Part shown: in pieces, positions 1 through 64,000 of the stretch | How positions within the stretch are numbered: the first letter of the stretch is position 1 | Layout: each line of letters starts with the position of its first letter | Origin: Acidobacteriota bacterium | GTDB lineage: Bacteria > Acidobacteriota > Holophagae > Holophagales > Holophagaceae | Assembly: GCA_016195985.1 (NCBI GenBank) | Contig: JACPYP010000011.1 | Coordinates: 310,001 to 374,000, forward strand | Length of the DNA stretch: 64,000 nt | Reading direction: 5' to 3' | Translations under genes and position numbers: made by a program | The notes under the pieces: generated by a model | The model's database searches: none | The model's input: only the letters and a program-made list of their open reading frames with translations | Told to the model about the DNA's origin: nothing

Positions 1-1
1 C

Positions 2-247
2 GGTCCCAATTCAGTGGTGGCTGCCGGCTCCGTGGTCTCCAGGAACGTGCCGCCGGGCGTGCTCGCGGCGGGCAATCCAGCCAAGCCCGTCATGACCATC
101 CACCAGTACGCGGAGTGGTCCCTGGCCGCCACACCGGATTACGACGAGAAGGAATACCGGAAGGACAAGCGGGCCTTCCTCATGAAGTTCCATATGCGCG
201 GCCGTTCGTCCAACCGGATCAAGCCCCTCCCGGAGGACCCAGCCTAG
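2..247 (+). CDS. Hexapeptide-repeat acyltransferase, C-terminal part (5' end outside window)
   Basis: The frame is open from the first complete codon and ends at TAG 245-247, so the gene begins before the window. The visible part opens with GPNSVVAAGSVVSRNVPPG and continues into GVLAAGNPAKPV, the closing coil and C-terminal cap typical of left-handed beta-helix acetyltransferases (LacA/NodL/WbbJ-like). The remaining 50 or so residues are a charged tail without recognised motifs. Given the export genes that follow, it probably O-acetylates a sugar or sugar-lipid intermediate of the polysaccharide; the acceptor cannot be read from this fragment. Confidence 0.8.
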   Translation, partial: GPNSVVAAGSVVSRNVPPGVLAAGNPAKPVMTIHQYAEWSLAATPDYDEKEYRKDKRAFLMKFHMRGRSSNRIKPLPEDPA

Positions 248-414
248 GTGGCCCAGTCCGGCCGGTCTTTTCGGAACCACACAAAGACCGGTAGGTCGCT
301 TTCAGCTCATAAACACGACTTCCAGCATGGAAATTAACTTGCGTTAACAATCGATTTAGCGATAACGTAATACCACTCCTTTCCTTCGGTCATGGTGCTT
401 CGGGAGCCCCCCTC
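248..414 (+). promoter_or_regulatory. AT-richer intergenic region ahead of the polysaccharide export genes
   Basis: This 167-bp gap is visibly richer in A/T than its surroundings around 325-375. It contains short dyads such as TTAACTTGCGTTAA and ATCGATTTAGCGAT. It probably holds the promoter and a regulator site for the wza-wzb-wzc type genes, but I could not pick a convincing -35/-10 pair. Confidence 0.35.
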
Positions 415-426
415 ATGGAGATCGGC

Positions 427-1620
427 ATGTCCCAGTCCCTGAACCTCACATCCTCCTGCGCATCCGTTCCCACCCCTGCGCGCCGACACGCCGGTGCCGG
501 GCGCCTCGGCCTGAGTGCCGCCCTGGGCCCCATCCTGGGATCGGTCCTGCTGCTCGCCGCCTGCACCTCGCCCGGCATGAAGCTGAACATGAAGCCCGGT
601 TCCCGGCCCACCACCACCAGCGTCAACGGGCTGAACCTCACCCTCCAGCCGCTGGACCCCCAGGCGGCGCCCTTCCGCGCTCCCCGCGCCACGGACCCCG
701 CCACCCTCAGCGCCCTCCTGGTGGACAAGGTGCCGCCCTACCGCGTGGGCCCCCAGGATGTCCTTCTGATCACGGTCTGGGACCACCCCGAGATCACCCT
801 GCCCCTGGGGCAGTTCCGCACGGATGCTGCCACCGGCATGGTGATCGACGAGGAAGGTTTCCTCTACTTCCCCTACATCGGCAAAATCAAGATCAGCGGA
901 CAAACCATTTCCCAGGTGCGCGAGACCCTCACGACCCAGCTCGCCAAGGTGTTGCAGAAGCCCCAGGTGGACGTGAAGGTGGTGGCCTACCGTTCCCAAA
1001 AGGTCTACGTGGGCGGCGAGGTCAAGAATCCGGCCGTCTACAACGTGACGGACGTGCCCTTCACCTTGGCCGAGGCCGTGAACCGGGCCGGCGGCTTCCT
1101 CGCCAGCGCCGACGACAGCCGTCTGGTCCTCACCCGCGGCGACAAGTCCTGGCGCCTGGATTTCCAGTCCCTCCTCGGAGGCGGCAACCGCATCGGGCAG
1201 ATCCTCCTGAAGGATGGAGATTCCCTGCACGTGCCGAACAGCCTGGAAGAGCCCATCTACCTGATGGGCGAGCTGGTGAAGCCCGGAACCCTGCCCATGG
1301 TCCACGGGAATCTGTCCTTGGCCAAGGCCATTTCCGACGCGGGCGGCATCCTGGGCACCAGCGCCGACGCCCGTTCCATCTACGTCATCCGCCAGGGCGG
1401 CGCCGCCAATGCCGTCGACGTCTTCCACCTGGACGCCCGCAACCCGACCGCCATGGTGCTGGCCGACCATTTCGCCCTGAACCCCAGGGACATTGTCTAC
1501 GTCGACGCGGGCACCCTCGTCCGGTTCAACCGAGTCATGAACCTGCTGGCGCCCTCGATCACGGCGGTCACCTCCACCGCGCTCACGGCGGCCGAAGTCC
1601 GCTACTCCTTCAAAAAATAA
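427..1620 (+). CDS. Polysaccharide export outer-membrane lipoprotein (Wza/OPX family)
   Basis: This is the outer-membrane exit channel subunit for exopolysaccharide or capsule. Counting from the in-frame ATG at 415, a hydrophobic segment ends in the lipobox LLAAC with the lipidated Cys at residue 50. A Poly_export domain follows (about 107-190, beginning YRVGPQDVL), then two SLBB beta-grasp domains (about 193-245 and 280-335). The C-terminal 35 residues could form the amphipathic helix that lines the pore in Wza. I prefer the ATG at 427 (397 aa) because GGAG lies 6 bases upstream; 415 also has a GGGAG. It is followed by the phosphatase and tyrosine kinase genes, the classical wza-wzb-wzc order. 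Confidence 0.93.
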   Translation: MSQSLNLTSSCASVPTPARRHAGAGRLGLSAALGPILGSVLLLAACTSPGMKLNMKPGSRPTTTSVNGLNLTLQPLDPQAAPFRAPRATDPATLSALLVDKVPPYRVGPQDVLLITVWDHPEITLPLGQFRTDAATGMVIDEEGFLYFPYIGKIKISGQTISQVRETLTTQLAKVLQKPQVDVKVVAYRSQKVYVGGEVKNPAVYNVTDVPFTLAEAVNRAGGFLASADDSRLVLTRGDKSWRLDFQSLLGGGNRIGQILLKDGDSLHVPNSLEEPIYLMGELVKPGTLPMVHGNLSLAKAISDAGGILGTSADARSIYVIRQGGAANAVDVFHLDARNPTAMVLADHFALNPRDIVYVDAGTLVRFNRVMNLLAPSITAVTSTALTAAEVRYSFKK

Positions 1621-1695
1621 TGCTAGGATCCGAGAAGCCAGGGGGCAGCCGACCCTCGGTGGTTCTCCATCCGTGAGCCGAGACACTTGAAAACC

Positions 1696-2160
1696 ATGCC
1701 GATGTTCAAGTCCATCCTGGTCCTTTGCGAGGGCAACCACTGCCGCAGCCCCATCGCGGAGGCTCTGTTCCGGGAATCCCTCCCCCCAGGCATCAGGGTC
1801 GAATCCGCCGGCCTCCGGGCCATGGTGGGCGCCCATCCCCATCCGGAAGTCCTGCATCTGATGGCCGCCGTGGGAATCAACATCTCCGGCCACCGGGGCC
1901 GGCAGCTCACGAAATCCATGGGATTGGCCGCCGACCTCATTCTGGTCATGGATCAGGAACAGAAGGAACACTGCAGCAGGATGGTTCCCGGCACCCGGGG
2001 CCGGATCTTCCTGATGGGACATTGGCTTTCCAGTCCGCCCCCTGCCATCGCGGATCCCATCAGCAAAGACAAAGAGGCTTTCCGGCTGGCCTTTGAAGTC
2101 ATCCAGCAATCCGTGGCAAGTTGGTTGCCCCACATGACTCTCAATCAAAGGTTGGCATGA
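1696..2160 (+). CDS. Low-molecular-weight protein tyrosine phosphatase (Wzb-like)
   Basis: This cytoplasmic phosphatase would dephosphorylate the C-terminal tyrosines of the neighbouring BY-kinase, so that cycles of phosphorylation drive polysaccharide polymerisation and export. The N-terminus carries the P-loop CEGNHCRS, a C-X5-R motif with nucleophile Cys11 and Arg17. The general-acid loop appears as ADP near residue 120. At 154 aa it has the normal family length. The start could be ATG 1696, ATG 1702 or TTG 1687; none has a strong Shine-Dalgarno. Its TGA overlaps the kinase ATG (ATGA at 2157-2160), so the two are translationally coupled. Confidence 0.92.
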   Translation: MPMFKSILVLCEGNHCRSPIAEALFRESLPPGIRVESAGLRAMVGAHPHPEVLHLMAAVGINISGHRGRQLTKSMGLAADLILVMDQEQKEHCSRMVPGTRGRIFLMGHWLSSPPPAIADPISKDKEAFRLAFEVIQQSVASWLPHMTLNQRLA

Positions 2161-4343
2161 GCGTTTCCTCTCCTTCCGATCCGCAATCCTCGAGGCCCCG
2201 GGCGGGCGATGCCACCGAAGCCTTGGATCTCGGAGAGTGGCTGGCCAATTTCTGGGAAGGCCGCTACCTGATCCTGGGCTGCACCCTGGCCTTCATGGCC
2301 ATGGGCGCTTTTGCGGCCCTGACTTCCACCCCTGCTTACCAAACGGAAGCCATGCTCCAGGTGCAGGGGAAGCGTGTCGGAGCCTCAGATCCCGCCTTCA
2401 GCAAAATGGAAAACCTCTTCGCCGAGCCTCCAGAGGCCTCGGCCGAAATCGAGATCCTGAAGAGCAACAAGGTGCTTGGCGGAACCGTCGAGGCCCTGGG
2501 CCTCGACCTGGTGGTCAAGCCCAAGCTCATGCCCGTGGTGGGCGCCTTCTTCGCTCGCGGCAGGGCCGATGCCCCGAAGCTGGACATCGAGTCCTTCGAA
2601 GTGCCCGCCCAGTGGCGCGGAGAGCGGTTCAGCGTGGTGGCCTTGAAGGATGGGGAATTCCAATGGAACGGCCCTGACGGATCCGTCCTGGGCAAGGGCA
2701 AGCCCGGCGAGACGCTGCGCGGATTCCTGGCGGGCATTCCCCTGACCTTGAAAGTCCGTGATCTGACCGCCCGGCCGGACCAGACATTCTTCTTCTCCAA
2801 GAAGCCCGTCAACGCGGCGCTTGCGGAACTCGGGCTGCGGTTCAATGCTTTCGAAAAGGGCAAGCAGACCAACGTCATCGGCCTCACCCTGACCGACGGC
2901 AGCCCCAAGCGGGGCGCCGAGATCCTCAACGAGATCATCAACCGCTACATCCAGCACAAAGTCGAACGGAAATCCGGAGACGCCTCCAAGACCCTGGCCA
3001 TCCTGCAGGAGAAGCTGCCGGGCCTCAAGGCCAAGCTGGATGCTTCTGAAAACAAGCTGAACCAGTTCCGCAGCCGCTCCGGATCCGTCGATCTGGGCCG
3101 GGAAGCCGATGTGTCCATCCAGCAGAGCGCCGCGCTTAGCGCCCAGATCTCGACCTTGAAGCAGAAAAAGGAAGAGATGCTCCGGACCTACCGGGAAAAC
3201 TCGGACGTGGTCACCACGCTGAACCAGCAGATTGCCAAGCTCCAGGGCGAGCTGGGCCAGGTGAACTCCAAGGTCCGGGCCCTGCCCGGCACGCAGCAGG
3301 AAGTGGTGCGCCTGTCCCGGGAAGTCCAGGTCAACACCGAGCTCTACACGGCGGTCCTCAACAACATCCAGCAGCTGCAGGTGGCCAACGCCGGGGAAGT
3401 CGGCAGCGTGACCATCGTCGATCCCGCCACGCCGAACCTCACGCCGCTGGGCCTCCGGCCCCTCATGCAAGTGGCCCTCTACACCTTCCTCGGCTTCCTC
3501 CTGGGCATCTGCCTCCTCCTGCTGAAGCGGGCCCTGCGAAGCGGCATCAAGGACCACCGCCTGATCGAGTCCAAGCTGGGCCTCCCCGTCATCGTCACCA
3601 TCCCGCACAGCAAGGCGCAGGAGGAGCACTACCGCGCCATCAGCCAGAGGAAGGACGGCAGCCACCTGCTGGCCTCCCTCACCCCCGATGATCTGGCGAT
3701 GGAAAGCCTGCGAAGCCTGCGCACCGTCCTCCACTTCTCCATGAAGGACGCCGCCAACAACGCGATCATGATCACGGGGCCCTCGCCTTCCATCGGGAAA
3801 TCCTTCGTCAGCAGCAATTTTTCGGCCGTGCTGGCCCAAACGGGGGCCCGGGTGCTGGTCGTGGACGGGGATCTGCGCCGGGGAAACCTCCACCACTACT
3901 TCGGGCTGAAAAACCGCCTGGGCGGCCTTTCCGAGGTGCTGACCGGCCGGACCACCTGGAAGGAAGCCATCCACCAGACTGAATTACCGGGCCTGGACCT
4001 GATCAGTACCGGAGTCATTCCGCCCAACCCCGCGGATCTGCTGATGACGGCTCAGTTCTCGGACTTCATCAAAGAGGCCTGCGCCGCCTACGATTTCGTC
4101 ATCATCGATGGCGCCCCCCTGCTGCCGGTCACCGATTCCCTCATCATCGGCTCCAAGGTGGGGACCGTCCTGCTCGTCGCCAAATACGACCAGCATCCCC
4201 TGGATGAGCTGCGCACCTGCCAAAGCCGCCTCCAGAGCCAGAACATTCCGATCGGGGGCTGCATCTTCAATGACATCACACCGCTGGGCCTCGGTTACGC
4301 CTACCAGGACTACCGCTACGCCTACCACTACAAGTACAAATAA
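2157..4343 (+). CDS. Polysaccharide biosynthesis tyrosine autokinase (Wzc-like BY-kinase)
   Basis: This inner-membrane co-polymerase and kinase partners the OPX channel. The 728-aa protein has an N-terminal Wzz domain with a first membrane helix near residues 40-60. A long periplasmic coiled-coil region and a GNVR-type segment (PGTQQEVVRLSREVQVN) follow, then a second membrane helix near 440-460. The cytoplasmic kinase has Walker A GPSPSIGKS (541-549), Walker A' VVDGD (568-572) and Walker B FVIID (647-651). The last 18 residues hold seven tyrosines, the autophosphorylation cluster. The start is the ATG overlapping the phosphatase stop, rather than an upstream TTG at 2121. Confidence 0.95.
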   Translation: MSVSSPSDPQSSRPRAGDATEALDLGEWLANFWEGRYLILGCTLAFMAMGAFAALTSTPAYQTEAMLQVQGKRVGASDPAFSKMENLFAEPPEASAEIEILKSNKVLGGTVEALGLDLVVKPKLMPVVGAFFARGRADAPKLDIESFEVPAQWRGERFSVVALKDGEFQWNGPDGSVLGKGKPGETLRGFLAGIPLTLKVRDLTARPDQTFFFSKKPVNAALAELGLRFNAFEKGKQTNVIGLTLTDGSPKRGAEILNEIINRYIQHKVERKSGDASKTLAILQEKLPGLKAKLDASENKLNQFRSRSGSVDLGREADVSIQQSAALSAQISTLKQKKEEMLRTYRENSDVVTTLNQQIAKLQGELGQVNSKVRALPGTQQEVVRLSREVQVNTELYTAVLNNIQQLQVANAGEVGSVTIVDPATPNLTPLGLRPLMQVALYTFLGFLLGICLLLLKRALRSGIKDHRLIESKLGLPVIVTIPHSKAQEEHYRAISQRKDGSHLLASLTPDDLAMESLRSLRTVLHFSMKDAANNAIMITGPSPSIGKSFVSSNFSAVLAQTGARVLVVDGDLRRGNLHHYFGLKNRLGGLSEVLTGRTTWKEAIHQTELPGLDLISTGVIPPNPADLLMTAQFSDFIKEACAAYDFVIIDGAPLLPVTDSLIIGSKVGTVLLVAKYDQHPLDELRTCQSRLQSQNIPIGGCIFNDITPLGLGYAYQDYRYAYHYKYK

Positions 4344-4499
4344 CCCCAGTTCCCCTTCCCGGTCCGCCACCAAAGCTGTGAAAACGGTTCTGTTCCCGAC
4401 AGATCCACGGCAACCGGCTTGTCAGCCTTGACGCCAGGAGATGGCGCGAAAGAATGGAACCCTAACGCCAGCACGAGACTGATCGATGGTTGTAATAAA

Positions 4500-5303
4500 A
4501 TGGGGATGCTGCCGATGGTGAAGGAAAGTCACTACCTGGTTCGCTTCGATGACATCTGCCCGACCATGAACTGGGAGGCCTGGGATGCCATCGAAGCGCA
4601 CTTGGTCCGCCATGGGGTCCGCCCCATCCTGGCGGTGGTGCCCGACAACCAGGATCCCAACCTCGTGGTGGCTCCTCCCAGGGCCGACTTCTGGGACCAG
4701 GTCCGCAAATGGCAGGCCATGGGCTGGACCATTGCCATCCATGGCTACCAGCACGTGTATTCCAACAAGAATCCCGGAATGCTGCGGCTCACCGCGCAAA
4801 GCGAGTTCGCAGGCCTCTCCTACGAGGAACAATCGTCGAAGCTGAAAAAGGCCTTGGCCATCTTCGCCCAGCAGGGGGTCCGCGCCGATGCCTGGGTGGC
4901 CCCTTCCCACTCCTTCGACCGCACCACCGTCAGGATCCTCAAGGAACTCGGCGTGCCGGTCATCAGCGACGGGCTGTGGCCCTGGCCCTTCACCGAAGAA
5001 GGCCCCATGACCTGGATCCCCCAGCAGCTTTGGACCTTCCGTTCCCGGCCCGCCGGAGTCTGGACCGTGTGCAATCATCACAACGGCTGGAGCGACCGCA
5101 AGGTGGCCTGGTTCGGAGAGATGCTGGAGGTCTACGCCTCCCGGATGACGGACGTGGCCACCGTGATGAAGGTTTTCCAGGGGCGGAAACAAACCAGCCT
5201 GGACCGTTTGAGGGCCACCAGCCGCTGGACCTGGACGATGGTCCGCTCCTTCCTCGTGGGTCTCCTGCTCAAAGCCATCGGCACCAAGCCGGAGGCCGCA
5301 TGA
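4500..5303 (+). CDS. DUF2334 polysaccharide deacetylase-like protein, copy 1
   Basis: The family has a NodB/CE4-like fold. The sequence keeps its likely metal ligands in RFDDICPT near the N-terminus and IHGYQH about 70 residues later, plus PSHSFDR further on. It probably removes an acyl group from a sugar or cell-surface glycan, which fits the surrounding EPS genes; the substrate is unknown. Near the C-terminus there is a hydrophobic helix (MVRSFLVGLLLKAIG) that may attach it to a membrane. In-frame ATGs lie at 4500, 4506 and 4515; GGGGA 8 bases before 4515 may favour that one. The stop overlaps the start of a close paralogue (ATGA). Confidence 0.8.
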   Translation: MGMLPMVKESHYLVRFDDICPTMNWEAWDAIEAHLVRHGVRPILAVVPDNQDPNLVVAPPRADFWDQVRKWQAMGWTIAIHGYQHVYSNKNPGMLRLTAQSEFAGLSYEEQSSKLKKALAIFAQQGVRADAWVAPSHSFDRTTVRILKELGVPVISDGLWPWPFTEEGPMTWIPQQLWTFRSRPAGVWTVCNHHNGWSDRKVAWFGEMLEVYASRMTDVATVMKVFQGRKQTSLDRLRATSRWTWTMVRSFLVGLLLKAIGTKPEAA

Positions 5304-6100
5304 GCGCTGCTCCACGGGCCAAGTATCTCCTTCGTTTCGACGACCTGTGCCCGACCATGGATTGGGCGGCCTGGGAGGCCCTGGAACGGATCATGGACGA
5401 GCAGGGCGTCCAGCCGGTCCTGGGCGTGGTCCCCGACAACCGCGACCGGAAACTCATGGTGGCGCCCGCCGCGCCGGATTTCTGGGACCGCGTGCGCCGG
5501 TGGCAGGCCAAGGGCTGGGCCATCGGCCTGCACGGCTACCAGCACACCTACGTCAACGCGGAACCCGGCATCCTGCGCCTGAACAAGCAGAGCGAATTCG
5601 CGGGCCTGAGCTACGCCGAACAGCACGAGAAGCTGCGCCTGGGTTTGAGCCTTTTCGAGCGGGAGGGCGTGCGGGCCGACGCCTGGATCGCCCCGGCCCA
5701 CTCCTTCGACTGGGTGACGGTCTCCGCCCTGAATGCGCTGGGCCTGCGGGTCATCAGCGACGGCTTCGCCTTCGGGCCCTACCGGGATTCCCAAGGATCC
5801 ACCTGGGTTCCCCAGCAGTTCGCCAGCATGCGGCCCATGCCCTTCGGGCTGTGGACCTTCTGCTACCACCCCAACGGCCTCTCCCCCCAGGGCATCGAGA
5901 CCTTCCGCCGCAGCCTGGAACAACTCCGCCCGGGCATGATTTCCCTGGCCGAGGCCGTCGCGCTGGGGCGCCGTCCCCGCTCCGCCCCCGACCGCCTGGT
6001 GGGCGCCCTCCGCATGGCGGTCTCGGGCCTCCGGCGCATGGGGAAACCCCAAGGGAAGCCTCAGGGGAAGCCTCAGGGGAAGCCCCAAGGAAAGCCGTGA
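5300..6100 (+). CDS. DUF2334 polysaccharide deacetylase-like protein, copy 2, with GKPQ-repeat tail
   Basis: This 266-aa protein is clearly similar to the preceding one along its whole catalytic part: RFDDLCPT, GVVPDNRD, LHGYQH, QSEFAGLSY and PAHSFDW all align. It should therefore have the same metal-dependent hydrolase fold, possibly acting on a different linkage. It differs at the C-terminus, where the hydrophobic helix of copy 1 is replaced by a basic, Pro-rich tail of five GKPQ-type repeats encoded by a 12-bp repeat (about 6041-6097). Start ATG 5300 overlaps the preceding stop. The specific reaction is not determinable from the sequence. Confidence 0.8.
   Translation: MSAAPRAKYLLRFDDLCPTMDWAAWEALERIMDEQGVQPVLGVVPDNRDRKLMVAPAAPDFWDRVRRWQAKGWAIGLHGYQHTYVNAEPGILRLNKQSEFAGLSYAEQHEKLRLGLSLFEREGVRADAWIAPAHSFDWVTVSALNALGLRVISDGFAFGPYRDSQGSTWVPQQFASMRPMPFGLWTFCYHPNGLSPQGIETFRRSLEQLRPGMISLAEAVALGRRPRSAPDRLVGALRMAVSGLRRMGKPQGKPQGKPQGKPQGKP
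6041..6097 (+). repeat. 12-bp coding tandem repeat (GKPQ x ~5)
   Basis: About five copies of a 12-base unit close to GGGAAGCCTCAG encode the C-terminal GKPQ repeats of the second DUF2334 protein. The unit is a multiple of three, so gain or loss changes tail length without shifting frame. Silent differences occur between copies at the first and last units. Confidence 0.85.
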
Positions 6101-6137
6101 CCGCCCCCTTCCCCCTCCTTCCCTGAAACGAGCCGGC

Positions 6138-7325
6138 ATGGCCTCCAAGACCCGGGTCCTCTTCCTCATTCCCTCCCTGGTGGCGCACGGCGCCGAGCGG
6201 CAGCTCTGCGAGCTGGTGCGGCACATGGACCCGGCCCGTTTCGAGGTCCATGTGGTGGTGTTCTACGATCCCGGCACCTACCTCGGCGGGGAACTGGGGC
6301 CCGAGATCTCGGGCCTTCCCCATGTCACCCTGCACAGCCTGCACAAGCGGCGGGGACCGGCTGGTTTCCTGACGGCCTTCCCCCGGCTGCTGGCCCTGGC
6401 GCTCCGCACGAAACCCCACATCCTCCACGGCTACATGGACGGAAACCTGCCCGTGCTTCTGGCGGGATGCCTGCTCCGTAAGCGGGTCGTCTGGGGCATC
6501 CGGCGGTCCAGCAGCGACCTGACGAAGCTGGACCGCCGCGCCCTCCGCCTGGGGGCCCTGATGGCCCGCCTCTCCCGGCATGTGGACCTCATCCTCTTCA
6601 ACTCCGAAGCGGGCCGCGCCAACTACGGCAAGGCGGGCATGCACGGCCGGCGGGCCCACGTCATCCCCAACGGCTTCGACATCCAGCGCTTCGCCCCCGA
6701 TCCAGAGGCTGGGGCCTTGCAGCGGCAGGCCTGGGGCGTTCCGCCGGACGTGCCGCTCATCGGCATCGTCGGCCGTTTCGCCCCGGTCAAGGACCACCCG
6801 ACCTTTCTCCGGACCGCAGCGCGGCTGCACCGGGAATGGCCCTCCGCCCATTTCGTCTGCGTCGGCAACGGGCCTGAGGATTACACCGGGGCCCTCAAGC
6901 AGCAGGCCCAGGATCTCGGCATCGGCGGCCGCGTGCTTTGGCCCGGCGTCTGCGGCCGCATGCCCGCCGCCTACAATGCCCTGTCGCTGCTGATCCTTTC
7001 CTCCACCGATGAGGGCTTCCCCAACGTGGTGGGCGAAGCCATGGCCTGCGGCATCCCATGCGTCACCACCCGGGTGGGCGACGCGGCGCTGCTCGTGGGC
7101 GACACGGGCGCCGTGGCCGGGCCCTCGGACGACGCCGCCCTCGCCGCGGCGGCCTCCGCCTTTCTGCGCGAATCCCCCGAAGCCCGGGTCGAACGCAGCC
7201 GGGCCGCACGGGCCCGGATCTGCTCGACCTTCAGCGTGGAGGCCCTGGCCCGCCACACCGAGGACATGCTGCTGTCCCTGCTGCCCGGCGCCGCCCCTGC
7301 CCTGGCCCAGCCGGCGGAGGATTGA
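6138..7325 (+). CDS. GT4-family glycosyltransferase
   Basis: This 395-aa GT-B fold enzyme begins with a typical N-terminal Rossmann start (VLFLIPSLVAHGAERQLCELV). The C-terminal nucleotide-sugar domain starts at GIVGRFAPVKDHPTFL and includes the GT4 E-X7-E motif in EGFPNVVGEAMACGIP. It would transfer a sugar from an activated donor during assembly of the repeat unit or polymer, on the cytoplasmic side. Donor and acceptor cannot be predicted. Its TGA overlaps the next ATG by one base (TGATG at 7323-7327), coupling it to a second glycosyltransferase. Confidence 0.9.
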   Translation: MASKTRVLFLIPSLVAHGAERQLCELVRHMDPARFEVHVVVFYDPGTYLGGELGPEISGLPHVTLHSLHKRRGPAGFLTAFPRLLALALRTKPHILHGYMDGNLPVLLAGCLLRKRVVWGIRRSSSDLTKLDRRALRLGALMARLSRHVDLILFNSEAGRANYGKAGMHGRRAHVIPNGFDIQRFAPDPEAGALQRQAWGVPPDVPLIGIVGRFAPVKDHPTFLRTAARLHREWPSAHFVCVGNGPEDYTGALKQQAQDLGIGGRVLWPGVCGRMPAAYNALSLLILSSTDEGFPNVVGEAMACGIPCVTTRVGDAALLVGDTGAVAGPSDDAALAAAASAFLRESPEARVERSRAARARICSTFSVEALARHTEDMLLSLLPGAAPALAQPAED

Positions 7326-8458
7326 TGGACGCGGTCTTCCTTATCACCAGCCTGGACCGCGGCGGCGCTGAAACCCAGCTGGTGCGCATCGCCCTCACCC
7401 TCAAGCGCCGGGGCTGGGAGGTGGGCGTCCTCACCATGCTTCCCTCCGTTGCATTTGTGGAGGACCTCCAGGCCGCCGGCATCCCGCTGGTGGAGTGCAT
7501 CATGCCCTCCCGGAAGCAGCCCTGGCGCGCCCTTCCGAAGGTGGTCCGGCAGCTGCGGGCCTGGCGGCCCCCCGTGCTGGTCACCTTCAATTTCCCCGCC
7601 GACGCCATGGGCCGGATCGCCGGGAAGCTGGCGAGGGTGCCCGCCATCGTGGGCTCCCTCCGGACCGCCTTCGTCAAGAACGGCCTGCGGAGGCTCTTCT
7701 ACCGGCTCACGGAACCGTTCATCACGCTCACCGTGTCCAATTCCCAGGCCGCCATCGACTACATGGTGGCCCGCCGCCTCCTCACGCCCCGGAAGACCCG
7801 CGTGATTCCCAACGGCATGCTGGCTTCCAGCTACCCCGCCGCCGCGTCCCGCGAGGCCGTGCGCGCCGAACTGGGCATCCCGGCCGATACCTTTCTGTGG
7901 CTCGCCGTGGGCAATCTCCGGCCCGCCAAGGACTACCCCACCCTGCTTGAGGCCGCCGGCCGCTGCGCGGCGGCGCATCCAGCCTTCCGGCTCTGCGTGG
8001 TGGGCGGAGGAGAAGAGCTGGACTCCCTGCTTGCGGATGTGGAAGCCCATGGCCTGCAGGATCGCGTGCGCTTCCTCGGGCAGCGCGCCGACGTGCCCCG
8101 GTTGCTGGCGGCGGCGGATGCCTTCGTGCTGTCCTCCGCCTGGGAGGGCCTGCCCAACACCGTGATGGAAGCCATGGCTTCGGCCCTGCCCGTGGTGGCC
8201 ACGGACGTGGGCGGCGTATCGGAACTCATCGAGGAAGCCCACTCCGGCTTCATCGTGCCCCCGCGCCGTCCCGCCTCCCTGGCGGACCGCATGGGCGCCC
8301 TCATGGCCCTGCCCGCGGAAGCGCGGAGCGCCATGGGCGCCGCCGGCCGGGCGCGCATGGTCGCCGATTTCGACATCGAGCGCGTGGTGGACCAGTGGGA
8401 GGAAGCTCTGCGGCTGCGCCGCGGAAAGACACATGGGCCGCGGGTGACACAGATTTGA
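7325..8458 (+). CDS. GT4-family glycosyltransferase (second)
   Basis: This 377-aa GT-B protein starts at the ATG that overlaps the preceding stop codon; the open frame extends further upstream but inside the previous gene. The N-terminus reads FLITSLDRGGAETQLVRIAL, and the donor-binding half carries VGNLRPAKDYPTLLEAAG and the E-X7-E motif in EGLPNTVMEAMASALPVV. It resembles the preceding glycosyltransferase in layout but is clearly distinct in sequence. It is the last gene of the plus-strand polysaccharide locus, followed by a repeat element and a convergent gene. Confidence 0.9.
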   Translation: MDAVFLITSLDRGGAETQLVRIALTLKRRGWEVGVLTMLPSVAFVEDLQAAGIPLVECIMPSRKQPWRALPKVVRQLRAWRPPVLVTFNFPADAMGRIAGKLARVPAIVGSLRTAFVKNGLRRLFYRLTEPFITLTVSNSQAAIDYMVARRLLTPRKTRVIPNGMLASSYPAAASREAVRAELGIPADTFLWLAVGNLRPAKDYPTLLEAAGRCAAAHPAFRLCVVGGGEELDSLLADVEAHGLQDRVRFLGQRADVPRLLAAADAFVLSSAWEGLPNTVMEAMASALPVVATDVGGVSELIEEAHSGFIVPPRRPASLADRMGALMALPAEARSAMGAAGRARMVADFDIERVVDQWEEALRLRRGKTHGPRVTQI

Positions 8459-8478
8459 ATTCAAAAGATAAGGAACAC

Positions 8479-8594
8479 CACCAAGACGCCAAGACACCAA
8501 GAAAAACAAGAGCCACTGTTCATGCAGGTCTTCTCGGTATCGCCTGCGGCGATACACGAGACAAAAAGAAACTTGGTGGCTTGATGTCTTGGTT
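8479..8594. repeat. MITE/REP-like element with imperfect terminal inverted repeats and central hairpin
   Basis: The left arm 8479-8501 (CACCAAGACGCCAAG...) and right arm 8572-8594 are inverted repeats matching at 19 of 23 positions. Between them a perfect hairpin, GTATCGCC-TGC-GGCGATAC, lies at 8537-8555. The arms consist of a CACCAAGA/G-type heptamer repeated. The segment is AT-richer than the flanking genes, codes for nothing convincing and lies between convergent genes, where it could also end transcription. I infer a non-autonomous repeat; copies elsewhere in the genome would confirm it. Confidence 0.55.
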
Positions 8595-8653
8595 GAAAGC
8601 CCTTTTCTATTGGATTGAACACGACTTGATATCGCACGTTGGGCGGAACGGGG

Positions 8654-9718
8654 TCAGGACAGGCTGCACACCACTTTGCCGAAGCCCTGCCCGGCCTCCA
8701 GATGCCGCTGGGCCGCCGGGTATTCGGCCAGTTCGAACACCCGGTCGATGACGGGCTTGAAGGGCGGGTTGGTGGGGTTCCGCTGAAGCAGCGACAGCAG
8801 CGTCCAGAGATGCTCCCGGCGGCCCATGTAGGAACCGTGGATCTGGACCTGCTTGGCGAAGAGGGCCCGCAGGTCGAAGGAGGTCTCCCGTCCGGTGGTG
8901 GCGCCGCAGGTGACGATGCGCCCGCCGCGGGCGCAGGCGGAAAGACTGGCCCCCCAGGTGGCGGCGCCCGTGTGCTCGAAGACCAAGTCCACGCCCCGCC
9001 GGTTCGTCAGCTCCCGCACCTTGGTGGCCAGGGCCTTCATGTCGCCGCGCACGATGACGTGCTCGGCGCCCAACTCCCAGCACTTCATGGCCTTGGCCTC
9101 GCTGCCCACCACCGCGATGGCGGTTCCGCCCAGGGCCCGCACCAGCTGGATGGCGGCGCTGCCCACTCCGCTGCCGCCGCCCCAGACCAGCACGGTCTCG
9201 CCGGGCCTCAGGGCCGCCTTGTGGACGAGCATCTCCCAGGCCGTGAGGAAGACCAGCGGGAAGGCGGCCGCCTGCTCGAAGCTCCAGTTCTCGGGGATGG
9301 GCAACAGGTTCGCGGCGGGCACCAGCACATGGGTGGCCGCCGTGCCGTCGCAGATGTGGCCCAGCACCCCATACGTGGGGCACAGCATGTCGTCCCCGCG
9401 AAAGCAGGCGGGACACACGCCGCAGCTCAACCCCGGCGCGATCATGGCGCTGCCGCCGGGTTCCAGCCCCGGAGGAAGCGTGGTGCCTTCGCCCACGGCT
9501 TCGATCAGGCCCGCCCCATCGCAACCGGGCGTCAGGGGCAGCGGCAGGGGAAGGCCCGGAATGCCCTCTGTCGTCCACAGATCCAGGCGGTTCAGGGCCA
9601 TGGCCTTCAGCCCGACGCGCACCCAACCAGGCTTGGGATGGGAAGGTGTGAAGGCCTCCCCCACCGGCGATCCCGCCGGGCCGTGTTGATGGATGCGGAA
9701 ACGGAAAGCTTCGGCCAC
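8654..9718 (-). CDS. Zinc-dependent alcohol dehydrogenase family protein (MDR superfamily)
   Basis: This 354-aa medium-chain dehydrogenase/reductase has an N-terminal GroES-like domain with the structural-zinc cysteines CGVCPACFRGDDMLC. The Rossmann domain carries GGGSGVGSAAIQLVRALG for NAD(P) binding. The catalytic zinc region appears altered: GCDGAG stands where classical ADHs have GHE, so this is closer to the zinc-type quinone-oxidoreductase-like subgroup. It probably reduces or oxidises an aldehyde or enone; the substrate is not evident. It ends the minus-strand cluster that starts upstream with cinA, plsY and gpsA, 10 bp downstream of gpsA. Confidence 0.85.
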   Translation of the reverse strand: MAEAFRFRIHQHGPAGSPVGEAFTPSHPKPGWVRVGLKAMALNRLDLWTTEGIPGLPLPLPLTPGCDGAGLIEAVGEGTTLPPGLEPGGSAMIAPGLSCGVCPACFRGDDMLCPTYGVLGHICDGTAATHVLVPAANLLPIPENWSFEQAAAFPLVFLTAWEMLVHKAALRPGETVLVWGGGSGVGSAAIQLVRALGGTAIAVVGSEAKAMKCWELGAEHVIVRGDMKALATKVRELTNRRGVDLVFEHTGAATWGASLSACARGGRIVTCGATTGRETSFDLRALFAKQVQIHGSYMGRREHLWTLLSLLQRNPTNPPFKPVIDRVFELAEYPAAQRHLEAGQGFGKVVCSLS

Positions 9719-9728
9719 GGCCCCTCCC

Positions 9729-10730
9729 CTACTCCGATTTCAACGACCGCGTCATGAGCCGCCGCACGGCCTCCTCGGGGCTTTCGCCATGCAGAAGGCG
9801 CAGCACCTCGGCGGCGATGGGCAGATCCAAGCCGTGCTCCTTGGCCAGGGCCAGAGCCGCCTCGGTGGTGAACATGCCCTCGATCACCTGGCCACCCAGG
9901 GAATCCCGGGCTGCATCGAGGCTGTTGCCCTTGCCGACCAGTTCGCCGAAGGTGCGGTTGCGGCTCTGGGGCCCGGTGGCGGTCAGCAGCAGGTCGCCCA
10001 TGCCTGCCAGGCCCATGACGGTGGTGGGCTGGCCGCCCAGGGCCTCCACCAGCCTCGCCATCTCGGCCAGGCCGCGGGTGATGAGGGCCGCGCGGGAGTT
10101 GTAACCCAGCTTCAAACCGTCCACCAGGCCCGCGGCGATGGCCAGCACGTTCTTCAGGGCGCCGCAGAGTTCGGTGCCCACGACGTCGCGGCTGAGATAG
10201 ATGCGCAGCTTCTCCGAGGCCAAGTGGGCCTGCAAGGCCTTGGCCCGCTCATCGGACACCATGGAAGGCAGGGCCAGCACGATGGCCGAGGGCACGCCCC
10301 GCGAGACTTCGTCGGCGAAGGTGGGGCCCGAGAGCACCCCCACGGGCACGTCCAGCACGCCCGTGAGCGCCTGGGACAGCGTCTGGTGCGTGCTCTGCAG
10401 GATGCCCTTGCTCACGTGGATCACCAGCTCGGGTGCCGCGGCGGCCCGGGGGCGCAGGCTGCGCCAGGCGTCCGGCGTTACTTGGGTGGGCATGGCGGAG
10501 ATCCACAGCGGCGCCTCAAAGGCGTCGCTGGGATCGTCCGAGGTCTGCAGCCCATCCGGAAATTCCACATCCTTCAGCCAGAGGTGGCGCCGCGTGGCGG
10601 CCATCTTGGCCATCTCCTCCGGGAAGTTCCCCCACAGCGCCACCTTGGCGCCCTTGCGGGCCCAGGTGATGGCCAGGGCTGTGCCCCAGGCGCCGGAGCC
10701 GAAGACGCCGATGTCCGCGCGGCTAGACAT
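9729..10730 (-). CDS. gpsA: NAD(P)-dependent glycerol-3-phosphate dehydrogenase
   Basis: The enzyme reduces dihydroxyacetone phosphate to sn-glycerol-3-phosphate, the backbone for phospholipids. The 333-aa protein starts with the dinucleotide-binding motif GVFGSGAWGTALA. It has the substrate-domain signature GTELCGALKNVLAIAAG, with the catalytic Lys in LKNV, and GMGDLLLTATGPQSRNRTFG, all typical of GpsA. It overlaps plsY by 8 bp, so the product of GpsA is made by a gene coupled to the acyltransferase that uses it. Confidence 0.96.
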   Translation of the reverse strand: MSSRADIGVFGSGAWGTALAITWARKGAKVALWGNFPEEMAKMAATRRHLWLKDVEFPDGLQTSDDPSDAFEAPLWISAMPTQVTPDAWRSLRPRAAAAPELVIHVSKGILQSTHQTLSQALTGVLDVPVGVLSGPTFADEVSRGVPSAIVLALPSMVSDERAKALQAHLASEKLRIYLSRDVVGTELCGALKNVLAIAAGLVDGLKLGYNSRAALITRGLAEMARLVEALGGQPTTVMGLAGMGDLLLTATGPQSRNRTFGELVGKGNSLDAARDSLGGQVIEGMFTTEAALALAKEHGLDLPIAAEVLRLLHGESPEEAVRRLMTRSLKSE

Positions 10731-11349
10731 CGGCCACCCCCTTCTTGGCGCCCCAGAGGGGCGTTTCGGTGCCCTTCAGCAGGCGCCGGATGTTCTCGTG
10801 GTGCTTGATGATCACCAGCAGGGCGATGTCGATCCACAGCAGGAGCACCACCGGCGTGGCGCCGCGCCAGGCCAGGATGAGCGGCAGAGCGAAGGCCGAG
10901 AGCACGCTGCCCAGGCTCACGTAGCGGAAGACCAGCAGGACCGCGACGAACACCCCCAGGGCAGGCAGCACCATGCCGGCCCGGAAAGCCAGGGCCACGC
11001 CCAGGGCCGTGGCCACGCCCTTGCCGCCCTTGAAGGCCAGCCAGGGGGTGAACATGTGGCCCAGGACTGCCGCCAGGGACAGTAGGGAGAGGGCCGACTC
11101 CCCAAGGCCCAGTTTCTTCGCGACGAAGACAGGCAGGAAACCCTTCAGCACATCCAGCAGCAGGGTGACGATGCCCAGGGCCTTTCCGCCGACACGGCTG
11201 ACATTGGTGGCGCCGATGTTGCCGCTGCCGTGCCGCCGCACATCCCCCTTGCCCGCCAGCTTCACCAGCACGAGACCGAAAGGAATGCTGCCGCACAGGA
11301 AGGCGCAGAGGCACCAGAGAACCAGGGAAACCGGGGACGGGAAGCTCAT
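10723..11349 (-). CDS. plsY: Glycerol-3-phosphate acyltransferase PlsY
   Basis: This inner-membrane enzyme transfers an acyl group from acyl phosphate to glycerol-3-phosphate, giving lysophosphatidate. It is 208 aa with five or six hydrophobic segments. The family motifs are visible: GSIPFG near the N-terminus, the phosphate-binding loop GSGNIGATN, and FKGGKGVATALG in the middle. It lies immediately downstream of cinA (12 bp) and overlaps gpsA, a functional pairing seen in many bacteria. Confidence 0.96.
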   Translation of the reverse strand: MSFPSPVSLVLWCLCAFLCGSIPFGLVLVKLAGKGDVRRHGSGNIGATNVSRVGGKALGIVTLLLDVLKGFLPVFVAKKLGLGESALSLLSLAAVLGHMFTPWLAFKGGKGVATALGVALAFRAGMVLPALGVFVAVLLVFRYVSLGSVLSAFALPLILAWRGATPVVLLLWIDIALLVIIKHHENIRRLLKGTETPLWGAKKGVADV

Positions 11350-11361
11350 GGATGCAGTGTA

Positions 11362-12591
11362 TCAGCGGCTCGCGGACACTGTCCGTCGCAGCAGGTCCAG
11401 GGCCTGGGCCGCGCAGCGCAGCTGCATTTCCGCGCGGTCTCCCGCCAGCCTGGGCGAGCGCGCCGAGGTGCCATCGGGCCCGGCCAGCGCGACGAACACC
11501 GTTCCCACCGGCGCGCCGCCCTCGGCCCCCGGACCCGCGTTTCCGCAGATGCCCAGGCCCCATGTGGCCCCCAGGCGGGCCCGCGCCGCTTCGGCCAGGG
11601 CCTTGGCGCAGGGTTCCGACACCGTGCCCACGGAGGCCAGCCAATCGGAATCGAGACCCAGGAAAGCAGCCTTGGCCTGGGCGGTGTAGGCGGTGACGCC
11701 GCCGAGAAAGGCCTGGCTGGCGCCGGGGATGGCGGTGAGCCGCGAGGCCAGCAGGCCGCCGGTCATGCTCTCGGCCACGGCGAGGGTTTCGCCCCGGGCG
11801 CGCAGCTGCGCGAGCACGGCATCCTCCAGGTTGGCCTCTCCCACGCAGGCGAGATCATCGCCCAGCACGGACTCGAAATCCCGCCGCGCCGCCTCCAGGT
11901 CCGCGGCTTCGGCGCCGCGGGCCAGCAACTCCACCTGGGTGAGGTTGGCGAGGATGGTCCAGTCCAGCTGCGCATGCCGCCCGCGGGCCTCCCGGGTCTG
12001 CTCGTCCAGGGCGCTTTCCGGCACGCCGGAGACCACCATGCGCAGCGTGTGGACAGCCTGTCCGGCCAGGGGCCGCAGCCTCGGCTCCACCTGGTCGTCC
12101 CACATGCGCTTCATCTCCCGGGGCACGCCGGGCATCATGACCACGCGCACGCCGGAATGGCCGGGAGGATCCTGCCACCAGACGCCCGGCGCCGTGCCCA
12201 CGGGATTCTTCAGCGGCTCGGCCCCCACGGGGATGAGGGTCTGCTTGAAGTTCACCTGGGGCGGCACGCGGCCGCGCGCGGCGTAGAAGGCCAGCAGATC
12301 CTCCCGGCTGGCGGCGTCCTCTTCCAATCCGACGCCGAGGATTTCCGCGAACAGCTCCTTGGTGAAATCGTCGAAGGTCGGTCCCAGGCCCCCCGTGGTG
12401 AGGATGAGGTCCGAGCGCGACAGCGCCTCCCGGAAAAGCCCGGCCAGGTCCTCCCGGCTGTCTCCCACCGCGGTCTTCCGGTGGAAACCCAGGCCCAGTC
12501 CCGCCAGGCGCTCGCCCAGCCAGACGGAATTGGTGTCGATCCTCCGGGTGGTGAGCAGTTCCGTTCCGATGGCGATGCATTCGATGCGCAT
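11362..12591 (-). CDS. cinA: Competence/damage-inducible protein A: NMN amidase with MoaB-like domain
   Basis: The 409-aa protein has the full two-domain CinA layout. The N-terminal molybdopterin-binding-like domain (about 1-170) starts MRIECIAIGTELL and contains TTGGLGPTFDD and MMPGVPREM. The C-terminal domain (about 255-409) has AESMTGGLLASRLT and GICGNAGPG, corresponding to the nicotinamide-nucleotide amidase that returns NMN to NAD synthesis. The usual AESCTGG is AESMTGG here, but the Ser proposed as nucleophile is kept. Start ATG 12591 was chosen because the domain begins there; the frame is open further upstream. Confidence 0.94.
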   Translation of the reverse strand: MRIECIAIGTELLTTRRIDTNSVWLGERLAGLGLGFHRKTAVGDSREDLAGLFREALSRSDLILTTGGLGPTFDDFTKELFAEILGVGLEEDAASREDLLAFYAARGRVPPQVNFKQTLIPVGAEPLKNPVGTAPGVWWQDPPGHSGVRVVMMPGVPREMKRMWDDQVEPRLRPLAGQAVHTLRMVVSGVPESALDEQTREARGRHAQLDWTILANLTQVELLARGAEAADLEAARRDFESVLGDDLACVGEANLEDAVLAQLRARGETLAVAESMTGGLLASRLTAIPGASQAFLGGVTAYTAQAKAAFLGLDSDWLASVGTVSEPCAKALAEAARARLGATWGLGICGNAGPGAEGGAPVGTVFVALAGPDGTSARSPRLAGDRAEMQLRCAAQALDLLRRTVSASR

Positions 12592-12635
12592 GACTGGAAT
12601 GGAACCACGGCGGCGCCGGAAACTCCAGGCGGCAG

Positions 12636-13244
12636 CTAGAACGCCAAACCCAGCTCCCGCAGCCGCGCCTCGGCGGTGCCGTCGTTGCGGAACAAGATGC
12701 CCTTCATGCCCAGCTGCTCGGCGGCTTCGATGTTCGCCAGCGAGTCGTCGATGAAGACGCAGGCTCCGGCGGGCAGTCCGATGCGCTCCAGCAGGTGGAG
12801 GTAGATCTCCGGCCGGGGCTTGCCCAGTTTCAGATGCCCCGACACCGCCACGTGCTGCAGCTTGGAAAGGAAGGTCAGGCGCGGGCGGCTCTCTTCGAAG
12901 GTGTCGCCGGACCAGTTCGTCAGCCCATGGCAGGGCACGCCCGCCGCATGCAGCTTGGCCAACAGGTCGTTGCCTTCGGGGATGAGCCCCGTAAGCATGT
13001 CCAGCGCCCGGGCCCGGAAAGCCCGGATGAGGCCTTCGTGCTCGGGGAACTGCGCCACCTTCTCGGCGATGGCCTCCTCCCAGGAGCGGCCGTAGTCCTG
13101 CTGGACGTTCCAGGCCGAGTTGCACACTTCGGCCAGGAAGAACCGGCGCTCGGCCGCATCGGGGATCAATTCCCGGTAGACCACTTCGGGATCCCACCCG
13201 ATGAGCACATTGCCGAAATCGAAGATCACCGCTTGAATCGACAC
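12636..13244 (-). CDS. HAD-superfamily hydrolase (subfamily IA)
   Basis: This 202-aa cytoplasmic hydrolase has motif I in AVIFDFGNVLIGWD, motif II as LTNWS, the motif III Lys in LKLGKPRPEIY, and motif IV in CVFIDDSLANIEAA. The helical cap between motifs I and II, with the start FDFGNVLI, is like YihX-type phosphatases (alpha-D-glucose-1-phosphate phosphatase) and the N-domain of epoxide hydrolases. A small phosphorylated metabolite is the likely substrate. It lies 45 bp upstream of cinA on the same strand. Confidence 0.88.
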   Translation of the reverse strand: MSIQAVIFDFGNVLIGWDPEVVYRELIPDAAERRFFLAEVCNSAWNVQQDYGRSWEEAIAEKVAQFPEHEGLIRAFRARALDMLTGLIPEGNDLLAKLHAAGVPCHGLTNWSGDTFEESRPRLTFLSKLQHVAVSGHLKLGKPRPEIYLHLLERIGLPAGACVFIDDSLANIEAAEQLGMKGILFRNDGTAEARLRELGLAF

Positions 13245-13330
13245 GCCTTCTCCCGGAGCAGCCAGAATTCCAATCTAGCGGATGGAGGTTCCGGCGCCCA
13301 TGTGGTGCCCGCCACACACCCTGAGGTGAT

Positions 13331-13495
13331 TCAGGATTCCAGCCACTCCCGAGCCAGGCGGCGCCCGCCCCAAAGGCCCACGGCGGTCCCCACGATGCTC
13401 AGCAGTGCGGCGGTCATGAAGCCCACGAGATCCCCCAGGTACCATCCCGCGAGGCTGCCCACGGTGGCTCCCACGAAACCCATGAGCTTTTCCAT
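13331..13495 (-). CDS. Small glycine-rich membrane protein (54 aa)
   Basis: The start ATG at 13495 has a strong GGAGG 6 bases upstream, which supports this as a real short gene. The 54-residue product begins MEKLMGFVGATVGSLAGWYL and has two glycine/alanine-rich hydrophobic stretches (about 6-18 and 24-43) followed by a basic end, GGRRLAREW. The pattern resembles small glycine-zipper membrane proteins. The function is unknown. It is divergent from the gene at 13545. Confidence 0.6.
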   Translation of the reverse strand: MEKLMGFVGATVGSLAGWYLGDLVGFMTAALLSIVGTAVGLWGGRRLAREWLES

Positions 13496-13544
13496 GCGGT
13501 GGCCTCCGAAGCTATAGGATGGGGGAATCCCCTGAGGTGTTCCC

Positions 13545-13826
13545 ATGTTCGTGCCCGATCTCGATGACCTGGTGCTGGAATCCGACGAAGAATCCGGCAT
13601 CCGGGAGCTGGGCCGCCGCTTCCTGGCCCGGGGCCCCTGGACCACGGTGGCCTTCCTTGTGAAGACCAAGACTGATCCTGAAGGCGACTGGGAAGGGCCC
13701 TTCCTGTGGCTGCACCGCTACCAGAAGGTGGCCCAGGGCTGGAAGCTCGTGAGCCGCTTCCGCACCACGGAAACGGCTCAGCTCAAGATCCTGATGGCGG
13801 CTCTGGACGATTGGAAGGACTACTAG
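13545..13826 (+). CDS. Hypothetical protein, 93 aa
   Basis: I do not recognise this family. The protein is soluble, acidic at both ends (DLDDLVLESDEESG at the start, ALDDWKDY at the end) and rich in Trp and aromatic residues in the middle (GDWEGPFLWLHRY, QGWKLVSRFR), which suggests a small beta-sheet domain. The codon use matches its neighbours. Its stop codon overlaps the convergent DinB-like gene by 4 bp, and a promoter must be shared with or lie next to the divergent small membrane protein. Confidence 0.65.
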   Translation: MFVPDLDDLVLESDEESGIRELGRRFLARGPWTTVAFLVKTKTDPEGDWEGPFLWLHRYQKVAQGWKLVSRFRTTETAQLKILMAALDDWKDY

Positions 13827-14347
13827 AGCCCCGGCAGGTAGCGCTCGCGGATCACCTTCAGGTGGTGGTCCGCATGGCCCAGGATGACGTAGGGAATGCA
13901 GCGGGCCGTGATGGACTTCCCGCTGGTGTTGCCCCGGTTGCCCCAGGCCGGATCGGGCAGGCTCCGGAACAGGGTGAGACTGGCCTGCCGGGCGGCCATG
14001 AAATCCGCCAGCAGATCGGCCAGGGAATGACTGTCCGCGCGGGCCGCGGCGGCGTAGTCATCCTCCTCGAAGCCCGGCAGAGGCGTGGCGTCGGCCCGTC
14101 CCAGGCGCAGGCACCGGTAGGCGAAGATGCGCTCCGCGTCCGCGAGGTGCTGCAGCAGATCCTTGAGGCTCCACTTGCCGGGAGCGTAGCGGTAGCCGCC
14201 CTGGGCCTCGGTCAGCCCCCGGAACAGCATGGAGACCTCCTCCGTCTGGGCCTGGTGCAGGGCCAGGGCGTCGCCCGACGGCGCCACCTCGAGGTAGTGC
14301 GCGTAGGCGTCGCCGTATTCGCTGGGATCGGGTTTGCGGAGGCTCAT
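13823..14347 (-). CDS. DinB-family protein
   Basis: This 174-aa four-helix-bundle protein has the DinB/YfiT metal-site pattern: a His in LLQHLADAERIFAYR and the pair HADHHLKVIRERY near the C-terminus, with YAPGKWSLKDLLQHL typical of the superfamily. Such proteins are often thiol-dependent transferases or metalloenzymes, but most are uncharacterised. It lies 26 bp downstream of pyruvate kinase on the same strand and may be cotranscribed with it. Confidence 0.87.
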   Translation of the reverse strand: MSLRKPDPSEYGDAYAHYLEVAPSGDALALHQAQTEEVSMLFRGLTEAQGGYRYAPGKWSLKDLLQHLADAERIFAYRCLRLGRADATPLPGFEEDDYAAAARADSHSLADLLADFMAARQASLTLFRSLPDPAWGNRGNTSGKSITARCIPYVILGHADHHLKVIRERYLPGL

Positions 14348-14373
14348 GGGTGTCTCCCGGATCAGAAGCTGGG

Positions 14374-15822
14374 TCAGAAGGTCATCACCTTCATGGTGTT
14401 CGTGGTGCCGGACTTCCAGAGGGGCAGCCCCATGGTCATGACCACGCGGTCGAAGGCGCTCACTTCGCGCTTGGCCAGGAGCAGCTCCCGCACCAGCTCC
14501 ACCATTTCGTCGGTGCTGGCCACCCGCGGGATGATCAGGGCCGTCACGCCCCGGAAGAGGCCCATGCGGCGGGCCGTCAGCTCGTCCGGCGTGGCGCCCA
14601 GCACGGGGGTGCGCCCTGCGAGGCGGCTCACCAGGCGGGCAGTGTTGCCGCCCTCGGTGAAGGCCACGATGGAACGGGCGTTGATTTCATCGGCGGTGCG
14701 GCAGGCGGCGAAGGCCACGGAGATGTCCGTGCGGGCCAGCACCTTCTCGGCCAGTTCCTCGGGCAGCGTGGTGGTGCGCTGCTTCACGTTGGCGTCGGCC
14801 TCGGCGGCAATGCGGGCCAGCCACTGCACGGCCTCCACGGGATGGGCGCCGGAGGCGCTCTCCGCGCTGAGCATGACGGCATCGGTGCCGTCCCAGATGG
14901 CGTTGGCCACGTCGCTGGCCTCGGCCCGGGTGGGCTGGGCGTGCTCGATCATGCTCTCCAGCATCTGGGTGGCGGTGATGACGGGCTTCAGGGCCTTGCG
15001 GGCCGCCTTGATGATCTGCTTCTGCAGGCCGGGCACGCGCTCCACGCCCAGTTCCACGCCCAGATCGCCGCGGGCCACCATGACGCCCCAGGAGACGTCG
15101 AGGATCTCGCCCAGGTGCGCCAGCGCGGTGGGATGCTCGACCTTGGCGATGATGGGCTGGGTTCCGCCCAGGTGCTGGATGATCGCCTGCAGCTGCTGCA
15201 CGTCGGAAGCGCGCCGGACGAAGCTCTGGGCGAAGAGGTCCACGTCATGCTCCACGCCCCAGCGGATGTCGACGTGGTCCTTCTCCGTGAGGGGATCGGT
15301 GTTGATGTCCATGCCGATGGGGTGGACGCCCTTCCGCGCCTTCAGGGGCCCGCCGATGATCACCTCGGCCTTGATCGCCTCGGCGCCCTTGACGAGGATC
15401 TTCACGGTGATGGCGCCATCGTCCAACAACCATTGCTGGCCGGGCTCCGCGCCTTCAAAGAGTTCGGGGTGGGGCAGCGGCGCGGCCCAGGCGAGGCCCG
15501 TGGGAACGGCCGTGCCGGGCAGGTAGAACGCGCCTTCGCTCCCGGGCGCCAGATCCAGGGGCTCCTCCAGCAGGCCCACCCGCCACTTGGGACCCTGAAG
15601 ATCGAGGAAGACGGGGATGTGCCGGCCCAGCTCGATGGCGATGGCGCGCACCTGTTTGAGGGCCTCGGACCGGGAAACCGGGTCGCCGTGGCTGGCGTTC
15701 AAGCGGACTGCATCGGCCTCCTTGAGGGCTTCCCGCAGTCGGTCTCCCTCCATCAGGGCAGGCCCCAAGGTCATCACGAGTTTGGTCTTGCGCACATCAA
15801 CCCCCATCGCCTGCACAGCCAT
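14374..15822 (-). CDS. pyk: Pyruvate kinase
   Basis: The enzyme converts phosphoenolpyruvate and ADP to pyruvate and ATP, the last step of glycolysis. The family landmarks are present: TKLVMTLGPA, RLNASHG, DLQGPKWRVG, the catalytic Lys region IIAKVEH, MVARGDLGVELG, KPVITATQMLESM and PTRAEASDVANAIWDGTDAVMLS. At 482 aa it has the usual length, including the C-terminal regulatory domain. ATG 15807 (MGVDVRKTKL) is an alternative start. The RLNASHG and WRV variations suggest a divergent subfamily, but active-site residues look intact. Confidence 0.95.
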   Translation of the reverse strand: MAVQAMGVDVRKTKLVMTLGPALMEGDRLREALKEADAVRLNASHGDPVSRSEALKQVRAIAIELGRHIPVFLDLQGPKWRVGLLEEPLDLAPGSEGAFYLPGTAVPTGLAWAAPLPHPELFEGAEPGQQWLLDDGAITVKILVKGAEAIKAEVIIGGPLKARKGVHPIGMDINTDPLTEKDHVDIRWGVEHDVDLFAQSFVRRASDVQQLQAIIQHLGGTQPIIAKVEHPTALAHLGEILDVSWGVMVARGDLGVELGVERVPGLQKQIIKAARKALKPVITATQMLESMIEHAQPTRAEASDVANAIWDGTDAVMLSAESASGAHPVEAVQWLARIAAEADANVKQRTTTLPEELAEKVLARTDISVAFAACRTADEINARSIVAFTEGGNTARLVSRLAGRTPVLGATPDELTARRMGLFRGVTALIIPRVASTDEMVELVRELLLAKREVSAFDRVVMTMGLPLWKSGTTNTMKVMTF

Positions 15823-15936
15823 TCCACAATCTTTTCCACAGCCTGCGGCCTCGTTACAAAGTTATCACAGGGCCTTTCCCTTGGGGCATCGCGGTGATAC
15901 CTTCGTTCTCCCGATACGGATGTTGGAGAAGGTGGA

Positions 15937-16161
15937 ATGCGCGACAAGCTGCGGATGCTCGTAGCCGAGATGGTGCATGGGGGAATCCCCCTGGAGCTGG
16001 CCCGGAGAGAATTCGAGCGGGTCTACCTCGAAGAGGTGCTGGCCGCCCACGAGGGCAACCACAGCGCCGCCGCCCGGGAACTGGGCATTCACCGCAACAC
16101 CCTGGCGAAGAAGCTCGAGGCCCCGCCCAGCCGCCTCCGCCGCGTGAGCCTGGCCAGCTGA
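15937..16161 (+). CDS. Fis-family helix-turn-helix mini regulator (74 aa)
   Basis: The short protein is essentially a Fis/NtrC C-terminal type HTH_8: a helix region LELARREFERVYLEEVLAAH, then the DNA-binding helices NHSAAARELGIHRNTLAKKL. This is the pattern in the final domain of sigma54 activators and in Fis, here with no other domain. It is divergent from pyruvate kinase and followed by a strong terminator, then by two GAPDH-like genes. It probably acts as a nucleoid-type or local regulator of this glycolytic cluster; the target is inferred from position only. Confidence 0.85.
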   Translation: MRDKLRMLVAEMVHGGIPLELARREFERVYLEEVLAAHEGNHSAAARELGIHRNTLAKKLEAPPSRLRRVSLAS

Positions 16162-16180
16162 GGCCCCTTTCCCTTCTGTC

Positions 16181-16210
16181 AAAGCCCAGCCCCGCGCTGG
16201 GCTTTTCTTT
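16181..16210 (+). terminator. Intrinsic terminator after the Fis-like gene
   Basis: Perfect 9-bp stem AAAGCCCAG (16181-16189) and CTGGGCTTT (16197-16205) with a 7-base loop, followed by a T-rich run. It separates the Fis-like gene from the GAPDH pair. Confidence 0.9.
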
Positions 16211-16255
16211 CGACAGGAGAGGCCCGGGCCGCTACAACAAGGACTGGGAGGAAGC

Positions 16256-17266
16256 TTGAGGAAGGTCGCCATCAACGGGCTGGGACGGATCGGCCGCTTG
16301 ACCCTGCGCCACTTGATGACGGTTCCCCATGTGCAGGTGGTGGCGGTCAACGACCTGGCCGATGCGGCAACCCTCGCCTATCTCATGAAGCACGATTCCA
16401 TGCACGGACAGGCCGCCTTCCCGGTGGCCTCGGACGGCGGCCATCTGGTGCTGGACGGGCGCCGGATCCGCGTCTGCGGCGAAGCCCACCCCGCCGCCAT
16501 CCCCTTCGCCGATTTCGGCGCCGAGGTGGTGCTGGAGTGCACCGGCCAGTTCACGGAACGCGCGGCGGCCTCGGCCCATCTCCGGGGGCCCGTGGGCCAC
16601 GTGCTCCTCAGTGCCGCCTCGGCGGACGCGGACCAGACCCTGGTCCTGGGCGTCAACGAGGGCGCCCTCGACGCGACGCGGCACCGGATCATCTCCTGCG
16701 CCAGCGACACCACCCAGGCCCTGGCGCCCATGGTGAAGGTGCTCGACGAGGCCTTCGGCCTGGAGCACGGCTTCGTGACCGCCGTCCACAGCTACACCAA
16801 CGATCAGCGCGTCCTGGACCTGCCCCATGCCGATCTCCGCCGCGCACGGGCGGCGGCCCACAGCATGATCCCCACCAGCACCGAGGCCGCGGGCGCCATC
16901 GGCCAGGTGCTGCCCCACCTCGCGGGCCGTCTCGACGGCCTGGCCGTGCGGGTTCCCACCCCCGACGTGAGCATCCTGGACCTCACCGCCACCCTGCGCC
17001 GGGAGATTTCGCTGGAAGCCGTCCACGCCGCCTTCCGCAACGCGGCCTCCCTGGGGCCCCTGGCCCCCTACCTGGAGGTGCTCGACGAGGAACTGGTGAG
17101 TTCCGATCTGGTGGGCCGCGCCGCCAGCTGCCTTTACGACCCCTTCCTCACCAAGCTCCTGGGCCCCCGCTTCGTCAAAGTCTTCGGGTGGTACGACAAC
17201 GAATTCGCCTACGCCGCCCGCCTGAAGGATCTTTGCGTGCATGTCCTGAACCGGGTGGCGTCATGA
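16256..17266 (+). CDS. GAPDH-like protein lacking the catalytic cysteine
   Basis: The 336-aa protein has the full type I glyceraldehyde-3-phosphate dehydrogenase architecture: NAD-binding INGLGRIGRL, VNDLAD, ECTGQFTER, the His178 region VHSYTNDQ, RVPTPDVSILDL and WYDNEF. The segment that should read SNASCTTNCLAP reads SCASDTTQALAP, so the nucleophilic Cys is Asp151 (codon GAC at 16706-16708), and the following Asn and second Cys are changed too. It should not catalyse phosphorylating oxidation of G3P by the usual mechanism. The start is TTG 16256, with GGGAGG about 5 bases upstream. It overlaps the following Cys-containing paralogue by 4 bp (ATGA), so they may form a heteromer. Confidence 0.92.
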   Translation: MRKVAINGLGRIGRLTLRHLMTVPHVQVVAVNDLADAATLAYLMKHDSMHGQAAFPVASDGGHLVLDGRRIRVCGEAHPAAIPFADFGAEVVLECTGQFTERAAASAHLRGPVGHVLLSAASADADQTLVLGVNEGALDATRHRIISCASDTTQALAPMVKVLDEAFGLEHGFVTAVHSYTNDQRVLDLPHADLRRARAAAHSMIPTSTEAAGAIGQVLPHLAGRLDGLAVRVPTPDVSILDLTATLRREISLEAVHAAFRNAASLGPLAPYLEVLDEELVSSDLVGRAASCLYDPFLTKLLGPRFVKVFGWYDNEFAYAARLKDLCVHVLNRVAS

Positions 17267-18273
17267 AGCGCATCGCCCTCAACGGCCTCGGCCGCATCGG
17301 CCGCCTGGCCGTCCGGCACCTGGGCATGGGCCAGCCGGAATGCATCTGCGCCGTAAATGATCCCGCGCCCCTGGACCAGCTCATCCAGCTGCTGCGCTTC
17401 GATTCGGTCCATGGCCAAAGCGCCCTGCCCATCGGGGGGCATACGGAGGGCGGACAGGACTTCCTCCTGCTGGGCGAACGCCGGGTGCCGCTCTTCCACG
17501 CCCTGGATCCCTCGCTCATCCCCTTCCCCGCTGAAACGCGGCTGGTGGTGGAGGCCAGCGGGCGCTTCACCCGGCGCGAGGACGCTGCCCGCCACCTGAA
17601 ACACCGCATCTCCCATGTGGTCATCAGCGCTCCCAGCCCTGATGCGGATTTCACCGCCATCGCCCCGGTGAACGGCGGCGCGCTGGATCCGGCGCGGCAC
17701 TGCATCATCTCCAATGCCAGCTGTACCGCCCACGCCACCGCCCCCATGCTGCAGATCCTCGACGAGGCCTTCGGCATCGACGAGGCGGGCATGAGCACGG
17801 TCCACGTGGTCACCAATGACCAGCGGCTCCTGGACCTGCCCCACAAGGACCGCCGCCGGGGCCGTTCCGCCTTCCAGAGCATCATCCCCACGACGTCGTC
17901 GGCCTTCGGGGCCCTGCACCGCGCCATGCCCACCCTGCCTCCGGGCTTCAACGGCGTGGCCCTGCGCGTGCCCACCCTCAGCGTGAACCTGGTGGACCTG
18001 GTGGCCACCCTGCGCCGGGACGCGGACGTGGCGGGCCTTCGCGCCGCCTACGAACAGGCCGCCCGCGGACGGTGGCAGGGCCTCGTGGCCCTCGCCGATC
18101 CCCACACGGTCAGCCACGACATCACGGGCCGCCGCGAAAGCGTGATCATGGATCTGGACCTGACCATGGCCCTGGGCCCGCGCTTCGTGAAGGTCTTCGG
18201 GTGGCACGACAACGAGACGGGCTATGCAGCCCGGCTTTGCGACCTGGTGGTGGATCTGGCGCGGCGGATCTAA
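17263..18273 (+). CDS. Glyceraldehyde-3-phosphate dehydrogenase-like protein (catalytic Cys present)
   Basis: This 336-aa type I GAPDH/Epd-family protein starts at ATG 17263 inside the stop of the preceding paralogue. It keeps the NAD-binding start LNGLGRIGRL, the nucleophile Cys154 in SNASCTAHATAP, His181 in VHVVTNDQ, Arg235 in RVPTLSVNLVDL and WHDNETGY. The active-site loop differs from the usual CTTNCLAP (here CTAHATAP), and ECTG is EASG, so substrate handling may be altered. It probably oxidises G3P or a similar phosphorylated aldehyde, alone or with the Cys-less partner. Whether it is the main glycolytic GAPDH cannot be decided here. Confidence 0.9.
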   Translation: MKRIALNGLGRIGRLAVRHLGMGQPECICAVNDPAPLDQLIQLLRFDSVHGQSALPIGGHTEGGQDFLLLGERRVPLFHALDPSLIPFPAETRLVVEASGRFTRREDAARHLKHRISHVVISAPSPDADFTAIAPVNGGALDPARHCIISNASCTAHATAPMLQILDEAFGIDEAGMSTVHVVTNDQRLLDLPHKDRRRGRSAFQSIIPTTSSAFGALHRAMPTLPPGFNGVALRVPTLSVNLVDLVATLRRDADVAGLRAAYEQAARGRWQGLVALADPHTVSHDITGRRESVIMDLDLTMALGPRFVKVFGWHDNETGYAARLCDLVVDLARRI

Positions 18274-18349
18274 GGCGGACGGAGGCCCGCCGTTTGGCGC
18301 GAGCACATCGTGAATGAGGCCATTCCGCGGCAGGACAGCCGCTTTGCGG

Positions 18350-18396
18350 TTGGTGGTTTTCGGGTTTGCTATTTATAACAGCACTGTTATAAATAG
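18350..18396 (+). promoter_or_regulatory. Promoter with 13-bp palindromic operator of the marR gene
   Basis: A perfect inverted repeat CTATTTATAACAG (18369-18381) and CTGTTATAAATAG (18384-18396), with a 2-base spacer, ends 3 bases before the MarR ATG. A likely promoter overlaps it: TTGGTG at 18350-18355, an 18-bp spacer and TATAAC at 18374-18379 inside the left arm. A transcript would then have only about 14 leader bases with no Shine-Dalgarno. The layout indicates autorepression by the MarR protein through occlusion of the -10 region. Confidence 0.75.
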
Positions 18397-18399
18397 TCC

Positions 18400-18891
18400 A
18401 TGGACTCCCGACGCTCCCCCACCCTTGGCACCTTATTGAGGCATCTCATCGACCTGTTGGATGAGGCGGTCGGACAAACCTACGAGCGGTCGGGCCTCGA
18501 CTACCGACCCCGCTACACGCCCGTGGTCCGGGCTTTGCTCGACTTGGGGCCCGCTTCCATCCGGACGATTGCCAAGCATGCAAGCCTCACCCATTCCGCG
18601 GCCAGCCAAACCATTTCCCAGATGTCGCGGGATGGGTTGGTCCGGCTCCGGCCCGGAAACGACGCGCGAGAACGGATCGTGCTGCTGGCGCCGAAGGCTC
18701 AAGACATGCTCCCGGCCCTTGGTCGCCATTGGGAGGCCACCAACGCCGCGGCTCAACACCTGGAACAGGAGCTTTCCGCATCCCTTTCTGCGTTGCTCCG
18801 TGAAGCCATTCGCGCCCTCGAAACCCAACCATTCCTGGATCGCATCGACCAGCGGATCGCCAAGTCCAAACCCTCCCCACCAATGAGGTGA
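18400..18891 (+). CDS. MarR-family transcriptional regulator
   Basis: The 163-aa protein has a winged-helix domain: a dimerisation helix at the start (TLLRHLIDLLDEAVGQTY), the HTH in SIRTIAKHASLTHSAASQTISQMSRDG, and the wing at VRLRPGNDARERIVLLAPKA. It would bind DNA as a homodimer, and the perfect palindrome directly upstream is the obvious operator. The downstream gene, starting 3 bp after its stop, encodes an S41-like protein and is probably in the same transcript. Both genes look less GC-rich than their neighbours, a possible sign of transfer. Confidence 0.9.
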   Translation: MDSRRSPTLGTLLRHLIDLLDEAVGQTYERSGLDYRPRYTPVVRALLDLGPASIRTIAKHASLTHSAASQTISQMSRDGLVRLRPGNDARERIVLLAPKAQDMLPALGRHWEATNAAAQHLEQELSASLSALLREAIRALETQPFLDRIDQRIAKSKPSPPMR

Positions 18892-18894
18892 AAT

Positions 18895-20208
18895 GTGTTC
18901 CTACTGACGCATGTGTGGATCCTGGCCGCGGGCCTCGGTTGCTTGTCCCTGCTCCCTCAGAGCCCAGCCCCTGGGCTGGCGCATCTTTCAGCTTCGGACC
19001 GCGCGGCGGCCCTAAAAGCCATCCAAGCGGCCTTCCAGGAGCGCTACGTCTTCCCCGAGATGCGACCGGCCATCATCGAACGCCTTGAACAATCGCGAAA
19101 GGACGGGCGCTACGACCTGGATGATCCAGTCATCTTTGCCGAACGGATCACCCAGGATCTCGAGGCGGTCTCCCACGACTTGCACCTGTACCTGCGCACA
19201 GATCCCGCCGCCTACGCGGCGGCGATGGCGCCACCCCAGAGCACCGAAGGAATGGCTGCCTTCAGGCGCCACAAGGCCATTCGAGAGCATCATGGCCTCA
19301 GCGAATTAAAGGTCCTCCCAGGCAACCTGCGCTATCTGAAAATCACCGGATTCAAGTGGGTCCAGGATGAAACTGGCTCCATCTACGATGAGGCCATGCG
19401 GTTCTTGAAGGATGGCGATGCCGTGATCATCGATCTGCGGGGCAACGGCGGAGGTTCAAGTGCCGCTGTGCGCTACCTCGTCAGCCACTTCCTGGATGAG
19501 GATGTTCTGGAGATGACGTTCCACCAGGGCTCTGAGATTCCAAAACAGTCGCGCACCCTGGATCATCTTCCCGCAGGCCGCCTCAAAGGGATGCCCCTAT
19601 GGGTTCTGATCGATCGCTACGTGGCCTCTGCGGCGGAATCCTTCGCCTACGACGTGGCCCAATTCAAACTCGGAGAACTGGTGGGAAGCCCCACCATCGG
19701 CGCTGCCAACAACAACGAGCTGCTGCCCATCGCGCCTTCCTTCATCCTGAGCCTGTCCTTTGGACGCCCGGTCCACGCCGTCAGTCAAACGAATTGGGAA
19801 GGAGTCGGCGTGAAGCCCGCAATCCAAACCCTACCTGGCCAGGAACTCGATGTCGCGCAGTCTCGGGCCTTGGCCTTCCTGGCGAAAAACCCGGCCGCGA
19901 TGCCCGAGGCCTTGGCCGACTACGCCTGGGCGAAGGTGGCTGTGGAAGCCCGGCTCCACCCGGTTGCCCTGGACCCTGCCCAGCTCAAAGCCCTCAGCGG
20001 ACAATACGGCAATGGGGAAATCGCCTACCGGGAAGGGTCGCTGTGGTGGGACCGGTCGAAGCGCCCCTCTGTGCGTCTGCTGCCCCTCACCGAAGAGAGT
20101 CTCTTCGCCGTGGAACACCTCGATATTCTGCGCCTTCGGCTCACCGGGAAGACCATGGAGCAGCTTTGGATGGGTGAACCCGCGCCCCGGGTAATCCCCA
20201 AAAAATGA
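18895..20208 (+). CDS. S41-family peptidase-like secreted protein
   Basis: The 437-aa protein begins at GTG 18895, preceded by GAGGTGAA. An N-terminal hydrophobic segment (LTHVWILAAGLGCLSLL) is a signal peptide or anchor. A helical IRBP/TSP-like N-domain (about 35-110) follows, then the tail-specific protease core with VIIDLRGNGGGSSAAVRYLV and the nucleophile region VASAAESFAYDV, where Ser precedes AESFAYD as in C-terminal processing peptidases. There is no PDZ domain. A C-terminal 100 residues resembles the extra domain in S41 proteins used as peptidases or hydrolases of unknown target. The MarR gene just upstream likely controls it. Confidence 0.85.
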   Translation: MFLLTHVWILAAGLGCLSLLPQSPAPGLAHLSASDRAAALKAIQAAFQERYVFPEMRPAIIERLEQSRKDGRYDLDDPVIFAERITQDLEAVSHDLHLYLRTDPAAYAAAMAPPQSTEGMAAFRRHKAIREHHGLSELKVLPGNLRYLKITGFKWVQDETGSIYDEAMRFLKDGDAVIIDLRGNGGGSSAAVRYLVSHFLDEDVLEMTFHQGSEIPKQSRTLDHLPAGRLKGMPLWVLIDRYVASAAESFAYDVAQFKLGELVGSPTIGAANNNELLPIAPSFILSLSFGRPVHAVSQTNWEGVGVKPAIQTLPGQELDVAQSRALAFLAKNPAAMPEALADYAWAKVAVEARLHPVALDPAQLKALSGQYGNGEIAYREGSLWWDRSKRPSVRLLPLTEESLFAVEHLDILRLRLTGKTMEQLWMGEPAPRVIPKK

Positions 20209-20268
20209 GGCTGGGCGGGTATCGAAAGGGGCGGCTCGTTTGGCCACGCAGCATGCCGAATGGCCCGT

Positions 20269-21525
20269 CTAAATGGTTCCCGCCGCGAATCCCGTGCTGA
20301 AGGCCGCCTGCAGGTTGTAGCCGCCCACGGGGCCATCGACGTCCAGCAGCTCGCCACAAACACGGAGGTTGTCCCAACCCCGCAGCGCCATGGTGCGCGG
20401 GTCCACCGCGCTCAGCGCCACCCCACCCGCTGCCACTTCGCCCCGGGCCAGGGGCACGGCCTGGGGCTCGCCCAGGGGAAGGGCCGTCGCAAGGGCGACC
20501 AGGGCCCTTCGGCCCTCCTTGGGCAGATCTTTGAGCATCAGGCCCTTGAGCATCTGGGTCCGGTCCAACCCTTGGGCCCCGAGCAGGGGGTCCACCAGCC
20601 GCTCCGGCAGGTGGCGCGACAGCCAGGTGGCCGCCAACAACCGGGGATTGGAGCGCTGCTCCGCCTGCAAAGCGGCATCCACCCGTTCCGGCGGTTCCAG
20701 CACCGAGGCGTAGGCCAGCCAGGCGGCGCCCTCCCGGCGGGCGCGTTCCGTGGCCTGGCTCAGCTCCAGGGCGGCCGGGCCGCTGATGCCGGCCTTGGTG
20801 AAGACGACGTCGCCCGCAAAGCTGGCGACGCGGCGGCCCTCCGCCCCGGCGCTCAGGCGCAGTTCGCCCCCGCGCAGCGCCACCCCCTCCCAATCCGGCC
20901 GGGGCCGCTGCAGGGGGAGGGGCGCCAGGGCCGGAAACCAGGGTTGCACCGGCACCTGCAGCCCCCTGAGCCAGCCCAGCACCTCGCCGCGGGTGCCGGT
21001 CTCCGGGTAGCTGGCCCCGCCGGTGGCGAGGATGAAAACGTCCCCGCGGATGCGCTCCTCCTCCAGCAGCAGCGCTTCGAGCCGGGGCCCCTGGCCCAGC
21101 AGCCCCGTCACCCGGGCGCCTGTCCGCACATCCACACCCGCCCGGCGCACCAGGGCCTCGAAGCCGGCCACCACGGCGCCCGCGCTGCCCGGGCGGTCCA
21201 GCGGAAAGACGCGGCCGTTGTCCCGCGTGTAGGTCTCGATCCCCTCGCGGCGCAGCAGCTCCAGCAGCGCAGCGTTGTCGAAGGCATGCAGCGAAGGCCT
21301 GAGGAAGCGGGCCTGCTCCTTGGTGAAGGCCGCCAGCAGATCTTTGAGGGGGCCGCCGTGGGTGATGTTGCACTTGCCGCCGCCGCTGATGCGCAGCTTC
21401 ACGCCCAGCCGGCCATTGGCTTCCAGCAGCTGCACCGCATGGCCGAGGGAGGCCGCCCGCCAGGCCGCCACCAGCCCCGCCGCCCCGCCGCCAACCACCG
21501 TCACCTTCGCCATGGGCTCCATCAT
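20269..21525 (-). CDS. HI0933-family NAD(P)/FAD-dependent oxidoreductase
   Basis: This 418-aa flavoprotein has the FAD-binding start VTVVGGGAAGLVAAWRAA, the family signature LRISGGGKCNITH and the C-terminal VGGYNLQAAFSTG. The HI0933/YhiN/BaiN family reduces or otherwise handles unidentified substrates; some members reduce bile-acid intermediates. Starts are possible at 21525, 21522 and 21513 (MAKVTVVGG); GGAG lies close to the last. It faces away from the lipB-nudix gene, 42 bp apart. Confidence 0.88.
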   Translation of the reverse strand: MMEPMAKVTVVGGGAAGLVAAWRAASLGHAVQLLEANGRLGVKLRISGGGKCNITHGGPLKDLLAAFTKEQARFLRPSLHAFDNAALLELLRREGIETYTRDNGRVFPLDRPGSAGAVVAGFEALVRRAGVDVRTGARVTGLLGQGPRLEALLLEEERIRGDVFILATGGASYPETGTRGEVLGWLRGLQVPVQPWFPALAPLPLQRPRPDWEGVALRGGELRLSAGAEGRRVASFAGDVVFTKAGISGPAALELSQATERARREGAAWLAYASVLEPPERVDAALQAEQRSNPRLLAATWLSRHLPERLVDPLLGAQGLDRTQMLKGLMLKDLPKEGRRALVALATALPLGEPQAVPLARGEVAAGGVALSAVDPRTMALRGWDNLRVCGELLDVDGPVGGYNLQAAFSTGFAAGTI

Positions 21526-21567
21526 GGCCCATCCTGGCCCGGGCCTGCCTCTGGTTAGACTGGAGGC

Positions 21568-22710
21568 ATGTCTGAGATCGGCTTCACCGTCCCCCGCCCT
21601 GCCCAGCTCCGCCGCTTCGGCCGGGTGTTCTACCCCGCCGGGCTGCGCATGCAGAAGGCCCTGGCGGAGTACGTGAACGAGGAAGGCCGCCCCGACCAGC
21701 TGGTGATCCTGGAGCACGACCCCGTCTTCACGTTGGGCCGCAACGCCACGCCCGCCGACATCCACATGAGCGACGATTTCCTCAAAGCTCAGGGGGTGAG
21801 CGTCCACCGCACGGATCGCGGCGGCGAGGTGACCTACCACGGCCCGGGCCAGATCGTGGCCTACCCCATCTGCAACCTGCGGGGCGGACGCGAAGATGTG
21901 GGCCGGCTGGTGCGCGGGCTCGAAGAGGTGATGATCCGAACTGCGAAGGATTTCGGCGTCACCGCCGACCGCCTCAAGGGCGCGCCGGGCATCTGGGTGG
22001 AGACGGCCAAGTACCGGAAAGGGGGGGGCGTTGAGAAACTAGGCGCCATCGGCCTGCATCTCAGCCGCTGGATCAGCACCCACGGGATCGCCTTCAACGT
22101 GCGGCCGAACCTGGATCACTTCAAATGGATCACGCCCTGCGGCTTCACGGACAAGGGCGTGTGCAGCCTCCACTCCCTGCTGGGCGATGCCGCGCCGAGC
22201 TGGCAGGAAGCTGCGGACCGGCTGCAAATGCACCTCATCGATTGCCTGGCCCTCGACCTTCAACCGGTGCGGGAACCCAGCCGCAGCGTGTCGGCTCTCA
22301 CCTGGCGACACGGCGCTTCGGAGCCGGAAATCCTCATGATGCTGCGGGTGCCGGAACACGGGCACTGGTGGCAGAGCGTCACCGGAATGATGGAGCCGGG
22401 CGAGCAGCCGGAACAGACCGCCCACCGCGAGGTCAAGGAAGAGACAGGCCTGGCGGGGCAGTTGCGGCCCCTGGACCTCGCCCACAGCTTCTGGGTGGAT
22501 CCGGCCATTGTCCGCTTTCCGGACGGAGAGCCGCGCTTCAACACCGAGACCTGCTTCTCCATGGAGGTTGCCGCCGATGCCCCGGTGAACCTGGAACCCT
22601 CGGAGCACAGCGAGTTCCTGTGGTGCGGCCTGGACGAAGCCCAGGAACGCATGAAGTGGGAAGGCTCCAAGGCCGCCGTCGCCCTGCTCCGCCGTCAGCT
22701 GGGACGCTGA
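21568..22710 (+). CDS. lipB: LipB octanoyltransferase fused to a Nudix hydrolase
   Basis: The N-terminal part (about 1-230) is lipoyl(octanoyl) transferase, which moves octanoate from acyl carrier protein to target E2 or GcvH proteins: LEHDPVFTLGRN, RGGEVTYHGPGQ, catalytic Lys157 in EKLGAIGLHLSR and Cys191 in ITPCGF. The C-terminal part (about 240-380) has a complete Nudix box G-x5-E-x7-REVKEETGL (273-295). Around it, WWQSVTGMMEPGE and NTETCF resemble NudB-type dihydroneopterin triphosphate pyrophosphatases. The fusion is in one continuous frame of 380 aa. A run of eight Gs lies inside the LipB domain at 22021-22028. Both activities look intact. Confidence 0.92.
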   Translation: MSEIGFTVPRPAQLRRFGRVFYPAGLRMQKALAEYVNEEGRPDQLVILEHDPVFTLGRNATPADIHMSDDFLKAQGVSVHRTDRGGEVTYHGPGQIVAYPICNLRGGREDVGRLVRGLEEVMIRTAKDFGVTADRLKGAPGIWVETAKYRKGGGVEKLGAIGLHLSRWISTHGIAFNVRPNLDHFKWITPCGFTDKGVCSLHSLLGDAAPSWQEAADRLQMHLIDCLALDLQPVREPSRSVSALTWRHGASEPEILMMLRVPEHGHWWQSVTGMMEPGEQPEQTAHREVKEETGLAGQLRPLDLAHSFWVDPAIVRFPDGEPRFNTETCFSMEVAADAPVNLEPSEHSEFLWCGLDEAQERMKWEGSKAAVALLRRQLGR

Positions 22711-22752
22711 TTTCCCTCTGCCGGAGACTCATGGCCGGCCACGCCTGAGCCG

Positions 22753-24522
22753 ATGCAGGTCTATCTGACTGCCATGCCATCCCAGGAATCCCAGCCTCCG
22801 CCCAGCCTTCTCGGTCCGTGGCCGAAGCATATCTTTTGGGTACTCCTGGGCTATCTCGCCCTCGGGACTGGGGCCTTCCTGTTGGCCCCCGGTGCCCGCA
22901 GTCTGAGCCTGAACCTGCTCAACACTCTCGTCTTTCTCCAGGCGGGAGCCTACGCCATCGGAAGGTCGCGCCGGGAGCCCACCGCGCACGGGGGCTGGAA
23001 GGTCCTTGGCCTGGGACTCGCCGCCCAGGCCATCAACCAGGGCTGGGCCACCCTTTCCATGGTGCTGCACGGGTGCCCGCCCCCCTTCCCGTCCTGGGGC
23101 GATCTGTTCTCCCTGCTTTCCCTGGCCCTGATCGCCTCGGCCCTGCTGGCCTGGCCCCTGGCCTCGGCCTCGGGCTCCGAACGCCTGCGCAAGGGCATGG
23201 ACGGACTTGGGGCTGCCCTGTCGGCCTTCTTCATCGGATGGTATTTCGCTCTGGGGCCCCTCTTCGGCCGGTCCGGCTCCTCCGCCCTGAACCGCTGGAC
23301 CATGGCCGTCTTCTTCATGGGCAATGCCACGATCCTCGGCACCTGCGCCTACCTGGGGGCGCGCCGGACCTCGCGCTTCCGGGGGCCTCTCGGCTGGATC
23401 ACGCTCGGATTTACCGTCTCGCTGCTCCAAATCATCTTCCAGGTGCCCCTGGCCCTGATGGGCCGGTACCGCCTGGGGGACCCTCTCGACCTGCTGGTGC
23501 TCGTGGCCGCCCTGCTCTTGTTGCTGGCACCCCTCGCGCCGGTTCCGCTGGAGCCCGCATCTCCTCCGGACGCCGAGATCCAGGACCGCTCCCCATCGGC
23601 TCTGCTGCTCCCGGCGCTTCCCGCATCCACGGCCCTGGCCCTCGTGATGGCGTCCCTCGCCTGGGCTCCCGCCCGCCTGGACACGCCTGTCCTGGCCATG
23701 GCAACCCTCCTGGCGGGTCTGGGCCTCCTCCGCGGCATGCTGGCCCTGCGCGATCTGCAACGCCTTTCCGCCAGCCTCGAGACCCGGGTGGGCGAACGGA
23801 CCAGGGACCTCGAAACCATGCAGGAAGCCATGCTTCGGACCGAGCGCATGAATGCCATGGCCGTGCTCGGGGCGGGCATGGCCCACGATCTCAATAACAC
23901 GCTCGCCACAGTGCGGGCCTGCGCGGAGCTGGCCCTGGCCCGGCTTGAGGAAGGGCGTCCGCCGGAGGCCAAGGATCTGGACCATCTCCTGGTGGCGGCG
24001 GACCAATCGGCAGCCCTCACGCGGCGTCTGATGATGTACGGGCACGCGGAAGACGGCCGGCCCACCCGCCTGTGCCTGAGGGACGAGCTCGCGCACATGG
24101 AAACCATCCTCAGGATGCTCATTGGCCGGCGCATCAGCCTGCGCCTCGAATTGGGCAACGACCGCATCCCCATCCTGGGATCCCGTGCCCAGATCGAGCA
24201 GATCTTCGTGAACCTGGTGGCCAATGCCCGGGATGCCATGCCCGGAGGCGGAACCATCACGCTGCGCCTTTCCCGCGTCGTCTCTGAGGAGGAGCCCCTG
24301 GCGCGGGTGGAGGTGCAGGATACCGGGGAGGGCATGACGCCGGACATCCAAGCCCAGATATTCACACCCTTCTTTACCACCAAGGGCCCCGGCCGGGGCA
24401 CGGGCCTGGGCCTCGCCTCCGTGTGCCACCTCATGGAGGAACTGGGCGGCAGCCTCGCGGTGGCTTCCCGGCCGGGCGCGGGCACCACCTTCACGCTGCG
24501 CCTTCCCCTCGCCGAAGGCTGA
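22753..24522 (+). CDS. Membrane sensor histidine kinase with ten predicted transmembrane helices
   Basis: The 589-aa protein has an N-terminal half made of about ten hydrophobic helices (residues 15-345) with no recognised extracytoplasmic domain. A coiled linker (DLQRLSASLETRVGERTRDLE) leads to a HisKA region with phospho-acceptor His378 in GMAHDLNNTLATV and a C-terminal ATPase with N-box NLVANARDAMPGG, G1 DTGEGM, F-box FTPFFTTK and G2 GTGLGLASV. The HDLNN type groups it with NtrB-like kinases. No response regulator gene is adjacent, so it is an orphan here. ATG 22774 is an alternative start. Confidence 0.9.
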   Translation: MQVYLTAMPSQESQPPPSLLGPWPKHIFWVLLGYLALGTGAFLLAPGARSLSLNLLNTLVFLQAGAYAIGRSRREPTAHGGWKVLGLGLAAQAINQGWATLSMVLHGCPPPFPSWGDLFSLLSLALIASALLAWPLASASGSERLRKGMDGLGAALSAFFIGWYFALGPLFGRSGSSALNRWTMAVFFMGNATILGTCAYLGARRTSRFRGPLGWITLGFTVSLLQIIFQVPLALMGRYRLGDPLDLLVLVAALLLLLAPLAPVPLEPASPPDAEIQDRSPSALLLPALPASTALALVMASLAWAPARLDTPVLAMATLLAGLGLLRGMLALRDLQRLSASLETRVGERTRDLETMQEAMLRTERMNAMAVLGAGMAHDLNNTLATVRACAELALARLEEGRPPEAKDLDHLLVAADQSAALTRRLMMYGHAEDGRPTRLCLRDELAHMETILRMLIGRRISLRLELGNDRIPILGSRAQIEQIFVNLVANARDAMPGGGTITLRLSRVVSEEEPLARVEVQDTGEGMTPDIQAQIFTPFFTTKGPGRGTGLGLASVCHLMEELGGSLAVASRPGAGTTFTLRLPLAEG

Positions 24523-24685
24523 GGCCAGGCGGCGGGCGGAGAACACTCCGGCAGCAGACGGGAAGAAAGACCTGTCTGGACAGCGGTCGTCTGCGCTTGC
24601 GGTCTGCGCTTCGAAGCCCGGGCCGGTCCCTCGCGCCGGGGTTTGCATTCGGCCTTGGTAACCTGGGACAAATCCCGGAGTAGCC

Positions 24686-25825
24686 ATGTTCCCCCAGTTC
24701 ACTGAGGATCAGTCCGCCGTGCGCGAAGCGGCCCGCGACTTCGCGCTGTCGGAAATCGATCCGGGCGCCGCGGCGCGGGACGCCAGCGGCGAATTCCCCG
24801 CGGAGATCGTGAAGGAGCTTGGCGACATGGGCTTCCTGGGCATGACCGTGCCCGAGGCCTATGGCGGCGCCGGCGTAGACTTCCTCAGCTACATCCTGGC
24901 CCTGGAGCAGATCGCCTACGCCGATGCCTCCGTGGCCGTGACCATGAGCGTCAACAATTCGGTGGCCTGCGCGCCCATCCTGGCCTTCGGCACCGAAGCC
25001 CAGAAGCAGACCTACCTGAAGCCCCTGGCCAGCGGCGAGGCGCTCGGGGGCTTCATGCTCACGGAACCTGACGCGGGCTCCGACGCCGCGGCGCTGAAGA
25101 CCCGCGCCACGAAGGTGGAGGGTGGCTGGCGGCTGAACGGCTCCAAGGCCTGGATCACCAACGGCGGCGTGGGCCGCTACTTCGTCACCATGGCCCGCAC
25201 CGATCCCGACAAGGGCAAGAAGGGCATCAGCGCCTTCATCCTGGACGCGCAGCAGCCGGGAGTCGTCATGGGCCGGCCCGAGGAAAAGATGGGCCTGCGT
25301 TCCAGCAAGACGGCCATGGTGGCCCTGGAGGATGCCTTCGTGCCCGAGGGCGCCCTGCTGGGCCGGCCCGGGGACGGCCTGAAGGTGGCCTTCGGCGGGC
25401 TGGATGGCGGCCGCATCGGCATCGCCGCCCAGGCCCTGGGCATCGCCCAGCGGGCCATGGACGAGAGCGTGGCCTACGCCAAGTCCCGGCACAGCTTCGG
25501 CAAGCCCATCGGCGAGCATCAGATGATCCAGACCTACCTGGCTGAGATGGAGGCCCGCCTGCAGGCTTCCCGCCTGCTGGTCTACCGCGCCGCGGCCCTC
25601 CGGCAGGCCGGAAGGGCCTGCACCGTGGAGGCGGCCACCGCCAAGCTCTTCACCACCGAAAGCGCCGTCTGGCTCTGCGACCGGGCCCTTCAGATCCACG
25701 GCGGCTACGGCTATTCGCGGGAATACCTGGTGGAGCGGCTCTACCGGGATGTGCGGGTGACCACCATCTACGAAGGCACCAGCGAGATCCAGCGCATGGT
25801 CATCGCCCGGGAGTTGTTGAAGTAA
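24686..25825 (+). CDS. Acyl-CoA dehydrogenase
   Basis: The enzyme performs FAD-dependent alpha,beta-dehydrogenation of acyl-CoA in fatty-acid oxidation, giving electrons to ETF. At 379 aa it has the usual length. The flavin and substrate signatures are visible: [57 protein letters not shown], and the catalytic Glu363 in IYEGTSEIQ. It looks like the short-chain (butyryl-CoA) type. The gene is monocistronic here, between a 163-bp and a 158-bp gap. Confidence 0.93.
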
Positions 25826-25983
25826 ACATATCCAACGCACAATGGGTCTGAAATCATTGTAGGAATCACCCTCATCTTGTGAGGGCTACCCTGTGTCCAT
25901 TAGGTTAATCTAAACCGGCCCCTGCACTTGTCCGTAGGCAGCCTGTCCCAGAGGCAGTTCTTTCCGATCTTCAAGGAGTGGTG

Positions 25984-27540
25984 ATGACGCGTCTTCCTAT
26001 CCTCCCGGCCCTGCTGGTGGCCTTCTCCCTGGTGGCCCAGGACGCTCCGAAGGCTGACGCGGCCCAGGGCCCAGCCGCGAACGCGGCCCAGAGTGCAACC
26101 ACGAAGCTGACGCTGCAGAACGCCATCGAGACCTCCCTGAAGAACAACCTGCAGGTGCTCATCGCCGTCGAAACCCGCGATTCCAACCGCGCCGGCGTGA
26201 CCATCGAACAGGGCGCCTTCGATTGGAACCTCAACACCAGCCTGAGCATCGGAAAGACCCAGGACGCCAGCCGCGGCCCCAACTTCCCCGGGGGCCCCAT
26301 GGTGACCTCCGAGACCACCAGCTTCAACCGCAGCCTCACGGTGGGTTCCACCAAGGCCTTCGGCTGGGGCGGCAACCTGAGCCTGAACTACGCCCCTTCC
26401 TATCGATTCCAGAAGGGCACCGTCAACGGCGGCCCGGAGTCTCCGTTCACCACCAATCCCTACGACGGCAGCTTCACCGCCACCTACACCCAGAGCCTGC
26501 TGAAGAATTTCGGCCGGGACACCACCGAGAGCCGCCTGATCGTGGCCCGGAAGAGCGCCCAAGCGGGCGACCTTAATTTCCAGAAGGCCATCATCGATCT
26601 GGTGGCCAGCACCGAATCGCAATACTGGGACGTGGTCTACGCCCAGAAGAACCTCACGAACAAGCAGCAGGCCCTGGCCCTGGCCCAGAAGCAGCTGAAC
26701 GAGAACCAGATCCGCGTGCAGGTGGGCACCCTGGCCCCCATTGAAGTCACCTCTTCCGAGGCCTCCGTCGCCCAGGCCCAGCAGGACATCATCGCGGCCG
26801 AGGCCCAGCTGCTGAACGCCAAGGACGCCCTGATCCGCGCGCTCTACCCCTCCTCCGAGCGGCCCGCCAGCCTCGAGCTGGCCGATGTCCCCAGCATCCA
26901 GCCCCTGGACATGAACGAGGCCGCCGCCGAGAAGCGGGCCCTGGCCAACCGCATCGAACTGAAGACCGCCCGCCTGGACGTGGAATCCAAGCAGGTGCTG
27001 GAGACCGCCGCCAACAACCGCACCCTGCCCCAGCTGGACGCCTTCGCCACCTACAACGGCAGCGCCGCCTCCCAGATCCCCTCCGAGGGCCTCAGCGCCA
27101 TCAACAAGGATCTCAGCAAGGGCACCTACCCGGGCTACACCGTCGGCTTCCAGTTCGCCATTCCCATCCAGAACCGGGCCGCCCGGGGCAACCAGGCCCA
27201 GGCCCGCGCCAGCCGCCGCCAGAGCGAGCTGACCCTTCACGATCTCGAGCTGGGCATCACCCTGGAGGTGCGCCAGGCCTTCCGCAACCTGGAAGCCAAC
27301 TCCAAGGGAGTGACCGCCGCCGAAAAGACCCGCTACTTCCGCGAGAAGGATCTCGAGGCCGAGCAGAAGAAATTCGAGAACGGCATGAGCACCAACTTCA
27401 CCGTCCTCTCCAAACTCAACGACCTGAACACGGCCAAGGGTAACGAGCTGCAAGCCCAGATCACCTACGCCAAGGCCGTGACGGCCCTGGAGAAAGCCCT
27501 GGGCCACCTTCTGGAAGCCCGGAAGCTGGAAGTGAAATAG
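25984..27540 (+). CDS. TolC-family outer-membrane channel protein
   Basis: The 518-aa protein forms the outer-membrane duct of a type I secretion or RND efflux system. It starts at ATG 25984, 5 bases after GGAG; GTGs just upstream are less likely. The signal peptide is MTRLPILPALLVAFSLVAQ. Two OEP repeats are seen: the first around LTLQNAIETSLKNNLQVLIAV, the second with long helices including KNLTNKQQALALAQKQLNENQ and DLNTAKGNELQAQITYAKAV. No inner-membrane or adaptor gene is adjacent, so the partner pump is encoded elsewhere. It is followed by a tandem terminator repeat. Confidence 0.9.
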   Translation: MTRLPILPALLVAFSLVAQDAPKADAAQGPAANAAQSATTKLTLQNAIETSLKNNLQVLIAVETRDSNRAGVTIEQGAFDWNLNTSLSIGKTQDASRGPNFPGGPMVTSETTSFNRSLTVGSTKAFGWGGNLSLNYAPSYRFQKGTVNGGPESPFTTNPYDGSFTATYTQSLLKNFGRDTTESRLIVARKSAQAGDLNFQKAIIDLVASTESQYWDVVYAQKNLTNKQQALALAQKQLNENQIRVQVGTLAPIEVTSSEASVAQAQQDIIAAEAQLLNAKDALIRALYPSSERPASLELADVPSIQPLDMNEAAAEKRALANRIELKTARLDVESKQVLETAANNRTLPQLDAFATYNGSAASQIPSEGLSAINKDLSKGTYPGYTVGFQFAIPIQNRAARGNQAQARASRRQSELTLHDLELGITLEVRQAFRNLEANSKGVTAAEKTRYFREKDLEAEQKKFENGMSTNFTVLSKLNDLNTAKGNELQAQITYAKAVTALEKALGHLLEARKLEVK

Positions 27541-27550
27541 GTCGATGCTG

Positions 27551-27745
27551 TCCGGGGGTTCCGCGCTTCGCGCACACTCCCGGGTCCCCGCGAAGAAGCC
27601 CAGCAAAGCCGGGCTTCTTCTTTCATCCTCCGGGGGTTCCGCGCTTCGCGCATACCCCCGGGCCCCCGCGAAGAAGCCCGGCAAAGCCGGGCTTCTTCTT
27701 TCATCCTCCGGGGGTTCCGCGCTTCGCGCATACCCCCGGGCCCGG
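27551..27745. repeat. 78-bp tandem repeat (2.5 copies) containing terminator hairpins
   Basis: Units begin at 27551, 27629 and 27707 (exact period 78), the third being partial. Each full unit has a GC-rich dyad around GGGGGTTCCGCGCTTCGCGC and a hairpin AAGAAGCCCGGC-AAA-GCCGGGCTTCTT. The hairpins are at 27593-27619 (one mismatch) and 27671-27697 (perfect). Being symmetric, they can end transcription from tolC and from the convergent S9 peptidase gene. The third copy supplies the last codons of the peptidase. Confidence 0.9.
27671..27697. terminator. Bidirectional intrinsic terminator inside the repeat
   Basis: Perfect 12-bp stem with a 3-base AAA loop and T-rich flanks on both sides. It lies between convergent genes, 3 bp beyond the S9 peptidase stop codon. 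Confidence 0.85.
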
Positions 27746-29938
27746 TGCTTCGGGCTTGGAATCGGCATCCGCCGGCAGGGTGTCCAGCAGGGTCTTCCAG
27801 TCGAACCAGGTCTTCTGTCCCTTGATCCATTTCTCGAACCAGTTGAACTCGCTGACCATCTTCACCATCTGGTAGCGGGGCTCGACGAGGCCGTGGGGCA
27901 TGCCGGGGTAGACCAGGTATTCCACGGGCACTTTCAGCTGCTTGAGGGCCATGTACAGCTCGTCGCTCTGCGGCTTCGGGACCCGCTGGTCCGCCTCGCC
28001 CACATGGATGAGGGTGGGCGTCTTGGCATTCTTGATGTACTTCAGCGCCGATTCGTGGACGAAGTTGTCCCAGGCTTCGTAGGGCTTTCCGCCCAGGTAG
28101 AATTCGCGGACGCTCTGGGTGTCGCTCTGGGCGTACATGGAGATCCAGTTCACGGCCCCGGCCCCGGTGCTGATGGCCTTGAAGCGGTCGGTCTGGGTCA
28201 GGGTCCAGCTGGAGAGATGCCCGCCGGCGCTCCAGCCCATCATGCCCATCTTGCCGCCGTCGGCGATGCCCTCCTGGATGAGATGGTCCACGCCGCTGAT
28301 GATGTCGCCGTAGGACAGCCGCATGAAGTTGCCGCCGATCTGCCGGGTGAAGGCTTCGCCGTAGTTCGTCGACCCGCGGTAGTTGGGCTGGAACACCGCG
28401 TAGCCCGCCGCAGCGTAGATGTGCGGGTAGGTGACGTAGCGGGCCTGGAAACCGCTCATTTCGGCCGACGCCGGCCCGCCGTGCAGTTGCACGATGAGGG
28501 GATAGCGCTGGCCCTTCTGGTAGCCGATGGGCTTAATGAGCAGGCCCTCCACCTGGGCGCCGTCCTTGGCCTTCCAGCGGATGGTTTCGGTTTCGCCCAG
28601 GGACAGCTTCGCCACCTGCGGATTGGCGTCGGACGCTTTCACCCAGGCCGAGGGCGTGCCGATGGAGGCCCGCTTGGCCACGTAGAGATCCGCGGGTTTC
28701 TGGGGGTGGCTGTAGGTGAACAGGAAGCTTTTCGCCTCAGGGTGGTAGGCCCCGGCGACCACGCCGGTCTGGCGGGTGAGCTGGGCCAGGGTGCCGTCGG
28801 CCGCAGAAAGCGAGAACAGGTGCTGGCTGGTGCCCACCCCATCGGTGAAGTAGAGGGTGCGGGAATCCTCGTCCCAGCTGGCGTGGGAGACGCTCATATC
28901 CTTGCCCGCGAGGAGGTTTTTCGCGGGGCCGCCCTCGGTGGGAAGAACCCAGAGCTTTTCGTTGCGAAGGCGCTCGAAGCGTTCAGGGGCCGAATACACG
29001 AGCCACCGACCATCCGGAGAGAACGCGGAGAATCCCGCGCGCTTCTCGAGGACCTGCCGGGACTGGCCGCTATGCAGGTCCAGCAGGTGCAGGCTCGCCT
29101 CCTCACGGGCGATGTCCCCGGTTCGGCGGGCGGAGGGCATGGCCACGTAGGCGGCCCAGCGCCCGTCCTTCGACAACTCGAAGGAGGCCACGGTGAAGTC
29201 CGCGCCCTCGGTGCACCGCTTTTCGGCCCTGTCCTTGAGATCCAGGGACCACAGGTGCACCGGCGGCTGCTCGGGATCGGCGAGGCGCACGTCGAATTTC
29301 TTCTCCTTCCGCTTGACCTCGTCCTTGTCCAGGCGGTCCGGGCTGGTGAAGTAGATGCGGCCGCCATCCTCGGCGACGGCGAAATCCCGGACGGGCGTGG
29401 CGTGCTTGGGCAGGGCCGCGGGCGCCAGGTCCGCCGAGGCCAGGTCGATGACGGACAGTTGCCGGTCCTCAGCCTTTCCCGCGCTGAAGACCATCCACTT
29501 TCCGTCGCGGCTGAAGCTGAAGGCGTGGACGCCGTCCTTGGCCTCCGTGAGCTTGCGGGCCTCGCCTCCGTCCACGGACATCAGGTAGACCTGCTGGCTG
29601 CCCTCGCGGTCGCTGAGGAAGGCGAAGCGCTTGGCATCCCGCGCCCACTGGAGCCCGGTCTCGTTCTTCTCGCGGGTGAAGGTCATCTGGCGGGCCGCGC
29701 CGCTCTGCGCGTCCGCCAGGAAGATGTCCGTGAAATTCTTCCCGGATTTCCAGTGGGGGATGCTCACGGTGTAGAGCACCCGCGCGCCGTCCGGGGAGAG
29801 CTGTCCCCCGGCCACGGACCGCATCTCCATCACATCCATGAAGGTCATGGGCCGCGTGGCCTGGGCCGCCACCTGAGTCGCCATTGGGGCGGCCGCCACC
29901 AGGGCCGCCATCACGCCATTCCATCGCATTGAACGCAT
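27701..29938 (-). CDS. S9-family peptidase (DPP/acylaminoacyl-peptidase type), secreted
   Basis: The 745-aa protein has a signal peptide (MAALVAAAPMATQVAAQ), a beta-propeller domain built of TolB/WD-like blades (about 40-420; for example GGQLSPDGARVLYT, FSRDGKWMVF), and a C-terminal alpha/beta hydrolase. The nucleophile is in GWSAGGHLSS (about residue 570), with LHGGPAS as oxyanion strand, the acid in VGEADQRVPKPQS and His in YPGMPHGL. It probably trims dipeptides or acylated peptides in the periplasm. The start has a long AGGAGGAGG. The last 13 residues (GPGVCAKRGTPGG) come from the 78-bp repeat, so the original C-terminus was probably altered by repeat insertion. Confidence 0.93.
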   Translation of the reverse strand: MRSMRWNGVMAALVAAAPMATQVAAQATRPMTFMDVMEMRSVAGGQLSPDGARVLYTVSIPHWKSGKNFTDIFLADAQSGAARQMTFTREKNETGLQWARDAKRFAFLSDREGSQQVYLMSVDGGEARKLTEAKDGVHAFSFSRDGKWMVFSAGKAEDRQLSVIDLASADLAPAALPKHATPVRDFAVAEDGGRIYFTSPDRLDKDEVKRKEKKFDVRLADPEQPPVHLWSLDLKDRAEKRCTEGADFTVASFELSKDGRWAAYVAMPSARRTGDIAREEASLHLLDLHSGQSRQVLEKRAGFSAFSPDGRWLVYSAPERFERLRNEKLWVLPTEGGPAKNLLAGKDMSVSHASWDEDSRTLYFTDGVGTSQHLFSLSAADGTLAQLTRQTGVVAGAYHPEAKSFLFTYSHPQKPADLYVAKRASIGTPSAWVKASDANPQVAKLSLGETETIRWKAKDGAQVEGLLIKPIGYQKGQRYPLIVQLHGGPASAEMSGFQARYVTYPHIYAAAGYAVFQPNYRGSTNYGEAFTRQIGGNFMRLSYGDIISGVDHLIQEGIADGGKMGMMGWSAGGHLSSWTLTQTDRFKAISTGAGAVNWISMYAQSDTQSVREFYLGGKPYEAWDNFVHESALKYIKNAKTPTLIHVGEADQRVPKPQSDELYMALKQLKVPVEYLVYPGMPHGLVEPRYQMVKMVSEFNWFEKWIKGQKTWFDWKTLLDTLPADADSKPEAPGPGVCAKRGTPGG

Positions 29939-29988
29939 GCCTCCTCCTACCTCGTCACATGAGGTTCATCATGGCCCATCAAAGACGA

Positions 29989-30837
29989 TCAGTCCATCCG
30001 CAGGCTGAGGTCCACCGACGGCGCGCTGTGCGTGAGGGCGCCCACGCTGAGGAAATCCACGCCGGTTTCCGCCACGGCCCGGGCCCGGTCCAGGGTGATG
30101 TTGCCGCTGGCCTCCAGGAAGAGCCGACGCCCGCTGCGGTCGCGGAGGGCCACGGCCTCGCGCATCTGGCCGAGTTCCATGTTGTCCAGCAGCACGCCGT
30201 CCACGTCCGGAAGGTCCAGGCAGGCCTTGAGCTGGCCCAGGTTCTCCACCTCGACTTCGATCTTCACCAGGTTCGGCGCCATCCGGCGTGCCGCCTCCAC
30301 GGCTGCCCGGATGCCGCCCACGGCGGCCAGGTGGTTCTCCTTGAGGAGCACGCCATCACTGAGGTTCAGACGGTGGTTCACGCCACCGCCGCAGCGCACG
30401 GCGTACTTTTCCAGCACCTTGAGGCCCGGCGTGGTTTTGCGGGTATCCAGGATGCGCGCGCCGGTGCCTTCCACGGCGTCCACGAATTTCCGGGTGAGGG
30501 TGGCCGTGCCGGAAAGCCGCTGCAGCAGGTTCAGCATGACCCGCTCCGCCAGCAGGATGCCGTGGCTGGAGCCGCGCAGCCGCATGACCTCCGTGCCCGC
30601 TCCCACTTTCTGGCCGTCGTGCTTGGGCAATTCGATGGTGAGGGAGCCGCAGGCCAGCTTCAGGGTTTCCGCGGCCACGGGCAGCCCCGCCAGCACCAGA
30701 TCGGCCTTGGCCACCACCCGGGCGGTCATGGGGCGGTCGGGCACGGAGGCCGTGGTCCAATCCTGGGTGCCCCAGTCTTCACGCAGGAAAACGCGCAGCT
30801 GGTCGCGGTAGGTCTCGGGATGCGGCGGATGGAACAT
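29989..30837 (-). CDS. nadC: Nicotinate-nucleotide diphosphorylase (carboxylating)
   Basis: The enzyme converts quinolinate and PRPP to nicotinate mononucleotide in de novo NAD synthesis. The 282-aa protein shows NadC motifs: LREDWGTQDWTTASV at the N-terminus, RVMLNLLQRLSG, ILDTRKTTPGLKVLEKYAVRCGGG, NHRLNLSDGVLLKENHL and EASGNITLDRARAVAETGVD. Length is normal. It is divergent from the enoyl-CoA hydratase gene. No other NAD-synthesis gene is adjacent, except cinA (NMN recycling) some 17 kb away. Confidence 0.96.
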   Translation of the reverse strand: MFHPPHPETYRDQLRVFLREDWGTQDWTTASVPDRPMTARVVAKADLVLAGLPVAAETLKLACGSLTIELPKHDGQKVGAGTEVMRLRGSSHGILLAERVMLNLLQRLSGTATLTRKFVDAVEGTGARILDTRKTTPGLKVLEKYAVRCGGGVNHRLNLSDGVLLKENHLAAVGGIRAAVEAARRMAPNLVKIEVEVENLGQLKACLDLPDVDGVLLDNMELGQMREAVALRDRSGRRLFLEASGNITLDRARAVAETGVDFLSVGALTHSAPSVDLSLRMD

Positions 30838-30887
30838 GCGGGAAGCTCCGAATTCACTCTACAATCATGACCAATCCCGGAGTCTTC

Positions 30888-31664
30888 ATGTCCTTCCTTC
30901 TCGTCGAGAAAGCTGATCGCATTGCCTGGATCACGCTGAATCGGCCCGAAAAGCTCAATGCCCTGAACCACGAGGTCCTGAAGGGCCTGGACCTGCTCTT
31001 CCTGGACCTGGAGCAGGATCCCGAGGTCGGAGTGGTCGTGGTCACTGGGGCCGGCGAAAAGGCCTTCATCGCCGGGGCTGACATCACCGAACTAAGGAAT
31101 CTGGACGCCGCCGCGGCCCGGCGGTTGGCCCTCCTGGGCCAGGCCGTCTTCCAGCGCATCGAATCGCTGCCCAAGCCCGTCATCGCCGCTGTGAACGGTT
31201 TCGCCCTGGGCGGCGGCTGCGAACTGGCCCTGGCCTGCCACATCCGCATCGCCGGCGAGAATGCGCGCTTCGGCCTGCCCGAGGTGAGCCTCGGCACCAT
31301 CCCCGGCTACGGCGGCACCCAGCGGTTGCCCCGGCTGGTGGGCAAGGGCGTGGCTCTGGATCTCATCCTCAGCGGCGACATGATCTCCGCGTCCGACGCG
31401 CACCGCATGGGCTTGGTGAGCCGCGTGGTGCCCCAGGCCGATCTCCGGGCCGCTGCGGAGAAGCTGGCCAGGACCCTCCTTTCCCGCGGGCCCCTGGCCC
31501 TGCGCAGCGCCCTGGCCTCGGTCAACGAGGGCCTGGACATGCCCCAGGACCAGGGCCTTCAGTACGAAGCCGCCCTCTTCGGCCTGATGGCCGCCACCGA
31601 GGACATGAAAGAGGGCATCAGCGCCTTCCTGGAGAAACGGAAGGCGCAGTTCAAGGGGGTGTAG
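30888..31664 (+). CDS. Enoyl-CoA hydratase/isomerase family protein (crotonase)
   Basis: The 258-aa crotonase-fold enzyme probably hydrates enoyl-CoA in beta-oxidation or butyrate metabolism. It has ITLNRPEKLNALN, the oxyanion-hole segment KAFIAGADITEL, GFALGGGCELALACHIRIA, the catalytic Glu pair in FGLPEVSLGTIPGYGGTQRL (both expected Glu positions filled), and GLVSRVVP. Start ATG 30888 has GGAG 5 bases upstream; ATG 30867 is also in frame. A clear terminator follows. Confidence 0.93.
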   Translation: MSFLLVEKADRIAWITLNRPEKLNALNHEVLKGLDLLFLDLEQDPEVGVVVVTGAGEKAFIAGADITELRNLDAAAARRLALLGQAVFQRIESLPKPVIAAVNGFALGGGCELALACHIRIAGENARFGLPEVSLGTIPGYGGTQRLPRLVGKGVALDLILSGDMISASDAHRMGLVSRVVPQADLRAAAEKLARTLLSRGPLALRSALASVNEGLDMPQDQGLQYEAALFGLMAATEDMKEGISAFLEKRKAQFKGV

Positions 31665-31681
31665 CTCCCTGACTGACGCAG

Positions 31682-31705
31682 AAACGGGGCCGTCCGGCCC
31701 CGTTT
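31682..31705 (+). terminator. Intrinsic terminator after the crotonase gene
   Basis: Perfect 10-bp stem AAACGGGGCC-GTCC-GGCCCCGTTT. It can serve both this gene and the convergent beta-propeller gene. Confidence 0.85.
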
Positions 31706-31723
31706 CCCCGCATGGCTGAGCCG

Positions 31724-33844
31724 CTACCGCTTGGGCGCGGGCGTGCCCACGGACACGGCGGCGGACTGCTCGTTGTTGTGGAGATCCACCACCTTCACCA
31801 GGAGGCGGTCGCCCCGCACCATGTCCCGGGGCACCTGCACGTCGAAGCGCTCCTCTTTCTGATCGAAGACGCGGTCCTCCGGGACGATCAGGAGCCAGTG
31901 CTCCCCGTCAGCGCTGAGGGCGGCCTCCTTCAGCACGGAGGTCTCATCCCGCGCCGTGAAGCGCACCCGCACCCCGTCCCCTTCGGCCGCGGCGCTCAGG
32001 TCCGCGATGGCGGGGGGCGTGTGGTCCACGGTGAAGGGGGCCGTGCGCCAGGTGCTGGTGAGCGCCGCGTTGAAGGGCGCGGAGGGCGCGTCCGAGGCCA
32101 CCACCTCCAGGCGGTACCGGCCATCCGGCACGGGCAGGGTGTCGAAGCTGAAGAACTTCTCCTTCCAGCTCTTCTCCAGAAGGATGGGCGCCCCCTTCTC
32201 AGGCACCAGCCGTATGACGAACTGCAGCGCGTCGCCGTTGGGATCGTTCACCCGAAACACGAAGCTCTGCCCGCCCCGGCGGAAGCTGCGCTTCTCGGCA
32301 CCCATGTAGCCAAGGGCAGGGATGAGCTTCTGGGTCTCCAGGGGCACGCGTTCGATGCCGATGTCATCCGGCGGCGCGGTGCGGGTGATGACCAGTCCGG
32401 GGGGCATCAGGTCCACGCCTTCCCAGACCGGGGCCAGATTGCGCTGGGCCCAGTAGAGGCTCACGGTCTCCACGGTGGGCGTGGCGCCGCCACGGGTGCT
32501 GCTCAGGCGCAGGCGGAACTGGGCGAAACGGGCGGGCGGAAGGGCCGGACGCTCGCCGCTGCGGAGGGGCGGCGTCCAGGTGCTCCAGGTGGCGTCAGGC
32601 GTTTCCGTGCTGCCCGTGCGGAACTGCAATTCCACGTTGGTCCCGGTGGGGACCTCCGCATCCAGATAGGCCCGGCCCCAGTCGGCGATGGGAACTCCCC
32701 GGAGGATCTTCGACTCCAGCGTGCCCTCCGTGGCCTGGGCTTCGGAAAGAAGGTGCAGCTCCGCCGGGTTGGAACCCACCACCAGCAGGTCCCCGCCCGT
32801 CGGCAGGAAGGCCGTGGCCTGGGCCGTGCCCAGCTCCTGCACCACGGCGAAAGGATCCGTGTCGCGCCCTTTGCCCAGCGGCAGGGAAAAGATGCGGGAC
32901 CGGTTGCCAGTGCCCACCAGGAGTTGTCCCTTCCAGGCCGCGAGGGCGTAGACCTGGCTCTGGGAACTCTGCCACAGGGTTTCCGGCACCCGGTCCTTGT
33001 CCAGGCGGATGACGGCGGAACGGGTGGCGGCGGTGGTGTCCGCCTGGAGGTATCCCTCCCGGCGCTCCAGCTGTCCCGTGCTGAACTTCGGGGTCAGGCC
33101 GTTATCGGCGCCGATGAAGAGCTGCCCATCCACGTAGGCGAGGGCCCGCACCTCTTCAAAGGGCGTATCCATGAGGGTTTCCAGGCGGTCGCCCTGGCGG
33201 TTGTAGCGCAGCACCAGGCCGCGGCCGTGGCTGCCGAGGTACCAGCCCCCCTGCCCGTCCGAGGTCAGCGCCGTGAAGGCGGTTTCGTCGGCGAGTTCCG
33301 CGAGGCGGCGGCTCGATCCCTCCCGGGCCTGCACGAGAACCGCCCCCTTCTCGGCGCCGCCCGCCACGAGCACCGCGTCGCCTTCCACGGCCAGGGCCCA
33401 CACGATGCGGGCGTCGATCTCCGCGAAGGGCTTCACGTCCCCGGCCGGAGACACCCGGAACAGTTTTCCCTCGCCCGTGGGGGCCACGATGAGATCCTGC
33501 CCCAGCCGGGCCATTGCGAAGACGATGCCGCCCTTCACCTGGCCCATGGGCTTCATCTGGCCGCCGGTGTAATGGAAGAGCTTGCCGTCGGTGCCCGCGG
33601 ACAGATAGGCGCCGCCAGAACCATCCGGCAGGACCGACCAGATCACGCCCTCGGGCAGCTGGCCCACACGCCGCAGGTTCGGTGCCAGGCGCAAACGCCC
33701 GTCGGCTCCGATGCGCACGCCACGGGTTTCGGAACCCAGCCAGTCGTTGAAGCCCGAGAACGTGGCCGAGGGCTGCTCCGCCAGGGCCGGAACGCCCGCC
33801 GACACGGGAAGAAGGGCGGAAAGAAGGAAGGTCATCCAGCGCAT
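31724..33844 (-). CDS. Secreted beta-propeller protein of unknown function
   Basis: The start ATG 33844 gives a clean signal peptide (RWMTFLLSALLPVSAGVPALA) in a 706-aa product; ATG 33868 adds eight residues and abuts the upstream stop. The first 360 residues contain propeller-like blades with repeating patterns such as SVLPDGSGGAYLSAGTDGKLF and ALTSDGQGGWYLGSHGRGLVL. The C-terminal third has beta-rich Ig/FN3-like segments, for example TWSTWTPPLRSGE and GRYRLEVVASD. It is the downstream partner of the S55 peptidase gene, with no gap, so the two are probably translationally linked. A periplasmic or surface role is likely, but the function is unknown. Confidence 0.8.
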   Translation of the reverse strand: MRWMTFLLSALLPVSAGVPALAEQPSATFSGFNDWLGSETRGVRIGADGRLRLAPNLRRVGQLPEGVIWSVLPDGSGGAYLSAGTDGKLFHYTGGQMKPMGQVKGGIVFAMARLGQDLIVAPTGEGKLFRVSPAGDVKPFAEIDARIVWALAVEGDAVLVAGGAEKGAVLVQAREGSSRRLAELADETAFTALTSDGQGGWYLGSHGRGLVLRYNRQGDRLETLMDTPFEEVRALAYVDGQLFIGADNGLTPKFSTGQLERREGYLQADTTAATRSAVIRLDKDRVPETLWQSSQSQVYALAAWKGQLLVGTGNRSRIFSLPLGKGRDTDPFAVVQELGTAQATAFLPTGGDLLVVGSNPAELHLLSEAQATEGTLESKILRGVPIADWGRAYLDAEVPTGTNVELQFRTGSTETPDATWSTWTPPLRSGERPALPPARFAQFRLRLSSTRGGATPTVETVSLYWAQRNLAPVWEGVDLMPPGLVITRTAPPDDIGIERVPLETQKLIPALGYMGAEKRSFRRGGQSFVFRVNDPNGDALQFVIRLVPEKGAPILLEKSWKEKFFSFDTLPVPDGRYRLEVVASDAPSAPFNAALTSTWRTAPFTVDHTPPAIADLSAAAEGDGVRVRFTARDETSVLKEAALSADGEHWLLIVPEDRVFDQKEERFDVQVPRDMVRGDRLLVKVVDLHNNEQSAAVSVGTPAPKR

Positions 33845-33868
33845 AGAACCCTTTCGTAGCGAACGCAT

Positions 33869-35608
33869 CTACTCGATCTCCACTTCAAGTTGGCTGAGGC
33901 CGCGCACCTCCCGCTCGAGGGGAAGCAGGGCCCGCCCGACAATGCGGCGCTGCAGGCGGTTGTCGCTGCTGGCTCCGTCGCCGCCGACCAGGCTGGCCAC
34001 CGTGGGCGGGATGCCCTCGATGCGGCCTCCCCGCAGTCCAGCGCCCGGCTGCACTTGCACCAGGAGGGCATAGACGTGGTTGTTTCGCAGGGCTCCGTTG
34101 AGGATGCGCACCATGTCGCCCATGGAGGCCGTCTCGATCACCCGCTCGTCGGGGTCGGCGGCCATGAGGCTGAAACCGTCGCCCACCATGAGAACCGCCT
34201 TGCCCTTGGCGGCCGAGGAGGGCACCTGGATGTTGAAGGTGGCGGTTTCCCGCACGCCCTGGATGTTCTGGAGGGTCACCAGGACCGGCAGCACCTCGCC
34301 CCGCTTGGCCCGGGCCTTGAGCAGGCGGACCCCCGCGATGCCGGTGAGATCCAGCCGCTCCTCAGCCTTGATGGTGATGGAAATGCCCTCGAATACCGGT
34401 TTTTCAAAGGGGTTCAGACAGATGGCCTGAAGCATCCCGCCCAAGTACTGCGCCAATCGCCCGGGATTCAGATCCGCGATGACATTCTCGATCTGAATGG
34501 CGGATTGTCCTGCCAGCTTGATGTTGCCCTGCATCGAAAGGCTCTGGAAACCCAGGCCCCGGGTGTGGGCATCCAGGGTCTGGGCCACGGCGGTGGCGGC
34601 CAGGGCCGGAGTGGCCACGGGATGGTCCATGAGTTCGAAGCGGAAATTGAGGGTGCGCTTGCCCCCCAGGTTCAGGCCGATGCGCATGGGCACCATGCGC
34701 GCCTCGGCGCCCAGGATGCCGGCGACGCCGGAATTGCGGTCGAGCCTCAGGGCGCCGATGGGGGCCACGGGCATGGCCAGCTTGAAGGAGCTCTGGTAGC
34801 TGGACACCGTGGTGGCCACCGTAGCCGACCAGAGCGGCAGGTCCACCGGCCCGAGGTTGAAGAGCTGGTGTCCGAACAACAGCACCCGCTTGCCTGAAAC
34901 GTAGGTGATGGTGCCCGAAGCGGTCAGATCGAGATCGCCCTGCATGAGGGAGATGGCGGCCATGCCCCCGGGTTCCAGAGGGCTTGCCTCCTCGCGGCCG
35001 CCGGACAGAGCCGGCCCCGCGGCGAAGGTCACGGGCCACCCGGCCCACAAGCGCTGGGCCTCGGCCCCCAGGGGACTCCCCGCCAGCGCCATGGGCAGCG
35101 ATTGGGGATCCTGATCGCCCATCACCTCGGAAAAAGGGAGCATCTTGCCCATGAGGGCCGATTTCAGGACCTTTGGCGGCTCCAGCTTGGGCAGGATGAG
35201 CGGGGTGCGGCTGGGAGCGAGATCGGGGATGTCCTTCAGCTGCTCCAGCATCTCCGCGATGGGCGTAATGCCGCCGATGGGCTCCTTCTCGAACACGATG
35301 CCGGTGCTGAGGGCGCCGATGAGCTTGCCGTCGATGTAGCAGGGGCTGCCGCTCATGCCAGCCAGGATGCCGGTATCTGCCAGGGGTCCCCCTGAGGCCC
35401 GGACCATAATCCGGCTTCGGCCCGGGGCGGCGTTTTTCTGAACGCCTACCACCTCGAAGTCGAACCGGTCGATCTTGCCGCCCTGAAAGACCGTTCGTCC
35501 ATGGCCCTTCATGCCTGCGCGGATCTCTGAAACCCCCATGGTGGCTGGCCCTTGAGCGAACAGGGAGCCCAGGGAAAGAAGGAAGGAAGCCAGGACAACC
35601 AGTTTCAT
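33869..35608 (-). CDS. SpoIVB-like S55 peptidase domain protein
   Basis: The 579-aa exported protein has a signal peptide (MKLVVLASFLLSLGSLFAQ). Its S55-type region at about 25-125 includes IRAGMKGHGRTVF and the serine motif GMSGSPCYIDGKLIGALS (nucleophile Ser at about 86-88). A long C-terminal region (about 180-579) has repeated beta segments, including LTASGTITYVSGKRVLLFGHQLF, LFGHQ being a candidate His site. In Bacillus the SpoIVB domain cleaves a signalling partner; in Acidobacteria this family is common but uncharacterised. The start ATG 35608 precedes the signal peptide. TAG directly abuts the ATG of the downstream propeller gene. Confidence 0.85.
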   Translation of the reverse strand: MKLVVLASFLLSLGSLFAQGPATMGVSEIRAGMKGHGRTVFQGGKIDRFDFEVVGVQKNAAPGRSRIMVRASGGPLADTGILAGMSGSPCYIDGKLIGALSTGIVFEKEPIGGITPIAEMLEQLKDIPDLAPSRTPLILPKLEPPKVLKSALMGKMLPFSEVMGDQDPQSLPMALAGSPLGAEAQRLWAGWPVTFAAGPALSGGREEASPLEPGGMAAISLMQGDLDLTASGTITYVSGKRVLLFGHQLFNLGPVDLPLWSATVATTVSSYQSSFKLAMPVAPIGALRLDRNSGVAGILGAEARMVPMRIGLNLGGKRTLNFRFELMDHPVATPALAATAVAQTLDAHTRGLGFQSLSMQGNIKLAGQSAIQIENVIADLNPGRLAQYLGGMLQAICLNPFEKPVFEGISITIKAEERLDLTGIAGVRLLKARAKRGEVLPVLVTLQNIQGVRETATFNIQVPSSAAKGKAVLMVGDGFSLMAADPDERVIETASMGDMVRILNGALRNNHVYALLVQVQPGAGLRGGRIEGIPPTVASLVGGDGASSDNRLQRRIVGRALLPLEREVRGLSQLEVEIE

Positions 35609-35695
35609 GGGGATCTCAAGGAAAGGTAGAAGCCTAACAGATGGCCCGGAATGGATCCCCTGTGACCATCTTGTGCCATCCGCGTCACATTCGTT

Positions 35696-35714
35696 CCTTG
35701 ACCCCAAGTCAAGG
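35696..35714 (+). promoter_or_regulatory. Inverted repeat upstream of the Oar-like receptor
   Basis: CCTTGAC (35696-35702) and GTCAAGG (35708-35714) form a 7-bp perfect dyad with a 5-base spacer, 51 bp before the receptor start. A weaker GTGAC/GTCAC pair lies just upstream. It is a candidate operator or part of the promoter region shared with the divergent S55 gene. Confidence 0.45.
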
Positions 35715-35764
35715 TCCTTCAGAAGACTTCCGCCAGTTACTCTTGGATATCGGAGGAACTTCAC

Positions 35765-38746
35765 ATGAGTTCAAGGCATTTGCGTCACTCATCCTTGGTG
35801 GCCCTGCTTGTGGCAGCGGCTCCCCTCGTCGCCCAGGGTGTGTCCACCCAATTGGGCGGCCGGGTCCTGGATGCCAAAGGCCAAGCTGTTCCCGGTGCCA
35901 CCGTGGTCATCCGCAACACGGAAACCGGCCTGACCCGCACCCTGCAGACCAGCGAGGAAGGCCGCTACATGGCCACCCTCCTGCCCGTGGGGCCCTACCA
36001 GGTCACCGTGACCAAGCCGGGCTTCCAGACTGCCAGCAACATCAAGGTGAACCTGAACCTGGGAGATGCCGCCCCCCTCACCGTCCGCCTCGCCTCCGAG
36101 ACCGGCGCCGTGGTGGAAGTCATGGCTTCAGCTCCGCAGGTGGATGCTGAGCGCGCCAGCGCCGCGGCCATCGTCTCCCCCGACAACCTCACCAACCTGC
36201 CTGTCTTCAACCGCAACTTCACCAATCTGGCTACGCTCGCGCCGCAAGTCGTAGTGGCCGACCGCGGTAACCTCGCCATTGCCGGCCAGCGTGGCGTGAA
36301 CACCTCCATCAACATCGACGGCGGCGACAACAACGAACCCTTCTTCGGTGGCGCCACCGGCGCGGCCGAAGGCAAGACCCCCTTCACCATCTCCATCGAA
36401 GCCATCCGCGAGTACCAGGTCGTCACGGACGGCGCCAGCGCCGAATTCGGCCGCATGGGCGGCGGCTACGTGAACGCCATCACCAAGAACGGCACCAACG
36501 AGTTGAGCGGCAGCCTCTTCTACTACACCCGCCCCCGCATGTGGGTCGAGCCGGGCCCGACGCTGCGCCAGCCTGCCGGTACCGTTACCACCAATCCTGT
36601 GGGCGACTTCAAGCAGGAACAGTTCGGCTTCAGCCTCGGCGGCCCCATCATCAAGGACAAACTCTTCTATTTCGTGGCCTACGACGCGCAGCGCAAGAAA
36701 TCCCCGATCAATCAGGTCTGGGGTGGCAACACGCCCGTAGCCCTCGATCCCACCGTCGCCGGCCAGGCCAATGACGCGGTGCTGATCGCCAAGGGAGGCA
36801 ATTACTCCGTTCCCGAAGATTCGGACACTTATTTCATCCGCTTCGATTGGAATCCCACCGTCGACCACAGCATCCAGTTCCGGTTGAATCATTCCAGCTT
36901 CAAGGGAGCCACGGGTGCCAGCACCATGGCAGCCTACGAAAACCTGGCTTCGGACGACGTGAAGACTGACGCCTACGTCCTTCAGTGGAACTGGGTCATC
37001 AACGGGAACTGGATGAACGAGTTCCGGATCAGCCACACCAAGGACGACATGCCCAGGTCGACCTATTCGAAGACTCCTGAGGTCAGCATCAGCAGCGTAG
37101 GCTACTACGGCGCCTACCCCTTCGACCGCACTTACAACACCAAGCGCACTCAGTTCCAGGAAAACATCAGCTACGTCACGCCCACCCTCCAGGTAAAGGC
37201 TGGCGTGGACTACAACGATGTCAACGTGTCTGAGTTCTTCGCGGGCAACTGGCAGGGCGTTTATCAGTTCAATACGCTTTCGGATTACCGCAATGGCCTC
37301 TGGGCTTACTACCGCCAGAACTTCGGCCTCAACAGCTCTGTCCAGAACGCCGGGCTCTTCGACACCAGCTACAAGCAGATGGCCGCCTTCATTCAGACCG
37401 ATTGGCGCCTTACCGATACCTTCAAGCTGGGCCTCGGCGTGCGCTGGGACCGTCAGCAGAATCCCGACTTCCCGGTCCTGGACATGAGCAACCGGTTGGC
37501 CTCCCCCATGCCGGTTTCCGCCAAGATCCCCTCGGACAGCCAGTTCTCCCCCCGCGCTTCCTTCACCTGGACGCCTGAGTTCGATCAGGGCAAGACCGTG
37601 GTTCGCGGCAGCGTGGGCCGCTACGTGAGCACGACACCCGCCGTGTTCCTCTACCAGGCCTATGCGGCCAACGGGATTCGCACGGGCTCTAAGGATTTCA
37701 AGCCAAGCGAAGCCGCCACCTACGGCATCCCCCTCGGCGCAGGTTTCAATGCTTCGAATCCCTACTGGATTTCCGCCATGCCTGCTGGAGTGACGCTAAC
37801 CGGATTCAACATCTGGTCCTTCAGCCCGGATTTCAAGAACCCCTACACGGATCGCGTGAACGTTGGTGCTGAGCGTCCCTTCTTCGGCGATCTCGTGCTG
37901 GGCCTGTCTGCCACTTACGCCAAGACCAAGCAACTTGAGCGCACCGCCGACCTGAACCTCGGCACCCCGACACTCAATGCCTACAACCGTCTGATGTATC
38001 CGGCCACGCTCACGACCACCGTCGCCGCCGGGAGGACCACGATTGCCTGGACTCCGAATCGGCCAAATCCGGCCTATGGCACCATGGGTTTGTACCAGTC
38101 CGATGCTTCCAGTCAGTACCATGCTTACACCGCCAGCATGAAGTACCACAAGGAAGGCAGCGCCTTCGACGCCCAGTTGTACTACACCTACGCCATCAAC
38201 AAGGACAGCGACTCCAACGAGCGCAACTACTCCGGCATCAACATCCAGGACCAGGGCAACCTGGGCGCGCAGTGGGGCTACGCCGATACCGATCGCCGCC
38301 AGGTGCTCACTGGATATCTCAGTTTCCTGGACAAGGAACTCACGGGGATCCTCTCCTCCCTGTCCATCCGCTATCAGACCGGCACTCCATACACGCTGAC
38401 CTACAGCGCAGATGTCAACGGTGATGGCAACAGCACCAACGACCGCTTTTTCCAGGATGGAGTCGATACCGGACGCAACACCCGGCGAGCTGGTTCCACC
38501 TTCACCCTCGACCTCGGTCTGCGTCGCGATTTCGTCTTCACGAAGCAGATCAAGATGACCCTGTCCGCCGACGTGTTCAACCTGCTGAACCGCCAGGACA
38601 CCTATCTGTCAGACAAGATGCCTTCCGTTCCCAATACAACAACCTCGAACGTCTCCACTGTGGACGCGAGGCTCGCCCTCACCCAGCAGCAGAACTGGAT
38701 CGGCTCTGCTCGCCAGATCCAGGTGGGCGCCCGCTTCTCCTTCTAG
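35765..38746 (+). CDS. Oar-like TonB-dependent receptor with carboxypeptidase-regulatory domain
   Basis: The 993-aa outer-membrane protein has a signal peptide (SSLVALLVAAAPLVAQG) and an N-terminal CarboxypepD_reg domain (about 30-115; GGRVLDAKGQAVPGATVVI, GPYQVTVTKPGFQ). A plug-like domain with NRNFTNLATLAPQV and a large beta-barrel follow, ending in aromatic FSF. Oar-type receptors take up large nutrients such as peptides or glycans and are numerous in Acidobacteria. The start ATG is preceded by GGAGG. The last strands, including GARFSF, fit outer-membrane insertion. It is monocistronic with a strong terminator, and divergent from the S55 peptidase pair. Confidence 0.93.
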   Translation: MSSRHLRHSSLVALLVAAAPLVAQGVSTQLGGRVLDAKGQAVPGATVVIRNTETGLTRTLQTSEEGRYMATLLPVGPYQVTVTKPGFQTASNIKVNLNLGDAAPLTVRLASETGAVVEVMASAPQVDAERASAAAIVSPDNLTNLPVFNRNFTNLATLAPQVVVADRGNLAIAGQRGVNTSINIDGGDNNEPFFGGATGAAEGKTPFTISIEAIREYQVVTDGASAEFGRMGGGYVNAITKNGTNELSGSLFYYTRPRMWVEPGPTLRQPAGTVTTNPVGDFKQEQFGFSLGGPIIKDKLFYFVAYDAQRKKSPINQVWGGNTPVALDPTVAGQANDAVLIAKGGNYSVPEDSDTYFIRFDWNPTVDHSIQFRLNHSSFKGATGASTMAAYENLASDDVKTDAYVLQWNWVINGNWMNEFRISHTKDDMPRSTYSKTPEVSISSVGYYGAYPFDRTYNTKRTQFQENISYVTPTLQVKAGVDYNDVNVSEFFAGNWQGVYQFNTLSDYRNGLWAYYRQNFGLNSSVQNAGLFDTSYKQMAAFIQTDWRLTDTFKLGLGVRWDRQQNPDFPVLDMSNRLASPMPVSAKIPSDSQFSPRASFTWTPEFDQGKTVVRGSVGRYVSTTPAVFLYQAYAANGIRTGSKDFKPSEAATYGIPLGAGFNASNPYWISAMPAGVTLTGFNIWSFSPDFKNPYTDRVNVGAERPFFGDLVLGLSATYAKTKQLERTADLNLGTPTLNAYNRLMYPATLTTTVAAGRTTIAWTPNRPNPAYGTMGLYQSDASSQYHAYTASMKYHKEGSAFDAQLYYTYAINKDSDSNERNYSGINIQDQGNLGAQWGYADTDRRQVLTGYLSFLDKELTGILSSLSIRYQTGTPYTLTYSADVNGDGNSTNDRFFQDGVDTGRNTRRAGSTFTLDLGLRRDFVFTKQIKMTLSADVFNLLNRQDTYLSDKMPSVPNTTTSNVSTVDARLALTQQQNWIGSARQIQVGARFSF

Positions 38747-38763
38747 ATCCAGCCATACCCCCC

Positions 38764-38792
38764 AAGGGCGGCGCGCAAGCGCCGCCCTTTTT
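38764..38792 (+). terminator. Intrinsic terminator after the Oar-like receptor
   Basis: 11-bp perfect stem AAGGGCGGCGC-GCAA-GCGCCGCCCTT followed by five Ts. Confidence 0.93.
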
Positions 38793-38807
38793 CGTTATGG
38801 TTGAAGC

Positions 38808-39578
38808 ATGCGAATTCTGGCGCTGGGCGATGTGGTGGGGGAACCGGGGCGGCGGCTGGTGGAGGCCTTCGTGCCCGAACTGCGGCAGGAGACCGGAGCC
38901 GATTTCGTGGTGGTGAACGGCGAGAACGCCGCCCACGGCCACGGCATCACGGAACCCATCGCCCGGGAATGGTTCGACAAGCTGGGCGTGGACGTGATCA
39001 CCACGGGCAACCACGCCTTCGACGTCAAGGGCATCGAAGGGTATTTCCGCCAGGAGCCCCGCATCCTTCGTCCCGCCAACCACCCGCCTGAAACCGCCGG
39101 CAACGGCTGGGTGAAGCTGCACACGCGCTCCGGCGCCGAAGTGCTGGTCGTCAATCTCATGGGCCGCGTGCACATGCCGCCATGCGACTGTCCCTTCCGC
39201 TGCGTGGACCAAGTCCTGCAGAAGGAGCGGGCCGATCTCGTCATCGTGGACATGCATGCCGAGGCCACCAGCGAGGCCCAGGCCATGGGCTACCACCTGG
39301 AGGGCCGCGCCGCCGCCGTGCTGGGCACGCACACCCACGTGCCCACCCTCGATGCCAAGGTGCTGCCGGGCGGCACCGCCTATGTGACGGACATCGGCAT
39401 GACCGGTCCCTACGGTGGTGTCATCGGCATGAAGAAGGAGGCCAGCCTGGGCCGTTTCCTGAAAGTGCAGCGCCCCAAGTACGAGGTGGCCGAGGGCGAC
39501 CTCCAGCTCCATGCCGTGCTCATCACCACCGAGGGCAAAAGGGCCACAGGTATCGAACGGATTCTCCGAACGCTGTGA
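38808..39578 (+). CDS. TIGR00282/YmdB-type metallophosphoesterase
   Basis: The 256-aa protein belongs to the calcineurin-like family acting on 2',3'-cyclic nucleotides. It shows GDVVGEPGRR at the N-terminus (D for metal), NGENAAHGHGIT, TGNHAFD, MHAEATSE and GTHTHVPTLDA, with metal ligands as in B. subtilis YmdB. In Bacillus this phosphodiesterase affects biofilm formation and motility; a signalling or RNA-turnover role is possible here. It starts 15 bp after the upstream terminator and is convergent with the small gene at 39594. Confidence 0.92.
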   Translation: MRILALGDVVGEPGRRLVEAFVPELRQETGADFVVVNGENAAHGHGITEPIAREWFDKLGVDVITTGNHAFDVKGIEGYFRQEPRILRPANHPPETAGNGWVKLHTRSGAEVLVVNLMGRVHMPPCDCPFRCVDQVLQKERADLVIVDMHAEATSEAQAMGYHLEGRAAAVLGTHTHVPTLDAKVLPGGTAYVTDIGMTGPYGGVIGMKKEASLGRFLKVQRPKYEVAEGDLQLHAVLITTEGKRATGIERILRTL

Positions 39579-39593
39579 ATCGAAAAACCGCCC

Positions 39594-39896
39594 TCAGCGG
39601 CTGAACCTCCGCAGCATCCGCATGTTCCGCCGGTAGGCCACGCCGCGGGTGAAGTTGATGGCCACCTGACGGGGGAAGCGGGTGATGGAGCTGGCCAGGG
39701 TGATGAAGGTGCGGACGGTCTGAGCCGCGCTGCGCCCCTGGCGGCTCGCATTGTCGTAATAGACCATGAGGGCCTGGCGCATGGTGGCCCGGGGCAGGTT
39801 GAAGAGGCCATAGCTCTCGATTACATCGTGGTTGATGCGGCGGGTCCCATCCTGCTCGGTGACAATGAGGTCCTCAGGGCGGATCTCTTGGCTCAT
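39594..39896 (-). CDS. Hypothetical protein, 100 aa
   Basis: The family is not recognised. The start ATG 39896 has GAGGAG 5 bases upstream. The product begins MSQEIRPEDLIVTEQDG and ends in a strongly basic tail, RRNMRMLRRFSR. A central part RTFITLASSITRFPRQVAINF is mildly amphipathic. No membrane helix or known domain is evident. It is convergent with the YmdB-like gene and followed by aquaporin on the same strand upstream. Confidence 0.6.
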   Translation of the reverse strand: MSQEIRPEDLIVTEQDGTRRINHDVIESYGLFNLPRATMRQALMVYYDNASRQGRSAAQTVRTFITLASSITRFPRQVAINFTRGVAYRRNMRMLRRFSR

Positions 39897-39968
39897 GGCG
39901 ACTCCTCGGGTCAAAAATATATCGGCCCCGGGACAGGTTTGCTCAAGCCGTGCCAAACCGTATCGGCG

Positions 39969-40646
39969 TCAATCCTCCAGTTTCGGAACCAAGGTTCCGG
40001 CCAAAGCCGCGCCGATCAGCGGAGCCACCCAGAACAGCCAGAGCTGGGACAGGGCCCAGCCGCCCACGAACAGGGCCGGCCCCGTGCTGCGCGCGGGGTT
40101 CACGGAAGTGTTGGTCACCGGAATGCTGATCAGGTGGATCAGGGTCAGGCACAGGCCGATGGCCAGGGGCGCAAAACCCGGGGCGGCCTTCTTGGAGGTG
40201 CTGCCCAGGATCACCATCAGGAAGAAGAACGTCATCACCACTTCGGTGAGGAAGGCGGCGCCCAGGCCGTAGCGGCCCGGGGAGTGCTCCCCGAACCCGT
40301 TGCTGGCGAAGCCGCCGATGGCCGAGCCGTTTCCCGTGGCGATCACGTAGAGGATGGCCGAGGCGGCCACTGCCCCGAGCACCTGGGCCACCCAATAGGA
40401 AGCCAAGTCCTTGTAGGGGAAGCGCCCACCCACGGCCAGCCCGAGGGTCACGGCCGGGTTCAGGTGGCAGCCGGAAATGGGCCCGATGGCGTAGGCCATG
40501 GTCACCACGGTCAGGCCAAAGGCCAGACTGACGCCATGGAGACCGATCCCCACGCCCGGGAAGGCCGCCGCCAGCACGGCGCTGCCGCAGCCGCCCAGTA
40601 CCAGCCAGAGGGTTCCCAAAAATTCAGCAACGAGCCGCTTGTTCAC
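39969..40646 (-). CDS. aqpZ: Aquaporin (MIP family, AqpZ-like)
   Basis: The 225-aa inner-membrane water channel has six hydrophobic helices and both pore motifs: GCHLNPAVT (first NPA) and SVNPARS (second NPA, in the form [10 protein letters not shown] seen in AqpZ). The narrow selectivity Arg follows the second NPA. It starts [21 protein letters not shown], like E. coli AqpZ. Spacing and length are normal. The function is rapid water flux in response to osmotic change. Confidence 0.94.
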
Positions 40647-40757
40647 ACCATCCTCCTGGGAAGAAAACGCGGATAAAAGAGAGACAAGCCGACAGTCTAC
40701 CCGACGTCCAAATGGCGCCTACGGAAATCCCGGAATGCTGAGAAAGTGTGAGCCGCC

Positions 40758-41573
40758 TCAGGAAAGGCGCTTCCAGCCGTCCAGATACAGTCCGAACAAG
40801 GGATCCGCCTGGGTCTTCTGCTCCACCAGGGTCCGGATCTGGACCTCCTCGGCCTCCATCTGCTCGGGGCTGAGGTGCCCGGACAAGGTCATGGCCCGCA
40901 GCCAGACCAGGAAGGTGGTGAGGGCGTCGAACTGGTTGTAGCGCACGATGCCGGCGATGTCCCCGGCCCGCCAGAGGTCGATGACGTTCTTGCCGTCGGT
41001 GCCCAGCTTGCCGGGGATGCCGCAGGCCGTGGCCAGTTCGTGCAAGGTGGAGGAAGCCTTGCCCCAGGCTCCGGTGATCTCCCGCAGGTCGATGTGCTGG
41101 TTTCCGTAACGGTCGAAGAAATCCCCGGCGGCCCACTTTTCCGCGCTGCGCCCCAGCCCCGGAATGGAAAGGCGGTGCACCATGGCCCGCTGAACGAGGA
41201 TGGGCAGGTCCGACTCCCGGGAATTGAAGCCCACCAACTGGGGTTTCCTATCACCCAGGGCCACCAGGAAGCGCCGCAGCAGATCGTCCTCCGCCAGGGC
41301 CTCTGTGCCCTCCGGAAGGGCGTAGAGCCGGTGCGAGACTTCGCCCTGCTTCACGGTGCGGATCACCGCAGCGATGGACACCACCCGGCAAAGGATGGTC
41401 TTCAGGTAGGGCTGGGGGTTTTCGGCGGTGGCGCCGCCGTAGGCCCACAGGCGCGTCAGGACTTCCTCGTCCGGCAAATCCGCGGGCAGGTCCAGCACCC
41501 GCCGGCCCGTGGGAGGATCCGGCACCCATTCGGCGTCGAAGGCGAAGATCTGGTGATGGGGCGGGCGCAGCAT
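40758..41573 (-). CDS. Predicted 3'-5' exonuclease (DNA polymerase B-like exonuclease family)
   Basis: The 271-aa protein has the DEDD exonuclease motifs: Exo I in IFAFDAEWVPDP (DxE), Exo II in LVGFNSRESDLPIL, and Exo III-like in YNQFDALTTFLV. It corresponds to the PolB-type exonuclease family (PF10108 type) that lacks a polymerase domain. It probably trims DNA or RNA ends. Start ATG 41573 has a GGAG 7 bases upstream; an upstream in-frame ATG exists. It follows the DoxX-like gene on the same strand. Confidence 0.88.
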   Translation of the reverse strand: MLRPPHHQIFAFDAEWVPDPPTGRRVLDLPADLPDEEVLTRLWAYGGATAENPQPYLKTILCRVVSIAAVIRTVKQGEVSHRLYALPEGTEALAEDDLLRRFLVALGDRKPQLVGFNSRESDLPILVQRAMVHRLSIPGLGRSAEKWAAGDFFDRYGNQHIDLREITGAWGKASSTLHELATACGIPGKLGTDGKNVIDLWRAGDIAGIVRYNQFDALTTFLVWLRAMTLSGHLSPEQMEAEEVQIRTLVEQKTQADPLFGLYLDGWKRLS

Positions 41574-41604
41574 GGGATCGCTCCTAAATGATTCCATCCA
41601 CCTT

Positions 41605-41961
41605 TCACTTTTCCAGGGCCCACTTGCCGCCGCCACCCAGGGCGCAGGCCAGGCCCACCAGCAGGCGGAAGAGGCCGCCGAGGTTCGCCAGCGGCCCCGC
41701 GCCGTGAAGCCATCCGTGGACCAGGGGCCAGCCCAGCACCGCCGCCAGGGCGCCTCCCGCCAGGGGCACCCAGATGCCCAGCAGGATCAAGGCGCCGCAG
41801 ATCATCTCGCCCAGCGCCAGTCCCCAGGCGGCCGCGTGGGCCAGGGTGATGGCGCCGTGGGCGCCGCGCAGCGCCGAAAAGGCCTGCAGCACCGCCATGC
41901 CCCCCACCGCCAGCCGGAGCAACAGGAGGGCCCAGTCGATGCGGGTCTTGGATGCGGCCAT
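41605..41961 (-). CDS. DoxX-like membrane protein
   Basis: This 118-aa protein has four hydrophobic segments and starts like DoxX/DoxD families: DWALLLLRLAVGGMAVLQAF, followed by LALGEMICGALILLGIWVPLAGGALA. Such proteins are linked to sulfur or thiol metabolism or redox in the membrane, but most are uncharacterised. It is divergent from the HAD hydrolase. Confidence 0.8.
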   Translation of the reverse strand: MAASKTRIDWALLLLRLAVGGMAVLQAFSALRGAHGAITLAHAAAWGLALGEMICGALILLGIWVPLAGGALAAVLGWPLVHGWLHGAGPLANLGGLFRLLVGLACALGGGGKWALEK

Positions 41962-42014
41962 GGTGTCTCCGGAAACCGTCCATTGTAGGCTTGGGGATCA
42001 TCCCTGGACCAACC

Positions 42015-42713
42015 ATGATCCGCACCCTCGCCTTCGACGCCGACGACACCCTCTGGCACAACGAAACCCATTACGCCGAAACCCAGGAGGCCTTCCGGTC
42101 CCTGCTGCGCCAGTACCACGACGACGCCTGGATCGACGAACGCCTGCACGCCACCGAGATGCGGAACCTCAGCCACTACGGCTACGGCATCAAGGGCTTC
42201 ACCCTCTCCATGATCGAGACGGCCCTGGAGCTCACGGAGGACCGCTTGGACGGAGCAGGCATCCGCCGGGTGGTGGAGCTCGGCAAGGCCATGCTGGCCA
42301 AGCCCGTGGAGCCCCTTCCGGGCGTGGCCGAGGTGTTGCAGAAACTGGCGGGCGCCTACGACCTCATGCTCATCACCAAGGGTGATCTCTTCGACCAGGA
42401 GACCAAGCTCGTGAAATCGGGCCTGGGAGGGCATTTCTCCAAGGTTGAGATCGTCTCCGAAAAGGACGAAGCCGCCTATGCCGCCATCCTCGAACGCCAC
42501 GGCATCGCCCCAAGCGCCTTCGCCATGGTGGGCAATTCCGTGAAGTCCGACATCCTGCCCGTGCTGGCGCTGGGCGCCCGGGCCGTGCACATCCCCTACC
42601 ACCTGACCTGGGCCCACGAAGTGGTGGCCGCCCCCGTGGATTCGCCCTTCCCGGTACTGGAATCCATCCGCGATCTGCCGGACTGGCTGGCGGCGCAATC
42701 CGCTCAAGGCTAG
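42015..42713 (+). CDS. HAD-superfamily hydrolase
   Basis: The 232-aa protein has motif I in TLAFDADDTLWHNE, motif II in MLITKGDLFDQETK (here T followed by K), a Lys in VSEKDEAAY and motif IV in AMVGNSVKSDILP. It would hydrolyse a phosphorylated metabolite; the long helical cap suggests the YfnB/YjjG-like group, which includes nucleotidases. The start ATG 42015 begins the motif I strand. Its stop codon sits inside the first arm of a 13-bp inverted repeat. Confidence 0.87.
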   Translation: MIRTLAFDADDTLWHNETHYAETQEAFRSLLRQYHDDAWIDERLHATEMRNLSHYGYGIKGFTLSMIETALELTEDRLDGAGIRRVVELGKAMLAKPVEPLPGVAEVLQKLAGAYDLMLITKGDLFDQETKLVKSGLGGHFSKVEIVSEKDEAAYAAILERHGIAPSAFAMVGNSVKSDILPVLALGARAVHIPYHLTWAHEVVAAPVDSPFPVLESIRDLPDWLAAQSAQG

Positions 42714-42912
42714 TGTGCCTCGCCTGAAATAACTGGATCATTCAGGGCAGCTGGCGAGGCACACTTCCATCGGGGCATGGCCCCTCTGGCGCATGGGCGC
42801 GGGACCGCGCCCATGCTGTCAACCCGCTGGGGGCGCTGCCACGCCCCCAGACCCCCGCCCCGTGGTGTCCATGGGCGTTGAGATCGCACCTAGTATTTCG
42901 AGCGGACACCAC
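42712..42912. repeat. Cluster of five inverted repeats in a 288-bp intergenic region
   Basis: The gap 42714-43001 has no gene. It contains successive dyads: AGTGTGCCTCGCC / GGCGAGGCACACT (42712-42724, 42753-42765); GGGGC-ATG-GCCCC (42772-42784); GCATGGGCGCG-GGAC-CGCGCCCATGC (42791-42816); CTGGGGGCG / CGCCCCCAG (42827-42850); GTGGTGTCC / GGACACCAC (42862-42870, 42904-42912). It could be a composite REP/BIME-like element or a structured RNA. The rest of the gap (42913-43001) holds only the promoter region and GGAG of the next gene. Confidence 0.7.
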
Positions 42913-43001
42913 TAGGGCCGGAAACCCTTGCCAGTCCTCGTTCTGGAGGGTTCCCGAGGCAGGCTACCCGTGGTAGGATCAAACATCCCCCCGGAGATCC
43001 C

Positions 43002-43838
43002 GTGAAGCTTGCTTCCTTGCAGAGCCTCTGCCTGCTGCCCGCTCTGACGGGCTGCCGCTTTCCCATCACCGAGGCGCGCCTGCTCTCCAGCCGCAAGGTC
43101 CAGCCGCTGCCGGAACGCATCGCCCGCCAGCCCCTGGAGCTGGAACTGGCTGGCGGCGGCCGCCTGCGGGGCTGGCGCCTGGTCCATCCCGCCCCCAAGG
43201 CGACGCTGATCTACTTCTACGGCAACGGCGACTCGCTGTGGAACTCGGGCCGGAGGCTCTACACCATGGCGGACACCTACCAGGTGGACGTGGTCTGCCT
43301 CGACCAACGGGGCAACGGTTTCAGCGACGGTGTCATGGGCTTCCAGGCCATGCGGGAGGATAGCCTCCGCATCTTCGACAGCGCGCGGCGGGAGGGCTTG
43401 CCCACGCTTGTAATGGGCTATTCCCTGGGCAGCCAGAGCGCCGCCTACCTCGCCGCCAACCGGCCCGTGGACGGCCTCGCGCTCCTGGCGGGAGCCTCCA
43501 GCTTCGAGGAGGCGCTGCCCGCCTTCCGGGCCAAGGTCCCCTGGCTGATCCGGCCCTTCACCCGGCTGACCTTCGATCCCATCTTCACGGCCAATCCCCA
43601 GGCCCGGGATCTGGTCGCCACCGTGAAGGCGCCCACCCTCATCATTCACGGAGAGGCCGACCAGACGCTGCCCGTGGCCTGTGGCGACACCTTCAACCAG
43701 GTGAGCCCCGCGGCATGGAAGCGCTACCTGCGCTTGCCTGGCGTCGGCCACGAGGATCTGCCCATGGTCAGCGGCGCCTCCCTTTCCCTCATCCAGGCCT
43801 GGATCCAGGCCGCTCTCCCCCAACCCAAGGCATCCTGA
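43002..43838 (+). CDS. Alpha/beta-hydrolase lipoprotein
   Basis: The 278-aa protein starts at GTG 43002, with GGAG 5 bases upstream. The N-terminus LCLLPALTGC is a lipoprotein signal with lipobox LTGC. The hydrolase domain has the oxyanion segment YFYGNGDSLWN, nucleophile motif GYSLGSQSA (Ser), the Asp in IIHGEADQTLP and the His in LPGVGHEDLP. The fold matches the alpha/beta-hydrolase superfamily, bacterial Bem46-like. It may be a membrane-attached esterase or peptidase; the substrate is not known. Confidence 0.87.
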   Translation: MKLASLQSLCLLPALTGCRFPITEARLLSSRKVQPLPERIARQPLELELAGGGRLRGWRLVHPAPKATLIYFYGNGDSLWNSGRRLYTMADTYQVDVVCLDQRGNGFSDGVMGFQAMREDSLRIFDSARREGLPTLVMGYSLGSQSAAYLAANRPVDGLALLAGASSFEEALPAFRAKVPWLIRPFTRLTFDPIFTANPQARDLVATVKAPTLIIHGEADQTLPVACGDTFNQVSPAAWKRYLRLPGVGHEDLPMVSGASLSLIQAWIQAALPQPKAS

Positions 43839-43894
43839 CGGCCCCTGAAACCCGGCGATGGTGATCCCGGCCTCAGGGGCCTGGCGGTACCATG

Positions 43895-43934
43895 CTCATT
43901 GGGGTTCCATCCCACTCATTGGGGTTCCATCCCA
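43895..43934 (+). repeat. Perfect 20-bp tandem duplication upstream of hbd
   Basis: CTCATTGGGGTTCCATCCCA occurs at 43895-43914 and again at 43915-43934, exactly head-to-tail, 25 bp before the dehydrogenase start. It may be a pair of regulator sites or a recent slippage duplication. Confidence 0.9.
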
Positions 43935-43959
43935 CCGCCATCCCCTTCCAGGAGTTTCC

Positions 43960-44817
43960 ATGAGCATCCAGACCATCGGCGTCATCGGCGCTGGCCAGAT
44001 GGGCAACGGCATCGCCCACGTGTTCGCCCAGGCGGGTTTCGGCGTGCTCATGCAGGATATGACCGAAGCCTTCGCGCAGAAGGGCCTCGCCACCATCGAC
44101 AAGAACCTCCAGCGGGGCGTGGACAAGGGCAAGCTCAACGCCGGAGAGAAGGCCGCCATCCTGGACCGCGTGAACCTCACCACCCGGCTGGAGGATCTCG
44201 CCGCCTGCGACATCGTCATCGAAGCCGCCACCGAAAGGTGGGAGGTCAAAAAGCAGATCTTCGAAACGCTCGACGCGGTGTGCAAGCCAGGCGCCATCCT
44301 GGCCTCCAACACCAGCAGCATCTCCATCACCAAGCTGGCCGCCGTCACCAAGCGCCCCGAGGCCTTCATCGGCATGCATTTCATGAACCCCGTGCCGGTC
44401 ATGCAGCTCATCGAAGTCATCCGCGGCCTGGCCACCAGCGATGCCACCTTCGAGACCGTGATGGAGCTTTCGAAGAAGCTCGGCAAGACCCCCATCGCCT
44501 GCAACGATTTCCCCGGCTTCGTGAGCAACCGCGTGCTGCTGCCCATGATCAACGAGGCCATCTACGCGCTCTACGAAGGCGTGGCCACGGTGGAGAGCAT
44601 CGACGGCATCATGAAGCTGGGCATGAACCATCCCATGGGGCCCTTGGCCCTGGCGGATTTCATTGGCCTGGACACCTGCCTCTTCATCCTCAACGTGCTG
44701 CGCGACGGCCTCGGCGACCCCAAGTACCGCCCCTGCCCCCTGCTCATCAAGTACGTGGACGCGGGCTGGCTGGGCAAGAAGAGCGGGCGCGGCTTCTACG
44801 ACTACAGCAAGGCCTGA
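43960..44817 (+). CDS. 3-hydroxybutyryl-CoA dehydrogenase
   Basis: The 285-aa enzyme reduces acetoacetyl-CoA to 3-hydroxybutyryl-CoA (or the reverse) with NAD(P). It has the Rossmann motif [21 protein letters not shown], the catalytic His in [11 protein letters not shown], and Asn/Ser regions typical of the family ([34 protein letters not shown]). Start ATG 43960 is 6 bases after AGGAG; the frame is open upstream. It fits with the acyl-CoA dehydrogenase and crotonase elsewhere in the window in a butyrate or beta-oxidation route. Confidence 0.95.
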
Positions 44818-44830
44818 CCGCCCAAACCCC

Positions 44831-45898
44831 TTGCGCGGCGCAGCCCTGGCCCTCCTGGCCGTTTCCGGCCTGTTCGCGGAGGAACCCCTCCACGAGATGG
44901 GACCGTCCGCCACGCGGGAGATGTTCCCCCTCTTCCTGCCGCCCATGGCCTACCAGCCGGCCGATCCGAAGCCCCTGGGGCGCGGCCGGTGGCGTTGGGG
45001 CCTGCACTGGATGGAAGCGAACACCTTCCAGTTCTCCGATGTCTTCGATCAGAACGTGCCCAGGGACACCCAGGGCCGCGTGGCCGTCACCAAAGCCTAT
45101 GCTGAGGCCCGCCTCCAGGAATACGCGGATCTGCCCACGGTCTATTTCTTCGATGAGGAGATCGCGCGGTTCGAGCTGGAGGGGCGCTACGGCCTCACCG
45201 ACGACCTGGACCTGTGGCTGCGCTTCCCCGTGCAGAACCACACGGGCGGCTTTCTCGATCCGCTCATCGAAGGCTTCCACAAGCTCGGCTTCGAGCAGTT
45301 CGGCCGGGATCTCGTCCTTCAAAACCAGGTGACGCTGGTGGTCATGGAGCACGGGAAACTGGCCTTTTTCAGCAACGAGAGGATCCTCGGCAAGCCCCAG
45401 GATCCAGTTCTCGGCCTCACCTGCCGGCTGCTGAACCGGGGGCCCTGGACCCTTTCCGCCACCTTCAGCTTGAAGCCGCCCCTCACCCGCACCTATGACG
45501 TGTACCAGTCCGGCTGGGACCAGAGCTACGGCCTCACGGGCGCCTGGTGGAACGGCGGCCGCCATGCCTTCTACTTCGGCGGCGCCTACCTGCGCCGCCC
45601 TCACGGAAGCGCGGATTACAACGTCATCGGGTTCCACGGGGGCACCGGGGCCCACGCCACCTGGGAGTACCGGCGCTGGGCCCGGGTGCAACCCTTCCTG
45701 CAGCTCTATTGGCAGAGCGGGTTCATGGCGGCCCAGCCCCACCAGGCCTTCGACCGGCCCAGCCTCCAGCACGACCTGGGCGCCCACTGGCACTGGACGC
45801 CCCGCTCCACCCTCAGCTTCCATTACCTGAACAACATCTCCCACCAGGGCAACACCGCCGACATGGGGCTGGGCCTCAGCCTCACGTCACATTTCTAG
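44831..45898 (+). CDS. DUF3187-like outer-membrane protein
   Basis: The likely start is TTG 44831, 13 bp after the dehydrogenase stop; it gives a signal peptide (RGAALALLAVSGLFAEE). No good ATG is available upstream in this frame without entering the dehydrogenase gene. The 355-aa mature region has alternating aromatic strands ending in LGLSLTSHF, typical of an outer-membrane beta-barrel; the pattern GRGRWRWGLHWMEANTF and RFPVQNHTGG resembles DUF3187 proteins. The function is unknown. The 23-bp segment at the stop codon is duplicated downstream. Confidence 0.7.
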   Translation: MRGAALALLAVSGLFAEEPLHEMGPSATREMFPLFLPPMAYQPADPKPLGRGRWRWGLHWMEANTFQFSDVFDQNVPRDTQGRVAVTKAYAEARLQEYADLPTVYFFDEEIARFELEGRYGLTDDLDLWLRFPVQNHTGGFLDPLIEGFHKLGFEQFGRDLVLQNQVTLVVMEHGKLAFFSNERILGKPQDPVLGLTCRLLNRGPWTLSATFSLKPPLTRTYDVYQSGWDQSYGLTGAWWNGGRHAFYFGGAYLRRPHGSADYNVIGFHGGTGAHATWEYRRWARVQPFLQLYWQSGFMAAQPHQAFDRPSLQHDLGAHWHWTPRSTLSFHYLNNISHQGNTADMGLGLSLTSHF

Positions 45899-45921
45899 TC
45901 AGCCTTACGTCACATTTCTAG
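45876..45921 (+). repeat. 23-bp tandem duplication spanning the stop codon
   Basis: TCAGCCTCACGTCACATTTC... (45876-45898) is repeated at 45899-45921 with one C/T change. Both copies end in TAG. The first encodes the C-terminal residues and stop of the outer-membrane protein. Confidence 0.88.
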
Positions 45922-46001
45922 CCGGGCCTCTCCGGGAGGCCGGGCGAGGGCCTGGGTTGCCGGTAGAATGCGGAAACATCCCCCCTTCTACGGAGCCCCC
46001 C

Positions 46002-46925
46002 ATGGCCACGGCGAAAGTAAGAGAGATTCTTTCCTGGTACACCTCCGAAAACCCAGGCGTGAAGGCCAACCTGGCCCGCATCATGAACACGGGCCGCCTG
46101 GCCGGCACGGGCAAGTTCGTGATCCTGCCCGTGGACCAGGGCTTCGAGCACGGCCCCGCCCGCAGCTTCGCGCCCAATCCCGCGGGCTACGATCCCCGCT
46201 ACCACGTGGAGCTGGCCATCGAGGCCGGCTGCAACGCCTACGCTGCGCCCCTGGGCTTCATCGAGCACGTGGCTTCGGACTATGCCGGAGACATTCCCCT
46301 CATCCTCAAGCTCAACAACAGCGACGGCCTCAGCAAGGGGCACGAGCCCTGCAGCGCCATCACAGGCAGCGTGGAAGATGCCCTGCGCCTGGGATGCGCC
46401 GCCATCGGCTACACCATCTACCCTGGCAGCGGCGCCCGCAACGAGCAGTACGAGGCCCTCCGCGACCTGATCCTGGAGGCCAAGGCCGTGGGCCTGCCGA
46501 GCGTCGTGTGGTCCTACCCCCGCGGCGCGGGCCTGACCAAGGAGGGCGAGACCGCCATCGATGTCTCCGGCTACGCCGCCCAAATCGCCGCCCAGCTGGG
46601 TGCCCACGTCATCAAGGTGAAGCCCCCGAAAATGCATCTGGAGCAGGCCGAAGCCAAGAAGGTCTTCGAGAAGCACGCCATTCCCATCAGCACCCTCACC
46701 GAGCGCGTCAAGGAAGTGGTGCGCAGCGCCTTCAATGGCCGCCGCATCGTCATCTTCAGCGGCGGCGAGGCCAAGGGCACGGACGAAGTCCTGAAGGAAG
46801 TCGCCGAGATCGCCGCGGGCGGGGCCTTCGGATCCATCATGGGCCGCAACGCCTTCCAGCGCCCCAAGGCCGAGGCGATCGAACTGCTGCATGCGGTGAT
46901 GGATCTCTACAAGAACGCGAAGTAG
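46002..46925 (+). CDS. Class I fructose-bisphosphate aldolase (DhnA/FbaB type)
   Basis: The 307-aa enzyme cleaves fructose-1,6-bisphosphate to DHAP and G3P through a Schiff base. It has the archaeal-type signatures [25 protein letters not shown] and YTIYPGSG, the lysines of VIKVKPPK (Lys205/Lys207, one probably the Schiff-base residue) and the phosphate-binding GGEAKG near the end. Start ATG 46002 has GGAG upstream. With pyk and the GAPDH-like pair it adds to a split glycolytic set in this window. Confidence 0.94.
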
Positions 46926-46943
46926 GCGGGCCCATCATTCCGA

Positions 46944-46969
46944 AAAAGCGGCGCCTGGGCGCCGCTTTT
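46944..46969. terminator. Intrinsic terminator between aldolase and TonB receptor
   Basis: 12-bp stem AAAAGCGGCGCC with GGCGCCGCTTTT, short loop, A/T runs on both sides. It is suitable for both convergent genes. Confidence 0.88.
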
Positions 46970-46972
46970 CGT

Positions 46973-49174
46973 TTACCTCAAGCGGATGCCCACCCAGACC
47001 GTGCGGGGATCGATGCGGTAGTCGAAGGGGAACTGGAAATTCTTCGCCAGGTACCCTTTCTGGTCGAAGGCGTTGCTGGCCCCGGCCTCCGCCTCCACGA
47101 AGGATCCCAACCGGTAGCCGACCCGCAGGTTCACGGAAGTCCAGGGATCCACAGAACCCGGCCTCTGCGTGGCGAAGACCGGCACGTTGCTGTCGCTCGG
47201 ACGCCGCAGGGTCTTCCCCTGGTAGTGCGCCGAGAGGGCCACGTTGAATGCCTCCCCCTTCCAGCTGACGCCCAGGTTGGCCGTCTGCGAAGGCAGCCAT
47301 GTCACGTCCCGGCTGGCTGCGATGCTGGAATCCAGGATGGTTTCATCCACCCGCTTGGCATAGGAGACGTTTCCGAACCCGCTCCAGGCGCCGCTGGCCC
47401 AGAGCAGCTCCGTTTCCACGCCGCGGGTCGTGAGGGTGTAGAGGTTCGTGCTGAGATTGTTGTTGGTGGCGCTGTAGCCAATGAGATTCTTCATCTTGGC
47501 CTGGTAGGCGTTGATGCGCCAATTCAGGTTCTTGTTGAGGATCCAATCCGAGGCCAGTTCCACGCTGTCCGAGGTCTCGGGCTGAAGCTGGTGGATGTTC
47601 GAGGCCAGGGCGTAGGTGTTTGCGCCGAAAGTCTCTGCGGGTGATGGCGTGCGAAAGGCCCGACCCACCAGCACCTTGAAGCTGTAGTCATTGCCCGCGT
47701 GGAAGACGAGACCGAGCCTCGGGCTGACCTTCGAGTAGTCCAGCTTCTTCTGGGGATAGGCCCCGGAAGCCGAAGGAGCCTGATCCAGCGCGTTGTAGTC
47801 CGAATTCTGCTTGTCGTAGCGGAGGCCGGCGGTCACGTCGAGCACGTCGTTCAGAATCCGGCCCGTGGCCACCTGAAGGTAGGCCGCCGTCCGGAGCACA
47901 GGATCCCCCTGGGTCCACTGGAGGAATCCCCGCAGGGGAATGGGACTGCCGTCGGGAGAGGGCTGGAAGCTCCCGCCGTTGTTCAAATCGACGTTGCTGT
48001 AGTGGGCCCGGTCACCATCGTAGGTGAAGCGGTTGGCTTCCAGGCCTCCGACCACAGAGCCGTTCTCCCCCCAGGTCAGCGTGCCTTGGGCCCGCACGAA
48101 GAGTTCGTCCGCCGAGGTCTTCAGATACTCGGACAACCCGGGCGCGTAGGCGGATCCGGCCGGGTAGTAACGGGTGTTCCAATCGATGGCGTGGGTCTGG
48201 TAGCGGACACTGTATTCCTGGCTCAGGTCGCCCGTTTTCTTGCCATATCGCAACACGAAGATCTGCCGCTGCTCATTCATGCTTTCCGGAACATCGGGGA
48301 TCACGAACAGCCAGCCGAAGCCCGTGTCGAAGGACCAGCGCTGCTGATGGAACTGCAGGCTGAGCCCATCCAGGTTGAAGAGGCCGTCCAACTTGGCGAA
48401 GAAGTAGTCGTTGTTCCGGTGGTCGCGGGTGTTGAAGGAGGCCAGGCCGCCCCCGGGCAGGACGCGCCCTGAACCATCCAGAGAGGCGTACTCGTTCCCA
48501 TTGGTGGCCATGGTGCTGTACGAGGCCACGTAGGAAAACTGGTCCGCGCTCCCCCCCGTGAGGAAGTCGAGGGAGCGGGTGGCGCGGTCCCCGAACCGGA
48601 GCCTCGCCTTCCCACCCTGCTGGATGTCCTCGGCCTTCACCGTGTTGATGGAAATCACCCCGGCCACGGCATTGGAGCCGTAGAGCGCCGACCCGGGCCC
48701 GCGCATGACTTCCAGATTTTTCGCCATGAAGAGGGGCGTCACTTCCCAGGTGTAGGCCGTCCCATAGATGTTGTCGTTCATGGGAATGCCGTCGACGAGG
48801 ACCAACAGGTGGTTGTTGTTCCACCCCTCGAACACGCCCCGGGCGCTCATGGTCCGGCGGTCGTAATCCTGGCTGGGCGAGAAACCCGGCTGGCTGCCCA
48901 GCACATCGTTGAGGCTGGTCCAGCCGTAGCTGGTGATCTGATCCTGGCTGACGGCCCCCACGATGCCCGGCGCGTCGATGGGCCTCTGGGCGATCTTGGA
49001 GACGCTGATGATCTTGGTGTTCAGAAGCTCCTGAAGCTCCTTCAGGTCCTTGTCGGGATCCTCGTCAACCTTGGGGCGGACCGCCTCGTTCGCCTTCTGC
49101 GCCTGCCCCCAAAGCCCTGGTCCCGCCACCAGCGCCAGACATAACCAAGGGCGTGCCAACCGCACCTTGAACAT
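46973..49174 (-). CDS. TonB-dependent outer-membrane receptor
   Basis: The 733-aa protein has a signal peptide ([16 protein letters not shown]), an N-terminal extension, a plug domain (about 60-175; [41 protein letters not shown]) and a C-terminal barrel ending in WVGIRLR. It would import a scarce ligand, for example a metal complex or vitamin; the sequence gives no specific clue. The ATG follows a perfect AGGAGG, but this site lies in one arm of an 8-bp inverted repeat (49179-49202), which may control translation. Gene prfC lies upstream on the same strand. Confidence 0.93.
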
Positions 49175-49178
49175 GATT

Positions 49179-49202
49179 CCTCCTAGTTTGGGGTCTAGGA
49201 GG
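49179..49202 (-). promoter_or_regulatory. Hairpin that can mask the Shine-Dalgarno of the TonB receptor
   Basis: In the mRNA, CCUCCUAG pairs with CUAGGAGG across an 8-base loop (ACCCCAAA), and the second arm contains the AGGAGG 4 bases before the start codon. Pairing would block ribosome binding; a protein, ligand or temperature could open it. Confidence 0.65.
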
Positions 49203-49267
49203 TCTATCGGTCAGATACCAGGGCTCATGAAAAATCAACCCTTGAATCGCCTGTTCCAGTCCAGGGG

Positions 49268-50836
49268 TTATTTGGACGGGTGCTCCAGGAAAACCAGATC
49301 AGGACACTTCTCCGCCGTGGTCCGGCGCTGCCAGTCGTTCTCGAAGAGGATGGCGGGGTTTCCTTCGGAATCCTCCACCAGCTCGCCCCAGAAGCGGCTG
49401 GGCTCCGGCCATCCGCCCTCGATCCAGCGGGCCATCTGGAAGCCCCGGGGCTCCAGCAGCACGGGGCAGGCGTACTCCTCCTTGAGGCGGTGCTGGAGCA
49501 CCTCGAACTGCAGTCGCCCGATGGCGCCCAGGATGGGCAGCGGCGCCCCGCCCTTGGGCCAGAACACCTGCACCACGCCCTCTTCCGCGATCTGGGTAAG
49601 CCCTTTCAGGAATCCCTTGCGGGCCCCGGGATCCGCCAGGCGCACGGAGACGAACTGCTCGGGCGAGAAACGGGGCACGGCGTGGAATTCGATGGCGCCC
49701 GCGGAGCTCAGCACGTCGCCGATGCGGAAGAGGCCCGGATTGATGAGGCCCAGGATGTCGCCCGGGTAGGCCTCGTCCACGATCTGCCGGTCGCGGCCGA
49801 AGAACATGTGGGGGTAGTTCAGCTTGATGGATTTCTTCTCGCGCACGTGCAGGGCGTCCATGCCCCGCTCGAAGCGGCCTGAAACGATGCGGGCGAAGGC
49901 CACGCGGTCGCGGTGGGCCTTGTTCATGTTGGCCTGCACCTTGAACACGAAGGCCGTGAAGGGCTGTTCCGGCGCCACTTCGCCGCCGTTCATGAGGGGC
50001 CTGGCGCTCGGGGCGGGCGCCAGTTCCAGGAATTCCTCCAGGAATTCCGCCACGCCGAAGTTGTTCACGGCGGAACCGAAGAACATGGGCGACTGCTCGC
50101 CGCGGAGGAAGGCCTCGCGGTCGAAGGCGGGGAGGACATGGTCCATGAGGTCCACGTCCTCCTTCAGCTGCTGCAGCTCGGCGGGCGTCAGCAGGGCGGC
50201 GATCTCGGGATCGTCCAGGCCGCCCTTCCCGGCAACGCGGGCTTTCTGGCCCGCCTTCGCCCTTTCAAAAACCTGGATCTGCCCCGTGGCCCGGACGTAG
50301 ACGCCCTTGAAGTCCGTGCCTGAGCCGATGGGCCAGGTCATGGGCACGGCGTGGAGGCCGAAGAGCTCCTCCACTTCGTCGATGAGTTCCACCGGCTCGC
50401 GGCCGGGGCGGTCCAGCTTGTTCACGAAGGTGAAGATGGGGAGACGGCGCTCCCGGGCCACGCGGAACAGCTTCTTGGTCTGCTCTTCCACGCCCTTGGC
50501 GCAGTCCAGCAGCATCACCACGGCATCGGCCGCCGTGAGGGCCCGGTAGGTGTCCTCGCTGAAATCCTGGTGGCCCGGCGTGTCCAGCAGGTTGATGGCC
50601 CGGCCCATGTACTCGAACTGCATGGCAGCCGAGGTGACGCTGATGCCGCGCTCCTGCTCGATGCTCATCCAGTCGGAATGGGCCGCCGCCCCGCCCTCCC
50701 GGGCCTTGACCGACCCGGCCCGGTCGATGGCGCCGCCGTAAAGCAGCAGTTTCTCCGTCAGCGTGGTCTTGCCCGCGTCGGGATGGCTGATGATGGCGAA
50801 GGTACGCCGTCTCTGGATTTCTTCGGCCAGGCTCAT
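49268..50836 (-). CDS. prfC: Peptide chain release factor 3
   Basis: This GTPase recycles RF1/RF2 after termination. The 522-aa protein has the translational GTPase motifs ISHPDAGKTTLTEKLL (G1), RGISVTSAAMQF (G2), DTPGHQDFSEDTYRAL (G3) and NKLDRPGREP (G4), then the RF3-specific beta domain and C-terminal domain (YACPVLLEPRGFQMARWI). Start ATG 50836 begins MSLAEEIQRRRTFAII. Length is normal. It probably has its own promoter; the TonB receptor downstream is 93 bp away. Confidence 0.95.
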   Translation of the reverse strand: MSLAEEIQRRRTFAIISHPDAGKTTLTEKLLLYGGAIDRAGSVKAREGGAAAHSDWMSIEQERGISVTSAAMQFEYMGRAINLLDTPGHQDFSEDTYRALTAADAVVMLLDCAKGVEEQTKKLFRVARERRLPIFTFVNKLDRPGREPVELIDEVEELFGLHAVPMTWPIGSGTDFKGVYVRATGQIQVFERAKAGQKARVAGKGGLDDPEIAALLTPAELQQLKEDVDLMDHVLPAFDREAFLRGEQSPMFFGSAVNNFGVAEFLEEFLELAPAPSARPLMNGGEVAPEQPFTAFVFKVQANMNKAHRDRVAFARIVSGRFERGMDALHVREKKSIKLNYPHMFFGRDRQIVDEAYPGDILGLINPGLFRIGDVLSSAGAIEFHAVPRFSPEQFVSVRLADPGARKGFLKGLTQIAEEGVVQVFWPKGGAPLPILGAIGRLQFEVLQHRLKEEYACPVLLEPRGFQMARWIEGGWPEPSRFWGELVEDSEGNPAILFENDWQRRTTAEKCPDLVFLEHPSK

Positions 50837-51011
50837 GGGGTCATCGCGAGGTGGGGGGAGGCAACACCGGCGTGCAAGCGGGGCCGCTCCAGACATCAAC
50901 ACCGGCTCCAGCCTCGGGAATCTCCCGCCTGTTCACCGTCCGTTCACTTTACCATCGCCGGGCCGTTGCAGCCGCTGTCCAGACTGGATCTCCCTTTGTT
51001 CGGAGGCGCTC

Positions 51012-52436
51012 ATGAAGCCCATTCGCACCGCCCTGCCGGCGGCTGCCCTGCTTGTGCTGGTGGCCTGCGGAGGCTCGAAAAGCTCGACCCCCGCGGACAA
51101 TCCCCCACCCCCCAAACGGGTGGTCTTCTTCCTGGGAGACGGCATGGGCATGGCCACCCAGACCGCTGCCCGCATCTACGCCGTGGGCGAGGATGGGGAT
51201 CTCGCCATGGACACCCTGCCCGAGACGGCCTTCATCAAAACCCATTCCAACGACGCCCAGGTCACGGATTCGGCGCCCTCCATGTCCGCCTACATGACCG
51301 GCGTGAAGGCAAACAACGAAGTCATCGCCATGACGCCCGAAACCGTGGCCTACGCCCCCACGGGCGATTTCACCACCACGGCCGTGGCCAACAACGGCAA
51401 GCCTGTGACCACCCTTCTGGAACTGGCCAAGGGCGCGGGCTGGGGCACGGGGGTGGTGACCACCACCCGGGTCACCCACGCCACCCCGGCCGCCACCTAC
51501 GCCCACGTGCCCCACCGCGACGCCGAATCGGATATCGCGGCCCAGCTGGTGCCCGGCGGAGCCGGCTTCAACGCCAAGCTCGGTGAAGGGGTGGATGTGG
51601 TGTTCGGCGGCGGACGCCAGTTCTTCCTCCCCAAGGCCAGCGGGGGCAAGCGCGCGGATGCCCGAGATCTCACGGCCGAGCTGAAGGGCAAGGGCTATGC
51701 CTATGCCGCTTCCAAGGCCGACTTCGATGCCATCGATCCCGCCAAGGCCGCCAAGGCCGTGGGGCTCTTCACCAGCAGCCACATGAGCTACGATTTTGAC
51801 CGCGATGCAGCCAAGGAGCCCAGCCTGGCGGAGATGACGCTGAAGGCCATCCAGGTGCTGGAGAAGAACCCCAAGGGCTACTTCCTCATGGTGGAGGGCG
51901 GCCGCATCGACCATGCCCTTCACGAAACCACAGCCCGCAAGGCCCTCCACGACACCGTGGCCTTCGACAACGCCATCAAGGCCGCCCTGGACCAGGTTAA
52001 GAAGTCTGATCCGGGCCTGGCCAACACCCTCATCGTCGTGACCGCCGACCACGACCACACCCTGGTGCTGAACGGCTACGCCCAGCGCACCGGCAAGACC
52101 ACTGCCTCCAACCCCGGGGTGGTGGGCCTCCTTCGCAACTACACGGACGGCAGCCTGGCCAAGGACGCCGACGGCAAGCCCTACACCATCCTCGGCTTCG
52201 GCAACGGCGAAAGCCGCCCCGCCGGCGCCCGGACCACCTTCCCGGATCTGACGGACGCCCTCGTCTCCGATGCCACCTACCACCAGGAGGCGGCCATCCG
52301 CGTATCGGCGGGCAGCGAAACCCACGGCGGGACGGATGTCTGGCTCGGAGCCACCGGGCTGGGCGCCGCCACCTTCAAAGGCACCATGGACAACACCCAG
52401 GTCTTCACCCTGGTCAAGAAGGCCTCGGGCCTGTGA
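51012..52436 (+). CDS. Alkaline phosphatase, lipoprotein form
   Basis: The 474-aa enzyme hydrolyses phosphomonoesters outside the cytoplasm. A lipoprotein signal is seen (LPAAALLVLVACGG, lipid Cys at 19). The metal and phosphate sites are conserved: VVFFLGDGMG (Asp), the nucleophile Ser87 in TDSAPSMSAYMTG, VTTTRVTHATPAA, MVEGGRIDHALHET, VTADHDHTLV and ETHGGTDV. It resembles the tandem copy that follows but is anchored to a membrane. The start is preceded by CGGAGG. No phosphate-starvation (Pho) box was identified. Confidence 0.94.
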   Translation: MKPIRTALPAAALLVLVACGGSKSSTPADNPPPPKRVVFFLGDGMGMATQTAARIYAVGEDGDLAMDTLPETAFIKTHSNDAQVTDSAPSMSAYMTGVKANNEVIAMTPETVAYAPTGDFTTTAVANNGKPVTTLLELAKGAGWGTGVVTTTRVTHATPAATYAHVPHRDAESDIAAQLVPGGAGFNAKLGEGVDVVFGGGRQFFLPKASGGKRADARDLTAELKGKGYAYAASKADFDAIDPAKAAKAVGLFTSSHMSYDFDRDAAKEPSLAEMTLKAIQVLEKNPKGYFLMVEGGRIDHALHETTARKALHDTVAFDNAIKAALDQVKKSDPGLANTLIVVTADHDHTLVLNGYAQRTGKTTASNPGVVGLLRNYTDGSLAKDADGKPYTILGFGNGESRPAGARTTFPDLTDALVSDATYHQEAAIRVSAGSETHGGTDVWLGATGLGAATFKGTMDNTQVFTLVKKASGL

Positions 52437-52450
52437 TCGAGAGGACATCG

Positions 52451-53815
52451 ATGAACCTCCGCCCCCTTCTCCTTGCCGCCGCTTTCGGCCTGGGCGCCCT
52501 TCAGGCCCAGACTCCGGCCAAGAACGTGATCTTCTTCCTCGGCGACGGCATGGGCCCCGCCAGCACCACCGCCGCCCGCATCTACAAGGTGGGCGAGGCC
52601 GGCCTGCTCACCATGGACACGCTGCCCGTGACCGCCCGCGTCAAGACCTTCTCCAAGGACGCCCAGACCACGGATTCGGCCCCCTCCATGTCCGCCTACA
52701 TGACGGGCGTGAAGATGAACAACGAAGTCATCTCCATGTCCTCCGAGACTGTGGCGAGCAAGCCCACGGCGGACCTCACGGGAACCTGCACCACGGGCAC
52801 CCCCGTCACCACCCTGCTGGAGCTGGCCAAGGCCAAGGGCAAGGCCATCGGCGCCGTGACCACCACCCGCGTCACCCACGCCACGCCCGCCGCCACCTAC
52901 GCCCACGTGTGCCACCGCGACGCCGAGAACGATATCGCTGCGCAGGCCGTGCCCGGAGGCGCCGGCTACAACGCCAGCCTGAAGGAGGGCCTGGACGTGC
53001 TTCTGGGCGGCGGTAAGAAATTCTTCGTGCCCAAGACCGTCGCCGGGGGCAAGCGACCCGACGGCCGGGATCTCACGGCCGAATTCACCCGGGCCGGCTA
53101 CACCTACCTGGAGACCCGCTCCGCCCTCAATGCCTTGGACGCAAGCGCCACGGGCAAGCTCGTGGGCCTCTTCCACATGGACCACATGGATTACGAGCTG
53201 GACCGCAAGAACAAGGCCCTCGACCAGCCCAGCCTGGCCGAAATGACCGCCAAGGCCATCGAGGTGCTTTCCAAAAACGCCAATGGCTACGTGCTGATGG
53301 TGGAGGGCGGCCGCATCGACCACGCCCTGCACGGCACCAATGCCAAGCGCGTGATGGAAGACACCGTGGCCTTCGACGAGGCCATCGCGCGGGCCATGGA
53401 GAAGGTGGATCTCTCCAACACCCTGATCGTGGTGACCGCCGATCACGACCACACCATGGTGATCAACGGCTACGCCCGGAAGGGCAATCCCATCCTCGAC
53501 ATCGTGCGGGACTACAAGACGGGCCAGCCGGCCCTGGATGCGGACGGCCATCCCTACACCGCCCTGGTGTTCGGCAACGGCTCCAACCGGCCTGACCTCC
53601 GGGGCGACCTGGTTTCCGGCAACGCCGACGCCACCCACGTGCTGCACGACGACTACCTGCAGGAGGCTGCCCTGCGTCTGGGCCCCCCGGGGAGCGAAAC
53701 CCACGGCGGCGGCGACGTGAAGCTGTTCGCCGCCGGCGCCGGCAGCGAATCCTTCAAGGGCACCTTTGAAAACATCAAAGTGTTCAGCCTGGTGAAGACC
53801 GCCGCGGGCCTCTGA
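52451..53815 (+). CDS. Alkaline phosphatase, secreted form
   Basis: The 454-aa paralogue starts at ATG 52451, 14 bp after the previous stop, with GAGAGGA upstream. Its signal peptide (LLLAAAFGLGALQAQ) has no lipobox, so this copy is probably soluble in the periplasm or exported. Active-site elements match the neighbour: VIFFLGDGMGP, Ser76 in TDSAPSMSAYMTG, VTHATPAATYAH, MVEGGRIDHALHGT, VTADHDHTMV and ETHGGGDV. An extra Cys pair in this copy (TCTTG and VCHRD) may form a disulphide. The two genes are likely cotranscribed. Confidence 0.94.
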   Translation: MNLRPLLLAAAFGLGALQAQTPAKNVIFFLGDGMGPASTTAARIYKVGEAGLLTMDTLPVTARVKTFSKDAQTTDSAPSMSAYMTGVKMNNEVISMSSETVASKPTADLTGTCTTGTPVTTLLELAKAKGKAIGAVTTTRVTHATPAATYAHVCHRDAENDIAAQAVPGGAGYNASLKEGLDVLLGGGKKFFVPKTVAGGKRPDGRDLTAEFTRAGYTYLETRSALNALDASATGKLVGLFHMDHMDYELDRKNKALDQPSLAEMTAKAIEVLSKNANGYVLMVEGGRIDHALHGTNAKRVMEDTVAFDEAIARAMEKVDLSNTLIVVTADHDHTMVINGYARKGNPILDIVRDYKTGQPALDADGHPYTALVFGNGSNRPDLRGDLVSGNADATHVLHDDYLQEAALRLGPPGSETHGGGDVKLFAAGAGSESFKGTFENIKVFSLVKTAAGL

Positions 53816-53883
53816 TCCGCGCTCCCGCATCCTCCGGCCCATCCGCAGCCCTGCTGCGGATGGGCCGCATTCAAGGAAAGCCC

Positions 53884-54546
53884 ATGCGAACCCTCCTCCT
53901 TTGCCTGATCGGGTGCCTCGGTTCTGCCGCCGAGGCGCCGCCGCTCTCCGCCATCATCACCTACACCCAGCGGGTGGAAACGCCGGACGGCATGACCCGG
54001 ACCACCGTCTTCAAGGAGCGCCTCCTGCGCGCGCCCGGCCAGGTGTGGCAGGAGCGCGTCCTGCCCCACCGGCCGAAGCCCTCTCCCGAGGCCCCGGAGC
54101 ACCTGCATCCCAAGGATCTGGGCGTGGCCGCCCGCCACCTCACCCGGAGCGGGACGGGCGCCCTGGCCCTGGAATTCGTGCATCCCGATGGCATCCGCAT
54201 CCACGCCGAGACGCGGGATTTCCCGGAGGTGGGTTTCGACGGTTCCTGGGCCGCAGCCTTCCACATCCTGGATCCCGCCCGCCTGGCCGGCCTCAAGCCC
54301 CTGCTCCAGTCCCCAGCCCAGCCCGCCCCCGAAGGCGCCCAATGGCTGGGCACCGAGGACCAGGGCCAGTACCTCCGGGTGCTCTGGTCCACCCGGTGGG
54401 AATTGCCGCTGCGCATCGAAGCGGGTTCCAAGGATGGCCGCCGCGTGAACCTCACCGAAGTGCAGCCCGGCCCCCTGCCCGCCGCCCTGCCCTGGGACCG
54501 CCTGAAGGGCCTGCCCGAAAAGGAATACACGGACCTGCTGGATTAG
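53884..54546 (+). CDS. Exported hypothetical protein, 220 aa
   Basis: The start ATG 53884 follows AAGGAAA. A short signal peptide (LLLCLIGCLGSAAEA) leads into a beta-rich domain with YTQRVETPDGMTRTTVFKE and RHLTRSGTGALALEF, and the ending GLPEKEYTDLLD. It has no recognised family. The position after the phosphatases and the gap of 68 bp suggest the same operon. A cleaved signal or lipoprotein signal (LIGC) are both possible. Confidence 0.6.
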   Translation: MRTLLLCLIGCLGSAAEAPPLSAIITYTQRVETPDGMTRTTVFKERLLRAPGQVWQERVLPHRPKPSPEAPEHLHPKDLGVAARHLTRSGTGALALEFVHPDGIRIHAETRDFPEVGFDGSWAAAFHILDPARLAGLKPLLQSPAQPAPEGAQWLGTEDQGQYLRVLWSTRWELPLRIEAGSKDGRRVNLTEVQPGPLPAALPWDRLKGLPEKEYTDLLD

Positions 54547-54558
54547 CGGCAGGCAAGG

Positions 54559-54594
54559 AAAGAGGCCCCCGGGCTTGTCCCCGGGGGCCTCTTT
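54559..54594. terminator. Strong intrinsic terminator
   Basis: Perfect 15-bp stem AAAGAGGCCCCCGGG with CCCGGGGGCCTCTTT and a 6-base loop. It lies between convergent genes, downstream of the phosphatase operon and of oligopeptidase B. Confidence 0.93.
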
Positions 54595-54608
54595 GCCGGA
54601 TGGACCGT

Positions 54609-56738
54609 CTACTTGGTGATGCCCACCTGGCTGAGCATCCAGGCCGTCTCGAAAGCCTTGTCCTTCAGGGCGTCGTAACGTCCCGAGGCGCCACCGTGTC
54701 CCGCAGGCTCCATCTTGATCTTCAGCAGCAGGGGGTTGCTGTCGGTCTTGAGGGTGCGGAGCTTGGCCACGTACTTGGCGGGCTCCCAGTACATCACCTG
54801 GCTGTCGTTGAAGCTGGTGGTGATGAGGAGGGCGGGATAGGCCTTCTTCTGCAGGTTGTCGTAGGGGCTGTAGGCGCGCATGTAGTCGAAGGCGGCCTTC
54901 TCGTTGGGGTTGCCCCACTCCAGGTACTCGCCCACGGTGAGCGGCAGGCTGGCGTCCATCATGGTGTTCATCACGTCCACGAAGGGCACGGCGCTGTGCA
55001 CGGCCTTGAAGAGGTCGGGGCGCAGGTTGGTGACGGCGCCCATGAGCAGGCCGCCGGCGCTGCCGCCCTCGATGACCAGGCGGTCCTTGCTGGTCCACTT
55101 CTCCTTCACCAGGAAATCGGCGGAATCGATGAAGTCCGTGAAGGTGTTCATCTTCTTCATGAGCATGCCGTCGTCATGCCAGGCCTCGCCCATCTCGTTG
55201 CCGCCCCGGATGTGGGCCAGCACGTAGACCATGCCTCGGTCCAGCAGGCTCAGGCGGGGAATGGAGAAGGTGGCGGACATGCCGGCGCCGTAGGAGCCGT
55301 AGGCGTAGAGGAACAACGGCGCGCTGCCGTCCCGCTTGACGCCCTTCTTGTAGACCACCGACAACGGCACCTTCACGCCATCCCGCGAGGTGGCCCAGAG
55401 GCGCTCGGTGGCGTACTGGGATTTGTCGTAGCCGCCCAGCACCTCGGTCTGCTTGAGGAGGGTCTGCTTGCCGGTGGCCATGTCGCAGTCGTAGACACTG
55501 GACGGCGTCACCATGGACTGGTAGTTCAGCCGGAAGGCGGTGGAGGTGTACTCCGGAGTGCCTCCCTGGAAGGCCGCGTAGACACTCTCAGGGAAGGTCA
55601 CGTCCCGCCAGGTCTTGGCCTTCACGTCGAAGATGCGGAACCGGTCGAGCCCCTTGCTCTTCTCCGCCACCACCAGGTAATCCTTGAAGGGATCGAAGGA
55701 TCCCAGCAGCACGTCGGAACGGTGGGGCAGCACTTCAGTCCAGTGGGCGGGATCCGGGGTGGCCACGGGCGCCGAAACCAGGCGGAAATTCTTGGCCCCC
55801 TTGTTGGTGCGGATGTAGAAGAGGCCCTCGCGGTGCTCAAGATCGTACTTGTGGCCCTTTTCCCGCGGCAGCACCGCCTTGAAGGCGCCCTTGGGATCCC
55901 CCGCTGGCAGGTAGCGCGTCTCCCAGGTATCCGTGGACTGGCTTTCGGACACAAGGTACTTCCGGTCCTTCGTGCGGCCCAGGCCCACGCCGTAGAGTTC
56001 GTCCTTCTCCTCGAAGACCAGTTCGGGTTTGCCCTCCTTCAGGTCCAGGCGCCAGAGCTGGTTGGAGCGCTTCGTGACGGCATCCTCGGTGACGAAGAAG
56101 ACGTGGCGGTTGTCCGCGGCCCAGGTGAAGGAGGTCACCCGCTGGGCGAGCGGCGCGCTGATCTTTCCCGAGGCCAGATCCTTGGTGAAGAGCGTGTACT
56201 GGCGGAAGCCCGTGGCATCGGTGCTGTACAGCAGGGTCCTGTCGTCGTCGCTGACGGACAGGCCTCCCAGACTGAGGAATTTCAGCCCCTTGGCCAGTTC
56301 GTTCTGATCCAGCAGGATCTCCTCGGAGGCTTTCTCGTCATAGGCGCCTCCCTTGGCGGCCTTCCGCCGGCACTGGATGCCGTACTGCTTCCCCTCCTCT
56401 GTGCGGGAATAGTAGTAGTAGGCGCCGCGACGAACCGGAACGCTGAGATCCGTCTGCTTGATGCGGCCCAGCATCTCCTTGTAGAGGGCCTCCGAGAACG
56501 GCTTGAGCCCCGCTGTCATGGCCTCCGTGTAGGCGTTCTCGGCGTTCAGGTAGGACACCACCTCGGGGTTGGCCTTTTCGCGGAGCCAGAACCAGGGGTC
56601 GTTCACCTTTTCGCCATGCCAGGTTTCCAGGTGAGCCACCTGTTTGGCGGTGGGAGGCTGCGGGGTTTGGGCCGCCAGGCCCATGGCGGCGCTCATGAAA
56701 GCCGCCATCGCCGCGGCGGGAAAGGGAAGGGTTGCCAT
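54609..56738 (-). CDS. Oligopeptidase B-like S9A peptidase, exported
   Basis: The 709-aa prolyl-oligopeptidase family enzyme has an N-terminal signal (AAAMAAFMSAAMGLAAQ), a long beta-propeller (about 80-430) and a C-terminal hydrolase. The nucleophile is in IEGGSAGGLLMGAV (about residue 560), acid in SFNDSQVMYWEP, His in MEPAGHGGASGRYD. YAYGSYGAGMSATFS and LAHIRGGNEMGEAWH are typical of oligopeptidase B, which cleaves after basic residues in short peptides. A periplasmic location is unusual for PtrB but consistent with the signal. Confidence 0.92.
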   Translation of the reverse strand: MATLPFPAAAMAAFMSAAMGLAAQTPQPPTAKQVAHLETWHGEKVNDPWFWLREKANPEVVSYLNAENAYTEAMTAGLKPFSEALYKEMLGRIKQTDLSVPVRRGAYYYYSRTEEGKQYGIQCRRKAAKGGAYDEKASEEILLDQNELAKGLKFLSLGGLSVSDDDRTLLYSTDATGFRQYTLFTKDLASGKISAPLAQRVTSFTWAADNRHVFFVTEDAVTKRSNQLWRLDLKEGKPELVFEEKDELYGVGLGRTKDRKYLVSESQSTDTWETRYLPAGDPKGAFKAVLPREKGHKYDLEHREGLFYIRTNKGAKNFRLVSAPVATPDPAHWTEVLPHRSDVLLGSFDPFKDYLVVAEKSKGLDRFRIFDVKAKTWRDVTFPESVYAAFQGGTPEYTSTAFRLNYQSMVTPSSVYDCDMATGKQTLLKQTEVLGGYDKSQYATERLWATSRDGVKVPLSVVYKKGVKRDGSAPLFLYAYGSYGAGMSATFSIPRLSLLDRGMVYVLAHIRGGNEMGEAWHDDGMLMKKMNTFTDFIDSADFLVKEKWTSKDRLVIEGGSAGGLLMGAVTNLRPDLFKAVHSAVPFVDVMNTMMDASLPLTVGEYLEWGNPNEKAAFDYMRAYSPYDNLQKKAYPALLITTSFNDSQVMYWEPAKYVAKLRTLKTDSNPLLLKIKMEPAGHGGASGRYDALKDKAFETAWMLSQVGITK

Positions 56739-56886
56739 AGGTCTCTCCTGGGGGGCATGGAACCACCCTACTACGAAACAAGGAGCCTTCCGGTTGAGGC
56801 CCTTGAAGGGTTCGGGCAGACCGGTGGAAGGCCCCCAGCATCTGCGTGAATGGCGGCCAGACGCAATCTCAACGGCCTGGAAATGA

Positions 56887-56912
56887 AACGGCCCCTCGAT
56901 TGAGGGGCCGTT
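56887..56912. terminator. Intrinsic terminator downstream of the pyrophosphatase
   Basis: 11-bp perfect stem AACGGCCCCTC-GATT-GAGGGGCCGTT. On the minus strand it lies 20 bp after the hppA stop codon and is followed by a T-rich stretch. Confidence 0.8.
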
Positions 56913-56931
56913 CTCCGTTCGCGGTTGGGAC

Positions 56932-59370
<2,439 letters not shown>

Positions 59371-59744
59371 GGTTTTCCTCCAAATGGATTCAGAAAGGGA
59401 AGAGCTTGTTTGTTCGATGGGATCGGGGGACAGGATCGAGGTGGGGGCGTTGAATCGGCGCAAGCCCCACTGGGGGGCGAACCACCAAAGATCGTGTTTA
59501 GATCGTGAGAAACTCTAGCGCGGAAGGCCCTCTTGCCGCAAGACTGGGGCACGGATCTGCCTCCTCCTCAACCTCCGGAAGCGCCCATTGATCCCAGTGT
59601 GACCAACGCCCGCACCAAGAGGCTTGGGATTCACGCCCCCCGCGAAGATAATGAGAGGACATATGGCCTCTTCCCTCGCTTCCGGCCATCCAGTCCTGCC
59701 GGAACCTCCGCTTCACATTCACGCCTTCTTCAAGGAGTCCACCT
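59371..59744. promoter_or_regulatory. 374-bp divergent intergenic region between hppA and sdhCAB
   Basis: No gene is seen. For sdhC, a good sigma70-type promoter is present at 59624-59652: TTGGGA, 17-bp spacer, GATAAT, about 90 bp upstream of the start. On the hppA side an AGATCGTG direct repeat (spaced 11 bp) lies near 59490-59510; its role is unknown. The region before sdhC ends in AAGGAG. Confidence 0.65.
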
Positions 59745-60440
59745 ATGTCCGTCGCTGAACAGAGCATCGCGGGCGCGGAAGCCCGCGGTCACGGTTTCCT
59801 GGCCTCATCCGTCGGGAGGAAGGTGGTGATGGCTGCCACCGGCATCATCCTCTTCGGGTTTGTCACGGTGCACATGATCGGCAATACCCAGGCGTATCTG
59901 GGCGCCGAGGGGTTCAACGCCTACGCCAAGTTCCTGCACAGCATGCTCCACGGCGCCGGCATCTGGATCTTCCGCGCGGTGCTCCTGACGGCCGTGGGCC
60001 TGCACATCTGGGCCGCCGTGACCCTCACCCTGGACAACCAGGCGGCGCGCCCCGTGGGCTACCGGGCGCAGCAGAGCATCGCCTCCACCTGGGCCTCGCG
60101 CACCATGCGGTGGAGCGGCGTCATCCTGGCCGTCTTCATCGTCTACCACCTGCTGCACCTGACCACCGGCACGGTCCACCCCAACTTCGACCACACCAAC
60201 CCCTACGCCAACTTCGTGAGCGGCTTCAAGGTGCCCCTGGCCGCCGGTTTCTACATCGTGGCCCAGCTCTGCCTGGGGCTGCACATGTGGCACGGCGTGT
60301 GGAGCGTCACCCAGTCCCTGGGCCTCGCCCATCCGCGCTACGACAGCCTGCGCCGGAGCTTCGCCACGGGCCTGACCCTGCTGGTGGTGGGCGTGAACAT
60401 CACCTTCCCCATCGCCGTCCTCACCGGCTTCATCCACTGA
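59745..60440 (+). CDS. sdhC: Succinate dehydrogenase cytochrome b subunit (fused b558 type)
   Basis: The 231-aa inner-membrane subunit has five hydrophobic helices and His residues fit for two heme b ligands: HMIGNTQ, HSMLHGAG, LHIWAAV, YHLLHLT and LHMWHGVW. This matches the single-subunit cytochrome b558 of Bacteroidota/Acidobacteriota-type succinate:quinone reductases (class with two hemes and no SdhD). It anchors SdhAB and passes electrons to quinone. It is the first gene of sdhCAB. Confidence 0.92.
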   Translation: MSVAEQSIAGAEARGHGFLASSVGRKVVMAATGIILFGFVTVHMIGNTQAYLGAEGFNAYAKFLHSMLHGAGIWIFRAVLLTAVGLHIWAAVTLTLDNQAARPVGYRAQQSIASTWASRTMRWSGVILAVFIVYHLLHLTTGTVHPNFDHTNPYANFVSGFKVPLAAGFYIVAQLCLGLHMWHGVWSVTQSLGLAHPRYDSLRRSFATGLTLLVVGVNITFPIAVLTGFIH

Positions 60441-60458
60441 TCCGAAGGAGAGCCATCC

Positions 60459-62378
<1,920 letters not shown>

Positions 62379-62389
62379 GGAGCTGAGTT

Positions 62390-63178
62390 ATGTCCCATAA
62401 GTCCATGAACCTCACCCTCCATGTGTGGCGCCAGAAAAATGCCAAGTGCGACGGCAAGTTCGTCGAGTACAAGGCCGACGGCGTCAGCCCTGACATGTCC
62501 TTCCTGGAAATGCTCGACGTCGTGAACGAAGGCCTCATCGGCAAGGGCGAGGAGCCCATCGAGTTCGACCACGACTGCCGCGAAGGCATCTGCGGCACGT
62601 GCAGCATGGTGATCAACGGCCGCCCCCACGGCCCCAAGGAGCGCACCACTACTTGCCAGCTGCACATGCGCAGCTTCAAGGACGGCGACAGCATCACGCT
62701 GGAGCCTTGGCGCGCCGAGGCCTTCCCCGTGGTCCGCGATCTCGTGGTGGACCGCACGGCCTTCGACCGCATCATCGCCGCCGGGGGTTTCATCACCGCG
62801 CCTGCGGGCACACCGCAGGACGCCAACGCCCTGCCCATCCCCAAGGAGAACGCCGACCTCTCCATGGATGCCGCCGCCTGCATCGGATGCGGCGCCTGCG
62901 TGGCCGCCTGCCCCAACGCCAGCGCCATGCTCTTCGTTTCCGCGAAGATCAGCCACCTGGGCCTTCTTCCCCAGGGCCAGCCCGAGCGCTACCTCCGCGT
63001 CCGCGATATGGTCGCCCAGATGGACGCCGAAGAGTTCGGCACCTGCACCAACCACGGCGAGTGCGAAGCCGCCTGCCCCAAGGGCATCAAGATGGAGAAC
63101 ATCGCCCGCATGAACCGCGACTTCATCAAGGCCAGCCTCACCTGCCGGCCCACCACCACCGGCGGCGGCGCGGGCTGA
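62390..63178 (+). CDS. sdhB: Succinate dehydrogenase/fumarate reductase iron-sulfur subunit
   Basis: The 262-aa subunit has a [2Fe-2S] ferredoxin domain with Cys63, Cys68, Cys71 and Cys89 (CREGICGTC). The C-terminal domain carries [4Fe-4S] cysteines in [12 protein letters not shown] (164, 167, 170, 174) and the [3Fe-4S] set in [12 protein letters not shown] (219, 225, 229). It relays electrons from SdhA to the cytochrome b subunit. The gap after sdhA is 11 bp, with GAGGAG upstream; a terminator follows. Confidence 0.96.
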
Positions 63179-63197
63179 AGCCGGCTCCAGCCCAAGG

Positions 63198-63225
63198 CAA
63201 ACGCCCGGCAGCCGCCGGGCGTTTG
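63198..63225 (+). terminator. Intrinsic terminator of the sdh operon
   Basis: Perfect 12-bp stem CAAACGCCCGGC-AGCC-GCCGGGCGTTTG followed by CTTG. Confidence 0.88.
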
Positions 63226-63244
63226 CTTGTCCGCCCCCGCGGCC

Positions 63245-64000
63245 TCATAGATCGATGCGCACCAGGCAATGAGGCGGGAGGACCAGGGCCGCCCCTGGGG
63301 AAAGGATCCGGCTTTCCGTCGTCAACTGGACCTGGATGGCGCCTTCGTTGTTCGCGGAAAGGTCGTCGGGCCTCAGCCAGGTCAGCTGGGCCGCTCCACT
63401 CAGGGGAAGCGCCAGGGAAAGGGGCTGGTCCGGGCTGCGGTTGATCAGCGCGAGGCGGAGATGGCCGTTGGCCTGGCGGCTGGCCAGCGCGGCTGCCTGC
63501 GCGTAGCTCGCATCCGATGGGATGTTGCCCTTGCCGGGCCCCAGGACGACCGTGCCCACGCCGCTCAGGGCCGTGGCCACCCGGGTCTCCCCCGCAAAGG
63601 GCGCGAGCAGTTGTTGGGCCAGGCCCGCGGGGCGCAGATCCCAGGCGCCGGGATGGACCAGCAACCCGAAACCCGAAGGCTCCGCCAGGTTCCAGGCGCA
63701 GGCGCCCTCGAAGCCGCCCTGCATCATCTCCAGCAAGGTCTCCCCCACCGCCAGTCCCGAGGCGGCGTCCACCAGGCGCTCGGGCTGGAGGATTCCCGAC
63801 TGCTGAAGCGCCACGTGGTATTCGGTGATCCAAAGGGGCAGTGCGGAGGCCGCCGCCAGGCGGTTTCGCGTGCGGCGCAGCACCGTTCCAGCGGACATGA
63901 GCCGCCGGAACCGGGCCGCTGGATCCGCATCCGTATCGAAGTAGCTGTAGAAATGCCCGTGCCACATGCGGAGCCTGGGCGCCAGGCCCAGCGCCTCCTG
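63245..64000 (-). CDS. Possible glycoside hydrolase, C-terminal part (5' end outside window)
   Basis: The frame is open from the window edge: 11 codons precede the first ATG (63967), so the gene continues upstream. The visible part contains MWHGHFYSYFDTDADPAAR, LPLWITEYHVAL and a beta-rich end, QLTTESRILSPGAALVLPP. WITEYH resembles the acid/base or nucleophile strand of TIM-barrel glycosidases (GH39/GH51-like), and the terminal beta-sandwich fits those families. Family and substrate are not certain. Confidence 0.6.
   Translation of the reverse strand, partial: QEALGLAPRLRMWHGHFYSYFDTDADPAARFRRLMSAGTVLRRTRNRLAAASALPLWITEYHVALQQSGILQPERLVDAASGLAVGETLLEMMQGGFEGACAWNLAEPSGFGLLVHPGAWDLRPAGLAQQLLAPFAGETRVATALSGVGTVVLGPGKGNIPSDASYAQAAALASRQANGHLRLALINRSPDQPLSLALPLSGAAQLTWLRPDDLSANNEGAIQVQLTTESRILSPGAALVLPPHCLVRIDL

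Follow-up and report, generated by a model that had tools for sequence, protein, structure and literature searches.

A single gene in the window, which is the whole stretch of 64,000 nucleotides analysed here from a Holophagaceae member of the Acidobacteriota, joins an octanoyltransferase of the LipB family to a C-terminal Nudix hydrolase domain. The parts of the gene are listed in Table 1, together with three related fusions from other genomes that are treated further below. The sequence-only reading had described one frame of 380 aa holding a complete LipB (Lys157, Cys191) and a Nudix box at residues 273–295, and these positions agree exactly with our own. As judged by reading the window, the gene is situated between a divergent flavoprotein-like gene and a histidine-kinase-like one and has no pathway neighbours. 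Scanning the window for Rfam families and for tRNAs gave nothing that bears on the fusion gene. Just past a TolC-like gene the window also contains a tandem repeat of 78 bp (27551–27743, 2.5 copies, 96% matches).

Table 1. Position of the fused gene and its parts in the window, and of FolP-linked Nudix genes at the loci named.
Feature	Position	Strand	Remarks
lipB-nudix fusion gene	21568..22710	+	single frame from ATG to stop, 380 aa; homologues full length
LipB catalytic domain, residues 25-222, PF21948	21640..22233	+	Pfam LplA-B_cat, E 4e-40
Catalytic Lys157 codon	22036..22038	+	invariant in alignment of 51 fused proteins
Catalytic Cys191 codon	22138..22140	+	invariant in alignment of 51 fused proteins
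Short interdomain linker, about residues 226-238	22243..22281	+	alignment; boundary inferred from model
Nudix domain of NudB type, modelled residues 236-380	22273..22707	+	Pfam NUDIX 252-369, E 1e-16
Nudix box, residues 273-295	22384..22452	+	box glutamates correspond to NudB E47, E56, E59, E60
Glu327, equivalent of NudB Glu100 (docked pterin contact)	22546..22548	+	invariant
His347, equivalent of NudB His118	22606..22608	+	invariant
NudB-type Nudix-FolP fusion, G140 (f32)	L113 7131-8474	-	
NudB-type Nudix-FolP fusion, G151 (f32)	L114 7884-9254	+	
NudB-type Nudix-FolP fusion, G289 (another family)	L136 1480-2832	+	

The N-terminal half passed two LipB models of NCBIfam, TIGR00214 with 143.3 bits (cut-off 83.55) and PRK14345 with 166.9 bits (cut-off 155). 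The Nudix box of the C-terminal half, GMMEPGEQPEQTAHREVKEETGL, is canonical and fits the consensus GX5EX7REUXEEXGU. The structure predicted for the whole chain has a pLDDT of 94.7 and a pTM of 0.91; its top Foldseek match is LipB 2qhs with 36% identity and a TM(target) of 0.94, and the C-terminal part of the model is matched by Nudix enzymes. Among the papers returned by searches of the open literature, titles and abstracts contained no description of a LipB-Nudix or a FolP-Nudix fusion. The architecture, which joins two known enzyme families, is genuine, conserved and apparently undescribed.

We determined the distribution of the fusion among related genomes. The fused gene is present in 73 of 77 Holophagaceae genomes, with 70 matches spanning both domains and three partial ones (G024, G071, G082) that stop at contig ends. 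The four genomes without a match are 69–89% complete, and none of the 77 searched was found to carry lipB and Nudix as separate genes. On Geothrix contigs the gene is found at 83–90% identity, which marks this genome as a relative of Geothrix. A survey across Acidobacteriota, as the sequence-only reading had proposed, located the fusion in six further families (f25, f32, f40, f60, f77 and f83) at about 38–43% identity; plain LipB without Nudix occurs in most Acidobacteriota families having a match. Presence in other families rules out a recent fusion in a single strain. A join produced by sequencing, assembly or frameshift is likewise ruled out, since the fusion is also found in named Geothrix isolates, in unrelated MAGs and in other families. 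Outside Acidobacteriota a pattern scan of the genome collection returned nothing but LipB-only matches; as regards the Nudix half, the patterns used can reach just its close relatives.

Purifying selection acts on each half, with omega in nine pairs at about 0.06–0.15 for the LipB half and 0.08–0.21 for the Nudix half. In 51 aligned fusions R260, W268, T272, G273, E279, R287, E288, E291, E292, E327 and H347 of the Nudix half are invariant. A Holophagaceae relative with a genome reduced to 1.2 Mb (G008) keeps the fusion intact as one of just three Nudix genes. The fused LipB domains were not monophyletic in a quick tree, monophyly not being rejected by these data (p-AU 0.146), and the Nudix tree favours a single origin. 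The fusion is old in Acidobacteriota. It probably arose in one event, the Nudix part having been lost later in some lineages; the trees agree with this without proving it.

The Nudix half had been likened to NudB already from the letters alone, and profile, tree and pocket residues support this likeness. Its best NCBIfam model is PRK09438 (dihydroneopterin triphosphate diphosphatase) with 75.7 bits versus 21 bits for the next model, a score below the model's own cut-off of 103. For fusions of other families PRK09438 is likewise the best model and under the cut-off, and a stand-alone Nudix protein (L115) exceeds it with 141 bits. When other acidobacterial Nudix domains were included in a tree, the LipB-linked ones came out as a single lineage (SH-aLRT 76–80), which falls into a larger clade with E. 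coli NudB, the FolP-fused domains and two stand-alone proteins; support for this clade (SH-aLRT 92–94) is below the value of 95 counted as firm, and the branch of NudB is long. As reference we used the published NudB pocket, in which the pterin contact of Glu100 comes from docking (PMC5526541). The box glutamates as well as Arg29, Thr40, Glu100 and His118 of NudB have equivalents in 33/33 aligned rows, the metal ligand Glu117 in 32/33 and Gln37 in 27/33; Lys7 is not kept. We take the resemblance to NudB to be real.

The sequence-only reading had also suggested looking for nudB elsewhere, and no other NudB-like Nudix was found among the Nudix genes of this genome. The remaining six comprise a NudC (208 bits, over cut-off), one gene without assignment and four assigned through weak matches, of which two are NudE-like, one is MutT-like and one NudL-like. 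The equivalent of Glu100 is absent from all five of them that were aligned.

Structural comparison was less selective: the Z-scores of a Listeria Nudix protein (3son, 20.2), NudB (19.9) and an Ap4A hydrolase (19.6) are tied, so that fold alone does not settle the substrate, and Foldseek ranked Ap4A hydrolases first for the Nudix half. A less likely alternative to a folate role is that this domain sanitises nucleotides in general (dNTP, Ap4A or similar compounds), became fused to LipB by chance and has no part in folate synthesis. E. coli NudB itself was initially reported as a dATP diphosphatase and groups with ApnA hydrolases (PMC5389931), which together with the structural ranking speaks for such a role. 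The invariant equivalent of Glu100 argues against it, the aligned human Ap4A hydrolase having no glutamate at that place, and so do the FolP-Nudix fusions found in relatives.

In these the NudB-type Nudix domain is attached to a folate enzyme, which supports a pterin substrate. The FolP part is a complete dihydropteroate synthase in the two f32 genomes (G140 and G151), with the Nudix domain placed N-terminally. The three FolP-linked Nudix domains do not group together in the tree, and two fusion events may therefore have taken place. Each of the two f32 genomes has a LipB-linked NudB-type domain in addition to the FolP-linked one; the two would be redundant there, and one of them may do something else.

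We also assessed the folate pathway in genomes carrying the fusion. FolE is present in this genome and in 89 of 93 genomes of the class, FolP in 254 of 257 genomes of the phylum, and the reduced genome has both. FolB (PF02152) was detected in one of 34 genomes tested, which is again the reduced one with a canonical FolB (L213, 371–733, plus strand); in Geothrix it was not found. In place of FolB, Geothrix encodes a QueD-type protein, whose motif is CRNLHGH, as well as a divergent member of the PTPS family, whose motif QEDRHGH conforms to the PTPS-III signature ExxHGH (PMC5041015). Copies in other fusion genomes conform to it too. PTPS-III is described as converting 7,8-dihydroneopterin triphosphate (DHNTP) to hydroxymethyldihydropterin, so that it bypasses FolB and requires no DHNTP pyrophosphatase (DHNTPase); for some archaea the monophosphate has been proposed as its substrate (PMC5041015). 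With a PTPS-III-type protein present and FolB absent a DHNTPase is not formally needed, a point that also favours the sanitiser. Most acidobacteria make folate without a close homologue of the fusion's Nudix domain.

In our genome (contig C3) the PTPS-III-type gene with QEDRHGH directly follows a gene for an HD-domain protein (L207, 3983–4333 and 4349–5047, both minus strand). A second DHNTPase, FolQ2, has been proposed among proteins of HD type (PMC1971073), and the adjoining HD-domain gene is a further candidate for this step. The HD-domain partner was not seen beside the PTPS-III-type gene of G072. A third PTPS-family paralogue, which lacks the HGH motif and reads WEGHDY, is encoded on contig C11 of the same genome (L208, 3878–4282, minus strand); it is conserved in the Holophagaceae looked at, with relatives in L212, L215 and L217.

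The genomic surroundings of the fusion outside Holophagaceae point to lipoylation. At two loci (L100, L122) the fusion comes directly after 2-oxoacid dehydrogenase genes for E1alpha, E1beta and E2, at two more (L102, L121) it lies close to E2, and at a fifth (L105) it is followed by LipA; part of L122 and the E2 of L121 were assigned by reading the sequence. This linkage is what LipB would lead one to expect, and it does not point to glycine cleavage, which had been suggested as a bridge between the two halves. GcvH was found in 32 of 33 genomes with or without the fusion, including families without a LipB match; being near universal it does not discriminate between the two kinds of genome and lends no support to a glycine-cleavage bridge. 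The two other families of the class (f2 and f3, e.g. G004, G084, G092) gave no LipB match, and their members tested have GcvH, so a different enzyme must attach octanoyl or lipoyl groups there.

The same neighbours could be read as a sign that the Nudix domain itself serves lipoylation or the adjoining dehydrogenase by clearing stray acyl-AMP, acyl-CoA, FAD or thiamine diphosphate near E2. We consider this improbable, because LipB alone accounts for the linkage and the FolP-Nudix fusions would be left unexplained. LipB takes its octanoyl group from octanoyl-ACP and forms no acyl-AMP, and the clean-up of octanoyl-AMP that had been suggested for the Nudix part found no evidence. Model matches do not favour a service of this kind either: the fusion's matches do not include PRK10707 (NudL, CoA pyrophosphatase), which another gene of this genome (L042) matches weakly, its Nudix domain has no match to the NudJ model, and against a cut-off of 158 bits the NudC (NADH) model gives about 20 in a small number of other fusions only. 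Least probable is a sensor or structural role without catalysis, in which the Nudix domain would regulate LipB and resemble the C-terminal accessory domain of LplA in its position alone: Nudix domains free of catalysis do exist in multidomain proteins (PMC5389931) and the predicted chain is compact, but the conservation of all four box glutamates and of the metal ligand would be unexpected in a dead domain.

In summary, we favour a bifunctional protein combining an octanoyltransferase with a NudB-type pyrophosphohydrolase, most likely a DHNTPase, and give this reading a probability of about one half. As suggested by the complete catalytic residues and by the linkage to E2 and LipA in relatives, the N-terminal LipB half would transfer octanoyl from octanoyl-ACP to lipoyl domains, presumably those of E2 and GcvH. 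In folate synthesis the Nudix half would act on the pterin branch, where it would cleave DHNTP to yield pyrophosphate and the monophosphate, both domains being active in one polypeptide. The folate assignment is favoured by the widespread FolE and FolP, both kept along with the fusion in the reduced genome with its three Nudix genes. Against it stand the PRK09438 score under the cut-off, the lack of conservation of Lys7 and the structural tie, and further the HD-domain candidate, the redundancy in the two f32 genomes, folate synthesis elsewhere without a close homologue and, as the main reason for holding it at one half, the PTPS-III-type protein. A route in which both enzymes take part seems doubtful: a LipB- or FolP-linked Nudix domain would turn DHNTP into DHNMP, on which the PTPS-III-type protein would act in place of FolB acting on dihydroneopterin, and the fusion would tie pterin supply to the capacity for lipoylation. 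Pathway chemistry does not explain why LipB and Nudix are joined. Our simplest guess is co-production of two housekeeping cofactor enzymes.

The assignment of NudB to the DHNTP pyrophosphatase step in E. coli came later than a survey of 2007. In that survey the gene for this step was without assignment in most bacteria (PMC1971073). The LipB-Nudix and FolP-Nudix fusions provide concrete DHNTPase candidates for Acidobacteriota, the former of a kind that would go unnoticed under a LipB annotation. Should the Nudix half prove to be a DHNTPase beside a PTPS-III-type protein, this would indicate a second pterin route or control at a branch point. If it is a sanitiser, the fusion would be a warning against deriving pathway logic from joined domains.

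Compared with known systems, the LipB half shares the fold, the Lys/Cys catalytic pair and the invariant motifs with solved LipB proteins (2qhs, 1w66). E2 and LipA, known as neighbours from the LipB family, likewise lie beside the fusion in several lineages. The solved proteins are single-domain with about 210–220 aa, whereas the fusion adds a Nudix domain at the C-terminus. With NudB/FolQ of E. coli (2o1c, 5u7e) the Nudix half has in common its clade in the best tree (SH-aLRT 92–94), the Nudix box, a WQ(S/P)(V/I)TG motif, the equivalents of Arg29, Thr40, Glu100, Glu117 and His118 and a Z-score of 19.9. It differs in having about 25% identity, no counterpart of Lys7 and an attached LipB and, unlike NudB, it is found in genomes with a PTPS-III-type protein and without FolB. 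The FolP-Nudix fusions of the same phylum likewise combine a NudB-type Nudix domain with an enzyme of cofactor synthesis, the Nudix domain there being N-terminal and the partner dihydropteroate synthase.
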